Source of the DNA: Malus domestica
Taxonomy: Eukaryota > Streptophyta > Magnoliopsida > Rosales > Rosaceae
NCBI RefSeq assembly: GCF_042453785.1
Contig: NC_091668.1
Location: 2,496,501 to 2,560,500, forward strand
Length of the DNA stretch: 64,000 nt
Direction of reading: 5' to 3'
Shown: piece after piece, positions 1-64,000 of the stretch
How positions within the stretch are numbered: position 1 is the stretch's first letter
Layout: every line of letters begins with the position of its first letter
Program-made: the position numbers and the translations under genes
The notes under the pieces: model-generated
What the model saw: the letters and a program-made list of their open reading frames with translations, nothing else
What the model was told of the DNA's origin: nothing
Databases searched by the model: none

Positions 1-2940
1 AGGCATATCTGGAAGGAGAGTATAGAGGCATCCGCGAGTGAGGGCAAGTGGGGATATTGGATGGTTGTTTCTTGCAGTGTTTGATACGTCTTTGTCAGGA
101 AATTGGACGATATGAAACAAGATTATCATTACATTAACGTCTTGCTACAATAATACAAAGTTATTGAATTAAGACTCCACATGATGTTAAATCTATTTTA
201 TATAATTTGATCTCAATGTAGTTATGTTCCTTTCATGAATGATTAAATGTAATAATTGTATTAAATAATCACATGATTCATATATATATTAAGTGCATAT
301 AAGTATAAGAAGTAAACAATTTTCATAAAAATAAAAATAAAAAAAGCAAATCTTTCCAACTAAAAAAAAGGGAAACAAAACAAAATTTAATTAAACTAAC
401 CTAACAAAGATTGGGTACAAACCATAAAGGTGCGGTATGCAACTGGAACCAAGAACGACTCTTGGAGCAACTAAAATGCCTGATACTCTTATTTGTCAAG
501 GAAAATACTCCAAAGTCACATTTGTTTGATTCGTCACACGGGTAATCAAAGGCAAAATAAATACTGTTTCTTTCAACCTTATGACCATAAGGATACGATA
601 TAACAACGGAATGGTGGTTGCTCACAAATAATACCCGATCACCAAGTTCAACAACCTCCATCCATTGTGGACCACCATCAATATCAGACTCCAGTTTGAA
701 CACTCGAAATCCTTTAGTCTTAGGTGGCTCAGTGTAACGAAAGGTCTTTGCAAGCATGACCTTATGCACAGTTAGTAAACACATGTCTTGTTTAGGATTG
801 TATGCATAGTCTGCCTTATGAAAAACCATAAACAACTCCATAGATGCAGAATCTTTTGCTAGGTGAACGAAATCATGGCCATTGTAATGCTCTACTCTTG
901 ATCCATCATAATCAATTTCAACGAAAGGAAGTGGAAAAAAGGAAGGACGTGTGTTGGGATCAAGGGTTACCAACTTAACGACCCTACAGCTAAGAGGACC
1001 CCCATTGCCTTTGGCGTCTTCGATCATCTCAAATACCATTAAAAACTTGGACTCTAAGGATGTTGTAGCATATAACTTACCACCCAGTATAACTATATCA
1101 TCAATAAAGGGTACGTCCTCATCAATCGAACTCCATGATTGATCCGTTGGCCTACAATAAGTCAGATGACCCTCTTTGCAAAGACAAACCACAAAACATG
1201 GCTCCTGGCTGATTGTTTTTGGTTCAGAAGAGGCAATAATTTTAGAAATGGAGAAGTCCGGACCATTGATGCAGTGGCATGGAAGGGTGGATTGGGACGA
1301 GGGGAGCCTCACTCGATCACCAGATATTGGATTGAAGAAGAAGAATTCTATTTTAAAACTAGGGTTCTGAGAATTTTTTAGGTAGAATGACCAGGGTTTC
1401 ATAAACCCTCCGGACGCCTCAACGCACTGTCGACCATGATCAACCATCCCTCTATTGAGCCAACACAATCCATCCTATTCATTGTACAATAAAAAATTTG
1501 ATTTGGCCATGATCGTAGAAATTTATGATCTTTCCAATCACCTGGACTTAAAACGCGATGATCTCTAGTGGACAAGGGATGAGAGCTTAACATAAGCCAT
1601 GGAACTTGATCCTGAGCAAGGGGACGGCGTGATTGAATATTGCTTTTAATAATTGCTTGCCTTGAACGGCATACTGCAGCACATCGAACGTAGTCTAATA
1701 AGCCCAGTCGTCGTAGAATCAGTTGCATAACATCTCCCGCGAGTTTATTGGACCAGGGGCTGCTGTCCTCTACTTTCGAGATGATCATTCTTCTTCTTCT
1801 ACATATTATGAAGATGATCATTCTGAACTTCCGGCCAATGAAATCGAGAATCAGCAACACAAACATTCTTGATAGGCGGTAGTATGTTAACATAGGTGGA
1901 AGCATTCTTTCAGGATATGCACGAATAAGTGCCAACGATCCAAAAAACAGAGTGTAAAAGATTATGCCTTCGACCAAATCTACAATTATAATCTTGTCAC
2001 GTATTTCTCTGCGGCACATAAAAAAAACAGAAAATGGATTGTTAGGAACGGAAAGTGTAAAGCTAGCTAGATTAAATGCAGGAACAAAACATAATTCTCC
2101 TACCAAGCCGCAATTAAGAACAAAGAATAATATAGTGATTTAGAGCACATTTGCATATACATATATTGCACATAAAACCTCCAATTGACGAAATATCTTT
2201 AGTTTGTTATTAAAATTGCAGACTTTGAAGCTTATTACCATCACGAATGAAATATTTGCAGTTTCCAAATCAATTACCTACAAAGTAACAGATGATACAT
2301 ACATTAATACTTGATTATCAATCACAAGGGCACTGGGGCAGTAACCAACTGTGCATGTGATTACCTTGTTTTTTCGTCGAGGTAGACCATCAGGAGGCGC
2401 CTCATCGCGAAAGTTTTGAAGAAACCCTAACTAACCTAATTAATAAGGATCTTGACTTGCGTGTGCACCCCTGATTGGAAATGAGCGAATTTATATATAC
2501 ATACGTGCTGTTCCCATGTTTTAAAGTCTTTACGTGTTTATCTCGAATTTTTTGAAAGAGTCTTGGTCTTATCCTTGATCTCTAGTGAAGATATGTATTA
2601 TCACTACTTAGGTTTAATTTATCCAACTAAATCGCGTGTTATAATTTGAATTAAATAAATAATTACACGTGTTTGTGTTTTGAATTCAACAGAATTGCTG
2701 TTGATTCTCTTTCCGTAAACGTAGGAAGAGCAATCCCTATATAATGAAAGGTGGGAAAATGGTTTTGAAGAATCCCATTGAAGCATGACGGAAAATGAAG
2801 TCACAGGTCCCTTATGATGCATGGCTAGGATCTGATGAGACCACTTGGGAGGATTTTTAGGGTTCACCTTCGGAGGACTTTTAGGGCTTGGCCGTGTAAT
2901 ATTCGGGATTTTAATGGATTATCAACCACAAGAGCAGTGA
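1..2940. repeat. Large direct duplication, unit 1
   Basis: Bases 1-2940 align nearly base for base with 8407-11370, covering the 3' flank, the F-box/DUF295 gene, its promoter and upstream DNA. The repeat is already running at base 1, so its left edge lies outside the window. Substitutions are few and indels are mostly single bases, so the duplication is recent compared with other repeats here. Confidence 0.9.
401..2405 (-). pseudogene. F-box/DUF295 gene, copy 1, frameshifted
   Basis: Two exons read on the minus strand. Exon 1 is 2405-2365 (13 codons from ATG, donor AAG|GTAATC). Exon 2 starts at 2008 after GCCGCAG. Exon 2 encodes a hydrophobic basic segment, an F-box (WSNKLAGDVMQLIL..LDYVRCAAVCRS), then a long DUF295 beta-rich domain with YPC, FRVFKLE and ending in WFVPNLC. 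F-box proteins usually act as SKP1-Cullin ubiquitin-ligase adaptors; DUF295 members are a plant family of mostly unknown targets. The F-box frame ends in a stop at 1399-1401 and the DUF295 domain continues in another frame from about 1468 to 401. Comparison with copy 2 shows one A missing from a run (1403-1405, three A instead of four), so a single-base deletion separates the halves. Probably a recent pseudogene; a sequencing or assembly error is possible. Confidence 0.85.
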
Positions 2941-2945
2941 CTGAG

Positions 2946-3697
2946 GCCTCGTTTGGCACACCGTATTAAGCATCGGATAGGGTTAATAATGCGGGAGTGG
3001 GTGTTTGGAGACTTACGTACTAAATAGTCGCCGAACTAACAAATCCGGTCCAAATTAATTAGTACGCCTCAAATCCGCTAGTTAGTACGCTAAAAAAGCT
3101 CGGTATAATTTAGTCGGCCTCAAAACGCCTCGCACCCCTCTCGCATCTGCTCCGTCATCTCGTGTCTGTTGCTCTGGAGATTCAGAGCTAAATCAGCGGA
3201 ACCACTCCCGCTCACACCTGATTGCATCATCTTCCTCATGGGTGTTTTCTCGTTTCATCTTCATCGTCTTCCTTTTGCTGCAATTTTCCTTTTTTTTCTT
3301 CTTTTTTTCTCTTTTTCTCTCTCTGTCTTGTTTCCTTTAGTTTGTGATTTTTTCTATTTGATGGATTTGTGATTCTTGATAATTTGTGATTTTTTTGTGT
3401 TTGATGGATTAGTTTGTGATTTTCGTTGTGATATGGGTTTCAAGGGGATCTTCCCTGGGTTTCTTTTGATTTTTTTTTATTTTTGAGATTTTTTTTGTCG
3501 AATTTATTTTAATTTGAATTATCATTCCTAAAATACTATTAACAAGTAATTAAAAAATATAACATAATCGATCCTATTAATACGGTGATTAGTCCGATAT
3601 TGCACCAATCACCCGACTAATTTAGTCAGTACTATCCGACGACTATTTATCCTATCCAACTGAAATAGTCAGTACAGTCCAAGCTACCAAACGAGGC
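2946..3697. mobile_element. Non-autonomous DNA transposon with short inverted termini
   Basis: Ends are GCCTCGTTTGG and CCAAACGAGGC, flanked on both sides by CTGAG (2941-2945 and 3698-3702). Because GAGGCCTC is palindromic, GGCC termini with a 3-bp TGA duplication fit equally well, so the superfamily (PIF/Harbinger or other) is not settled. The subterminal regions are also partly inverted (CGGATAG, AAATAGTC). There is no transposase. The homologous place in the downstream duplicate (near 11372-11385) is uninterrupted, so this is a real insertion. Confidence 0.75.
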
Positions 3698-3800
3698 CTG
3701 AGTGTGCGTCTGATTACCTTCTTCTGAAAGTTTTGAAGAAACCCTAACTAGCCTATGGCTCTTGACTTGCGTGTGTACCTCTGGTTGGGAAGGAGCGAAT
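3698..3800 (-). pseudogene. Relic of the F-box gene's first exon and leader
   Basis: This stretch repeats the donor/leader region of the F-box/DUF295 gene (GATTACC.. then GAAAGTTTTGAAGAAACCC, compare 2359-2440 and 10736-10810). The block holding the ATG and the 13 exon-1 codons has been deleted. It continues across the transposon at 2946-3697, showing a small tandem duplication inside unit 1 before that insertion. Confidence 0.6.
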
Positions 3801-4059
3801 ATATGCATGTATTAGGTTCTTATCTCTCATTTTCATTTCTCATTAATTAAAATTAGGTCTCTATCTCTCATTAATTTCCATTTCTCATTAATTGAAATTC
3901 GAAACCTTTCTCATTTTTCGAATTTATCAAGGTATTTTGACTTTTGTCCATGTCATTATTCTAATATTAAATTATTACATGTCATCGTATGTCAATTTCA
4001 AAAAATGAAAAACTTATTAATGATTTCTATATGTATCTTTTTAGAATTTTTCATATATT

Positions 4060-4340
4060 TTTTTGTTTTAATTTGTACTCATTTTTCAAATTTGTACCAA
4101 TATTCTTTTTAATTTCAATTTGTACCCATAATTTTAAATTTTAATATGTCCTCATTTTTTCAATTTAATTTGTACCCATATTTCTTTGTATGTTTCATAT
4201 ATTTCTACCTTTAATTTGTACCCTTTTTCAAATTTGGACCAATATTCTTTTTAATTTCAATTTGTACCCATAGATTTAAATTTAATATGTACCCATATTT
4301 TTTAATTTGATTTGTACCCATATTATTTTTGCTGAATATG
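4060..4340. repeat. AT-rich tandem repeat with TTTGTACCCA core
   Basis: Two diverged copies of about 140 bp, each with several AATTTGTACCCATA-like modules separated by T-rich spacers. Low complexity; no coding signal. Confidence 0.7.
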
Positions 4341-4436
4341 TATACCCATGCTAATTACATGGATTTATTGTATGTTTTACAATATACAAATATTTATTTT
4401 TTAAGAAGCTCTCTAGCTATATATATCAAGAAGCAA

Positions 4437-4590
4437 ATTAAGAATTTCTCCAAATGAACATGAATATTGTACACTAATCAATATAATAAATAAAACTGAA
4501 TTCATTTCCTGGTTCGTAATTCTCAAAGCAACAAATAATGACTTCATCTCTCAATTATTTACACAAAATTGCAGTTGTATATGAATATAT
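4437..4590. repeat. Dispersed direct repeat (partner 11917-12066)
   Basis: About 150 bp running from AAGAATTTCTCCA to ATTGTATATGAATA, shared with 11917-12066. It extends the large duplication beyond the F-box genes, with large indels in between. Confidence 0.75.
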
Positions 4591-5249
4591 ACTGAGGAGG
4601 AAAATGAGAGTGTAGGTTATGTTATGATGAGGACTCGCGCACGCTTTTTTCTCTGGTGAGGGTGGGTGTGGTTGGGTCGTGGTGTTTAAGTGGGGGTGGG
4701 AGGCAAGGGAAGAGGCTGGCTTTTCTGCTGCTTTCTGGTTGCGTTGCACGTTTTGAGGAATTTACCAATTTAGCCTTGTTTTTGGACTGGTGTGGAAGAC
4801 CAAGCAATGACCGAATCAATTTAAAATTATATATATACAATAATTTTGGTGACGCAGAAAATTACTGAAATATTGTGATCGTGTGTCGGCAACGCGGAGC
4901 AGACCCAGCACATATCCCCCTCAGTACACCCAGCACTGCACACCAACCACGGCAGCCGCGAGGCGACAGAGACGCGCCCCACCCGCCGACTTGCTGTCAC
5001 GTGTTGTCAGCTGCACCTCTCGAAACGGGGGCGCGACACGTGGAGTTATACGGAGGATCTGTTTCCGGAAATGTGAGAGCATGCAAATGTGGTGTCGTTT
5101 GGTGGCAAATGGGAGTTTAAAAGAGCGGGACCCGCCAAGTCAGATAATTCTGGAGCACGAAATTTTTGACCTTTTGCTGGGTTTTGGAGTGGGAAGGAAG
5201 CAACTTCAAATTCCAAAACGAGTTTATCGAAATAACAAACATCATACTA

Positions 5250-6105
5250 TTCTCATATAACAAGTTTGGGATGCAACTGTAACACAAAATTCATTCTATG
5301 AAAATCATGTCTGTCCTTATTTTGTGCAACTTTTGGATGTTGGATTGCCCAATATACCAATGAAAGATGGAGAGACAAAAATGGGGTCCTTCGGATTAAG
5401 CTTTGGTTGGATGCTCATTTACTATGCTCTAGCTCACCCCGCCAGTTTCATAAAACAAGGTTGATGTTTTTCATTTTTGTTAATAAAGTTAAACGAGTGT
5501 AACAACAGAAATTAGTTTTTCAAGTTGTCGCATCATTTGGTATTCAAAGCTATAGAACTAAATTTGTGAACTCATATTGTTCCAAGAATACATGAAGCAT
5601 ATATGCTAATTAATAAACACGATTTTTACAAGTAATTATCTATAAGCAACAATTAAGCTTAGACGGGCTTGGCCCCAATGGCTCGAAGACATAACGGTTC
5701 CCCTAAATTCAAGCATTCAATTCAACCAACGATGGACTTGTAGCTTATTTAATTAAGTACTCAACATCTTGAGTTTGATTCTCACCCTTAAATATCGCCC
5801 GTCTCGATCTCTATCTCTCCCTCTTATCCATGGCTGCTGAATAATTGCTGGAGGATATTGAGACGTAAAGAAAAGAGGAGTAGTGAAACATACAGGAAAC
5901 TTCCATGTAAAAGAAAAAAAAATTATATATCAATTTTAACTTTAAATATTAAATTACGACCATGGGATTTTTATCAAACGAATAAGAACAGAAGCTCAGG
6001 TAAGTGTCCGAGGAAGAAAATTAGGACTAAACAATTCTTTCCACATTATTTCCCTATATGGTATTCGTTGACCACAATCAATCTTCAATGTTTCATAAGG
6101 TAGAG
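5250..6105. repeat. Direct repeat, unit 1 (partner 6445-7228)
   Basis: From ATTCTCATATAACAAG to the sequence around GTTTCATAAGG. Unit 1 has an extra stretch of about 60 bp near 5285-5345 compared with its partner. Both units hold a short open stretch ending AHPASFIKQG and a Lys/Arg-rich open stretch starting RRKEKRSSETYRK. No protein family is recognised, so neither is called as a gene. Confidence 0.85.
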
Positions 6106-6444
6106 AATATGATAGGCTCTTTTTGGATGGGAATGGCCGGCCCTTGGTGTGATTTTTGGGGTATAATGGGTGATTAAATTAGCCTTTAATATATTGATTA
6201 TATTAATTGGTTGAGGATGTTATGGAATGTTTGAAATAAATTGCTAATTGAATAAGGAAAAAATGAGGTAAAAACATATATGGAATGAAATAGGTTTTGA
6301 ATTGTTACCCATTTTGGGTACTCCTGACTTGGTTGATGGATGATTCTCCACTGCTCGCGTGTAGGAAACTCAGTATGCCTCGAGGGTATTTTTGTCCTCT
6401 TTTGTCCAAAAGTCCACGTGTCGCCTAGTGAATATTTTTGGCTC

Positions 6445-7228
6445 CACAATACTATTCTCATATAACAAGTTTGGGATTGCACAATATAACAATGAAAGGT
6501 GGAGAGACAAAAAACTGAGATCCGTTTGCATACTCGGATTAAGCTTTGGTTGGATGCTCATTTACTATGCTCTAGCTCACCCCGCCAGTTTCATAAAACA
6601 AGGTTGATGTTTTTCATTTTTGTAATAAAGTTAGACGAGTGTAACAACGGGAACTAGTTTTTTAATTTGTCGCATCATTTAGTATTCTAAGCTATGGAAC
6701 TAAAATTGTGAACCCATATTGTTCCAATAATACATGAAGCATATATGCTAATTAATAAACACGATTTTTACAAGTAATTATCTATAAGCAACAATTAAGC
6801 TTAGACGGGCTTGGCCCCAAGACATAATGATTCCCCTAAATTCAAGCATTCAATTCAACCAAAGATGGACTTGTAGCTTATTTAATTAAGTACTCAACAT
6901 CTTGAGTTTGATTCTCACCCTTAAATATCGCCCGTCTCGATCTCTATCTCTCCCTCTCATCCATGGCTGCTGAATAATTGCTGGAGGATATTGAGACGTA
7001 AAGAAAAGAGGAGTAGTGAAACATACAGGAAACTTCCATGTAAAAAAAAAAATTATATATCAATTTTAACTTTAAATATTAAATTACGACCATGGGATTT
7101 TTATCAAACGGAGAAGAACAGAAGCTCAGGTGTCTGAGGAAGAAAATTAGAACTAAACAATTCTTTCCACATTATTTCCCTATATGGTATTCGTTGACCA
7201 CAATCAATCTTCAATGTTTCATAAGGTA
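6445..7228. repeat. Direct repeat, unit 2 (partner 5250-6105)
   Basis: Second copy, same orientation, separated by about 340 bp of unrelated AT-rich DNA. It shares the SFGWMLIYYALAHPASF open stretch and the GACGGGCTTGGCCCCAA block with unit 1. Confidence 0.85.
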
Positions 7229-7479
7229 ATGTCCTGTATTCAATTTTTGACGTTGATGCATCACACAATGATGATTATGGAGACTAAAATACCTCTGTGA
7301 GTCTTTTTGACCGCCCCATAAAATATACTGCCTTAATGAAACAACCAGATGCTTCATTTGAAAAATAAAATAAAAATAGTAGAACTTTTTAATTTTCCTA
7401 TTTATGTCCCATCCTCTAATATATGAATATATATTTAAGCAAAATAGCATTATACCCTTGCATTCCTTTTGCAATCAAC

Positions 7480-7740
7480 TTTATACATTTCATGGATACT
7501 ATTACTGTTTTTGTCCATGTAGTCATGCAAGTATGTAGACAAGCTATATTTTTAAACTTGGTCAGTATATACATTTTACGCAAAATGTTACTGTTTTCGT
7601 TCATGTAGCTCGTGCGCATTGCAAATTTGACTTTCACAATTGTACATGTGCAGGTTTTATTTGTGCCATACAAGAATCATAAGATCAGTCATGCAAGTTG
7701 AAATAACATATTTGGATATGCTCTAAATTCACTTAACTTG
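7480..7740. repeat. Dispersed module, forward copy with intact MITE target site
   Basis: Module with GTTACTGTTTTCGTTCATGTAGCTCG and CACAAGAATCATAAGATCAGTCATGCAA-type blocks. A second forward copy is at 12600-13010 and an inverted one at 11640-11890. The site near 7678-7690 is uninterrupted, whereas the 12.6-kb copy carries a MITE there. Confidence 0.7.
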
Positions 7741-8406
7741 GGGAAAGAGAAATTTGAACTCAAACGTTCCAGACTCCTTTGCATAAACAGATATCATAAG
7801 ACCGGCCATGCAAATCGAAATAACATATTTTTGCAGGCAATATTAACACCAACATATCTACTATTCTTGCAAACCAAACACCAGCTTCTCCCTCACATTT
7901 GCCCGGCAGCTTGCTCTCCCACAATACAAACCAAAACAACGAAGCAGCCACCTACTGCTAGACCAAAATTGTTGGAGCAGGCTTGGTGTTGTTATTGAAA
8001 GCAATTCCGGAAAAATAAAAATAAAAAAAGAAGAAAAAAAAGGCGTATGAGGTGGCATTGAATTGGAACCCGAGATCGTCTTTGTCATTCCCCTTTGGAC
8101 AAACAAAAAAGGAAAATAGAAGCAAAAAAACGTGTAGCCTACGGGTATATTGGTGGAAAAAACGTCTACCGAAACCCTAATAGCAAATACCACGAAAAAG
8201 AAAAGAAAAAAAAGAATCTGTACCAATTGGACTAAGAAAAAAGGAGAATACAAAAAACAAAACATGTTACCAATGTGACCGGTCCGCAACGGTGCACAAC
8301 ATCAACATCTACTGAAAGCCTAATACCGAAATTGGAAAGAAAAAAAATAAAAAAGGAAATACCAAATCTGGTGGTGGGCTACCAGTAAAAGTTATTTGAA
8401 AAAGGA

Positions 8407-11370
8407 AGGCATATCTGGAAGGAGAGTATAGAGGCATCCGCGAGTGAGGGCAAGTGGGGATATTGGATGGTTATTTCTTGCAGTGTTTGATACGTCTTTG
8501 TCAGGAAATTGGACGATATGAAACAAGATTATCATTACATTAACGTCTTGCTACAATAATACAAAATTATTGAATTAAGACTCCACATGATGTTAAATCT
8601 ATTTTATATAATTTGATCTCAATGTAGTTATGTTCCTTTCATGAATGATTAAATGTAATAATTGTATTAAATAATCACATGATTCATATATATATTAAGT
8701 GCATATAAGTATAAGAAGTAAACAATTTTCATAAAAATAAAAATAAAAAAAGCAAATCTTTCCAACTAAAAAAAGGGAAACAAAACAAAATTTAATTAAA
8801 CTAACCTAACAAAGATTGGGTACAAACCATAAAGGTGCAGTATGCAACTGGAACCAAGAACGACTCTTGGAGCAACTAAAATGCCTGATACTCTTATTTG
8901 TCAAGGAAAATACTCCAAAGTCACATTTGTTTGATTCGTCACACGGGTAATCAAAGGCAAAATAAATACTGTTTCTTTCAACCTTATGACCATAAGGATA
9001 CGATATAACAACGGAATGGTGGTTGCTCACAAATAATACCCGATCACCAAGTTCAACAACCTCCATCCATTGTGGACCACCATCAATATCACACTCCAGT
9101 TTGAACACTCGAAATCCTTTAGTCTTAGGTGGCTCAGTGTAACGAAAGGTCTTTGCAAGCATGACCTTATGCACAGTTAGTAAACACATGTCTTGTTTAG
9201 GATTGTATGCATAGTCTGCCTTATGAAAAACCATAAACAACTCCATAGATGCAGAATCTTTTGCTAGGTGAACGAAATCATGGCCATTGTAATGCTCTGC
9301 TCTTGATCCATCATAATCAATTTCAACGAAAGGAAGTGGAAAAACGGAAGGACGTGTGTTGGGATCAAGGGTTACCAACTTAACGACCCTATAGCTAAGA
9401 GGACCGCCATTGCCTTTGGCGTCTTCGATCATCTCAAATACCATTAAAAACTTGGACTCTAAGGATGTTGTAGCATATAACTTACCACCCAGTATAACTA
9501 TATCATCAATAAAGGGTACGTCCTCATCAATCGAACTCCATGATTGATCCGTTGGCCTACAATAAGTCAGATGACCCTCTTTGCAAAGACAAACCACAAA
9601 ACATGGCTCCTGGCTGATTGTTTTTGGTTCAGAAGAGGCAATAATTTTAGAAATGGAGAAGTCCGGACCATTGATGCAGTGGCATGGAAGGGTGGATTGG
9701 GACGAGGGGAGCATCACTCGATCACCAGATATTGGATTGAAGAAGAAGAATTCTATTTTAAAATTAGGGTTCTGAGAATTTTTTAGGTAGAATGACTAGG
9801 GTTTCATAAAACCCTCCGGACGCCTCAACGCACTGTCGACCATGATCAACCATCCCTCTATTGAGCCAACACAATCCATCCTATTCATTGTACAATAAAA
9901 AATTGGATTTGGCCATGATCGTAGAAATTTATGATCTTTCCAATCACCTGGACTTAAAACGCGATGATCTCTAGTGGACAAGGGATGAGAGCTTAACATA
10001 AGCCATGGAACTTGATCCTGAGCAAGGGGACGGCGTGATTGAATATTGCTTTTAATAATTGCTTGCCATGAACGGCATACTGCAGCACATCGAACGTAGT
10101 CTAATAAGCCCAGTCGTCGTAGAATCAGTTGCATAACATCTCCCGCGAGTTTATTGGACCAGGGGCTGCTGTCCTCTACTTTCGAGATGATCATTCTTCT
10201 TCTTCTACATATTATGAAGATGATCATTCTGAACTTCCGGCCAATGAAATCGAGAATCAGCAACACAAACATTCTTGATACGCGGTAGTATGTCAATATA
10301 GGTGGAAGAATTCTTTCAGGAAATGCATGAATAAGTGCCAACGATCCAAAAAACACAGCGTACATGGTTATGCTTTCGACGAAACTCCCAATTATAGCCC
10401 GTGACCATTCAAGGTCGTCTCTGCGGCACGTAAAAAAAAAGAAAATGGATTGTTAGGAACGGAAAATAATTCTCCTACAAAGCCGCAATTAAGAACAAAG
10501 AATAATATAGTGATTTAGAGCACATTTGCATATACATATATTGCACATAAAACTTCCAATTGACGAAATATCTTTAGTTTGTTATTAAAATTGCAGACTT
10601 TGAAGCTTATTACCATCATGAATGAAATATTTGCAGTTTCCAAATCAATTATCTACAAAGTAACATATGAGACATATACACTAATACTTTATTATCAATC
10701 ACAAGGGCAATAGGGCAGTAACCGAGTGTGCATGTGATTACCTTTCTTTTTCGTCGCCGTAGTCCATCAGTAGGCGCCTCATCGTGAAAGTTTTGAAGAA
10801 ACCCTAATTAACCTAATTAAGGATCTTGACTTGCGTGTGTACCCCTTGTTGGAAATGGGCGAATTTATATACACATACGTGCTGTTCCCATGTTTTAAAG
10901 TCTTTACGTGTTTATCTCTAATTTTTTGAAAGAGTCTTGGTCTAATCCTTGATCTATAGTGAAGATAAGTATTATCACTACCTTGGTTTAATTTATCCAT
11001 TAGAATCACTCGTTATAATTTGAATTAAAGAAATAACTATACTTGTTTGTGTTTTGAATACAACAGAATTGCCGTTGTCGTGCTAACTCTTTCTTACTAG
11101 TTCTTTTTTATTTCTTTTTCATTAGTTTTTCCCTCCTCTTATGCTATTTCTTTTCTGCTATTTAAAAGGAGAAAAGTATACTTTCCGTATACGTAGGAAG
11201 AGCAATCCCTATGTACTGAAAATAGGGAAAATAGTTTTGAAGAATCCCATAGAAGTTGCAAGTCCTTTATGATCCCACTTGGGAGGATTTTTAGGGTTCG
11301 TCTTCGGAGGATTTTTAGGGCGCGGCCGAACAGTAATCGGGATTTTACTTGATTATCAGCCACAAGAGCA
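8407..11370. repeat. Large direct duplication, unit 2
   Basis: Second copy of the segment at 1-2940, in the same orientation. Upstream of the gene it lacks the 0.75-kb insertion found in unit 1 at 2946-3697. Weaker similarity continues: 11917-12066 matches 4437-4590. Confidence 0.9.
8806..10782 (-). pseudogene. F-box/DUF295 gene, copy 2, nonsense-interrupted
   Basis: Duplicate of the gene at 401-2405, with the same exon plan: exon 1 10782-10742 (donor AAAG|GTAATC), exon 2 from 10420 (acceptor CCGCAG). The joined frame runs through a membrane-like segment, the F-box and the DUF295 domain in one frame to a stop near 8806. It is broken only by TAG at 9796-9798, where copy 1 has TGG (Trp). It keeps the fourth A (9808-9811) that copy 1 lost. 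If the stop were a Trp codon the product would be about 550 residues. A 5' product with the F-box and a C-terminal DUF295 product are both possible but unproven. The F-box has CRSW here against CRSR in copy 1, so copy 2 is closer to the family pattern at that site. Confidence 0.85.
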
Positions 11371-11639
11371 GTGACCAAGTGTGCATGTGCCTTTGGATAA
11401 ATAGAGTGGAGTTGCAGGAGTGGCATACTAAAGATTCCTAGAGTCCCTAAACGAATTTGTACCCCTTTGGACAAACAAAAAAGGCAAATAGAAAAACCAA
11501 AAACATGTAGCCAACGTGACTGCAATTATATTCGTGCAAAACTTCCTCAACCTAAAGCCCAATACCAAAATTGGAAGAAGAAAAAAACAGACAGACACGA
11601 ATATGTCGCTTTTATTTGAATTCAAATCTCTCTTTCATA

Positions 11640-11890
11640 AGTTAAATGAATTTAGAGCATCCAAATATGATATATCAACTTGCATGGCCAGTCTTATGGT
11701 CCTTGTACGATACAGAGAAAAAGTTATACATATACAATTCTGAAAGTCAAACTTGTGATGCGCCTGAGCTACATGGACAAAAAACAATTAACATTTTGTA
11801 AAAAATATGTATACGTGACCTGATTTAAATATATAGTTTGTTTACGTGCTTGCATGACTATATGGACAAAAACAGTAACATCATCCATCA
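11640..11890. repeat. Inverted copy of the 7480-7740 module
   Basis: The reverse complement reads through the same blocks: target region, CTTGCATGGCCAGTCTTATG, TGAAAGTCAAACTTGTGATGCGC, ACATGGACAAAAAACA. It lies between the two forward copies, so this stretch could form a several-kb hairpin with either one. Confidence 0.65.
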
Positions 11891-12599
11891 AGGTTGCGCT
11901 AGGCCCTAGTTGCAAATGAAGAATTTCTCCAGATGGACATGAATATTGTACACCAATCAATTTAATAAATAAAACTGAATTCATTTCCTGGTTCGTAATC
12001 CTTAAACAACAAATATTGACTTCATCTCTCAATTATTTACACAAAATTGCAATTGTATATGAATACGTGTACATATTTGTGTGTGTTTGTATATCAATGC
12101 ATAATACATAACATTACTATAGGTACGCAAATTTAAATCACCATGATCGATGTCACTATTGTGAGATCTCAAACCAATTATTTATTATCACGATGAAAAA
12201 TTAAACAACAAAACAATATGTAATTGATTCAAAATACTATTATAACTAGTGACATCTTAGTGTTTAAGATGCAACTAAGTTTCTCTTCGTTCAATATAAA
12301 TAATGGCGAAAGATGATCTCCTTATTTTGGTATGAATTGGAATTTCTATTCCTGTATAATTTCTCTTTCAGAATTTAAGCTGTGCTTTAATTGGACAATG
12401 GGATGCATTCCTGCTACGTACCAAATCACACATACAATTATGCACATGCTCTCTATCCTGCCTAATGCTTTTGTTGGGGTCTCAATAATTTAAGTCCATT
12501 TTTGCATGTTTGGTTACTAGAAAAGAGTGCAAAGACCATATCATCTGATGTACCTCATTTGATGATAGTGTCGGATAACAATATATATATATGACATGA

Positions 12600-13010
12600 A
12601 GAATGGTTTTGCTAGAAAAGTGTGCAAGGCTCTTTGACGTTATTAGCATTATCCTAAACGATTCGGTCACCTATATGCAGTTTGTGTGTAATGTTACTGT
12701 TTTGTTTCATGTAGCTCGGGAGCATAACAATTGGACTTTCATGATTGTACATGTACACTTTTTTATTTGTATAGCAGTATATCACAAGAATCATAAGATA
12801 AAGGAATTTTAACGAAAAGCTCCAGGTACCGTTCATTTTAACGAAAAATCATATTTTTACACTAAAAAGTCAATCATGATACTATTCACTTTACTCTTTA
12901 TTTTGTCCTTATCGTTAAAACTCAAAATTTTCAAGCTCTTTTCATTAGTTTCCTTAAGATCAATCATGCAAATTAATATAATATCTTGATGCTCTAAATT
13001 TATCTAGCTT
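12600..13010. repeat. Second forward copy of the 7480-7740 module
   Basis: Same order of blocks as 7480-7740, interrupted by the MITE at 12803-12953. Shorter related pieces recur at 13440-13520 and 13720-13830. Confidence 0.65.
12803..12953 (+). mobile_element. MITE family A, copy 1 (Mutator-like)
   Basis: 151 bp starting GGAATTTTAACGAAAAG and ending CATTAGTTTCC, with an internal GATACTATTCACTTTA. Flanks TAAGATAAA and TAAGATCAA match at 8 of 9 positions, and the uninterrupted site is seen at 7678-7690. Three more copies lie at 14492, 30823 and 38296. No coding capacity. The 9-10 bp duplication fits Mutator-like elements. Confidence 0.8.
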
Positions 13011-13128
13011 ATAGAAAGAGAGATTTAGACTTGAAGGCAAATTATCATTTGTAACTTCTAATAGTGAAATTATATTTTGCAAAAGTGAAAAACCAAATGA
13101 AGGAGGAATCAAGGGGCTGGGACTTTTT

Positions 13129-13154
13129 GTGGTGGTGGTGGTGGTGGTGGTGGT
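13129..13154. repeat. GGT microsatellite
   Basis: A run of GTG/GGT triplets at the head of a G-rich patch (13120-13260). The open frame through it is poly-Val and not a credible gene. Confidence 0.85.
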
Positions 13155-14491
13155 TGGGAGGAGAAAGGGGGAGTGGGGTGTTTTCTTGGTAGTTTGGGTT
13201 TTGGGATCCCAGCCCTTTTTGGGGGTTTTGGGCGGAGACTTTTTGAGGTGTTTAACAATTTCGGAGCTATCAGGAATGGGGACCGCGATGGGAGGTCATG
13301 CTGATGAGCTGCGTTGGCCCGGGTAACCAGATTATATTGTCACATTAAGGGAATTTTGAAGATAAAGTCGGTGGGAAAATAGTAGGGTTTATTTTAATTT
13401 TGTATGGTAGGTGGGAAATTAGAAAAATAGGGTGTTTCTAAAACGACTAAAATATATAGTTTGTCTGTGTGCTTGCATGACTACATGGAACATTATCCAT
13501 CAAGGTTGCACTAGGTGCTTGTGGAACGGGAATTAGGGCTTATTGCCTAGGTGAATTATGTATAAATTAGTATATGCTTATTTTATAGACTCGAATACCA
13601 TATGAATTATATTTTACATAAATAGGTATCTTAAGTACGACTTCTTATTATAACACAAGCCAATTTTTATGGACCCGAATGTTTGTCCACCGTGTGTGGC
13701 TTTGCATATGTGGCACGAATGGCGCACTAAAGATTCCCAGAGTCTCTAAACGATTTTGTACCCATTTGAACAAACAAATATGGAAAAATAGAAAAACAAA
13801 AAGCATGTAGCCAACGGTAATATTGGTGAAAAAAAGGAAAAAGAAAAAACGAATTTATAGGACGTTTCCACGCATCACCCACAGACGAGGCCAATGAGGT
13901 CATAGTCTTAGGGGGTAGGCCCTTGGTGCTGCCTACATCGTACCAAAATCGGAGGAGATATGCTGATCCTGACCGGTCTTAGTCTTAGCTAGGGGGTGCC
14001 TACCCTTACCCCTACCTCTGACTCTAAACAACAAAAACAAAGCGTCAAAAAAGGGTTTAGGACAGCTATAGCCTGCAGCATGGCATATCAGAGCCAGACA
14101 TGCAGTCTGCGCCTGAGCCTCTCCGACGTCTAAGCAGCCGGTGATCCGAATAGTATTGTATTAGACTATAGTGGTATACTTTAGTAGTGTTACACTATTT
14201 TGATATAATAAATGTGTCACTTTACATACATTTTTACGTACATTTTTCCTTAAAGCATTTTGATACTCAATATCCTATTACTATTTTGACTGTTCTCTTA
14301 TTACGATTTTATCCATCATAATACATGTGCTAACTTGAAGAGATTTTTGAAAATATAACGAGACCAATGCTCTTACATTACTCTAGCTACCTTGATCACA
14401 CCATATTTCATAAAAGAAATAACATAGAACCTAGAGCGATCACTTGAGTTACAAACCCGCATGTTGCATCTAATCCTAACCTTTTATTTTT

Positions 14492-14644
14492 GGGAGTTTT
14501 AACGAAAAGTCCACGGTATCGTTCACTTTAACGAAAAACTACATTTTTACATTAAAAAGTCAAACCTGATACTATTTATTTTATCCTTTATTTTGTTATT
14601 ATCGTTAAAACTCAAAGTTTTCAAACATTTTTCATTAGTTTTCT
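14492..14644 (+). mobile_element. MITE family A, copy 2
   Basis: 153 bp, GGAGTTTTAACGAAAAG to CATTAGTTTTC, flanked on both sides by TTTTATTTTT (14482-14491 and 14645-14654), a 10-bp target duplication. Same interior as the copy at 12803. Confidence 0.8.
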
Positions 14645-14654
14645 TTTTATTTTT

Positions 14655-17020
14655 TTCAAGTACCGTAGTGTGCGAAAGCTTTGAGACAACCCACGATGAG
14701 GCCCATCAACTTTTGACAAGATCCAGCCCAAGTCAAGAGGCCTAGTGGACGGAGTCATATAGCTGACTAAACATTTGGTTACCCACTGAGTTGAGAGTGC
14801 TGATGTGTCCACTTTTAGGTGTGGGACTTTGGATTCTTAGTTTCTTTTTGTTCCCTATATGCCTTATATTCATTTACTAAATATCATAATGAACGTGGGC
14901 ATGGACTGTTTTCTTCTAGCTGGGCCTTATGTCATTTCTACTGGCCCATTCAGCTCAGACATTTTTTTCGGTTTTATTTAATCCCAAAATTTTAATTAGA
15001 CTTTTATTTATTTTTTTTATTCCATAAAAATCAGTGATGCTGCTGATGCATGCCATCATCTCTCTTATCATAAGCGATTTCTTTGTGGGTATATTTTATT
15101 ATGATCATGTCCATTGAAATCTCGAGTGTTTTTTTAAGAAGCACTGAGGCATATGTTTCTCCAAACAAACTATTGTTGACATTTCAAATGTTTTTTGAAG
15201 AAGCACGAGGCATATACTTTCTCAAAAAAAAAAAAAAATTCATAACTCATATTTTAAATTGTTGAAACTTGTCTTTGATCAGATCAAAAGCACACTCAAT
15301 CATTTCAGATATAATATGAGTATATATTGTCATGTGATCCCATACCCCGTCCATATGGTTTTAGGAAAGCTATAAGTTTCAATGGAGTGATTATAAATAA
15401 AGCCATATATTTTAGGAGATGAGAGCTTTTTGGAGAGATTTTTAGTGTATTAGGAAGACGACCTGGTACAGTAAGAATAATAATATAATTGGTTGAGACT
15501 TAAAAAAAAATTCAAATAATTGTATTATGACACTTGACATACCGAACTGTATCCCGACAAACTATTTATGTCTCGCCCTTTTAGTCCAGTATTGATTTCA
15601 AATCCCACAATGTGGGACGTCTTTTGTGTTCAATCAGCTTCCTCTTGATACAGCTTTTGCCCTCTTGCGTGCATTAACCCAACATGATAATGGTAAATCA
15701 ACACTAAATTATATCGGCCCTATTCCAAAACTCCACTTAATTATATCAGCTAATTATAATTTAATTAAAAGTAATGCTAAGAAGACCATATTTTAGAGAC
15801 CACATAATGTAACGGTTGATGGTTGAGTGCTTTATTTAATGATTTTAACAAGAAATTCAACCGTTAGTCGTCAAATTATGTATTCTACAAAATATTATTC
15901 AAATAGATAGTTTTTATAGCATCGCGGTTTAATTAAGGAGGCATTTGCCACTATCTTTTCACACACATTATAATACAAACAAGCGGTCAGGAAGAAAAGA
16001 ATCTGAGTAGGAAGTGGCCAATTTGATCCAATCAGACTGCCACTTAATTCTTAATCCGTGTATTAGATATGTTTGATCTTTTAGTTCTTGTCACCTCTTT
16101 TATCGGTAATATTGCAAGATTTTAACTCTTGTTTCCAGTCACGCAAAAGCGGAACTCAGCAAAAGCAGCCATTATAATTCAAGCCATTTTAACTGGATAG
16201 GGATTCTCTCCACCCTTTTACCCTCCCCTCCCCTCCCTGCCCTTCTCACAATTTTTTTCCTTTCTCGTTTTCTCCCTACGAAGATGAAAAACAAGATGAA
16301 TTCTTGATCATTCAAATAGGAGGAAGGGAAGGGAAAAAAATCTTGGTCCTTTTTAAGTTTTAACTCATATGTGATGGCATTCCAAAGCGGCCGTAAACTG
16401 TCTACTAATTTGCTTAACTACAAAGACTTATTCGCGTCATTAGTTAGTTTCGATATGACTATTCATTATGTTAAAGGCATTTTGAAGGGAGAAACATATG
16501 AAAACTTTCATTTTTGGTCAAAATTGAAGATCACTCGTGAAGAAAAGTTGGCCCTTTCAATCTTACTATTTTGTGGGGACTAGTAGGGATATGTTTTTTC
16601 TATGAGTAACTTCAGCTTGGACAAAAAGGAAAGTTCTCATCTATTTCTTCCTTCAAATGTCTTCAATGTACTGAATGGTCCTATCCAAAATTCAAATTAG
16701 TCCTCCCTATCAAATGAGGCAATTGAGTAGTTGTGATGGTGAAGCGTGCAATTTCAAGCATTGATCAAGTTATTGGCTTGTCATCCACCCAAGAAATTTA
16801 TAAGTCGTTTGATAACCATTTTGTTATCAGTTTCAATTTTTGTTTTCACTTTTTTGGAAAATTAAAAATTTGTTTGATAGGTACTCCTAGTTTTCACTTT
16901 TTTGTACTTCACTTGGCTAATTCAGTGATCGGGAGAATTTTGGTTGTCCCCAAATTATATTGTCTCATAGCACTCATGACATCACTAGAGAGTTATAAAA
17001 ATAGTATGATATTCGCGGTT
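14655..17020. other. Intergenic, no gene recognised
   Basis: AT-rich DNA. 15778-15900 is a small imperfect hairpin (ACATAATGTAACGGTTG against CAACCGTTAG..CAAATTATGT) that looks like a MITE. Short open frames at 16371-16583 and 16733-17053 show no family motif and are not called. Confidence 0.5.
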
Positions 17021-17029
17021 GTAAGTAAG

Positions 17030-17245
17030 GGATTTGGATCCATCCGGATCTAAATTGTGGGGATCATAGAATTCTTATATCTTAGTCATTCATCGTACAT
17101 TGTGCAGTCAGAAATCATTTGAATTTTATTATTTAAAATTAAACAGAAATAATAACTAACGAAAATTAGCAGCACGATATACGATGAACATTTAGGATGT
17201 GAGAATCTCTATGATCCCCATAAAGATGATCCATAGAGAATCCTC
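17030..17245. mobile_element. MITE with long inverted repeats (family B, copy 1)
   Basis: Roughly 85-bp imperfect inverted repeats: GGGGATCATAGAATTC pairs with GAATCTCTATGATCCCC, and CATTCATCGTACATTGTG pairs with CACGATATACGATGAACAT-type sequence. A related copy is at 34301-34470. Edges are approximate and no target duplication was settled. Confidence 0.6.
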
Positions 17246-17954
17246 ATGATGGCGAACGTAAATCTATATATGTTCCAACTACTAATTATTGAATTTTTAA
17301 TTCGTGTAATTTCAATTAAAGAAATTAGAGAGCAAGTGGTCATTTACCATAGTAGTGGAACGGTGTTAAACCATTGCATGACGATATAAGTTCAAATCGT
17401 ATCAATAGCTAATCTAATATCTAATTTAATAAAATCTATCATTGACAAATAAATCAGGGGAAAATGTACTCCTATGCCAGATGATTGTACATCCAAACGT
17501 TTAATTGGGCCACATTTTACCCATTTGTAAGCCAGCATATGATACGCTGACACTATGATGAATAGCATCTTATCAAACTCCCGAGAAGAGGGACTGAGAT
17601 TCTTTTCGGATTTTAATGTTTGGTTTGTACTGTTGAAGAGATATACAAGAAAACAGATCCAGGTCATTTAAATTTTTAATTGAGTGGTCAGGATTTTTCG
17701 GTTCACTAACTCCTAGCACAGAGGACGAATCCTATTCTCAAGAAGTTCACTCAAAACTGATTCTTTTGTGTGTTGGCATTTGCATCTGTTCTTTTCGCCT
17801 GCATTTCATGTCCTTTATCCGATAGAAATCTAAACAATTACGTAGCTTTGGTATTCGAAAAGAAAAGGAAAATATTCAACCCAGGTATGGGGCTGCATTG
17901 CCCACAAGTTTTGGCTACACAAAGGTTTGAAGCTTCAATACGAAGACAATCAAT

Positions 17955-17960
17955 ATATTC

Positions 17961-17994
<34 letters not shown>
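17955..17994. repeat. TA then TG dinucleotide microsatellite
   Basis: An uninterrupted ATATAT run followed by GTGTGT. Likely length-variable. Confidence 0.85.
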
Positions 17995-18519
17995 ACATAG
18001 CAAGTTAAGGAATATAAAGATCCGTACATAGAAGGTATGCAAGCATGAATATATTTATCCCAACGATAGAGTGTCAGGTACTACGACTTGATCAAATTTT
18101 AGTATATTCCCTAATAATAATGTAAACTATGGAATCAATGGCTACTTTTTTCACCCCAGCTTGATCACAATTCTCAGACACCGTATATATATGTCAACCA
18201 ACATATATATATAGTAAGATAGCATCCATATGTCTTTATCATCAACCACCCCACTCCACCCAAATGGTAGATTCTTGTATCCCGTCATCTATAACTACTA
18301 TATGTGTATTCATCACGTGATTAGAGATATAAATATAAGATGATTCACTTCGATTGTGAAGATATTTAGAACACGTACAAGTCTTAAGAACTTATGTGAT
18401 ACGTATGCAAATTGATAAACATTTCAGGCCCATATCTGTTCACTACTAATATCACCGACATTGTTTCAACTTAATCAGCTATTGCTAGATGTGTTTTATC
18501 ACAAAAAGTCCTGGTGATA

Positions 18520-19100
18520 TTAAGTATGGAATCTCCCATATATTAATTATATATTATTTTATCATATGTATAATGTGGGATCCTATTCTCAAACACTTTC
18601 ATGTTGAATTAATTATTTGAATCTAATGGAGATGATTTAAATTAAATACGCACTGAAGTTTGTTTAATTAAAAATTGTCCAAACTACAAGCCCAAAGTAG
18701 GAAGTGATTCAACAAGATGCATGGGACAAAGTAGGAAGTGATATTAAGTATGGAATCTCACATATATTAATTGTATATTATTTATCATATGCATGATGTG
18801 AGATCCTATTCTCAAACACGCCCATGTTGAAATTAATTATTTGAATTTATTCGACATGATTTAATTAAAATACGCATCAAGATTTATTTAATTAAGGGGT
18901 GTGATATCCACACACCCCATTTTACTTCTTACACATTTCTTGTTAATTTTTATCCGTTGATTTTCTTCAATTCATCTAATCCGACGACCAAAAATTAAAA
19001 AAATGTATAAAAAAATAAAATAAGGTGTGAATATCACATCCCTTAATTAAAAGAAATTCAAACTACAAGCCCAAAGTAAGAAGTGATTGAACAAGACGCA
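18520..19100. repeat. Tandem duplication of about 200 bp, second unit carrying a MITE
   Basis: The block from TATGGAATCTC through CAAACTACAAGCCCAAAGTA occurs at about 18520-18695 and again at about 18745-19080. The second unit is lengthened by the insertion at 18896-19042. Confidence 0.8.
18896..19042. mobile_element. 147-bp MITE with 8-bp target duplication
   Basis: Termini GGGGTGTGATATCCACAC and GTGTGAATATCACATCCC, flanked by TTAATTAA on both sides (18888-18895 and 19043-19050). The sister unit of the tandem duplication has the empty site (TTAATTAA near 18662). An 8-bp duplication fits hAT, though the palindromic target leaves some doubt. Confidence 0.8.
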
Positions 19101-20406
19101 TGGGACAAAGCCCATGGCGTCAAACCCTATGAGGTGTGGCATGGGATTTCATAAATATCCATGCGTTTTCTCATATATCCCTAATGTTATTGTGAACGCG
19201 ATTAGTTTTGTACCTCAGAACGAAAGGGAAAAAAAAAAAACGAAAAAGAGAAGGAGAAAACCTAGCAGAAAGCCACCTAATGTGCCCCGCCCATTCTATT
19301 GGTGCAAGTGAGTGATCTTATTAGCACAATTGAATGGTTCACTCCATCATCCGCCGTTCATGTATAAGTGTGAATACTTTTAGAGGCTGAACACTTGAAG
19401 AGCTTCTTATGATTAATCATGAAGAGGAAGAACACAAGCACAAAAATGATCTTACAAAGTGGTGCACACATGTCTAAGGATTAAGTTAATCTCTTCACGT
19501 ATTATTGAATGACAACCAAATGGATATGTAATTGAAATTACATATTATGTTTATTTATTTATTTTCCACTGTGTATTTAATTATTCGGTTAAATAAAAAT
19601 TGCAATTATATGCCCAAAAACCCAACAACCCCCTCACGAGTGTCCTCACACGAGGTCACAAGAGAAACCAATTTCCACACCAATAACTGATCAAGCCATT
19701 ATACCGGAGCCAACACTAGTCTTTTGGAAGGCCCAGTTAGTATTCAATCATTCAAGTCAACACCAATTTTTTTAAGGCCAAATTCTTCAGTCAATATTCT
19801 TAAACTGGAGCTGGCACAACTTTTCGAAAGCTCATAACGTGTCTAGAGAAGATTTTCTTGGCTGATAATTTATATCATATAAAAAATTTTGAAGGCATCA
19901 AATCCTATATCTATCCGGATTGAGGCATCAAAACCTCGATGAGACTATATTTCCCATTGCTACTTCTATTGAAGCTGAAGCTGATTCTTGTGAGAGTGCT
20001 TTATATCCTAAAGATGTTAACTTAATTGCCTGGTTATCTGATATATTCCATTTCATATAGGAGTAGGATTCTCTTCCTTCTAAATTTCCTCCTCTCCTCT
20101 CTTTTTTCACTTTCCTTATTTTCTTTTCTTTTTTATATATATTTTTTTATGTAAAGAATTCAACTCAAGGTGTTGACATAGCTTAATCGTAAACGTCCAA
20201 ATAGAATAGGACTAAAGAAAAAGAAAAATAGAAGAGGATAGAATCGAATCTATTCATATATATGTTTGTGTGTGTTTTTTTTTTTTTTTGATTCCTAGTG
20301 CATGCCTTGTTGCGTTGCCTCCCACTTCTGTCGTTTTAGTAACCACGTACGCTAGTGCGTCAGATTCGGACAGCATTCCATGCAGTAGGAATCCCTACAT
20401 GACGTT

Positions 20407-21270
20407 TAGGGCCGGCCCTAAGGGTAGCCGGGGAAGGCGGTCGCCTAAGGCCCCCAAGTTTCGGAGGCTCCAAATTTTTTTATACATCCTGTATATAACA
20501 TATAAATAATAAAATGTTAAAAACTGTCGCAAACGAGTTGTTTGTGCAGTTGGATTGGTACTCTTCTTTTTACTTTGGGGGCGGGCAGTTCGAACCACCG
20601 TGCCCTCCAAACGCAACTTTTTTCTTTTGTAAGTAACCTCCAAATGCATTTTTTATCCTTTTGCCTTTGAAAGCACCCCCCAAAAACAAATCATAAAAAA
20701 CCAAAAAAATCATAAAAAGTTATAAAACCGAACTCTCTTTGCAATCCTTTTTTTTTTTTCAATTTTCCAGTCTTTTTATTTCTATTGAATGTTTAAATCA
20801 ACTATCACATAGTCTTGAATACTGTAATTTAAGGTAACAAAAATTTTGAATTTAAATTTTGTTTTTCAATAATTTATTATTGAACTAGATTATTCTAATA
20901 TTTGATTCGTCATTGTGGTATTGATTTTAGAAAGAACGTAAGAGAACCAATTTGTCTTGTTAAATTTATTATATTCATCAATCAAGTTTATTGTTCTTTA
21001 CTCTCTTGATCATAAAATTTTATTGCTCTTCACTCTCAATCTTAAACTTTTGACTGCAAACACTTAGTACATTTGCATCTAAAACGTGAAAGGTGTAATA
21101 TTTAAGTAAAGTTTGCATACCTTTTTTATTTTGACGTTAATTTTAATGATATTTATCATAGAAATATATTTTTTTATACATATCAATGTACAAAGAGTCG
21201 AAGACCATATAACTTTAGGGCCCCACCTCGAGGCTCGCGTAGGGCCCCCAAATTCTCAGGCCTGGCCCTG
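20407..21270. mobile_element. hAT-type non-autonomous element, 864 bp
   Basis: Termini TAGGGCCGGCCCT and CAGGCCTGGCCCTG, close to the CAGGGCCGG ends common in hAT elements, with a perfect 8-bp duplication ATGACGTT (20399-20406 and 21271-21278). No transposase. An internal AGTTCGAACC block resembles a pol III B-box, but no tRNA or full SINE structure is present. Related by end sequence to the element at 62783. Confidence 0.88.
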
Positions 21271-21278
21271 ATGACGTT

Positions 21279-21663
21279 CTAATTAACAACTAATTCTTTA
21301 ATTAAGGCCTAAAGGCAGGGAATTACCTTGCAGCCAATTTCAAGAACTGAAGGATCATTAATTTGTTTTTGTTTAATATGGTTAATTTAAATCGAAAATT
21401 TCTTATATGGGTAGTTTAATGTGTCCTTGTGTCGGTATCTCCATTGGATGGCACTAAATCCCCCATGACATTGATAGAACCTATATCATTTAGGCAGAAT
21501 ATGCACATAATTATGTATAATAATTATGTATAATGTTCATTGATAAATTTAGATGGTCCACCCTCATCTTACAATAATCCATATGCCATTTGAAAATTAA
21601 CATTATAGGGAAGCCATGGTGACCCTCCCCTACCATGGATTTATAGTTATATGATTTGTATGC

Positions 21664-21720
<57 letters not shown>

Positions 21721-22940
21721 ATTAGTTGTACTCAAGTGTCAAGTGGCATCAACGAATTGCGAAAACATGCAAAAGCAAAAGAAAAAAGAGAGGTGTTATT
21801 CTCACCCCGATGTCTTATCTTCCCACCCACATTTTTATGATTTTTTTAATTACAAATTTGTCGATTTGTAAAATGACTAATAAAAGCCTTAGATACCCCC
21901 TTTTGCATTACTTTTTTTTTATGTATAAAATAAAAAAGAAAAGTTTGAGTGTGATAACTCTCACGCTATGCTTATAAATTTTTTGCAAATGATCTTATAA
22001 GGATTGAATGCATTTACTTTAAGTTATAATTTTCTTGTAGTCTAGTTTAATTAAGTTGTACTTTTATGCAGGTGTTCTTGAAATCAGGTCATCCAATTCC
22101 TCCTATAGCGGAAAAGATATTGTGAACCATGGTGTTTAGAATGGGCTACTCCGTACATTGATCGTATACAACAATTCAAACTTATTGTAGGGTCTACTGT
22201 TATAACTAGAGAGATCGTGGAGCTTGACGAAATTTGAAGAGAGTAATATTATTTGTTTAGAAGAGAGTAAAATATTTGTTTATATTCTTTTTTAAGAGAA
22301 ATTTATCTCTAATTATATATAGGGTTATTTTAGGAATAATAGTGGGTGAGAAAATAATATTTTAAATTTTTAACTTTTTATAGTGGGTGTAAATATAACG
22401 TGGGTGGGAAAATAAGACAACATGGTGAGTTTAGCAGTTTTCAAGAAAAAACCGGTGAAAAAAGACCATAAGACCAACTTCAATAGTTGACTTAAAGCTT
22501 AAAATTTGCAGTTGTAATGACAGAAAATACATAAAGAGTCTCATTTTTAAAAATTTCTTCTTAGCATTTCCCATTTTTCATAGTTTAACAATATGTATTT
22601 CTATATGTTTTCCACAAAGTAATTTAGTATGAACTCTTTGGATTGTGTGTCAATTTTGTGCCACTAGTAATAATAATAGTGTGCAATGATTGGCACAAAG
22701 GTATTGCATCAGCCCACTTTTCTTCTTCTTAATTTTCTTTTTCACCCTCATATATTCACAGACGTCTGAACCTAGATTTGGTCACGAATTTACTCATCAC
22801 TTAGTGCCTCTTCATGTTTTGAGTGGGTAACATATAATTAATATGTCTCACTTCTAATTCATAACCATAACATAGAAGGCAAAGAATCACAGGAAGAAGA
22901 AAGAAAAGGAGAAGGTTTGAAAGGAAGAAATCTCTTGTAT
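21279..22940. other. Intergenic, no gene recognised
   Basis: AT-rich. It includes a TA microsatellite with palindromic CATACATACATA / TATGTATGTATG flanks at about 21661-21720. No coding, tRNA or rRNA signal seen. Confidence 0.5.
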
Positions 22941-22958
22941 ATTTGATAGCTGTTTTTA

Positions 22959-23323
22959 GGCTTTTTAGCTAAAATGGTCATTGAGATTTACATAATTTTT
23001 CATTTTGGTTATTGAGATTTGAAATCAATAGAACTAGTCCCTGAGTTTGTCCACCATTAATCATTTTGGTCATTCCATGAAAAATCTCCATTAAATAAAG
23101 CTAAAATAACAAAAATACCCCAATTTTTGTCAAATCATTTGTCACATTGTTTATTAAATTAGAGTATTTTTTTTATTTTGGTCCTTATTCAATATAACAT
23201 TTCATGGAATGACCAAAATGATTGATGATGGACAAACTCAAGGACCACTTCTATTGATTTCAAATATCAAGGACCAAAGTAATAAATTATGCAAATATTA
23301 GGGACCATTTTGGCCAAAAAGCT
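22959..23323. mobile_element. Mutator-like MITE with long inverted repeats
   Basis: About 125-bp terminal inverted repeats starting (G/A)GCTTTTTGGCCAAAATGG-like on each end, with a 9-bp target duplication CTGTTTTTA (22950-22958 and 23324-23332). The 365-bp element has no coding capacity. A 9-bp duplication plus long inverted repeats is the Mutator/MULE pattern. Confidence 0.88.
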
Positions 23324-23789
23324 CTGTTTTTATTATGGATAATGATTGTGCCCCCCCCCTACTTAAACATCATGTAAAGATTATATCTGCAAAAAATCAA
23401 TCAATTTGGATTTCGTTTGGTCATCCATCCGCGTTAGGTTTTGATAACAAGTAGTATCATTAGAATGAACCTACATTTGTTTTATGCATATATATGGCTA
23501 AACGATCTCTAAATTGAATGATTTTTTGCACATATGATCTTTAGATGATGTTAAAGAGAGAACAATTTAGATTATGATGTTCAGACGGTAACAATTCGTT
23601 AAATTGTAATTGAGGGGACAATCAAGTCCCCTATGAGAGTACACAAACATTTTCGTTTTGTTATTGCAACTGAATAACCAGAAAACCCTCCAGCCCAGTT
23701 CAAGAATAAGCCTGTAGAAAGTTACTTCTTCAAAAGCAAAAGTATCCCATATCATCTCTTCTCATTTTTCTTCTCTTTATCCTTCATGC

Positions 23790-24335
23790 TGCCTGCAAGA
23801 TAGTGAGAATGTGAACAATCAGCCGGAGCTCTGATTGCTTACCTTGTTTGTCACCTCTTTCAGCAGATCCCCTAGCTCGGCGACTTGGGGGACTCCTACT
23901 ACATGGTTTGTATCGCGCTTGACCAAGCCTGAAACTACAAGTAAGCTTCAAGTGACATTGATACATTACCTTGTGCATCTCCATCAGTTACAGATACCAC
24001 CCCTGGATGGAGGAAGAGTACTTCCAGAGAAGATGCCACATCTACCTATGAGACAGATAAGGAAAGTCAAGACGATACCACACTCCAGTACTTAGAAGTT
24101 TCGTGGTTACGAGATCATTCTCCCACAATATTTCCTAATGTCATTTGTACTAAATCATTCACTTGTACTCACTAAAGGAGAGCTTGAACCTATGTACTTG
24201 TGTAAACCCTTCACAATTAATGAGAACTCCTATATTCCGTGGACGTAGCCAATCTGGGTGAACCACGTACATCTTGTGTTTGCTTTCCTATCTCTATCCA
24301 TTTATATACTTATCCACACTAATGACGGGAGCAAT
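23790..24335 (+). mobile_element. LTR-retrotransposon fragment (probable LTR 3' part)
   Basis: The stretch contains CTTGGGGGACTCCTACTAC and, near 24238, CCGTGGACGTAGCC..GGGTGAACCACGTACATCTTG. The same motif combination lies near the 3' end of the LTRs at 41503 and 45421. No partner LTR or target duplication is visible, so the edges are rough. Confidence 0.5.
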
Positions 24336-24906
24336 CTAGCGAAGATCACAAAAAGTGACCGTTTTCGCTACCTAGGATCTATCTTGCAAGAGAACGGAGA
24401 ATTAGATGGAGATCTCAACCATAGAATACAAGCTGGATGGATGAAGTGTAAGAGTGCATCCGGCGTGTTGTGTGACCGTCGTAGGCCACTGAAGCTCAAG
24501 GGAAAATTTTATAGGACGGCAATAAGGCCAGCGATGTTGTATGGCACAGAATGTTGGGCGGTGAAGCATCAACACGTACACAAAATGGGTGTAGCGGAGA
24601 TGAGGATGCTTCGTGGGATGTATGGGCACACGAGAAAGGATAAGATTGGGAATGAGGATATCCGAGGTTTGGACATGTGCAAAGAAGGCCTACTGACACT
24701 CCGGTTCGAAAATGTGACTACGGGACAGAGGTTTAGGGCTGAAGGGGTAGAGGAAGACCTAGGAAAACTTTGGAAGAGACCCTAAGAAAAGACTTGATTT
24801 TGGATCTAACGGAGGACATGACACAAAACCGAGCGCAATGGCGTTCTAGGATTCATATAGCCGACCCCACTTAGTGGGAAAAGGCTTTGTTGTTGTTTGT
24901 TTGTTT
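24336..24906 (+). mobile_element. 5'-truncated RTE-type LINE, reverse-transcriptase C-terminus and 3' tail
   Basis: The translation carries the region after the reverse-transcriptase core of plant RTE-type LINEs: [53 protein letters not shown]. After NEDIRG a deletion of roughly 50 bases shifts frame; the expected [14 protein letters not shown] and EDMTQNRAQWRS motifs follow in another frame, ending at IADPT and TAG. The 3' end is CCCACTTAGTGGGAAAAGGC then TTG/TTTG repeats, typical of RTE tails. It is dead (no endonuclease, no N-terminal part) and abuts the LTR fragment. Confidence 0.85.
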
Positions 24907-25061
24907 GTATTGCAACTGAATGAGTTTAATTTAAAACAATAAGATAAGGTCCTTATATACCCTCTTCCAACAATGCTTAACATTTAAGCTAATAGGTGAA
25001 GACAAGGCACTTAGTGATTTATGGTTAATACTACTATAAGTTAATAAAAAGAGTAATGCTA

Positions 25062-25245
25062 TTGCTAGGCACACTAAAAAAATGTTGGAGATTATATATG
25101 TGTACCACATGTTGTGACAAAGTAATGATATATATAATTAACATTTCTATGAGATAAGTTTATTAATTGATGTAGCATGTATATATATTACTTGTCACGT
25201 CATGTGGTACACAAAGGTGATGCAAAATGTGATTTCTCTAGCCTT
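25062..25245. mobile_element. Palindromic MITE
   Basis: GTGTACCACATGTTGTGACAA near 25093 pairs with TTGTCACGTCATGTGGTACAC near 25192, with further weak pairing outward. No coding content; target duplication not resolved. Confidence 0.6.
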
Positions 25246-26300
25246 TTTCCAATAAAAAAATAAGTACATACTTATAATTTGAGTGAAATAATAACCCAAT
25301 ACGATGATATTCCGTCCAAAGCAAACAACATGTCACTAACGTATAAAATAAAAAGAAAGCTGACTTAGTGAACCTCATTGGAAAACTGCATGGTTCTGCC
25401 ACCAAAAAATGGCAATCACCATGGTCGATTAGGGTGGGGCTCCAATGTTCCATGCTTTGCAGATACCCAACAATAAAATCCTATCTAGTGGGGGTTACGT
25501 AGAAATATTTGACAAACTTTATATTGGTTCGAGAATATTTGTACTCATCACCTATTTATAACTATTGGATTAGTATAAATTTTGAGATATGTGTAGTGGA
25601 TGAACACAAATTTTATAATTTAACCGCATTCAATAATAACAAATATGATGGTGAGCATTACCATCACTTAAAAGTAGTGAGCAAAAATATACATCCAGTC
25701 GTTGAAACAATAACATGAATAACTTAGGAAGTTGACTCTCTTCCAAAAAAAAAAAAGGTTAGGGAGTTGGCTTATCATCTCCTTTCCCACGCATTATATT
25801 ACCCATGCAAATTAAAATGGAGGTGGTAGACTTTCACTAGTGGGATCATTATCTAATTAAGAATCTTAAAATCTGGAATCCAACAGCCTAATGAGATTCC
25901 CATGCATAGGGTACTCCCATTTGTTTAAGATTCCCTTCTTTTATTCTTATTCAGAGAATTTGCAAAAGGATATAATTCGAAGGGTGAATATTATTGTTTC
26001 ATCCTCCTCCTATAATTCATTTCATATTTTGATTCTTCTCGTGTTTTGCTTCTTGAATCGTTAATCGGTTGTTTTGGTGGAATTCGGTTGTCGCTTTAAT
26101 GCTACGTATCACTTAGTATTATAAGTGTGTTAGCTATTAGATTTGATTTTTGTCATATTAGATTGTTTATTTTCAATTACCAAATGCTATGTACTATTGA
26201 GAGAATTATAATAAGAATTTGGCAAAGAAAAATTTGTGACGTGTCCCCAAAACGTTACTATCAATCTTCCAACGAGTTCCGCTTACGTCGGACACTCAGC

Positions 26301-26310
26301 CTATAAATAA
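26301..26310 (+). promoter_or_regulatory. TATA box of the calcium uniporter gene
   Basis: CTATAAATAA about 100 bases before the ATG at 26407, followed by a CT-rich leader (CTCTCGCTTTCTCTCTC). Spacing fits a normal plant core promoter. Confidence 0.7.
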
Positions 26311-26406
26311 CAGCAGCTCACTCCCAAAGCTCAACACTCGAGCGAGCCTCTCATTCACACACACCGTCTGGGCTCTCGCTTTCTCTCTCTACTTTCTCAC
26401 TCGTCC

Positions 26407-27761
26407 ATGGCGCTCCGTCAAGCGCTTGCTAAGCACGCATTTGGCGCCACCAGAGTGTCCCTAGCGCCACCGTCGTCGGTTATGGCAGATCACCAAAACA
26501 TCGTGCCTCCGAATGCCGCCCAGGTGAATTTCCACAGGGAGTATCTGACCTCGATTGACACCCCCCGGAAAGGATTTTTCCGCCGATTCCTCCACCGCCA
26601 GTCGGCATCGAAACTCCCGGAATTCCTGACCGTTCCGGTTGGGGAGAAGCTCCGGGAAAATCTGAGAGGCATCAACATTAGCGGTGATCAGCTCCGTCTC
26701 GGCTGTCTCAGCCCTCCGCCTCCAGATCGGGACCCCACGGCCAAGCTTCCGTTCGGAATCTCGATCCGCAACGCGAAGAAGATTCTGAGGCTTTCTCAGG
26801 TGGAGAAGCTGAAGGCGAAGCTGAGGGAGATTCCGGAAACTTCCATTTCGCGATCGGAGTTCGTTCGGATCTGCAGCGAAGGATGCGAGAGCGAAGAGCA
26901 AGGTGCTGAGTTCGCGAAGATGATGGACGAGTCCGTAAACGTTATCGTTTTGGGAAACGTAGTGTTTCTCCGGCCGGAGCAGGTAACTTCTTCTTTCCCG
27001 CTTTTATGTAGATTCTGTTTCTGTTGTTGTTTGTGATCTGGTAAAATTACGGAATTGCCCTTGAGGTGTAGGGTTGAAGAAAACTTTATTATCCTGGGCC
27101 GTTTGACACGTATCTAAAAACTCACATGTAACAAGGGCATCGCCACTGATTTTGGGATCTAGAAAACAAGAGACACTTAGTGTTTCGATGCTGTAATACA
27201 ATGATATGTAAAGCTGCGTGATTTGTTCGTTATATCATCTCATTGCATAGAAGTTGTTCTCGTTTTTGTAATGCCTGACAAACCTTTGTCTAATTTTTTT
27301 TACAGGTGGCAAAATCGATGGAGAACATAATCTCAGAATCCATGCCCATCCCAAACGATCCAAGAAGAAAAGAGCTGCACCAGATGGAAACTCAAAAGAT
27401 GTTGATTGACCAAAAAGTCAGGGCCCTGGTACGAGGGGAGCTCTACTGTGGGCTGTTTTTTTTGTTATTTCAAACGATCGGGGCCATGAGGCTCAGTTTC
27501 TGGGATGTCATGGAACCCATTTGCTTCTTCGTCACCTCCATCCACTTCGCCTTGGGCTACGCCTTCTTCCTCCAGACATTGACGGAGCCTACCTTCCAAG
27601 GGTTCTTCCACCGTCGCTTCAAGGCCAAGCAACGGCGGCTCATGGAGGCTCATAAGTTTGATGTCCAAAAGTACAACCGGCTCCGAAAAGTCTTTTATCC
27701 AAATTCGGATCATTCGACGTCGTTTCATCAGGAAGAAGGAATGGTTATGGGATTATCGTAG
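26407..27761 (+). CDS. MCU: Mitochondrial calcium uniporter (MCU) family protein
   Basis: Pore subunit of the inner-membrane calcium uniporter, which takes calcium into the matrix. Two exons: 26407-26982 (192 codons, ends CCGGAGCAG|GTAACT) and 27306-27761 (acceptor TTTACAG); product 343 residues, the usual length for plant MCU. The start is the first ATG after the TATA box and leader. The N-terminus is basic and rich in Ala/Ser/Arg, as expected for a mitochondrial presequence. Residues 120-190 form the plant MCU N-domain with a coiled region. Two membrane helices lie near 238-256 and 264-284 with WDVMEP (258-263) between them; its acidic residues are the known calcium selectivity site. The C-terminus is basic ([10 protein letters not shown]). 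The last 60 codons were duplicated downstream at 29854. Confident family call; which paralogue is not decided. Confidence 0.93.
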
Positions 27762-29854
27762 TCGGCCTAGGTTATTTATGTTAGACCTAAAAATCAAACA
27801 AATTTTGACTGCAAAGAGTAATGTTTGTTTCAACAAGCAAACCAGTTGGCTTTGGTTTAGAAAGTATGGTTCGGGTATGTTTGGACTTTTTAAGAACTGT
27901 CGAGCCAAAAATCGGCGTTTGGCGATGAGAAACTCGAAATCTTGTACAGAGGTTCAGTTGTCATCATCCCTTGTGTAAAGTAAATTGACTAGTTGAATGT
28001 TAAGCAACTTTGTTCTTCATGTTAAAAGGGAGCTTGTAATTGTTTTGCAAATCATGTATTAGGAGATTTGACTACAATACTTGTATGTATCTAGTACTAT
28101 CACTTTCTAATGGTCAGATATTAAAATGTGTAATTGTAACGTTGTTCGCCATTTATAAAGGGTCCAAAACCACAAAAATCCAAGTTACGCTAATTAATAA
28201 AGACAATGTGTTGGTTCTTTAACACCTGTGTTCGAACTTGAGTTCTATTTTCTTGATTAACCAATTACACAATTTGAGTTACGCTAATGTGTTTGTTCTT
28301 TACCACTTGCACGGTCTGAAAATACTAGAATTATTGTCAAAGTGGTTAGAGAAGGGTATCTTGTCTTTTGAACTAGGGAAGCAGTTGAATAAAAAGTCAA
28401 ATATATGAAATCAAGGGTAAGTGCACCAAAGAAGGTTTTGCGTACCGTTTAGCAAGGCTCTCCACTTTATGAGGATCAGAATGCCTATTGAAATATACTT
28501 TTCCAAAAAATTTCATCCGCGTAATTAACGTTAGTTTCAGATTTTATAAGGTATAGATTATACCATTATCCAAAATTTTAGGAGATATTTGCTTCGTCTT
28601 ATATAGGATAAATCTCACTCTTTCTATATTTCAATTATGTGATGGGAGATATACGAAGAAAGAAATTTATCCACGATTGTATGTTAGAATCTCCCCAATC
28701 TTCGGTGATGCTCTATCTGTTTTTTTCGTACACAAAATCTCTTCACCACTATTTGATCAACCTTCATCCACCTTTGATGGTTGACCACGATTTTGGCTAG
28801 TTTATTAAGAACAACTCCTACAAACTTGGCAACTCCTTTCTTGATCAATGTGTAGAGCCACGTTAAAACAAAGTTGCTATAAGACTCCACAAAGGTAGTC
28901 ACCAAACTGGAGGCCTAAGTTTCAATCGACACTCGTAAAGTAATAAGTTTCCTTCATCTTCTACCTTTAACTCGAACAAACTTTTAAAAGTTAACATCCA
29001 TTTTACTTTCCAATATTAATTAAATACGGCATGTAATTATCTTATCCAATACAATCCTAGACAACAAACAACGCCTTAAAATCTATCATACATCATCAAG
29101 CTTCTTTCTGGAAATATGGTACCAATTTGGGTAAAGTTGTCGGGCCTATATAGGCCCACTTGCTAGTGATGATGAAAGACGATCTATGGGCCTCCAAAAA
29201 TACAAAATAAGGCTCAGCTCAATGAAAACAAAACCCTAGTTTCAACATATTTCCCACAGACAAAAGAAAAATCCAACCATTTTCCTCTATGCCAACGGTG
29301 GCCAATCAAATCCGTGCGTGGAGAAAGGTCAATTTTTTTGGTACAGAGAAAGCTGGTTGTTCATTTTTCATCGCACGTTTAGCTTTCACAGAGATGAGTT
29401 TATGATTTTACATGCACAATCGCTCATTGCGTCTCTGCCCCTAAGAAAAAGATGTTCCATCTCGTATGGCCTTGGCCCTCTCAATCCAGTGAAAGATTAT
29501 CGCTAGGGTTTTTGTTTGGTGCCCGTCGACATTTGTCCTCGTAACAAAACTTCAAAACTTTGAGTGACGAAACAATTTGGAATTTGTTGACATAGGTTCA
29601 GACATGTATATCCACAACCAATGATGGCCCGCTGATTTGTGATTGATATTTGCAGCAATTATATTGAGCAGCAAGTGTGATGTGTTAGGCCTACATGTCT
29701 CCATCGCATGATTTCGAGTGCCACTACCAGTTGCAAACCTTTCGAGTTTCTTTATAATTTGGGCGCTGCAGTAGTGGTCTGCCAGTAGACTCGTTAATGC
29801 GTGCAAATTAGGGTTTGCATGATGTTATGATCTGGTTTCTACATTACTAGGTCA
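27580..29854. repeat. Tandem duplication, unit A (MCU 3' end and flank)
   Basis: Unit A starts inside MCU exon 2 at TGACGGAGCC and runs through the 3'UTR and intergenic DNA to ..ACTAGGTCA. The same order recurs as unit B at 29855-32265. Internal landmarks such as TTTATCCACGATTGTATG (28667 and 30430) and CATCAAGCTTCTT (29095 and 31605) keep order. Confidence 0.88.
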
Positions 29855-30036
29855 TGACGGAGCCCACTTTCCAAGGGTTCTTCCACCGTCGCTTCAAGGC
29901 CAAGCAACGGCGGCTCATGGAGGCTCATAAGTTTGATGTCCAAAAGTACAACCGGCTCCGAAAAGTCTTTTATCCGAATTCAGATCATTTGACGTCGTTT
30001 CATCAGGAAGAAGGAATGGTTATGAGATCATCATAG
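29854..30036 (+). pseudogene. MCU C-terminal fragment with junction-made ATG
   Basis: Sixty codons identical in frame to the end of the MCU gene apart from a Leu-to-Met start and three changes near the C-terminus. The fragment lacks the presequence, both membrane helices and the WDVMEP site, so it cannot form a pore. The parental TTG (Leu) codon reads ATG here because the duplication junction supplies GTCA before TGACGG. Transcription is unknown. Confidence 0.88.
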
Positions 30037-32265
30037 TTGGCCTAGGTTAATAAAACTTATATTACACATAAAAATCAAACAAATTTTGACTGCAAAGAGT
30101 AATGTTCGTTTCAACAAGCAAACCAGTTGGATTTGGTTTAGAAAGTATGGTTCGGGTATGTTTGGCCTTTTTACGAGCTGTCGAGCCAAAAATCGGCCTT
30201 GGGCCGATGACGGAACTTTAGTCTGGCCATGAGAAACCCGGAATCTTGCCGATGAAAATTACTATTTCAAAATTACATCCTTGTATTTAACGTGGGTATC
30301 AGAGTTTCTAAGGTACATATTATATACCAGTGTCTAAATTTTTCAAAGATTTTCGCTTGTCTTATATAGGATAAATCTCACTCTTTCTATATTTCAGTCA
30401 TGTGATGCGAAATATACGAAGAAAGAAATTTATCCACGATTGTATGTTAGAATCTCCCTAAACTTTTGTTTTCCTCTATCTGCTACTTGTCCGTACATGA
30501 AATCTCTTCACCACTATTTGATCAACCATCATCCACCTTTGATGGTTGACCACGATTATGGCTTAGATTAATAAGAACTCCTACAAACTCGGCAACTCCT
30601 TCCTTCATGAAGATGAACAAAGTTGCTACAAGACTCCACAAGGCTAGTCACCAAACTGGAGATCAAGTTTCAATCGCCACTTATAGAGTCCTTCATCTTC
30701 TATTTTAACTCCAACAAAATTTAAAAAGTTAACATCCTTTTTTTCGCTCCAATAAAAATTAAATAACAAGTAATTATCATGTCCAATACAATCCTAGGCA
30801 CCAAACAACGCATTAAAATTTAGAGAATTTTAATGAGACACTCATAGGACTGTTCACTTTTAACGTTGAGGACATTTTTACCTTGAAAAGTTACTTCTGG
30901 TACTATTCACTTACATCTTTATTTTGTTCTTTTGATTAAAACTAAATTTTTTAGGACTTTTCGTTAGTTTTCCTTAAAATTTATGAGTGTGTTATTGTTG
31001 GAGCAATATTAGAAAATATGAAAAATAACAATATAATTGCAATGATAACAATCATAAAGAAAATCACAACATCAATTTATGTATGAGATTAAAATAAACA
31101 ACTAGAGAGAAGTTAGAAAAACTAACAAACTTGGAGATTGAGGCTTGCATAAATGCAATGTCCTAAAGACAGAATTTCGTCCATACTCTTGTGTTTGTAG
31201 TTAAGTAGGCGTCCGTCTCACAGAATTCAACAATCTATAATCCGAAGTCAAAACACTTCAATCTTTGGACTCTGGTGAACTTCATATATTCCGTACTCTC
31301 AAGACACGACTTGGATTTTTACTAAGAGATGTACCGTTTAGGGATTAGGTAGTTAAGTAGTACCCCTTAACAGACACATCATTAAAGGGGATGGCACCCC
31401 TTGCGGCACCCTCTGATACAAAACCTGTAACACTTAACTGACTTTTATTTTTTCATTCATATTTTATAATTAAATATTATAATATAATAATTATAATATT
31501 TAATTTCCAACTACTTCCCATTTAGAACAAATTAATAGAAGAAAATTAAAAGACATAAATTAACAAAAATGTTTAAAAAGTAAAAATAAATATGTGGTAT
31601 CATCAAGCTTCTTGGTAGAAGTATGGAACTACTTGCCCAAAAGAAATCTCGAAAGTTTTGCCAGGCCTATAAATCCCACTTGTTAGCGACTATGAAAGAC
31701 AATCTATGGGCCTCCAAAAAAAACAAAATGGTCCATCTCAATGAAATGAAAACAAAACCCCAGATTCAACCTTTTTCCCACAGACCAAAGAAAAATCCAA
31801 CCATTTTCCTCTATGCCAACGTTGGCAATCAAATCCATGCCTGGGAAAAGGTCAAGATTTTCGTTACAAAGAGAGTTGGTTGTTCATTTTTCATCGCACG
31901 TTTCGCTTTCATAGAGATAATAGGAGTTTATGGTATCTCATGCATAGTTCACTCATGGTGTCTCTGCCCCTAAGAAAAAGATGTTCCATCTCTCATGGCC
32001 TTGGCCCTCTCAATCCAGTGAAAGAAATGTATATTCACAACCAACGATGGCCCGCTGAGTTGTGATTGATATTTGCAGCAAATATATTGAGCAGCAAGTG
32101 TGATGTGTTAGGCCTACATGTCTCCATCCCATGATTTCGAGTGCCATTACCAGTTGCCAACCTTTCAAGTTTCTTTCTAATTTGGTCTGCCAGTAGGTTC
32201 GTTAATGCGTGCAAATTAGGGTTTGCATGATGTTATGATCTGGTTTCTACAGTACTAGGTCATGA
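29855..32265. repeat. Tandem duplication, unit B
   Basis: Second unit in direct orientation, beginning exactly at TGACGGAGCC. It holds two later insertions missing from unit A: the MITE at 30823-30973 and about 0.6 kb of AT-rich DNA at about 30985-31600. It ends at ACTAGGTCATGA, the same junction motif that closes unit A. Confidence 0.88.
30823..30973 (+). mobile_element. MITE family A, copy 3
   Basis: 151 bp, GAGAATTTTAATGAG to CGTTAGTTTTCC, with a perfect 10-bp duplication TTAAAATTTA (30813-30822 and 30974-30983). Unit A of the surrounding tandem duplication has the empty site near 29080-29090. Confidence 0.85.
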
Positions 32266-32279
32266 AAGTTTAATGAGAA

Positions 32280-34300
32280 AAACTTACATGGAGTATGCAC
32301 TCTCTCTCTCTCTTTATCTCTCTCACATAAGTTTTTTTTCCAGTTGAAGTAAACATGAAGCAATAATAAAAAAAAGGATCCACTGCAGCAGTCCATCTTT
32401 CTCGAAGCCGAGAAGACTTACAAAAGCATTTTCCCTTGATCATCATCTTGTGATTCACTAGAGTTAGGAATCAAACTCAATACGTGCGGTGTAACATAAG
32501 AGTTGGCAATCGTTCCAACTATTAAACCATCTTGTAGTGGTTAATTATATTCCACCGAGCTGATGTTCTTAAAATGAATTATTATTCGAAGATGATTATC
32601 TACCATCCTATTTGAACAGTTACGATTCAACCACGTTAACATCTTGTATTGATTTTCTTATAGAGACAATAAGACAAAAAATAATATGTAAGAGGATGGG
32701 AGGAAAGGAGATGAGAATATGAGAGAAGATAATCCTACTCATTACTATTTGTGCTTTATAGATATCTTGTATAATCTATCATGTCAGATGACGTTTTAGT
32801 CATATTAGCAAAACTATACATTATTTATTGCAACTTGCCAACACATATTTTGAGGTTTGGGATGTTGTGAGGAAATTAATTAACATATTACATATATATT
32901 CTGGAGGTTGATACCAACGAGATTTTTACAATTCCATCTTAATAATTGTATTTGAACTATATTTCATTTTATAAAGTATCTTTTTTAATTATAATTTAGT
33001 AGTATATAATACTATTTTAGAACTACTAAATTCACGGCAGATCCACTTACTTGAATTGAAACTTGAAAATCTTGGCTGGAATCCAAATATCCAATTGTAG
33101 TAAACTAGCAAGATCTTGGCTGTAATCAAGTATCCAATGCCAGTAAATAGTAAGTGACCCCAGACCTACTCCTCGATATGCTGCTAGAAGAAAGCTCTCT
33201 TTGAGTTATACATTATATATTTTTCCTGTTTACAGTAGTTAAAAGATTTCTAATTGTATCTTTCAGAATAACTAACTCTTTAAGTGTATGTACAGGACAT
33301 TCCTTTTTTTTTGTTTTTTTTGACCGAGTTAAAATACTTGGTAAAGTTTTTATCGAAGCTTTTATAAGTACACTATTCTTACTTTTGTATGTATTCATTT
33401 ACAATAATTGAATATCGGACTTTTTAAGAAAAAAACTAACAAGTGGGAATTACCGAGGACCCACACCCAGTTATCATGTGAGGAGGACTCCCACCATTCA
33501 CATCCCAAATTTTGTCCAGAAAATGGAGTTTATTCAAATTAAGAAACTGTATTAAAAGTTAAAACCCAACTTGCAACATTTGTGTGTTGTGTTTTAACTT
33601 TAAGAAGGTTGAGATTTCACCATAAAATTAATTGGTAATATAGAGAATAGCTCAGCTTACTTATAAGCTCATGCAAGGTCATTTCTCTCATCAATGTATA
33701 ACTCATTCTCAACACGTCCTCTCATGTTTGGCAAATTTTGGAGCCTAATATGTGGACAACACAACGGGATGACGTGGACGTAGAGCATATGTGCCCGTTT
33801 GACTTCACACGTAGGATAATCTGACTCTGATTCAACCAAATTCTAGGAATCCGAATCTTTGAAATTTGATTTAATGACTACAATTATTATAACTTATAGA
33901 AGGATCTCCTCTTTATAACCATTAGATCAAATTTTAAGGACTCGAATCTTTGAATCCTTAAGATTTGGTAAGAGAGATTTGAAGATGATCTATTCCTGGA
34001 TTTTAGCAACCTAAAACAGTGACACAATTGTCTTCTTGTACGATGTTGTTTACGATACGAACCAAACTCTTTGTCTTGCAATGGATTGGTAATTGTATGG
34101 TGCTTAGCGCCCAAACACTGTTAATTGTATTGACTGAAGCCAAACTGACACATCATCCACGATGATATCGAAATGCATCTTGGCTGCTAGATGAACCTTA
34201 TTAGTTATTACAGTATGAAGTATGCTGAATGAATCCTTATTATTCCATTTTTTAATAGTTTAAGTTTTAGAAGAGTGTTTGTTTGAGGACAAGGATTCTC
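32280..34300. other. Intergenic, no gene recognised
   Basis: AT-rich with a CT microsatellite near 32300-32325. Short open frames on both strands lack family motifs. No RNA gene seen. Confidence 0.5.
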
Positions 34301-34470
34301 TTCTGAGCAATTCCCTAGGGATCCTAGGGATCCCACAATCTTGTCCGTTCATCGTATATCGTGTGGTCAGAAATCATTTAAAATTTAAATTTTAAAATTC
34401 AAATATGAATAGTACCTAATGAAAACTGACCGTACGATATAAAATGAACGGACAAAATTACGGAATCCCT
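34301..34470. mobile_element. MITE family B, copy 2
   Basis: Shares GTTCATCGTATATCGTG..GTCAGAAATCATTT with the element at 17030 and has an inverted right arm (CGTACGATATAAAATGAACGGACAA). Edges approximate. Confidence 0.6.
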
Positions 34471-35253
34471 TTGTTTGAAGCTTAAAACAAGAGTGTGTAG
34501 TATGCTGGATGAACCTTATTAGTTATTACAGAGTATGAAGTGTCAGAACATAGAAAAGTGTGTAGCAGATTTAAAATAATATTCCCATCATAAATCAACA
34601 TTGTGTTAGATTGATATAAATTGTTGACTGATTCTTAGATATAGTTTACATATATTAGACCTAGTGATTATCTAATATGGTATTAAAGCTTTGATTGAAG
34701 AGAATTTGGGCTGTCTCCAACCCTCATATATTTTCAGCTATGTCATGCAACACGAAGGGTGTTTGTTTGATATACATTGTTGCTTTATTTCTTAATAGTT
34801 TAAGTTTTAGAAGAGAGAAATTGAAATACATCATGAATTTTATAATGATGGTACCTAAATCAATCACATACTCTTACATATTTTAACGTTTACATATAAT
34901 AACACGTGATTAACTTGAAATACCAATATTGTGACATATTAGTTAACTGCATGCATGAAAGTTCATGGTTTTGAGGTTAATAGTCATCAAACATGGTCCC
35001 GGCTGGGGACCAGAGAGTGAAACAAACATGAAACACGAATGAGTTTATAAAATGAAGAAAAAGGTCGTTGTATATATGGATATGAGGTGCATCAAACGCA
35101 TCAAGTACTGTTCTACTGAAGCAACTTGGATTTTGGATTGGGACCTTTCATTTCCATGTGCCAAAGAACCCACATACTGTGCTGTTTGGTTGCACTTTCC
35201 TTTTTACTTTTTGATCAAGAATTTAAAAAGACAAAATAATCTGCCACAATTCC

Positions 35254-35256
<3 letters not shown>

Positions 35257-35338
<82 letters not shown>
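35257..35338. repeat. TA microsatellite followed by a long T run
   Basis: About 24 AT dinucleotides directly followed by more than 30 T. Such runs are often mis-sized in assemblies. Confidence 0.9.
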
Positions 35339-35340
<2 letters not shown>

Positions 35341-35344
35341 GTAC

Positions 35345-37980
35345 TACTACTGGGTAATTACCTACCAAAATTATGTATGTCTGGACTCTGATGAATAATG
35401 TGGCCTGTTGGTATGACAAATTTTTTGAATTTCCTTGCTAATTAGGAATGATGCGCAGCCCATTGACAGTAGTGGGATCTGCCATCTGGTACTTCTTCAC
35501 TACCCCTCTACGAATGTCTCTTTCTGTTTGTAATCTTCCTCTCAATCAAATCTCATCGCACTTAATTACATGATTAATCCAATCTTAAACAATGTTCAAG
35601 GACTACTATTAATTTGTTAATCGTTGTTCAACACGTTTCTGACACCATATCAAATGAAATATAAAAAGCCAATGAATTTACCGGGAAGCACATTTTTTTA
35701 TATGTATATATATAAACACAAGAGAAACGATAAGGATACATTGTTTCAAAAATATGAGGTGGCAAAATGTCTTATTTTTTAGAGAATTTCCTTAGCATTT
35801 TTCAAAATACAGTGCAATATTAAGAGGAAGGCTCATATACAAGAATAAATGTTCTCAGTTACTTGAGTTTCCAACTTCTCAACTTCTTACGATATTCTGC
35901 TTCCATTCCTCGGATAAATAAATATGAACTATGTGATAATCTATCACGATGAATGATGCCTGGCCCGAATAAACAAATACTAAATTCAAAGCATTAATTA
36001 TCATTTATAAAATTGTGATATTCATACATTTCTTTTTATCTTCATGCACTCCTTAGTCCTTGTTAACTTTTCTCATGGGCTGACTTTTTGTTTGTTAAAA
36101 CTGCTTTCTTATTAGATCGATGCTTTGATTCCATGACTAACTTTTCTCATACTAAAGTCGAAACGGAAGTGATCGTGGCAAGTGTATATGAAAAATGATG
36201 CAATTAATTGATTAAACTGAAATAAACTAAAAAACACATGTAAACACAATCTTTATTCTTTCAAATGGTTCCCTTCACTTTTTATTTTTATTACAATATT
36301 GCTCAATTATTATTGATCCAACTGAAATAATAAAATCAAATGGTTCCCTTCGCTTTTCTCATACTCCTTCTTTCTTGTTCTTGCTATCTTAACTCATACT
36401 CACCATATGTGCCCAGTGTTTAATTTCAGCAATTTGACGTAAACCGATAGTCCTTTAGGCAACTCGTTGATGAACCAATAAAAGGTCAATAGGAGTGGGA
36501 GTCCTTATCAGTAGGATATTGATATGATAATTAGTGAGCTTTTGGTGTTTGCTTCGTGTATTCAATCCAAAAGAGGAAGAAAAACATCGAGTGTTTGGTC
36601 ATTTTCCTTTTTGTTCCATAACTCGATCTAACCACTTTGGATCAAGCTTCTGACTAAACACCATAGAAACAAATCCAACTTCTGTTACGACTTCACGTAG
36701 AAACCCTAACATGGTAATTGTATAGTGAGTTATCCTTGTTTGCATTTGCAAACATGATAAATGTCGGGTTTAATTAGTTTGCGTGCGTAGATGATTATAT
36801 ATACGCCATGCAAACACTTGTAAAGCGTAAGTTTTTAAACTATTAAGAAACCTAATAGCAAAAGACGCGTACACATGCAACGTTTAAACTAATAACGTAA
36901 AGAACGTGAATTATTGATGATAGCTGATTAAAACTTGCACAAAGAGGCATCCTATTTGACTTGTTGGGTACTTATTTTTCTGAATTTTCTTGGCTATTAT
37001 TGTTGAGCTATGTGTACCTTTTTAGTTTATGCATCAATGGTAGCTTATCAGAAAGTATCACCTCTTCAGTTCTTCTATAATCTGGATGAGATTATGGCAG
37101 TCGACCTAACAGGGACCATTTGCAGCACTTGATTCAACTATGATCCGTGCAAGTTGGGGGAAACAGTACGTATTAAAAAAACACAGATAAGAATCCAACA
37201 AAAACAAATTTATTAAAAATTTAATATTAATATTCATTTTGGATATGTTGGATGAGCTGCATCCTAACTAATATATCAGTAACCAACCACCTTTGGGGAC
37301 AATGATGGATTAGTTTATGCCTAATTATATAACAATATAATTAAACACGACCTAATTAGATTTAAGATTAGACAAACGTGAAGGAGAGAAGGTCAAAGTA
37401 TCAAGAAATTAACAAATATGCTTAAACCGAGGATGTAGGTCAGCAAAATACCAAACCTAAACAACTGCCCTTCTCATTTTTATGCCCTTCCCTTGCCAAT
37501 GTTCAAAGCAAACTTATGAACTTAGGCGAGCTTTAGTACTAATCATAGTTTACAAGCTAATTAGATCACAGTTAAGTTGAGGTATCACCATACACAAGCT
37601 GGAGAATGATGACCGATGAGAGATAAGTAACTTGTGATTCAAAACTTCATATTTGATGACTAATTCCTTCTCTTTTTTATTTTTGTCGAAACGAAGACTT
37701 ATACCTTCACTCGCAAACAGTTATTTCAACTTTCAAATAAGAATTCGACTCTCGTTCTCTTCTTTCAATATTTTGGATTTTATGTTTTTCCAAATAAGCA
37801 AAGAATAAAACCTATAATAACTACATTTTTTTATTTTATTAATATTTGTTGGGAATCTTGTGCTCATAAACCATGATTGATGATTATTTAGTCTAATTTT
37901 CTGTGCAGAGCTTTGAGGATAAGAATCCATATACTTTTGCATTTTATATAATTAATGCAATGGAGCAATATGTCAGGAGA
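35345..37980. other. Intergenic, no gene recognised
   Basis: AT-rich, with no open frame showing family motifs on either strand, no inverted element with clear target duplications and no tRNA seen by eye. Confidence 0.5.
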
Positions 37981-37993
37981 CTAATAAATTTTT

Positions 37994-38196
37994 GGACTTA
38001 GATTCTCTGCCCTCCTAATTCGGTGCCCTTTCCGTGCCCTCCTGTTTGTGTGGTCACGGTTAAGCCACGTCAATATTTTATATTACTATTTTTTTTAATC
38101 TTATTATTTTTATAAAAAACAATATAAAATGTTAGCATAGATTAACCGTGACCACACAAAACAGGAGGGCACGGGGAGGGCACCGAATCCAAGTCC
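37994..38196. mobile_element. Mutator-like fold-back MITE
   Basis: GGACTTAGATTC / GAATCCAAGTCC outer ends and a long inner pair (CGTGCCCTCCTGTTTGTGTGG against CCACACAAAACAGGAGGGCACG) around an AT-rich loop. A 9-bp duplication TAAATTTTT flanks it (37985-37993 and 38197-38205). A 15-base block at 38006-38020 is present in the left arm only. Confidence 0.85.
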
Positions 38197-38295
38197 TAAA
38201 TTTTTTAGTATGTTGAGAACATCGTCCGGTACATCAAATGCTGTAATATAATTAGTTAAATTTTTATTTTAAATTTCTCAACCAATTGAATTATA

Positions 38296-38448
38296 GGAAA
38301 ACTAATGAAAAAAACTTGAAAACTTTAAGTTTTAACGATAAAGACAAAATAAAGGGTAAAATGAATAGTATCAGGATTGACTTTTTAATGTCAAAATGTG
38401 ATTTTTAGTTAAAATGAACAGTATCAAAAGTCTTTCGTTAAAATTCTC
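38296..38448 (-). mobile_element. MITE family A, copy 4
   Basis: The 153-bp family in reverse orientation (GGAAAACTAATG.. to ..GTTAAAATTCTC), with the 10-bp duplication TTGAATTATA (38286-38295 and 38449-38458). Confidence 0.85.
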
Positions 38449-39245
38449 TTGAATTATACACTCAGCGTACCGAACCATGTTGACATTGAAATATCTCTTC
38501 CAAGGGATGGGATTCAACATTGATCAAGTTGAATGGGACCAATAAGTTTTTGACCTCACATGGACAGAAAGGTTTTGTCACACCGTCAAAGTTTCCAATT
38601 TTTGACCAAATCAATATTTACTTTATGAGACTGAGATTTGTAGGCATGGACTTACGAGTGTATGCAGCCATCGGCGCAATGAGTAGTCACTCGGATACCA
38701 GTAAATCCATCAAACTTTCTAGCTTGCCCACACTATCAAAGTAGTCACTGGGATACCAGTAAATCTATCAAACTTTCTAGCTTGCCCACACTATCAAATT
38801 CAAATCGTACCCTTTTTAAGACGTGGATTTGTTTCACTGATGTCGACAAATTTGATTCTTAGTTTCTTGTTCTTGTTAAAACATGTGGTTTAAGTTATAA
38901 TCATAAATTTAATTAACCAGGTATTATGGTATCCCTTGTTTTTTAGAGCGATGCTCTCTCACGTACACTAGAGTTTCGGTCCTTTCTTGCTTAAAGTTAA
39001 ATAATTAGAATCCCACTCAAATCAAAAGAGAGCAATTCCTCTTTAAGCTAAAGACTGACCAAGGTAATGAAACCAATTTTCTTCTCAGATTTGAAAAACA
39101 TGCATGCGTATTTTAACCTAACAATTGGACCAATGTGCTCAGCCGAGCCAAGTAGCTAAGCGGAGCATTTAAAAGTGATTGGTTGTATGAAGATTTTTGT
39201 TAGAGATTTATTATCACCTCATGCTGAAGTCATATAAAGCACGCC

Positions 39246-39539
39246 TGTTACATTCCGGCTCGGGCCCCCATCATATTCTGGGCTCGACTCCACCGTAGCA
39301 CGATATTATCCACTTTAGTCCCCGACCACGCCCTCACGGTTTTGTTTTTGGGAACTCATACGAGAACTTCTTAGTGGGTCACCCATCTTGGGATTGCTCT
39401 CGCGTGAACTCGCTTAACTTCGAAGTTTCGATAGAACCTGAAACCAGTGAGCTCCCAAAATGCCTCGTGTTAGGTAGAGATGATAATATACATATAAGGC
39501 ATAGATGATCCACTCATCTGAACGATGTGGGATGTTACA
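39246..39539 (-). mobile_element. Cassandra solo LTR
   Basis: Starts TGTTACA, ends GATGTTACA, with a perfect 5-bp duplication ACGCC (39241-39245 and 39540-39544) and no partner LTR: a solo LTR left by LTR-LTR recombination. On the minus strand it holds the 5S-rRNA-like block that defines Cassandra: GAAGTTAAGCGAG, GCGAGAGCAATCCC, GATGGGTGACCC, matching the pol III internal promoter part of 5S rRNA. It is not a 5S gene. Confidence 0.92.
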
Positions 39540-40330
39540 ACGCCAACTGAGGTTAGTAGGCCAAACTCACATCTAACAAGGTGTGTAGCAAAGCAAATCA
39601 TAACTTATTGTTTCTCAAACTTAATTAGAAGAACGAAAAAAATTGAACGAATGCGCCAGCATAATTTACGGTTTTTTGTTTTTTAATTTTAACCTTTACA
39701 ACAACATACACATCAAAATAGAGTAGCCTTTTAAATTCTAAATTGTCATGTCTAATTTCACTAAAAATAATAATTAAGAAATATGATGCACCACATCACC
39801 AATAAAAAAAAGAAAAGAAAATTAAAATTGAAGCATACGAATTTTTTAATATGGCTTTTAATAATTGATAATTTGGTTAATCCAAATGTTGGGGGTGGTG
39901 GACCGTCATGACCTTATCCACTTACATTATCAAAGATTTTTTTTTATGAATAATGCCAATTCATATCGATATGAATTTCCTTTGCTTAAAAATAAATCAA
40001 AGAATTCAACACAAAAACCAAAAGGAAAAACTTTTACATTCCCGGTTGGGTGATCTTTAGATTTGTTTTGTATTACCTTTTGAATTTTCAAATTTAATGT
40101 GAGCAATTTAAACTTTTAATTGTTTTTTTTTTCAAATTAAAATTTTAATTATTAGTTATGTCATTATTTTCCATTAATTTTACCACGTGTAATAGTGCGT
40201 GATCAATTTGTAGTGGCATATACTTAAACATAATGTTTCCTTCCCAAGAAAAGTTGGTAATATTTAGATACATAACAATTGAGTTATGACAAGAAACTGA
40301 CTCGTCTTTAATTGATTGCAAAGTGACTAA

Positions 40331-41106
40331 GGGGGTGTAGTCAAACTTGGATTTGAAAAGATTTTAAAATCCTAGTGTAGTCAATTAAAAAAATTTAAAA
40401 AATTTTAGAATCCATTAAAATCTAGGTGTAGTCAATTAAAAGATTTTAAAATCCATCAAAATCTAAGACCATCTCCAAACCTGGGCTAAAAGCCAAATTA
40501 CCCCATCCCAAACACTCTCCAACCCATGTTAAAATTTTAGGCTAAATGTCAAATGTTATTTCTGGGCCAAATACCCCCAAACTTTCCCCCTGGGCTAAAT
40601 GCCAAATGTTTATCGGAATTTAAATTTTTTTAGATTAAAATGTTCATAAAATTGATTTACAATAATCAACATATTTAATTTTTTTTTTAAATTGATTTAA
40701 GAAAAAAATTAGCCTAAGTTCATTCTTTAATAATTCCGGACTAAAATTTTAGGGCAGTAGGGTTGGAGCAAAAAAGATGTTTCTGGGCTAAAAGCCAAAT
40801 TTTCCGGGCTAAAAAATTTGGCTTTTAGCCTAAGGGTTGAAGATGGTCTAAGTGTATTAAAAAATTAAGATTTTGGAGGATTTCATTAAGTTGTGGATTT
40901 TGTGGGATTTGAAAGCAAAAAATATGTATAACCAAAATTAAAAAGAATCCAACCTCACTCACCTCTAGGATTTCAAATCCTTCTCCCACAATCCATTCAA
41001 ATTCCTTAAAATCCATATGAATTTTGTAGGAGATTTTAATCCTCTTAAATCCTATCAAATCTATCACTTTTAAAATCCTTTAAAATCTTAGTTTGACTAC
41101 ATCCCC
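40331..41106. mobile_element. Tourist-like (PIF/Harbinger) MITE, outer
   Basis: Termini GGGGGTGTAGTCAAACT and AGTTTGACTACATCCCC with TAA on both sides (40328-40330 and 41107-41109), the 3-bp TWA duplication of PIF/Harbinger. Its 776 bp include the nested element at 40467-40848; without it and one TAA copy it would be about 390 bp. Confidence 0.9.
40467..40848. mobile_element. Tourist-like MITE nested in the outer one
   Basis: Termini GACCATCTCCAAACC and GGTTGAAGATGGTC with subterminal GGGCTAAAAGCCAAATT / AATTTGGCTTTTAGCC, flanked by TAA (40464-40466 and 40849-40851). A second PIF/Harbinger-type insertion, younger than its host. Confidence 0.9.
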
Positions 41107-41502
41107 TAAAAATGTTTCTAAAGAAAATATTTTTTATTTATTTTAAAAGTACTTGAAGAAGCACTAATTATGTCACATCCCGCCCCGGACTTTCACTACA
41201 TCCCGAGCTCGACTCTACTGTAGCACGATATTATCCGCTTTGGGCCCCAACCACGCCATCACGATTTTTGTTTCTGAAAACTCACAAGAGAACTTCCTAA
41301 TGGGTCACCCATCCTGGAATTGCTCTCGCTGTGATCTCACTTAACTTCGGAGTTCATGTGGAACCCGAAGCCAGTGAGCTTCCAAAAAACTTCATGCTAG
41401 ATAGAGATGAGAATATACATATAAGGCTTTGATGATCTAACGATCTATCCCCCTTAGGGACCCGACGTCCTTGTTGGTACACTTCCGGCCAAGGATTGAC
41501 TC

Positions 41503-41846
41503 TGTTTATATCATATTTAGGGTCTCGTATTTAGATCTCGTACAAATACTCGGGGGACTTAAATGTAATTACGTGATAAAGGAATGGGCAAATATGTACT
41601 AAGTGAGGATCCCTTATTCTATAAAAGGACTCTTCACCCTTACAATTGGGGGAGGCCATTTCTAAAGCCTTCTCACCCCTCTCATATTCAGAGGTTCTCT
41701 TCTTCACCTCTCAGATAAATACAATATCAGTGTGGATGTAGCCCAAACCTTGGGGTGAACCACAATACATCTTGTGTTATTTACATTTTATGCAGATTCA
41801 CGGTCGATTTACGTTGTTTCAAGACCTTCGGTTTTGTGCATCAACA
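41503..41846 (+). repeat. 5' LTR of the nested element
   Basis: 344 bp; TATA box CTATAAAAGG at about 41619-41628. It differs from the 3' LTR by scattered substitutions and a deletion in the CT-rich part near 41670. Confidence 0.9.
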
Positions 41847-42116
41847 TTTGGCGCAGTCTATGGGAATCGATACGAAAAGTTGTGTCGGTTTTCTTTCATT
41901 TTTTCACATCCGCCGTGGATCTGCAAAATCTGCAAAAACCCAAAAAACCAAAAGCAATCACACAAAAAAAACCCAAGGAATAAAATTTGTCATCTCTCTG
42001 TCTTGTAGAGCTTTTAAGACCCACACGGACTCCAACCCATCGCAAAAATCCTTTCCCTTACAACCCAGATCCGGTGGGACGCCATTCGCAATCCCCAACC
42101 CCCATAATCCTCAGCC

Positions 42117-42290
42117 ATGGTTTCGGCGTCTCTCAAAGCCGTGATGCTGACTTACGTCCAGTACCAGAGAGGTGACCAATTAGGTCACTTCCTCACTTAG
42201 ATTTCCCTCGTCCCAGTATTCATCAACTTCGGCGGCTTCTTCTGCCGTGAACTCCTCCACGGCATGTTCTTCTTCGTCTCAGCCTACAGA
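42117..42290 (+). pseudogene. Captured lipid phosphate phosphatase / dolichyl-diphosphatase first-exon fragment
   Basis: Translation from ATG 42117 gives SLKAVMLTYVQYQRGDQLGH, then a stop where the family has Trp, then ISLVPVFINFGGF, RELLHGMFFF. This matches the N-terminus of plant LPP-gamma-type (dolichyl-diphosphatase-like) membrane phosphatases as I know them. The phosphatase motifs are absent, part of the second helix is missing and one nonsense codon is present, so it is a dead fragment in sense orientation inside the retroelement. Confidence 0.7.
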
Positions 42291-42325
42291 TATCTCTCTC
42301 TCTCTCGCTCGCACTCTGCGTTTCT

Positions 42326-42801
42326 ATGAACTTGAAACCTTCAACAACCACTGCTCCTCTACTGAACCAGAAAAACCCTAACAATCATTCATCGAAACCG
42401 AAGCCAAGGGACTTCCTGAGCCACCTCGAAGCCTACCTCGCGAAGCGAGATGGCGTTGACAAGCTCATCAAGGTATCTCGGTACGCCACCAAGATCGTCT
42501 TTGCCTCCTCCGTCATTCTAGAAACCCTGCCCCTAACGCAACGGCTTAAGAGCTTCGAGTCGGGCGTCGGCGTCAGTCGCAAGGCCTTCCGGTTAGGTAA
42601 GTTCATCCAGGACGTTAACGCTCTGAGGAGCTCGAACTTTGTTTCGAATCAGGAGCACGTACTGGCAGTAATCGCCTACGACGGTGAGAGACTGTATTTT
42701 TTTTCATTAAACAGTTCGTCTGGCTGGTCAAATCTGGATTGATCTATAAGAAACACTCGCGGAATTTGCAGAAGATCAGCGCCTGGGCCGAATTCATCCG
42801 G
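42326..42801 (+). pseudogene. PEX11: Captured PEX11 (peroxisome membrane protein 11) fragment
   Basis: From ATG 42326 the translation has the plant PEX11A-type N-terminus: RDFLSHLEAYLAKRDGVDKL, RYATKIV, RLKSFESGVGVSRKAFRLGK. PEX11 drives peroxisome elongation and division. A frameshift at the T run near 42699-42706 moves the reading to KQFVWLVKSGLIYKKHSRNL and KISAWAEF. It ends near a CATCCG|GTACGC sequence that looks like a donor site followed by intron-like DNA, so genomic rather than spliced sequence may have been captured. The rest of PEX11 is missing. Confidence 0.85.
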
Positions 42802-43019
42802 TACGCAACATCATTTCATTGAAATTTAGGGATTTGAATCGGATCTCAAAAGACAAAAATTGCGTGAAATCGAGCATTGAGATCGCGATCACGATAGGGA
42901 ACATGCGTGAGAGAGAGAGAGATGAAAGGTTTGGAGAGTGACTGAGCAGATGAGAAACTCTGCGAATGTCGTTCAAGACACTGGGCTAAATTATAACTAT
43001 TGTGTCTAGGAGTCAGACA

Positions 43020-43218
43020 TCGCAACTGGCTACGTGGTTGGTGCATTTTTGTTCTTCTTGGTAGGTAACGAGCAACTTTTGAAATAACAGGCTGAGATGA
43101 CTCAGGCTTTGGGAACATTCATGAGTGTGTACTACAAGTCCAAGAAGGGAAGGAAGACCGAGAATGAGATGCATGAAGCTGAGCAAGCCATCCTTGAAAC
43201 TCCTATCACCGAGCTCTG
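43020..43218 (+). pseudogene. Coding-like fragment of unknown origin inside the retroelement
   Basis: A frame ending at TGA 43217-43219 reads MSVYYKSKKGRKTENEMHEA then EQAILETPITEL. Upstream, another open stretch (IATGYVVGAFLFFLVG) is separated by intron-like GTAGG..AACAG. Codon texture looks like host gene sequence, but I do not recognise the family. Confidence 0.4.
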
Positions 43219-43794
43219 ATGTTGTTCGAGTGTTTTTCGTATGGATCACAAGTTGTGGACTCGTGGACCATGGAGCGCTAGGAATAGAAAAGGGAGGCTT
43301 TCCTCATATGCCATCTACAATCTACAAAGTAAAAGCAGGGAACCAGAGTGCCATCTGCAATCTACAAAGTAAAAACAGAGAACTTGAGTGCCATTTGCAA
43401 TCTGCAAAAAAAAGCCAAGTAAAGAAAAGAATTTTACTTTACTTTTGTCTGCCATCTGCAAAACAGAAAGCAAAAGGAGAGAAGAGAAAAAAAAAATTGG
43501 GTTTTGACTGAGCACATGCACGACTGCAGCGCAAAGACAGATACAAAGATAAAGAGAGGTGTGGCGGAAAAGAAAAAGCAGAAAGCAAAAGCAAGGAATA
43601 AACACCCCACCAGAATGATGTGATTTACTTTTCTTATTTTTTAATGATGTATTTTTCTTATCTTTCAGAGACATCTGTATAAACCCCATTAGAGGGTAAT
43701 CAGTAAAAAAAAAAAAAACGGGAAAGCCCAAAATAAATGGGCTGGAATGTTGTGTGGAGGGCAAAGGCCCATAAGCCCAAAATAGCACCAACCA

Positions 43795-44198
43795 GGTGAT
43801 CAAAAGTACGTATAGTACTCCACAATTATTCGGTAAATCGCCACTATTACCACCAACCAGGTGATCAAAAGTACGCCTAGTACTCCAAAATTATTCGGCA
43901 ACCCGCCGCTATTACCACCAACCAGGTGATGAAATGTACAACCCGTACTCTAATATCATTTGGCAACTAGCCATTCATGCCACCAACCAGGTGATGAAAT
44001 GTACAACCCGTACTCTCCTTCATGCCACCAACTAGGTGATCAAAAGTACGCCCAGTACTTCAAATCATACTTGAGCATTACTCATGTCAATCATACATAA
44101 ACATTCATGAGCATCACTCATTCAATCATACATAAACATTCATGACCATCATTCATGACCATCACTCATGTTAACATTCATAAGCATCACTCATGTCA
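43795..44198. repeat. Tandem array of about 67-bp units
   Basis: Repeats of ACCAACCAGGTGAT(C/G)AAA.GTAC followed by GTACTC and a CATT/ATTA spacer. The last part (43921-44198) is itself duplicated as a 278-bp unit at 44199-44480. Lies inside the nested retroelement. Confidence 0.8.
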
Positions 44199-44665
44199 AC
44201 CAGGTGATGAAATGTACAACCTGTACTCTAATATCATTTGGCAACTAGCCATTCATGCCACCAACCAGGTGATGAAATGTACAACCCGTACTCTCCTTCA
44301 TGCCACCAACTAGATGATCAAAAGTACGCCCAGTACTTCAAATCATACATGAGCATTACTCATGTCAATCATACATAAATATTCATGAGCATCACTCATT
44401 CAATCATACATAAACATTCATGACCATCATTCATGACCATCACTCATGTTAACATTCATAAACATCACTCATGACAACATCTATGAGCATCACTCATGTC
44501 AATCAACATAAACATTCATGAGCATCACTCGTGTCAATCAGCTTCAAAAGCTTCATTTATAGAGCTTTAGCTTCAAAAGCTTCATTTACAAAAGCTCCAG
44601 CTTCGAAAGCTTCATTTACAAAAGCTTTAGCTTCAAAGCTTCACTTGCAAAGGTTCACCTACAAA
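44060..44665. repeat. CATGAGCATCACTCATG and AGCTTCAAAAGCTTCATTTA arrays
   Basis: Short-period arrays of CATCACTCATG / ACATTCATGA up to about 44540, then AAAGCTTCATTTACAAAAGCT repeats to about 44665. The peptide read from the latter (SKASFTKA repeats) is judged non-genic. Confidence 0.75.
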
Positions 44666-44780
44666 GCTTTAGTGCAGGGCATACAAATACCGCATCCGAA
44701 CAACAGCCACTTCGGCCCATACATGGATTCAATTTGAAGTCTTCAACCAACAGACTCTATTGACCGAAGACTTGGGGGAC

Positions 44781-45195
44781 TACATTATGTACCATATATT
44801 GGGCCTCAACTGGGCCTCATGAAAAATACTTGGGAGACTTATCCCATTATTTATGTATTAAAGAGCGATCCCTTATTCTATAAAAGGGACTCCCTCACTT
44901 TCATTACAGAGCACCCATTATTCATGTATTGAGGAGTGAACTATTATTCTATAAAATGGACTCTCTCACCTTTATTAGAGAGCAACGCCGCCAGCTGAGC
45001 AACCGCCTCGCCGCGAGCATCACTCCTAGCCCATCACTTCTGTATTGAGGAGCGATCCCTTATTCTATAAAAGGGACTCCCTTACCACCATTAGAGAGCA
45101 TCGCCGCCTACTGAGCAGCCGCCTCGTTGCGAGCATCAACTCTAGCCCATCATTTATGTATTGAGGAGCGAGCCCTTATTCTATAAAAGGAACTC
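44781..45195 (+). promoter_or_regulatory. LTR-like relic and repeated TATA-box promoter modules
   Basis: Starting with a diverged LTR head (ACCATATATTGGGCCTC) after the motif GGGGGACTAC, the core GCGATCCCTTATTCTATAAAAGG recurs at about 44866, 44941 (CTATAAAATGG), 45054 and 45172. With the two LTR copies the element has six such modules. The internal ones are spaced 75-120 bp apart, each followed by GACTCCCTCAC-like sequence and AGAGCA. Confidence 0.75.
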
Positions 45196-45420
45196 TCTCA
45201 CCTTCAAACGCCACAAAGCCAAGCCAACCAAGGCAACATAAGCCACGAGTCGAGCAGCCTCGCAGCGTGTGTTACTTCTAGTTGAGCATCATTTCAGATT
45301 GAGCACTGCCTTATATCGAGCATCAGTTCAAGACAGTATATAGTTACTTCGGCCCACACATGGACTGAATTTCAAGTCTTCAACCAAAAGACTCTCTTGA
45401 CTGAAGACTCAAGGGACTAC

Positions 45421-45786
45421 TGTTTATACCATATTTAGGGCCTCGTATTTAGATCTCGTACAAATACTCGAGGGACTTAAATGTAATTATGTGATAAGGG
45501 AATGGGCAAATATGTAATAAGTGAGGAACCCTTATTCTATAAAAGGACTCCTCACCCTCACAATTGGAGGAGACCATTTCTGAAGCCTTCTCACCCCTTT
45601 CACCCCTCTCACATCCTCTCTTATATTAAGAGGTTCTCTCCCTCACCTCTCAGATAAATACAATATCAGTGTGGACGTAGCCCAAACCTTGGGGTGAACC
45701 ACGATACATCTTGTATTATTTACATTTTATGCAGATTCACGGTCGGATTTACGTTGTTCCAAGACCTCCGGTTTTGTGCATCAACA
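45421..45786 (+). repeat. 3' LTR of the nested element
   Basis: 366 bp; preceded by GAAGACTCAAGGGACTAC, likely the second-strand priming region. The same motif (GAAGACTTGGGGGACTAC) also precedes an internal LTR-like relic at 44781. Confidence 0.9.
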
Positions 45787-45799
45787 GACTCTAATACCA
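45787..45799 (-). other. Cassandra primer-binding site
   Basis: Minus-strand TGGTATTAGAGTC, one or two changes from the initiator tRNA-Met complement TGGTATCAGAGC. Its inner five bases (GACTC on the plus strand) are the target duplicated by the nested element, so the site was rebuilt intact on this side. Confidence 0.85.
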
Positions 45800-46089
45800 A
45801 ATTGTTACATCCCCGCTTGGACCCTCACCACATCCCAGGCTCGACTTCACCGTAACACGATATTGTCCGCTTTGGACCCCTACCACGACCTCACGATTTT
45901 GTTTCCGAGAACTCACACGAGAACTTTCCAGTGGGTCACCCATCCTAGAATTGCTCTTGCTGTGATCTCGCTTAACTTAAGAGTTTCTACAGAATCCGAA
46001 GCCAATGAGTTTCCAAAATGCATCATGATAGGTAGAGATGAGTTAGAGGATCCACTCCCCAGGGTGATGACAAATTACGTGCTTCTTGT

Positions 46090-46630
46090 AAAAAAACATT
46101 TCTAATGTTTTTAAATGCACTCTAGCTATTTTAAATGCATTTCCAAACGAGTTCTCTAAATCTAAATTGAACATACGCAATTGCAAGAAATTCAAAAGCT
46201 GCTTTGGACAAATGTATAAATGTAAGTATCGATTTGATATAATAGTTTAGAAGTAATAACGTGGGGATATTAACAAAAAAAAAAATTTAAGGAGCTTAGA
46301 ATCAAATTTAAAGTTGAGAGGGCAATGTGGAAATAAGGCTTAAACGTTTCCTAAAATAGAAAAAATAAAATAATTTAAAAGAGTTACAAATTATGGAAAG
46401 TTAAAGCGACATTAACATTAATAAACACAGAGAAATTAAAACGTTCAATGGGCCTAATGTAATTCCGCCAAACATCAAGGTCATTGCTTTCCAGCTTTTC
46501 CCAATTTAAAAATAAATAAACAACGAAAAAAATTTTGAAAGATGAAAATATAAAAAAAATTAAAAAGAGTAATAAAATCATCAGCTGTACCCACTCCCAC
46601 CCAATCCATCTGATTTTATAGCACCTCTTC
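46090..46630. other. Intergenic between Cassandra and the metalloprotease gene
   Basis: The left part (TTTCTAATG..CATTTCCAAACGAG, 46095-46155) resembles one arm of the MITE family at 53109-53573. The remainder is AT-rich upstream DNA passing into a CT-rich leader at 46620-46660. Confidence 0.5.
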
Positions 46631-47016
46631 TCTCTCTCTCCCCTTGTTCTCCTCCTCCTCCACTGTCACTGATTCCGCGCTCTTCACATTCCCGAAAGGC
46701 CGAAGCTTTCAGTGGCGGGACCAAAGAGCTCCTCGTTCGAATCAGTCGTCGAAAGCGGCAGCATTTTTTATGCTCTCGAAGCACCGAAGGCCCACACTGT
46801 TCGGCGCTTTCGAATCGAAACCCCAAAAGCCCAAAGGGGTCTCCGTCGATTTTTGTTTCTCTTTCAGAAGGGAAATAGATTATTTCGTAGGTTAAATTAT
46901 TGGGTCAATTTGAAATGCAGAAGAGCCAGCGATTTTTGTGGGTTTTAAAGCCGATCGGAAACTCGCCGGCAATTTGATGGAATCGGTGCCCATAGTTTTT
47001 CAGTTTCCCGCATTTC

Positions 47017-50000
47017 ATGGAGGTGATTATGCGGCGTCGTCCATGTCCCTCTCTCAGATTCGCCGTTGTTGTCCTCAAGGTGAGCTCTTTCAGCTTTTTC
47101 AGTTTTATTATTCAGTTTTTTTTTTTTTAATTTCTTTGACGATTTGAGGTTTGAGTTTTTTTGGGTTTTTTTCCCTCGAAAATTTCAGTTAGGAGTTAAT
47201 GGTGTGTTTGGTTGCTGAGAAATTGCGGGAAGAGATGGGAAAATCTGGGATTTTGGTACTTTGATTAGTTGTCTGTTATATGTTTTCTTTGTTATTTCAT
47301 ATTCCCGGGAACCAAACAGCGGGTTAGGGCTTTTTACTTTGATTGGGTTCATGGAAGCAGCTGTGTTTAGTACGGAATGGATTTCCACTTTCCAAGCTAT
47401 TTGCTTTTGCTTGTGTATGCTTCCATCTAATTAAACTTTCCTTTTGTGGAAACTGTTCACTATGTTGAGGGTTCACATTTCAGTTTCTTTTGTTTTTTAT
47501 TTGAAAAGATTTTAGCTTTCAGTTTCTTTTGTTTTTTATTTGAAAAGATTTTAGCTGATATGTGGGTTGGGTTTGGTCAATTGTTAGTGTTCATGTTCTT
47601 TGAGGTTGAAGCAGATTTGGGTCGAAGCATTCACTTTCATGTGCTAATTTGAGCTATTAGGATTCGGAAACTTCGTAGTTGACATCTGTTCAGCTGTTCT
47701 GAGACTATATATGTTAGATCTGCCTTTTCTTTTGGTTTTGTGAATGTGTTGGAATTGTGTGTATAATGGTTGATCTTTCACCACCCAATTTGTGTTTGAA
47801 CAATAAATTTGAGTTTCTACCAAGAATCCAGCTGTTAAAGTTGCTCACTTTCATGACATATGTGGTTCTTTTTGGCGTTGCTTCAGGTTATTTTGCTATT
47901 TTTATGGTTGGAAGCTAGTAATGCAACATTCCAAGAAGGCACAGTTCAAGGGCAAAGCCCAGAATTGTTATCCGATAGCATCGTTTCACATTCCTGCATT
48001 CATGACCAGATAATCAAACAGCGGAGGAGACCTGGTCGCAAAGTGTACACTGTTACCCCGCAGGTGTATGAGAGGTCTAGTGTATCAAAACCCCTTCACC
48101 AAAAGGGTAGGGCATTACTTGGAATTTCCAAGTGCTCGGTACATCAGAAGGATGTTAAACGGCCTATTAGAATATTTTTAAATTATGATGCTGTTGGTCA
48201 CTCTCCTGATAGAGATTGTCGAAATGTTGGCGATGTTGTGAAGCTTGGGGAGCCACCTGTGATTTCAATTCCTGGCACTCCTTCTTGTAATCCTCATGGT
48301 GATCCTCCAATTTCTGGTGACTGCTGGTATAACTGCACCTTGGATGATATAGCTGGGAAGGACAAAAGGCAACGCCTCCGCAAGGTTAGATTGTGCTTTG
48401 TTTTCCTCCTGACTTATTCGTCCGAGTTAGTACCTCATTTAACGAATGTATATTGTTCCTGTTCTACTTTGTTTGTACTGCTTCATGTCTCTGGGTTCTG
48501 CTTAATCAAACAGTTCTATTTCATAGAAAATATAATGTGCACATGATAGTTGAATTTATTGGCAGTGCTGCATACTAAACAGCCCAGGTAAATTTAAGCA
48601 TGCATGAAACTAATCTTCCGATGTATTTAAATGCAGGCTCTAGGGCAGACTGCAGACTGGTTCAAGAGAGCCTTAGCTGTTGAACCTGTGAGGGGGAACT
48701 TGCGGTTGAGTGGGTATTCAGCATGTGGCCAGGATGGAGGCGTACAATTGCCACGTGAATATGTTGAAGGTATCTTACTTGCAGATTGGGTGTTGCGTAT
48801 CAAGCTCATTTCTTCATTTGAGTTTTGTATTTAGCGGCAAGTCTTGATATGTGCTCACACACTAGTATACTATCCTTTTAACATAGTGTTGATCTTTTTC
48901 AGAGGGTGTTGCTGAAGCAGACTTGGTTCTTCTGGTGACAACAAGACCAACCACTGGGAACACCCTTGCATGGGCAGTGGCTTGCGAACGTGATCAATGG
49001 GGTCGTGCAATTGCAGGTAATTCATTGATTTAGCATCGTTTTCAATTGACATAGTTGTGCCTTTCTTGCAATAGAACTCAGGACTGATAGTATCTTTTTC
49101 TTTTTGGATGTAGGACATGTAAATGTTGCTCCTCGCCATCTGACAGCTGAAGCAGAAACTTTACTTTCTGCTACTCTCATACATGAGGTCAGTGGGCTTT
49201 TAATGAAATTTAAAAACATGGGATGTGCTTTCTTACTGATTAGAATGCGTGATCCTTCCAGGTTATGCATGTTCTCGGTTTTGATCCCCATGCATTTGCT
49301 CATTTTAGGGATGAAAGGAAAAGAAGGCGTGGTCAGGTAAAGACTATTACTAATGCATCAAAATCTTCCTTTACAACCACGTGAAATCTATGTATTTTGG
49401 TTTTAACTTCTGGAACCTTCAAATAATACAGTACTACCACTATCATTGTCCCCATTCTTCAGACCTTTATTATTTGTATCCATCTAGGTGCTTTGGAATT
49501 GCAAGAATTGAGATACGCTCCTTTACTAGAATTTGAGTTCTGCCTTTAGCAGTTATCCCCATTATATTAGTAAATGGTCCATTGAGTGAAATTTTAACCT
49601 GCATGCTACATTCTAACCGTATTCAATGTACGAGAAATTTATTTTTTCTTCTTCTTTTGAAAGCATAATCATTGCATCTTGTCACAACAGTTTCAGAGAC
49701 GATAGTCAAATATTTCAAATATCATGATCTGCATAAGAGCCTGTAGGAACTTTTAGTATTTATTTGAGCTTTTAGTATTTCCTTTTGTTTTTTTCGTCTG
49801 AAATGCATTATGAAAATTATATGATGTTTTATTGTTGCTTGATTATGGAAAATTAATTGACACTCTGGCCCCAAAATTTTTCCTGTTATCCATTTTCAGG
49901 TTACAGAACAAATTATGGATGAAAAGCTTGGGCGGATGGTGACTCGTGTGGTGCTTCCACGTGTTGTCATGCATTCAAGACATCATTATGCGGTAAATGT

Positions 50001-52726
50001 CAGCCCTTTTTTTATGCATGGATTTGCTGTGCTGCTCAAGAAAACTATATATTTTCTAAGAAAATTATTTTAAGACACAAATGGTTGAATGTTTTTCTGG
50101 CAGGCATTCTCTGAGAATTTCACTGGTTTAGAGCTCGAAGATGGTGGAGGACGCGGCACATCAGGTAAAGTTTGTATGCTATGTTGTAGAGGTTATATCA
50201 CCAATATACTGCATTTGGTTAAATAACTGTAGCGGATTTTTTTCCCCGACTGATAACAACAAAGTTGTGATAGCATTTTGATGTTTAATAATACTCATTG
50301 TACATCTATAAACTTTTAGGGTCACACTGGGAGAAAAGACTTCTAATGAATGAAATTATGACGGGGTCAGTGGATACAAGATCTGTGGTTTCAAAAATGA
50401 CACTCGCTTTGCTAGAAGATAGTGGATGGTACCAGGCCAATTATAGTATGGCAGAGAATCTTGATTGGGGCCGCAACCAAGGAACTGAATTTGTGACTTC
50501 CCCTTGCAATCTCTGGAAGGGGGCATATCATTGCAACACAACCCAATTGTCAGGATGTACATACAACAGAGAAGCTGAAGGTTACTGTCCGATTGTAAGT
50601 TACAGTGGAGACCTACCCCAGTGGGCACGCTATTTTCCACAGGCTAACAAAGGTGTGGTTTTTGCATTTATAATTTACATTATTATCTTTGAACTGGTTT
50701 GTATAAGCATATTTGTGCTATATTATAATATCTGTTAACCATAATACTTGGTTTGGTGCTTGATGTGAATTCTGTTGTCCTGTGACGTTTCCAGGTGGTC
50801 AGTCCCCACTGGCTGATTATTGCACCTATTTCGTTGCTTACTCTGATGGGTCATGTACTGACACTAACAGCGCACGGCCACCTGACAAAATGTTGGGTGA
50901 AGTACGAGGAAGTAACTCTAGGTGAGATTTTAAAGTCAATTACACCTTATTAAAATAGGAAATTGCTTTCCTATGGATGCTGGATGCAGTTGAAAATAGC
51001 AGCATGTTGCTAATGACTGTTCATCTTGTTACTTGTAGGTGTATGGCTTCATCATTGGTACGTACAGGGTTTGTACGGGGTTCGATGACCCAAGGAAATG
51101 GATGTTATCAGCACAGATGTGTTAATAATTCATTAGAGGTTTGTCATTCCAATGATTCTTTTTCATCTGCTCTAGTTTATCGGGTGCGCATGGGGTATCA
51201 TGGTAGCTTTATCAACCATAGAGTAGACAAGCATCATCTTTATATTTGAACCTGCTTCATGTTTTTTCCCCTGCAAATTTCAGGTAGCTGTGGATGGTAT
51301 GTGGAAAGTATGTCCTGAAGCTGGTGGACCCCTTCAGTTCCCAGGATTTAATGGTAATGATGCTGTTCTATCATTTTTCCCTCTCAGTCTTGTTGTGGGG
51401 GCGTTACCGTGATTAAAACTTGAAAATGTTCCTCTTTCAGGTGAATTGTTATGCCCGGCATACCATGAACTCTGCAGTAAAGGCCTAGTTCCTGCAAATG
51501 GACAATGTCCAAAGTCGTGCAATTTCAATGGAGACTGTGTTGAAGGAAGGTGCCACTGTTTTCTAGGGTTTCATGGTTCTGATTGTAGTAAACGTGAGCT
51601 CCTAATTCTTTTCCACCCTTTATAATCAGCACGCAAGATGCAATTACACCAAGTTATGATGCACCATTTACGTAAAACCACTTCTGAAATTATGACTTTT
51701 GCAGGCACCTGCCCGAGCAACTGTAATGGACGTGGAAGCTGCCTGTCTAATGGGCTGTGTGAATGTAATAAAGGGTACACAGGCGTTGACTGCTCCACTG
51801 GTATGCCCTCTTTTTTTTTTCTTGTTTTTCCATTCCAGTTTGTCTATATGGCAAACGTAGCCAACTCGAGAATAATCATCCATATTTCAGACACTTGACT
51901 GATGCTGGGTGAAGGGTTTTAGGACCACCGTCTAAATTCTTTGCACCGTGTCAAAGAGTCCTTTTCATCCTCTGCGTTCACGATGACTGCTAATATTCTG
52001 GCAGTTAGCTGTTTTCTGAAAAGTTTGCTCTTGTATCGGCAGCGGTTTGTGATGAGCAATGCAGCCTTCACGGAGGTGTTTGTGATGATGGAGTCTGTGA
52101 ATTCCGCTGCTCTGACTATGCAGGCTACTCATGCCAGAACAGCACCATGCTCCAATCCAGTCTTAAAGTCTGTAAAGATGTCCTGGAAAACGTCAACTCT
52201 GGTGCCGGACAGCACTGTGCACCCAGTGAACCAAGCATATTGCAGCAGCTCGAGGATGTAGTGGTCATGCCCAACTACCATCGTTTGTTTCCTGGTGGCG
52301 CCCGGAAGCTTTTTAGCATCTTTGGAACCAGCTACTGTGACACAACCGCGAAGCAGCTTGCTTGCTGGGTAAGTCGCCTCCCACTCCACAACCCGTCATT
52401 CCATTTTCCATTTTCTCCATCACCTTCTCTCGCCTTTATCATTTCTCTCAAATACTCAGAATCCGACCATGCACTTGCAGATATCGATTCAAAAGTGCGA
52501 CAAGGACGGGGACAACAGACTCCGTGTCTGCTATTCGGCCTGTCAATCATACAATTCGGCATGTGGGGCTTCGCTCGATTGCTCGGACCAAACCCTGTTC
52601 AGTAGCAAAGACGAAGCACAAGGGCAATGCACAGGCTCTAGTGGGATGAGAACGTCATGGATTAGCAGCATACAGGATTGGTTTTCAAGTAACAGTTCCT
52701 CAAAAGGGACGTCTGTAAAAAATTAG
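47017..52726 (+). CDS. Leishmanolysin-like (M8) zinc metalloprotease, membrane-targeted
   Basis: Sixteen exons with GT-AG borders: 47017-47079, 47887-48384, 48637-48769, 48903-49016, 49114-49187, 49262-49336, 49900-49992, 50104-50164, 50320-50652, 50795-50921, 51039-51138, 51284-51353, 51441-51593, 51705-51800, 52043-52368, 52481-52726. All phases join in frame, giving about 853 residues, close to the plant members of the family. The start at 47017 gives an Arg-rich N-terminus then [17 protein letters not shown], a signal peptide or anchor. The zinc site HEVMHVLGF (293-301) is split by an intron between HE and VMH; a third ligand His lies in RHHYAAF (near 347). A Cys-rich region with two EGF-like repeats ([20 protein letters not shown] and [20 protein letters not shown]) follows. 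Predicted surface or endomembrane peptidase, substrate unknown. A short upstream ATG at 46938 overlaps the start in another frame. Confidence 0.93.
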
Positions 52727-52859
52727 GCAGTTCTAGTTATTTTTGGTTTTTCGTAATTTTTTTTTTGTAGGGTTTTAATTTTACGAAAAGGTGGTGGCAT
52801 TTCAATGCTGGGCCTTTTAGATGTTAGGGTTCCATTCAGCAAGGCCCAATAAATCATTA

Positions 52860-53108
52860 AAAAAATGTTGGGCCGGGAGGTGAGCTGTTGCTTTCAAAGA
52901 TGAAAGCCTGCTTGTAGAGAAATTTAGAAATGCATGAAATGCAAAGGGGATTCCAAAAGAAACAAGGAAAAAAAAAGTTTAGGGAAGCTTGTTGAGTTGA
53001 GTTGTTTGTGCAGTGGTTTGGCCGAAGGCCTTGAAATTTGAAAGAAAAAGGAAAAAAAAAGCCCTTGTATTTGTTTAGTGTTTTTATTTTACGTGTTTTA
53101 TTAATTTT
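52860..53108. other. 3' flank of the metalloprotease gene
   Basis: T-rich 3'UTR-like sequence after the stop at 52726, with AATAAATCATT near 52848 as a possible polyadenylation signal. No other feature. Confidence 0.4.
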
Positions 53109-53573
53109 GAGCTTGTTTGGAAGTGTTTTTTAAAATATAGTTTGGTGAAAATGTTTTTGGAGCTAATTTTGAGTAAGAATGCACGGAAGTCTTGGAAAAG
53201 TACTTAAAATTCATTCTAGAAAAAGTATGGCTCGTTTGGATGTGCTTTTAAAATTGTTGAAAGCGTTTTTAGGGAAAATATTTTTGGGTTCCAAAAGCAC
53301 TTGAAGTGCTTTCTGCAAGAAACATTAGTTATGTGCTTCTTTCAGGAAGCACTTTAAGTGTTTTTTTTCTTCAGGATTTTCTTGTGTTTTTACTAAGGAT
53401 TAATTCCAAAAATATTTTCACCAAAAGCGTTTTCAGTCATTTTAAAATCACATCCAAACGAGCTCGTATATAATTGGTGTTTCTTGTAGATGGTACTTTA
53501 AATACTTTTGTATCCTAAAATGTTTTCTCTAAGAGAGTTTTTAGTCATTTTGAAATGACTTCCAAATGAGCTC
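53109..53573. mobile_element. Fold-back MITE, outer
   Basis: Ends GAGCTTGTTTGGAAGTG and GACTTCCAAATGAGCTC form an imperfect inverted pair. The interior is interrupted by a related element at 53230-53463. Target duplication not resolved. Confidence 0.7.
53230..53463. mobile_element. Fold-back MITE nested in a relative
   Basis: Ends GCTCGTTTGGATGTGCTTTT and ATCACATCCAAACGAGC, with inner AAGCACTTGAAGTGCTT and AGCACTTTAAGTG palindromes. It shares end motifs with its host element, so it looks like self-family insertion. Confidence 0.75.
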
Positions 53574-53649
53574 TTTGAAACAAAACTATGTTGTTGACTG
53601 TCTGGAATCACATGTATTAGAGAGTGCCTTTATACAAATCAAAGCACAG

Positions 53650-54730
53650 AAAACGCTAGGAAGGTTATGTTTTTATATCATATTTTGTAGAACCCATGAT
53701 GTGACAGTTAATAGTTTGATTCTTTCTCTAATGATTTAAAAAATGATTAAAACCTTCAAATATATGATCTCTCCAGCATCACTCGAAAAACACAAACTAG
53801 TTTGAACATTAATACACACAAATTTCCCTCTCATACGCTATCAACACTATCTTCAAGATCTGAATCGTTGATTTTGCAAATAAAACGGTTACCCCAAGAG
53901 ATGGAGGGTATTAGTGTAACTAGCAGTGTTGATCCCGACAAATTAAGAGTCACATGGTAGAATAAGAAAGAAAGCGACAAAGGGACAGAAGCTTCAGTTT
54001 CATTGTTCGAAATGCATACAACATCTTAGTCTCGGACAATAATGATATGCAAATGCAAGGACATCAGATATATTGGTTCATTGGTGGTGCAGGAGAAATG
54101 TTTCAATAACACGTATCGGTACATTAAGTGTCATAATACAAGTGGTTGAAATTTTTTTTTTTTAAGTATCCAAGCACTTTTACTATAACGTTTGGTATAC
54201 TAAGTTGTATTTTCAGCACACTAAAAAATCTTTCGATTGTGGAGGTGCCAAGAGTCTTCCAAATTAAGTAGTATTGCATTCCCATGCATGCACCGCGTTA
54301 GGAACCAACACGCAAAGAAGCTCACTTAAATATATTCATACATGTATCTATATCTCTTCTTAACCTAATTTACCACCCATCTAATCAAAACATTTTAAAC
54401 TAATCACACCAAAAAGAACCGACAAAGCAAACGTACAGATTAGACTTTTCTAGAATAAAACCATGTCCTATTAATGAAGATGGGATTATGAACAGAGACA
54501 GCTACCCATCGTTCGTGAAATCGAGGATTAGACGAGTATTACTACATGTTAGACTTGATCTTCGAATAAATAACATAATATAAAAGTGCTCTAAAATTTG
54601 ATTAAACCATAATCAATTTGCTACGCAACACTAATCAATTAATATTCTAAACCCCATAAGCACAAGGGTCCTTCACTCCCTTATCTAAAATTTAATTTAT
54701 ACCAGTATACTTAATAATTAATTGATCATT
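53650..54730. other. Intergenic, no gene recognised
   Basis: Contains a short relic (53670-53780, CCCATGATGTGACAGTTAATAG) related to the hairpin at 15778-15900. Otherwise AT-rich; the last 100 bases are 3'UTR of the thaumatin-like gene. Confidence 0.45.
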
Positions 54731-54733
54731 TGT

Positions 54734-55597
54734 TTATGATGACCCGCTGGGGCAAAATGTGATCAAGTAGTCCGACCCGGAACAGGTACAAGTGCTCGTA
54801 GCGTCGTCATAGGCGTAGCTGTACGCTGTGGGGCACGCCGTCTTGAACATCTCCGAGTACTGCGTCGGCGAACAAGTCTGCGGCGTCGCGTGCTCCCCGG
54901 TGCAGCAAAACTCTGGCGTGTTAAACGCCGCGCACGCGCTCCTGCAAGCCACCACCGCCCCCGAACCCGCATCCATCACCCGCAGCTCCGCCGGGCAGCG
55001 GCCGTTCAAGTCCGCCACGCACCCCGCGTACTGGCAGTCGCCAGTTCCGCCGGTGGCCCACAACCCCATACCCACATTGTAACCGTCCACCAGGCTGACG
55101 TCATAAAAGTCCTTGTCCCCCGGGTTGGACCCGATCGTGAACTCCGCCAACGTCACTGGAGGCGCGCCACCGCCGGCACATTTTAGCGACCCGCAGTCGC
55201 CAGTGACGCATTTTCCTTTTCCCGCGTCGTCGAAGGTGCAGCCAGTTCGTGCCCAGAACCGGCCGGACCAGCCGGGAGGGGCGGTGAACCGGACAGAAGT
55301 ACCAGGGGCCAATGCGAAACCGCCCTCTCCGAGAATTGCAGCGCCGTTTCCGGAGAGAGTTCCCGGCCAGACTGTGTAACCGCAACGGTTTTGGAGAGTG
55401 AATTGGGTGGCGCGGACTACATTACCTGCAGCTGCATCAAGAAGCAGGGGAATATTACCCAGAAACAGAAACGAGTTTAGATTACGTTAATTACTTTATT
55501 AATTAGTGTAGTTAATCATGTTTAATTAGTTTAAAGAGGGATTTAGGTACGTACCTAACGTGAAGAGAGAAAGAAGAAGATAGAGCTTAGTCGCCAT
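54734..55597 (-). CDS. TLP: Thaumatin-like protein (PR-5 family), secreted
   Basis: Two exons on the minus strand: 55597-55555 (ATG, 14 codons) and 55431-54734; product about 246 residues. Acceptors at 55432 or 55426 are both in frame and change only two residues of the signal peptide. The first 22 or so residues (MATKLYLLLSLFTL..) form a signal peptide. The family signature GKCVTGDC is present, together with the TQFTLQN, NRCGYTVWPG start and FCCTGEH, and an even, Cys-rich pattern typical of the 16-Cys class. The acidic-cleft residues (Arg in GRFWART, Glu in LAEFT, Asp in YDVSLVDGYN and VADLNG) are kept. PR-5 proteins act in the apoplast against fungi, binding or cutting beta-glucan. The coding part is markedly GC-rich against its surroundings. 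Length is normal; no defect seen. Confidence 0.95.
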
Positions 55598-55684
55598 AAC
55601 CGAAAACGAAGACAGAGTCGAGGACAGTTGTGGAATTACGATTTAATCCGATTTGGCGGTTCCAAGCTTCCGCTTGGTGATCGG

Positions 55685-55692
55685 TATTTATA
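55685..55692 (-). promoter_or_regulatory. TATA box of the thaumatin-like gene
   Basis: Minus-strand TATAAATA about 90 bases before the ATG at 55597. Confidence 0.7.
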
Positions 55693-55899
55693 ATTGCGCC
55701 CAGGGTTAATTTTGGTATTTTAAATTCTTTCTCTCTTTCCGTGACGTGGTATAAGATGGTGGGGCCTGTTCTTATGCGCCGGAAGCAATACCTTTTACTA
55801 GGTAATGAACCAATGGGGGCTTGCCACGTCATCAAAGTAAAGGCGGGGCAATCTTTCTCTGTCACCACTTTTTCTATTTTAGGAAAGTAGTTTGTTGGA

Positions 55900-57590
55900 T
55901 TTGGTTTGGTTTGGTTGATCGCCAGGGTAGATTGTTTGGCAGTCGAGTGTGCAGCTTTACCTTATCTTATGTTTACCCTTTAACTTTGCTTTGTTTTTCA
56001 ATGATAAAACCTAATGTGTCATCGTGTCATCTATTTTAGTGTTACGGAAAAAAATTGCAAGAATTCTATGTTTCGATGTATAAACTACTCTCCATATTTA
56101 TTATTCACGATGTAAAATCTGATGTGTCATCGTGTCATCCATTTTCACGATGTGTAGTTTAATGAATCCCACGTCGTGAAAAAAGAAACTTTGCAAAGGT
56201 TTATAAGTAAGTTGAACTACTCTCCATATTGCCAGTTAATTTTATGGTGGAACCTTAATTTTCTTTATGTTATCAGAGCATGTGGCTAACATATGAAGCC
56301 GAACAACAACACGTGTTCCACACCACCTAATTTTTATTGTCCAAGTGTTTGGCTTGAAAATTTATCACGCGTGAGGGGTCGTGTGAGGAGGTGAAGCTTA
56401 ATGAGTCTCACATTGTGAAAGGAGAAACCTTGTAAGGGCTTATAAGTATGTTGGATTACTCTCCATATTGTCAATTAATTTTATGGTAGAGTCTCAACTT
56501 TTTTCATATTATGCATTTTATTTTTACCCTCCCAAATATACAACAAAAAATGAATGGTTTGGGCCTTCAATCATTTTCCGTTCGGAAAAATGACAAATGC
56601 CATTATTCTTTGACAAGATGATTTATAATTAAACTATAAGATACGAGGAGTGTGATTCAAACATAAGTGTATGGCACAAACTGATTGCTCTAATCAACTG
56701 ACCTAATTCTCGTCAGCGTAAAAAAAGAAAGGCAGGAAGGACTAAAACGGTTGGCCAGTTGAACAAGCTTCATACATCGCTAAGTTATAAACAACAAGAA
56801 GATTGGAAAACCATGTTTGGCTATGAAGATAAAAAAAGGGGCGTCCTTTAAGAAAAGCTATAACCAAGCAGACCGCAAATGCATGCCAGCAGAGCCATGC
56901 AAAATGCGTTTTCTTTTAATCGTTGGCACTGTCTGGGTTTGATTGTTTCCTATATATTGGCATGATACGTACTGTGAGGCTTATTTGTGGTATAAAAGTC
57001 GAAATCCACCAGAAAGTTGGGCAAGACAAAGAAACCTGCTCACATACAAGGGTTGACAAAGTTCATACCCTTTGCTTCACTCATTTAATCTGTCTACAAC
57101 TACCAGCTAACCTCGTAGATTGAGAGACAACTTTCCCAGGACATCAAAATGTCGATCAGTACTCTAAACGAACAAGATGTCAAGTGTGAAAGTTAAAACA
57201 AATGGCCGCGATGCAAATTTCTCTCATTTGTTTTAAGCATAAAGTTGAGAATAATCCCCAAACTTTCTTTTTTGATCTATTGAAAATACTTCTTCACAAG
57301 ACACTTATGTTCATAAACCCTTTCATTAGCACGTCACAAATTTTAAAAAGATCCAGGTCACGTTTAGAATCTGTAAAAACTTTTTAACTTTTTCCATCAA
57401 ATAGTATCAGAAGCGCTCATCTCACAAGCACTTCTACTTGTTCTAAGAAAAGCACTTTCAAACGTGACATTGTTCTTTCTATTTACAATGTACTAAACAA
57501 TTTTTCAAGATGATTCAAGATAGAAAATGAAAATTATAAGATTAATTTTCAACAGATATATCTGATATACCACTTTTGAACCTAATTACA
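55900..57590. other. Intergenic with a diverged direct repeat
   Basis: Two copies of about 115 bp (56150-56275 and 56398-56515: CACGTCGTGAAAAAAGAAAC.. / CACATTGTGAAAGGAGAAAC.. to CTCTCCATATTG.CA.TTAATTTTATGG) lie in direct orientation, perhaps LTR relics. No gene seen. Confidence 0.5.
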
Positions 57591-57699
57591 GGAAGATAAG
57601 ATCCAAGGCTCAACATGTTATAAAATCACTGCAAATCTGTAAAAACATTGACGGTGTATATATGTGGTTTCATAGACTGAAGAATCCCCGCGCCATAGC

Positions 57700-58090
57700 A
57701 CATGGAAAACTGTCATGCTACCAGGCAAATTTGCAGCTCTCTTTAAATTAAATGCTGCAATGACTAGAAAAATGAAGTTTGCATCTATTGCTTGTCTCAA
57801 GACAATGACTGGTTACTTTGGCTGGGATGCGAAATTGGGAATAAACCGCTGCAATGACGTCCTAGTTGTAGGTCCGCAAAGGCAATCCCTCGGATGTTCC
57901 CCTAACCCAACCCGGGAAGGGACCGAAGCGAACCGCAGCAAGGGGAATGTCCGTGTCTCGTTGAAATTATTCTACTGTTTTGGCATAAGGAATTCGGCGG
58001 CAAGCACACGCAGGTGCAAGTGCAACAATATATATAAACATTCCAAAAACACTTTAAAAATTGGTATTTGGACATTTTATTTCTCCTTTA
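57700..58090. other. GC-rich block 3' of the acyltransferase gene
   Basis: 57840-57965 is clearly richer in G and C than its flanks, with CCCAACCCGGGAAGGGACC. It lies just past the stop of the LPAT gene. No protein or RNA family is recognised in either direction; it may be 3'UTR or an old insertion. Confidence 0.35.
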
Positions 58091-58094
58091 ATTG

Positions 58095-59769
58095 CTATTC
58101 AATTCTTGGTCTATTGCAAACACATGTTGCTTGAACAAAGTCTAAAATTGGCATCGGATGAAAATCAAAATAAGTAGCTGTGGCAAGGTACCCACATGAT
58201 AAACCGATGTATATTTTAAACCAGACGGATGAAAAAATGGCTAGGTAAATCAGCATGATAGTCAAAACAATTACGAACATGAAATTTACCAAGCACTTGA
58301 ATGTAGAAAGCTCTTCTTCTCCTCCTTCATTAGGGAAATGCCCTTGATCGCTGAAATCGGAAAGTAAGTTGTCCTTGAGCAGGAATGCTTCCGTTAACCA
58401 AGAGGCTGCATCGGCATTAGAAGCAGGGATCTCTTCAATAGGGATTCGCCGAACATGTATGTGAACTTCTGATGGATCCACGCCAAACGCATTGTCTAGA
58501 AACGAAGGGCATTGATTCTTGTATGTGATAGTCAAGTCATAAACTGCAGCACAATTTAGATGGTCATCAGAGAACATATAAGTATAACATGCACGCACAC
58601 AATCTTCAAAATGTTTCGATAAGAAATTGTGGGGAAAATCACAGAGTTGAGTTTTGTGTAAATAACCTGCATCCAAAGAACTTCTTAGAGCTTCCAAGCA
58701 AGCACAAAAGCCTTTAGTTCTTGGAAGTAGCACATGTGACAGTACAGGAAGTCCATTTTCAGCAGCAAATACCTGACTCTTTTTGCATTTTTCTTCACTG
58801 TATAGAGACAAAAAGAAGAACTATATATCTTCGTATATTCATATATTACTGAATAAACACAAACCCTAGCATGCAATATAGAAAATTGCAAGTTGAAAAT
58901 ATGAGATGCCAATGTGGGATGTAACCATTATATTAAAAAATGTGAGAAATGGGGTCCAAGACTTATGTATTGTATAGAAGTGCATCAAATTAAGGCAATA
59001 TTGTAACCATAAATTCTATCTTAATTGAACTAATTCTGTAACCTAATTGAGATTACTTCGAATCTTCTATCCTTGATCAAATATGGAAATACATGTAGAT
59101 GGAGGTCAACAGTCTTGTATATAATAACTTCAACATAATAATCTGAAAATATACATGTAAATGGATTGAAAAAAAAAAGAGGGGTAAAGGGTAGTACTTA
59201 TAATCAGTTCCTTCAGGAAAAATGGCAAGCCAGAGAGGGTCTGCAGGATCAGCAAATGACGAAAGCATTTTCCGCATAACCGGTTCATCAGCTTCCCACT
59301 TCCTCTTCAAAGGAATGAACTCTAAAATGTGAAATCCCCACCCGAATACTGGCAGCTTCATCAGGCTGCTCTTGAGCACATACTTGATGTGTCCAAGAGA
59401 CCCTTTTCGCAATGCAAGATCCCACAAGTACATCCAATCAACCTCGGTTTTATGGTTGGCAATGAGGAGAGTCCGTTCTTTAGGGGGCACGGTGTCTCCA
59501 GAAAAAACCACTTTCGTGCCGTTGATCTTCTCAAACAGGAAAGGCCACAAGGCCAGCCAAATGCCAAAGAATAAGGAGGTTGCTGTTCTGCTTATATGTA
59601 TGCTCAAAGGGCGCAATAATAGAGCAATTATGGGAGCAAAACACACAAGAATCGTGAACGCAGTCGAGAGAAATACTACTAAACATAAGATACCCCTCAC
59701 AACCCTAAGAGGAGACAAAGGCCTGTGCTTTAGTTTACTATCTGGTTTCAAGGGACTGCAAACATCCAT
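58095..59769 (-). CDS. LPAT: 1-acyl-sn-glycerol-3-phosphate acyltransferase, LPAT4/5 type
   Basis: Transfers an acyl chain to the sn-2 position of lysophosphatidate to give phosphatidate in the ER. Three exons: 59769-59198, 58797-58667, 58543-58095; 383 residues, the usual length. The first intron border is TATAA|GTACTA / ATACAG|TGAAG, giving FPEGTDYNEEKCKKS. The second intron (58666-58544) is 123 bp, a multiple of three, and has no stop, so an unspliced frame stays open; homologues lack those 41 residues (SLDA joins VYDLTI). Catalytic NHKTEVD (H106, D111) and FPEGT (184-188) are present, as is [12 protein letters not shown]. Membrane helices lie near 24-54 and 62-80 and in the C-terminal region ([15 protein letters not shown]). 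Assignment to the 4/5 branch rests on the long C-terminal part with [10 protein letters not shown] and the C-terminal helices. Confidence 0.93.
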
Positions 59770-60485
59770 CTCGTTCCAGGAAAAACCTCCCTCAATGCAG
59801 CTGCAATATTAATAAATGGGGTTTTAAAATCTATGCTTAAAATGTCCCTAAATATAAATGTAAGAAAGAAAATAACACTGAATCATGAAAAAAAAGAAAG
59901 GAGTTGTTATTGGCGGCAAAAGAGTTATCATGCACTCAACCGGAAGAGTTTTTGAGTTACGACAGATGCATGGTGACTTTCTTGGCATGCCAATAACAGT
60001 TCCAAACAAAAAGAAGGGAATGAAGACCTCCAAACCCTAATTTTTCTCTATGATGACTTTCTCGGGGTGCGATGCGATGATTCAATTTTCACAGCAATGC
60101 TTTCACACATGAATGCCATTTGCTCCGAGAACAAAATTGATACCTCATGCCAATGTTGAGATTTCAAAGTTTCAATCAAACAGTATCCAAAATCGTTTAG
60201 ATATAACAAATTATCAAACTTTTCAATTACTTTGCCAAATCCCCTTTTTTTGGCGATTGAAATGTAATCACGAACAAATAAAGGTAGAAATTCCATCTCA
60301 AGTACACACAAAATAATGGGGAAAACAATGTGTTTGTGTAAAGAAGTTTATTATTCAGAAAAAAAAAAACTGAGATACCTCATGCCAAAGTTGAGTTAGA
60401 GAGAAGTTTTTTGCTCCGAGAACGAAGAGTACGTTTGTGGTGTTGAAGAAATTAATCTAGAAAAAGAGAAGCGCGTTTTGTAAAA
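59770..60485 (-). other. Probable 5'UTR with an intron for the LPAT gene
   Basis: On the minus strand a leader exon at about 60480-60379 ends CATGAG|GTATCTC. An acceptor TATTGCAG|CTGCATTG lies at 59801, 31 bases before the ATG. A partial copy of the leader (GGCATGAGGTATC, TTCTCGGAGCAAA) recurs inside the intron at about 60120-60165. The intronic open frame at 60311-60048 is not a gene. Confidence 0.55.
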
Positions 60486-60505
60486 AATGGCCAAAAATAA
60501 AAGGC

Positions 60506-60515
60506 CATTTATATA
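60506..60515 (-). promoter_or_regulatory. Possible TATA box of the LPAT gene
   Basis: Minus-strand TATATAAATG, about 30 bases upstream of the inferred leader exon. Confidence 0.45.
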
Positions 60516-60524
60516 TAAATACCC

Positions 60525-61545
60525 CATAAATACAAAGGCCAAAAATAATAAAAATGATGAAATTAAGTGCGAATATGGAAGTATTTATTTTTTTTAGAAA
60601 GTAGAGAACGGGTCAAAAAGAAAATTTAAAGCTGTTAGATTTGTTGGGTAAATTTGATTGGTGTAAAATACAATACATGGGACGATAAATTCGATAATTT
60701 GATGGAAAAAAAAATAAACAAATCTACTAGCTTCCTCCTAAAAAAATAAGGAATAATATTAAGGGGAAAAAAAAAGCAATCTTAATTTTCACTACTACGA
60801 GAATCATGAGTGCTGTTTGGTGATGGAGTCCGACGCAAGTTGAGCAGCAGACTGATGGCTGTTCCTCAACAAATGCATACAAATCTTAATTTACGCTCAT
60901 TTACTGTGAGAGTGGTTGAAACATAACATAAAGGCACGTATAGAGTCATGATTAACTGACTTGACCAGATTAAAACAAAACATTTTCTAGTTATGAAAAC
61001 CAAAACGAAGAATTGAAGACGTACAAACAAACAAAAGATTAACTAGCTACAAATTGATATCTAATCCGACCAAAAAAGTCATTAATCACAAAAATTCTCA
61101 CGGTTAGAAAGAGACAGCTCAAAGACATGGAGACTCAAATGCTTATAAATTAAACATGTGGATGAACAAAACTTTAGGGTAAATATGAACACACTTACTT
61201 GTTCTTTGTGGCTCGATAAGTCGATAGTACTTCTCGTGGCGAAAACGTCTCATAAACTCATAAAAGATGAAACTCCGTGTGACAAAGTCATGTGTTGCTA
61301 AACATTGGATTCATCCAAATACAGGTTGCTGGGAAAGGAAATGCAATAGTGAAAATCAAGAAGAAAATTGAGCTGCTAAAGATCAAACCATGACGGACGT
61401 TGATGAAGATTGATAGAGGTAACCAAGGTATGTCGAGGAGCTGATTAAGGGATGATGGACCTGGATTTGGATGACGGAGATATAAAAAGAGAAAAAATGA
61501 GATGTCATCTGTGCAAAACTCCTCGGCCGGAAAACTTTTGGTGTA
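60525..61545. other. Intergenic, no gene recognised
   Basis: AT-rich upstream DNA of the LPAT gene. No motif-bearing frame, RNA gene or bordered repeat seen. Confidence 0.45.
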
Positions 61546-61557
61546 TTAAATCCAGGT

Positions 61558-62035
61558 TTTTTTTTTTTTTTTTGTAGAAAGGCAAAAGTTTTATTGCCGA
61601 CAAAGCTTTACAAAACAAATATACAAAGGCCACGCGGGCCAACCAAAAAGAAACACGAAGAGCCCAACCAAAGATTAGGCTAAAAATCAAAAGCAAACCG
61701 ACTGAAAAAGTAACCCCTAGCTTACTGCAACAATTGCCTCGCCACCTCGCAAACAGCTCGAACCATCGAACCCAACCAACACCATAAATCCGATCAGACA
61801 AAGCCTCAGAGATGGAAGGAAGCAAAACTCCATCATCCAGCAAATAGCTCCTCCCCAGTTGCAGCCACCAAGTAGAAGAAACCAAAGAAGCCAGTGGGAT
61901 GTCCACTAGCGACAGTGCCAATGAAGGCAGACCAAGAGGGAGCCGGTGTGAACACCGGAACTCTACACACCCTCTCGATATACCGCAACAAGTAATATGT
62001 CTTTATCCAAAAACCAAATGCAACAATCAAGTTAG
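61558..62035 (-). mobile_element. Poly(A)-tailed retro-insertion, probably a 5'-truncated LINE end
   Basis: Read on the minus strand the sequence ends GGCAATAAAACTTTTGCC..CTAC then a run of about 18 A (plus-strand T run 61558-61574), with AATAAA just before the tail. This is the shape of a LINE-1 3' end or a processed transcript. The open frames through it (MALSLVDIPLASL.. and a second) show no known domain. Target duplication not found. Confidence 0.55.
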
Positions 62036-62039
62036 AAAA

Positions 62040-62774
62040 TGGTAGCTATGTAACAGGGGAATTTGCCTCTAAGCCTTATCTATGAATTGGGTTTTTCTCT
62101 GCATTTCATTTAGGCTTAATGTTTCTGGATTTGGGCTCTACTATATAACTAGTTGTGTTGTGTTGGGCCTTTAAGCCGAAATTGACACCAAATTTGCTAG
62201 CCTTAAGCGTCTCTCATGATTATGCTTTTAATTTTCGGACATCAAATCAGAATCATGTGATTCTGAAATAAATGTAAGTATTAAACAATTAAACAAATAA
62301 AAGTAAACCCCTACACGGCTAACACAAGCACAAATGTATAGTCACCACTAATACTGATCTGGCACAATAAACAATATATACAACACAGTTATACTAGTAG
62401 CCACATCAGTCATCATTGAAAAGCAATACCACATAAAGTCATTGCAATAGAGCGAAGCCACATCAAATCATTATTGATAGACGAGACCACATAGCTCACC
62501 ACTCAAATGTGAAGACCAATCTAGCCATCGTAATAGCGCGACCAAAACACTCGCAAGTCAAGGCAAAAACAACTATACTGCTCCTAGAATGAAACCACCG
62601 GTCAGCTCATCTCAGTGGAGGACAAGGACCCCTCATGCTAAGGTCAGCTGCAACTACACTGCTCTAGTCAGATTTCGGCTTCCACATGTCAAGCACCCCA
62701 AAATCTGGTTGCATAAGGCAACAGAACTGCTAAATCCAATGGCAACTTGCAAGCAGTGGGGCACCTAAATTTAA
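62040..62774. other. Intergenic, no gene recognised
   Basis: Loose repetition of CCACAT(C/A)..TCATTATTGA-type phrases at 62400-62520. No gene seen. Confidence 0.4.
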
Positions 62775-62782
62775 TTCACAAC

Positions 62783-63710
62783 CAGGGCCGGCTCAGGCCC
62801 AGTGCAAGCAGGGCAACCGTCCGGGGCTTAAAAATATTAGGGGCATCAAAATTATTAGGATGGTATATTTATATATGTTTTCATAAGAGTATAAATTTAT
62901 AAAAAAACTTGGTTCAATGACACAGAAATTTAAGTAGAACAGGTGGTTTGGTCATTTGAAAATAATGAGAGGTCTTGTTTTTCAAAACACCACATGTGCT
63001 TATTTGCTTTGTAATTTTTATAAATTTCTTTTCATAAGAGTATAAATTTATAAAATTTGGTTAAAGGATCAAGAAGTTTAATTAAAAGCAATGGTTTTTG
63101 TTGTTTAAAATTAACAAGAGGTCCTAAGTTCGAAACGCTATGTGCATTTTTATTTTTTTCAATTTTTACAAATTTTTGTTTGGTTGTTAATTTATTTTTA
63201 GTTACTAGCTAGTAGCTATGTGAGTTGTTATTTTTAAATATTTGTTTCAATTCAAGTCTAATCTTCAACAATGAGTAATACGTAGACCAAATTTTTAGCA
63301 CAAATTTGTAAATTATATGACGTGTTATCAAAATATTTAATTTAATGCCCATTCATTACTAATACATATCAATTAAAGACTCGAAAACATCATTATTTTT
63401 TTAGTCCCATATTGACAATGTTAGTAAATAAGAAAAAACACCTCATGATTTATACAAAAACACTTTCAAAGTTCAAATGGAAAACAAAACTCATCATCTA
63501 TCTACTTATAAGCCCAGAGTTGTTTGGTTTTCTTCTCTCAATACAAAATAAATTAGTCTTTTTGTGTTTCTAAATTATTGAGTTTGAAGTGTTTTTCTAA
63601 GTATAATTTTATCAATGTTTTACGTGTGAAAATAAATAATTTTCTTATATGAAGTTAGGGCACTTTTTTGGACGTCGTCCCGGACCTCAAAAATCTCTGG
63701 ACCGGCCCTG
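62783..63710. mobile_element. hAT-type non-autonomous element, 928 bp
   Basis: Termini CAGGGCCGGCTCAGG and TCTGGACCGGCCCTG with a perfect 8-bp duplication TTCACAAC (62775-62782 and 63711-63718). The interior repeats a phrase with GGTTTGGTCATTTGAAAATAA..GAGGTC at 62940 and again near 63090. No transposase frame. Confidence 0.92.
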
Positions 63711-63718
63711 TTCACAAC

Positions 63719-64000
63719 GTAGCAGAACCGCAGGACCTGAGCACACTAGTCCTCGCAACGACAAATTCAGTCTTGGAGGAGAGACATAGGGATGAAAGGC
63801 TATGAGGAGAGAGGGAGGACCGCAGGATCTAAACCATGTAAATTTTTTATTTTTTTTTGGAATGGGGAAGATTGATGGTTTGGGAAACTTTATTCATTAG
63901 CTAAAATTAAAGATTATAATAGGATATGTATCAAAGTTGATTCTTTTTTTTTTCTTCTTTTTTTTTACAAATTATAATGTTAATGGGTTAAATTATTAGT
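63719..64000. other. Right edge, no gene recognised
   Basis: Purine-rich stretch (GAGGAGAGACATAGGGATG.., GAGGAGAGAGGGAGG) followed by AT-rich DNA to the window end. Confidence 0.4.

Follow-up and report, generated by a model that had tools for sequence, protein, structure and literature searches.

Analysis of a 64,000-nt stretch of the Malus domestica genome (NC_091668.1, positions 2,496,501 to 2,560,500, hereafter the window) reveals an LTR element that carries pieces of at least four, probably five, host genes in its interior and belongs to a high-copy family whose members share their two ends and differ in what lies between them. We consider it likely (probability roughly 0.8) that such cargo arises in a non-autonomous family by switches of template from element RNA to host mRNAs that have been spliced and back, combined with recombination among family members.

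The gene-carrying element and its host TRIM

The element occupies 41503–45786 (4284 bp) and is an LTR retrotransposon by its paired TG...CA LTRs, its 5-bp target-site duplication (TSD), its primer-binding site (PBS) and its purine tract (Table 1), which bears out the original prediction of an LTR element with a 5-bp duplication. GACTC flanks both sides, and the LTRs, of 344 and 366 bp, are identical at 324 of 344 aligned sites (94%), corresponding to a divergence of 0.061–0.064 (K2P 0.061). By eye, the PBS that follows the 5' LTR reads TTTGGCGCCGTCTGTGGGAATCGA in family members and has two changes in the window copy, and the purine tract ahead of the 3' LTR reads AAGGGACTAC; the tRNA matching the PBS is presumably tRNA-Asp. 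The cargo, scanned on both strands, and the tail, scanned in sense, yielded no retroelement domain, in agreement with the predicted lack of gag-pol, and the window copy is thus not an autonomous LTR retrotransposon. A blastn search with 41100–46100 retrieved no further family member within the window.

The element is nested in a second one with paired LTRs, which looks like a Cassandra-type TRIM; this likeness concerns the outer element only. The 5S-rRNA-like stretch in its left LTR scores 26.9 bits and a stretch at 39347–39458 scores 29.5 bits, both below the Rfam gathering score of 38, and blastn within the window places a further TRIM LTR copy at 39246–39510.

Table 1. Features of the gene-carrying element and of the TRIM in which it lies (window positions)
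Feature	Position	Strand
Host TRIM, left part, Cassandra-like; LTR with 5S-rRNA-like stretch at 41273–41396	41171–41502	-
TSD GACTC, left copy	41498–41502	.
5' LTR, 344 bp; TATA-like TATAAAA at 41620	41503–41846	+
Fixed head: PBS-like TTTGGCGC.GTCT.TGGGAATCGA, then leader	41847–41950	+
Captured PAP2 gene: 5'UTR and start of frame to donor codon ~58	42029–42278	+
Captured PEX11 gene: end of 5'UTR and most of reading frame	42295–42918	+
Captured DUF1218 piece: 20 nt from the end of exon 1, then exon 2	42936–43066	+
bZIP-like zipper scrap, 39 nt	43067–43105	+
Captured DWARF1/Delta24-sterol-reductase-type gene, 3' end	43106–43249	+
Fixed tail: CAACCAGGTGATCAAAAGTACG-type tandem repeats, PPT-like AAGGGACTAC ahead of 3' LTR	43620–45420	+
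TATAAAA units in fixed tail (n = 4)	44879, 44950, 45066, 45182	
3' LTR, 366 bp	45421–45786	+
TSD GACTC, right copy	45787–45791	.
Host TRIM, right part and second LTR, 81.7% to left LTR	45792–46042	-

Captured host gene pieces

All captured pieces of the window copy lie in sense orientation, and the predicted sense-strand fragments of at least two unrelated host genes have become four genes with located donors, with the bZIP-like scrap counted apart as a fifth. The family named for the lipid phosphate phosphatase (LPP) piece stands: its DNA matches a 222-aa PAP2 gene on C4 (Pfam PAP2, 8.3e-21), which we take to be of LPP-gamma type. Its start had been set at 42117, the position of the ATG, but the piece begins at 42029; its frame is interrupted by a stop at 42198–42200. 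A Pfam search with the 59-aa piece gave no match, and a PDB sequence search with it gave nothing useful. The JC distance is 0.059 to the C4 donor versus 0.135 to the C12 homeolog, and because the former about equals the LTR–LTR divergence, LPP uptake looks to have occurred about when the window copy inserted. The LPP piece is in none of the other elements compared.

The assignment of 42326–42801 to PEX11 is upheld by PF05648, which matches 42326–42742 (E=1.7e-15), and DNA alignment to the two single-exon donors (C8:2.18M and C15:1.78M) extends the similarity to ~42918, the later part in a different frame. Translation from the ATG at 42326 yields a sense frame of 138 aa, with the frame shift near 42697; in the later part, profile positions 95–150 match at ~42688–42855 with E=8.8e-5 and 22.5 bits, below the cut-off of 23.8. 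The sequence after the PEX11 piece that had been read as intron-like is therefore frame-shifted PEX11 coding sequence.

The third coding-like piece predicted at 43020–43218 does consist of captured gene sequence, but a single gene there is rejected, as 42936–43249 holds three pieces. In the first of these, from a DUF1218 gene with donors at C11:33.60M and C3:30.07M, the end of exon 1 (42942–42961) joins exon 2 (42962–43066) exactly, and the 1224-nt donor intron (GTAAGT...GCAG) is absent; 42936–42941 may be a scrap of the DUF1218 5'UTR. The bZIP-like scrap corresponds to a longer stretch in element L043, where the Pfam bZIP match (E=0.0039) is below the cut-off. The last piece derives from a gene with a FAD_binding_4 domain (donors at C16:0.41M and C13:0.47M), presumably a DWARF1 (DWF1)/Delta24-sterol reductase, and misses a 132-nt GT...AG stretch at 43213/43214, at the stop codon. 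PDB sequence searches with 43088–43216 and with the final exon of the DWF1-type donor gene returned nothing useful.

The DUF1218 intron is the only donor intron that the window cargo spans. Because it is exactly absent and the "intron-like" tail is PEX11 coding sequence, the capture of genomic or unspliced sequence proposed in the original prediction finds no support. The other three pieces are uninformative on splicing, since their donor regions contain no introns: the donors for LPP and PEX11 lack them altogether, and the DWF1-type piece matches inside one exon.

A family with constant ends and variable cargo

Queries from the head (41800–41960) and the tail (45210–45440) gave 1598 and 2088 first-look candidates in the host genome, respectively. 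Members have the LTR, leader and tail in common and vary in a cargo slot of 1.1–2.4 kb. The head matches to 41902 in all six ten-kb members, and the bin 41903–41952 in two of the six; the tail is carried by six of seven ten-kb members and seven of eight sampled members, and is absent from the fetched sequence of L045 and L051. Perfect 5-bp TSDs, scored by eye, flank five of the eight members with the 5' LTR in hand (the window copy, L037, L040, L043, and L044). L045 was considered as a candidate autonomous partner, and no Pfam domain was found in the three sense frames of its 7.8 kb.

In each of the six ten-kb members compared, the cargo is bounded by the same head and tail. The four further copies traced to donors (L044, L048, L053, and L050) hold about 3–7 gene pieces each, and every traced copy, the window copy included, has a different gene mosaic between the same ends. 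Cargo blocks recur in different copies in different combinations: the PEX11 block of the window copy is also in element L010 on C2, and its DUF1218-bZIP-DWF1 block in L036 and L037. Host domains (E<=1e-3) are in sense in 11 of 15 elements and in antisense in one; among eight elements picked by leader rank, the counts are six and one.

The designation LARD-like, given earlier, holds insofar as this is a large non-coding LTR element; the conserved interior does not, as the middle differs between most copies. The interiors of LARDs, which are likewise large and non-coding, are conserved. In the apple family the head and tail alone are conserved, and the 4284-bp window copy, whose slot differs among most copies, is not a LARD with a conserved non-coding interior of >4 kb. 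The literature searched, which included few subscription papers, did not describe this family for apple or pear (PMC6445120, PMC11197308, PMC6409787, and PMC4717578 among others). Finally, a possible antisense piece of DUF1005, about 20 aa long, is seen in L046/L047.

Route of capture and relation to known elements

Copies retain the head (LTR, primer site and ~100-nt leader) and a ~1.8-kb repeat-rich tail with the 3' LTR; under the template-switching reading, the slot between them would receive sense fragments of host mRNAs. Element RNA would be copackaged with these mRNAs in particles of a putative autonomous partner. While making the minus strand, the enzyme would enter from the tail, switch at least once to spliced mRNAs, in some cases within short repeats such as CTCTCT or GAGAGA, and return to upstream element RNA, with the product then integrating. 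The window copy looks like the product of several rounds, in which an older, L010-like PEX11 block and an L036/L037-like DUF1218-bZIP-DWF1 block would have been united by recombination.

The evidence on splicing comes from GT-AG introns that are exactly absent in sense, of 1224 nt in the window DUF1218 piece, 87, 126, and 131 nt in L044 and 86 nt in L050, called from GT-AG ends and homeologs and not from gene annotation. These losses would also be expected had unspliced or genomic pieces been taken first and their introns been spliced out of element RNA in later rounds. Two GT-AG losses point in that direction, one of 132 nt at the stop codon of DWF1 and a tentative one of 82 nt in DUF1218 exon 1, which rests on a 6-nt anchor: since neither is an ordinary intron, some sequence may also have been lost when RNA of the element itself was spliced. 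As the main source of the intron-free cargo this route is unlikely, as it requires an extra step and the traced pieces, looked over unsystematically, showed no retained intron; it would itself remain an RNA-level process. Copying of genomic DNA, by gap-repair filler or by Helitron-like or Pack-MULE-like transfer into an LTR element, is compatible with the LPP, PEX11 and DWF1 pieces, which come from intron-free donor regions, but the exact intron losses in the window copy, L044, and L050, the sense bias of the host domains and the placement of cargo between a constant head and tail in six ten-kb members make it very improbable. Some breaks lie at neither a splice site nor a clear microhomology (the bZIP-DWF1 joint, a 211-nt jump in L050, and a gap of 165 nt in L044), and in L048 a gap of 136 nt extends 13 nt past the intron. 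A fusion protein that serves the element or its host has a precedent in maize Bs1 (PMC13317346) but is scarcely credible here, given that no listed ORF joins the captured pieces in their own frames and that the LPP piece has an in-frame stop and the PEX11 piece a frame shift, with just 138 aa from its ATG.

Beyond template switching as such, we lean toward a standing cargo slot, in which head and tail would provide all that packaging, priming and integration require and spliced host mRNA would continually overwrite the interior. If so, the family would be an RNA-level counterpart of Helitron and Pack-MULE shuffling and a fossil record of mRNAs that entered particles. Pack-MULEs and Helitrons shuffle pieces of multiple genes in many copies; they are DNA elements, whereas the apple element has LTRs, a TSD and mostly sense, spliced cargo.

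Multigene, exon-only capture is already known from maize Bs1 and soybean TRIMs, and the unusual feature here is high copy number combined with a cargo slot between fixed ends. Bs1 is an LTR element with pieces of three host genes (PMC13317346), exons only (PMC4717578), and the soybean TRIM GmaRetroS15 carries exon-only fragments of three host genes, including five exons without introns, and 5-bp TSDs (PMC4717578). With exon-only pieces of several host genes, the apple element is a transducing element like these two, likened by architecture and not by LTR sequence. The Bs1 pieces form an expressed chimeric gene, whereas in apple no fused frame is seen and the mosaic differs per traced copy. Soybean gene-carrying TRIMs are 1.2–1.4 kb and present in several copies, in a survey of 30 elements in seven subfamilies (PMC4717578). 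On that description, both systems are non-coding LTR elements in several copies with exon-only host fragments and 5-bp TSDs, but the apple element is larger (4.3 kb), with a larger slot, about 3–7 pieces and cargo varying by copy within one high-copy family. At 4284 bp it is not a TRIM, these being usually <~1.5 kb (see also PMC4717578). LTR elements of maize, rice and sorghum also hold host gene fragments (PMC2774510 and PMC3726574); for maize, 425 elements from at least 189 captures are described, none of which combined two or more nuclear genes under the search conditions of that study (PMC2774510), unlike the five of five traced apple copies (window copy and four others), which are all multigene.

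Gene capture by LTR elements has so far been documented mostly as scattered cases with an inferred mechanism. Shared ends with differing cargo, as many copies here appear to have, make donor choice, orientation, splicing, joints and order of uptake measurable in one genome, and the mRNA template-switching route and the identity of the packaged mRNAs thereby become directly testable. The family might furthermore give rise to gene-matching small RNAs, and to misannotated gene fragments, on a large scale in apple relatives.

Ends, nesting and shared anatomy of the family

The two LTRs of the element agree at 324 of 344 aligned sites (K2P 0.061), and GACTC is duplicated at its flanks, in keeping with the original prediction of clear LTRs and a 5-bp target duplication. 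The element is inserted in a small LTR element with paired LTRs and a 5S-rRNA-like stretch (scoring below the Rfam threshold), which looks Cassandra-like. An additional 5S-like TRIM LTR copy in the window is apparently a solo LTR. The tail (the repeat-rich 3′ part) contains a tandem array of four units of TTATTCTATAAAA type. These look like the LTR TATA region (41593–41632), recur in several other family members and are possibly an internal promoter array or a regulatory repeat.

A search of the genome (651 Mb, 19 contigs; window, C8:2496501–2560500) with the LTR end and leader (41800–41960) returned 1598 first-look candidates (best 40 scored, all E ≤ 2.1e-48), and the tail query (45210–45440) returned 2088 (best 40 scored); these counts are loose and no census. 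They point to a large family, and the copies compared mostly do not share one captured set. We compared seven 10-kb loci (L010, L036, L037, L040, L043, L044 and L045), which were picked through shared cargo or a shared repeat and are not unbiased, and eight sampled members (L046–L053, rows 2–9 of the leader-query matches, 2.4 kb after the leader each). The head (LTR, primer site and leader) and the tail are common to members, and the middle is mostly unlike between the window and the 10-kb loci: L045 apart, window 41953–42302 is matched by 0/6, 42303–43602 by at most 3/6 and 43653–45786 by 6/6. L045 has no tail across 10 kb. The tail is present in seven of the eight sampled members; the exception, L051, has in its place a sense Copia reverse-transcriptase piece (3e-20) within ≈120 nt of the leader, possibly a captured TE transcript or a nested insertion. 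L036 appears to comprise two element bodies with a common middle LTR (body-LTR-body-LTR), likely a recombination product.

Window features, and Pfam domains in the sense frames of family members (E ≤ 0.01)
Feature	Window position	Strand	Remark
Outer LTR element	41171–41502 + 45792–46042	minus	LTRs 82% alike
TRIM LTR copy	39246–39510		80% to 41171–41437; 5S-like stretch 39347–39458, minus strand
First LTR	41503–41846		344 bp
LPP piece	42029–42278		5′UTR to about codon 58
PEX11 piece	42295–42918
Tandem tail units	44840–45216
Second LTR	45421–45786		366 bp
L010			PEX11
L036			weak zinc finger
L037			DELLA, PC-esterase
L040			Nodulin-like, weak DUF1218
L043			weak bZIP, weak OAD_gamma
L044			NTP_transferase
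L046			weak LRRNT_2
L047			pectinesterase, H+-pyrophosphatase
L048			tubulin
L049			RRM
L050			LRR
L051			RVT_2
L052			Jas motif
L053			RRM

Donors and splicing of the window cargo

Every cargo piece of the window element lies in LTR sense, as had been claimed. The proposed LPP fragment aligns to a 222-aa PAP2 gene on C4 with 14 of 247 sites differing, versus 29 of 235 for the C12 homeolog. Capture of PEX11 also stands, with donors on C8 and C15, both single-exon genes; the intron supposed to follow it does not, since a 2-nt insertion near 42697 shifts the remaining frame, in which the Pfam match to PEX11 persists just below the cut-off, so that this stretch reads as coding sequence. The nearer PEX11 donor (L009, C8:2.18M) shares a contig with the element, at a distance of ≈357 kb, and its frame is interrupted by a TAG at codon 164; the frame of the C15 homeolog is open. 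The third coding-like piece, taken originally as one unit, has three origins: a DUF1218 piece (donors on C11 and C3), a 39-nt bZIP-like scrap that is longer in L043 (Pfam E = 0.0039, below the cut-off), and the 3′-terminal part of a gene encoding an FAD_binding_4 domain (1e-15), which we take from its translation to be a DWARF1-type sterol reductase (DWF1). The last exon of this donor alone has no Pfam or PDB match. Donor genes recur on chromosome pairs 4/12, 13/16, 3/11, 9/17 and 8/15.

In the DUF1218 donors (L038 and L039; introns of 1224 and 1210 nt, respectively), exon 1 ends with AGAAGCTCT, followed by GTAAGTTC, and exon 2 starts with GCAA after CAG. The exon joint reads AGAAACTCT followed by GCGAATGTCGTTC in the window, and AGAAGCTCT followed by G(C/T)GAATG in L036 and L037. 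The argument for a joint derives from a match ending exactly at the splice donor site in both donors; the short exon-1 end scores 27 (L038) and 32 (L039), the highest score among 200 shuffled versions of the upstream region being 30 for L038 and 23 for L039, and so exceeds all shuffles for L039 and not for L038. Gapped alignment gives one 1224-nt GT-AG gap to L038; to L039, the aligner split the corresponding gap into two parts. At the stop codon of DWF1, 132 nt with GT-AG ends are missing relative to both homeologs; this loss takes out coding sequence and resembles cryptic splicing, either of the donor's RNA or of the element's. DUF1218 exon 1 tentatively shows a GT-AG loss of this kind, an 82-nt gap with an anchor of only 6 nt.

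Cargo across the family and a proposed route of capture

Donors of four other members were traced by whole-genome search, with gene pieces counted from match runs, mostly on homeologous chromosome pairs; not all of these runs are identified genes, and some matches are other family members. L044 carries pieces of ≈7 genes: three exons of a C17/C9 gene are joined with 87- and 126-nt introns exactly absent, as is a 131-nt intron of a C15 gene (all sense GT-AG); the remaining gap (C5, 165 nt) lacks GT-AG ends. L048 holds ≈4 genes, one gap removing an intron plus 13 nt; L053 holds ≈4 gene regions and no intron-informative gap; L050 holds ≈3, with an 86-nt intron exactly absent and a 211-nt gap that is an internal jump within a leucine-rich repeat. 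At 2982–3190 of L044, one gene's piece (query 263–471) sits inside another's (10–261 + 473–537), which picks up again at very nearly the next base, as if reverse transcriptase had quit a template and then rejoined it.

No Pfam domain was found in the sense frames of L045. The antisense frames of the 15 other elements (45 frames) gave DUF1005 as the sole match, in L046 and L047, which have one common cargo, possibly including an antisense C-terminal DUF1005 piece. Counting host domains only (E ≤ 1e-3), matches occur in sense in 11/15 elements and in antisense in 1/15 (6/8 and 1/8 in the leader-rank sample).

Template hopping would yield such cargo, namely sense, spliced inserts bounded by head and tail: minus-strand synthesis would start in from the tail, hop midway onto packaged mRNAs and finish at the head, and recombination between two packaged members would create new block combinations. 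Exon-only, multi-gene capture by LTR elements is already known. In the portions of the sources covered, Bs1 carries three genes, with abnormal template switching proposed as the route (2026 review, PMC13317346); a soybean TRIM survey (30 elements, seven subfamilies) describes exon-only fragments, including GmaRetroS15 with pieces of three genes (PMC4717578). In maize, gene fragments lie within 425 LTR elements, and under the conditions of that study no element combined fragments of two or more nuclear genes (PMC2774510); 672 captured genes are reported in rice and 1343 in sorghum (PMC3726574). What is unusual here is that a family of high copy number keeps its ends fixed, with a mosaic that varies from one traced copy to the next; the covered portions of the apple, pear and Rosaceae repeat literature (PMC6445120, PMC11197308 and PMC6409787) do not mention it.

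History of the window copy

Among the eight scored candidates, the LPP piece occurs elsewhere only in the C4/C12 pair. PEX11 and its upstream junction, TCAGCC.ACAGAT..CTCTC, are common to the window and L010 (C2), and the donor is devoid of this junction; L010 has no match to the LPP or third block. The third block is common to the window, L036 and L037, the latter two without PEX11 and LPP. Aligning fragments to parents, as had been suggested, gave Jukes–Cantor distances of 0.059 ± 0.016 (LPP versus C4) and 0.109 ± 0.014 (PEX11 versus C8), compared with 0.064 ± 0.014 between the LTRs; by these distances, the PEX11 piece is older than the window insertion and the LPP piece of about the same age. 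The window differs from L010 by 0.117 ± 0.015 in PEX11 and from L036 by 0.073 ± 0.017 in the third block. PEX11 gives way to the third block within a GAGAGA-rich stretch that is similar in both.
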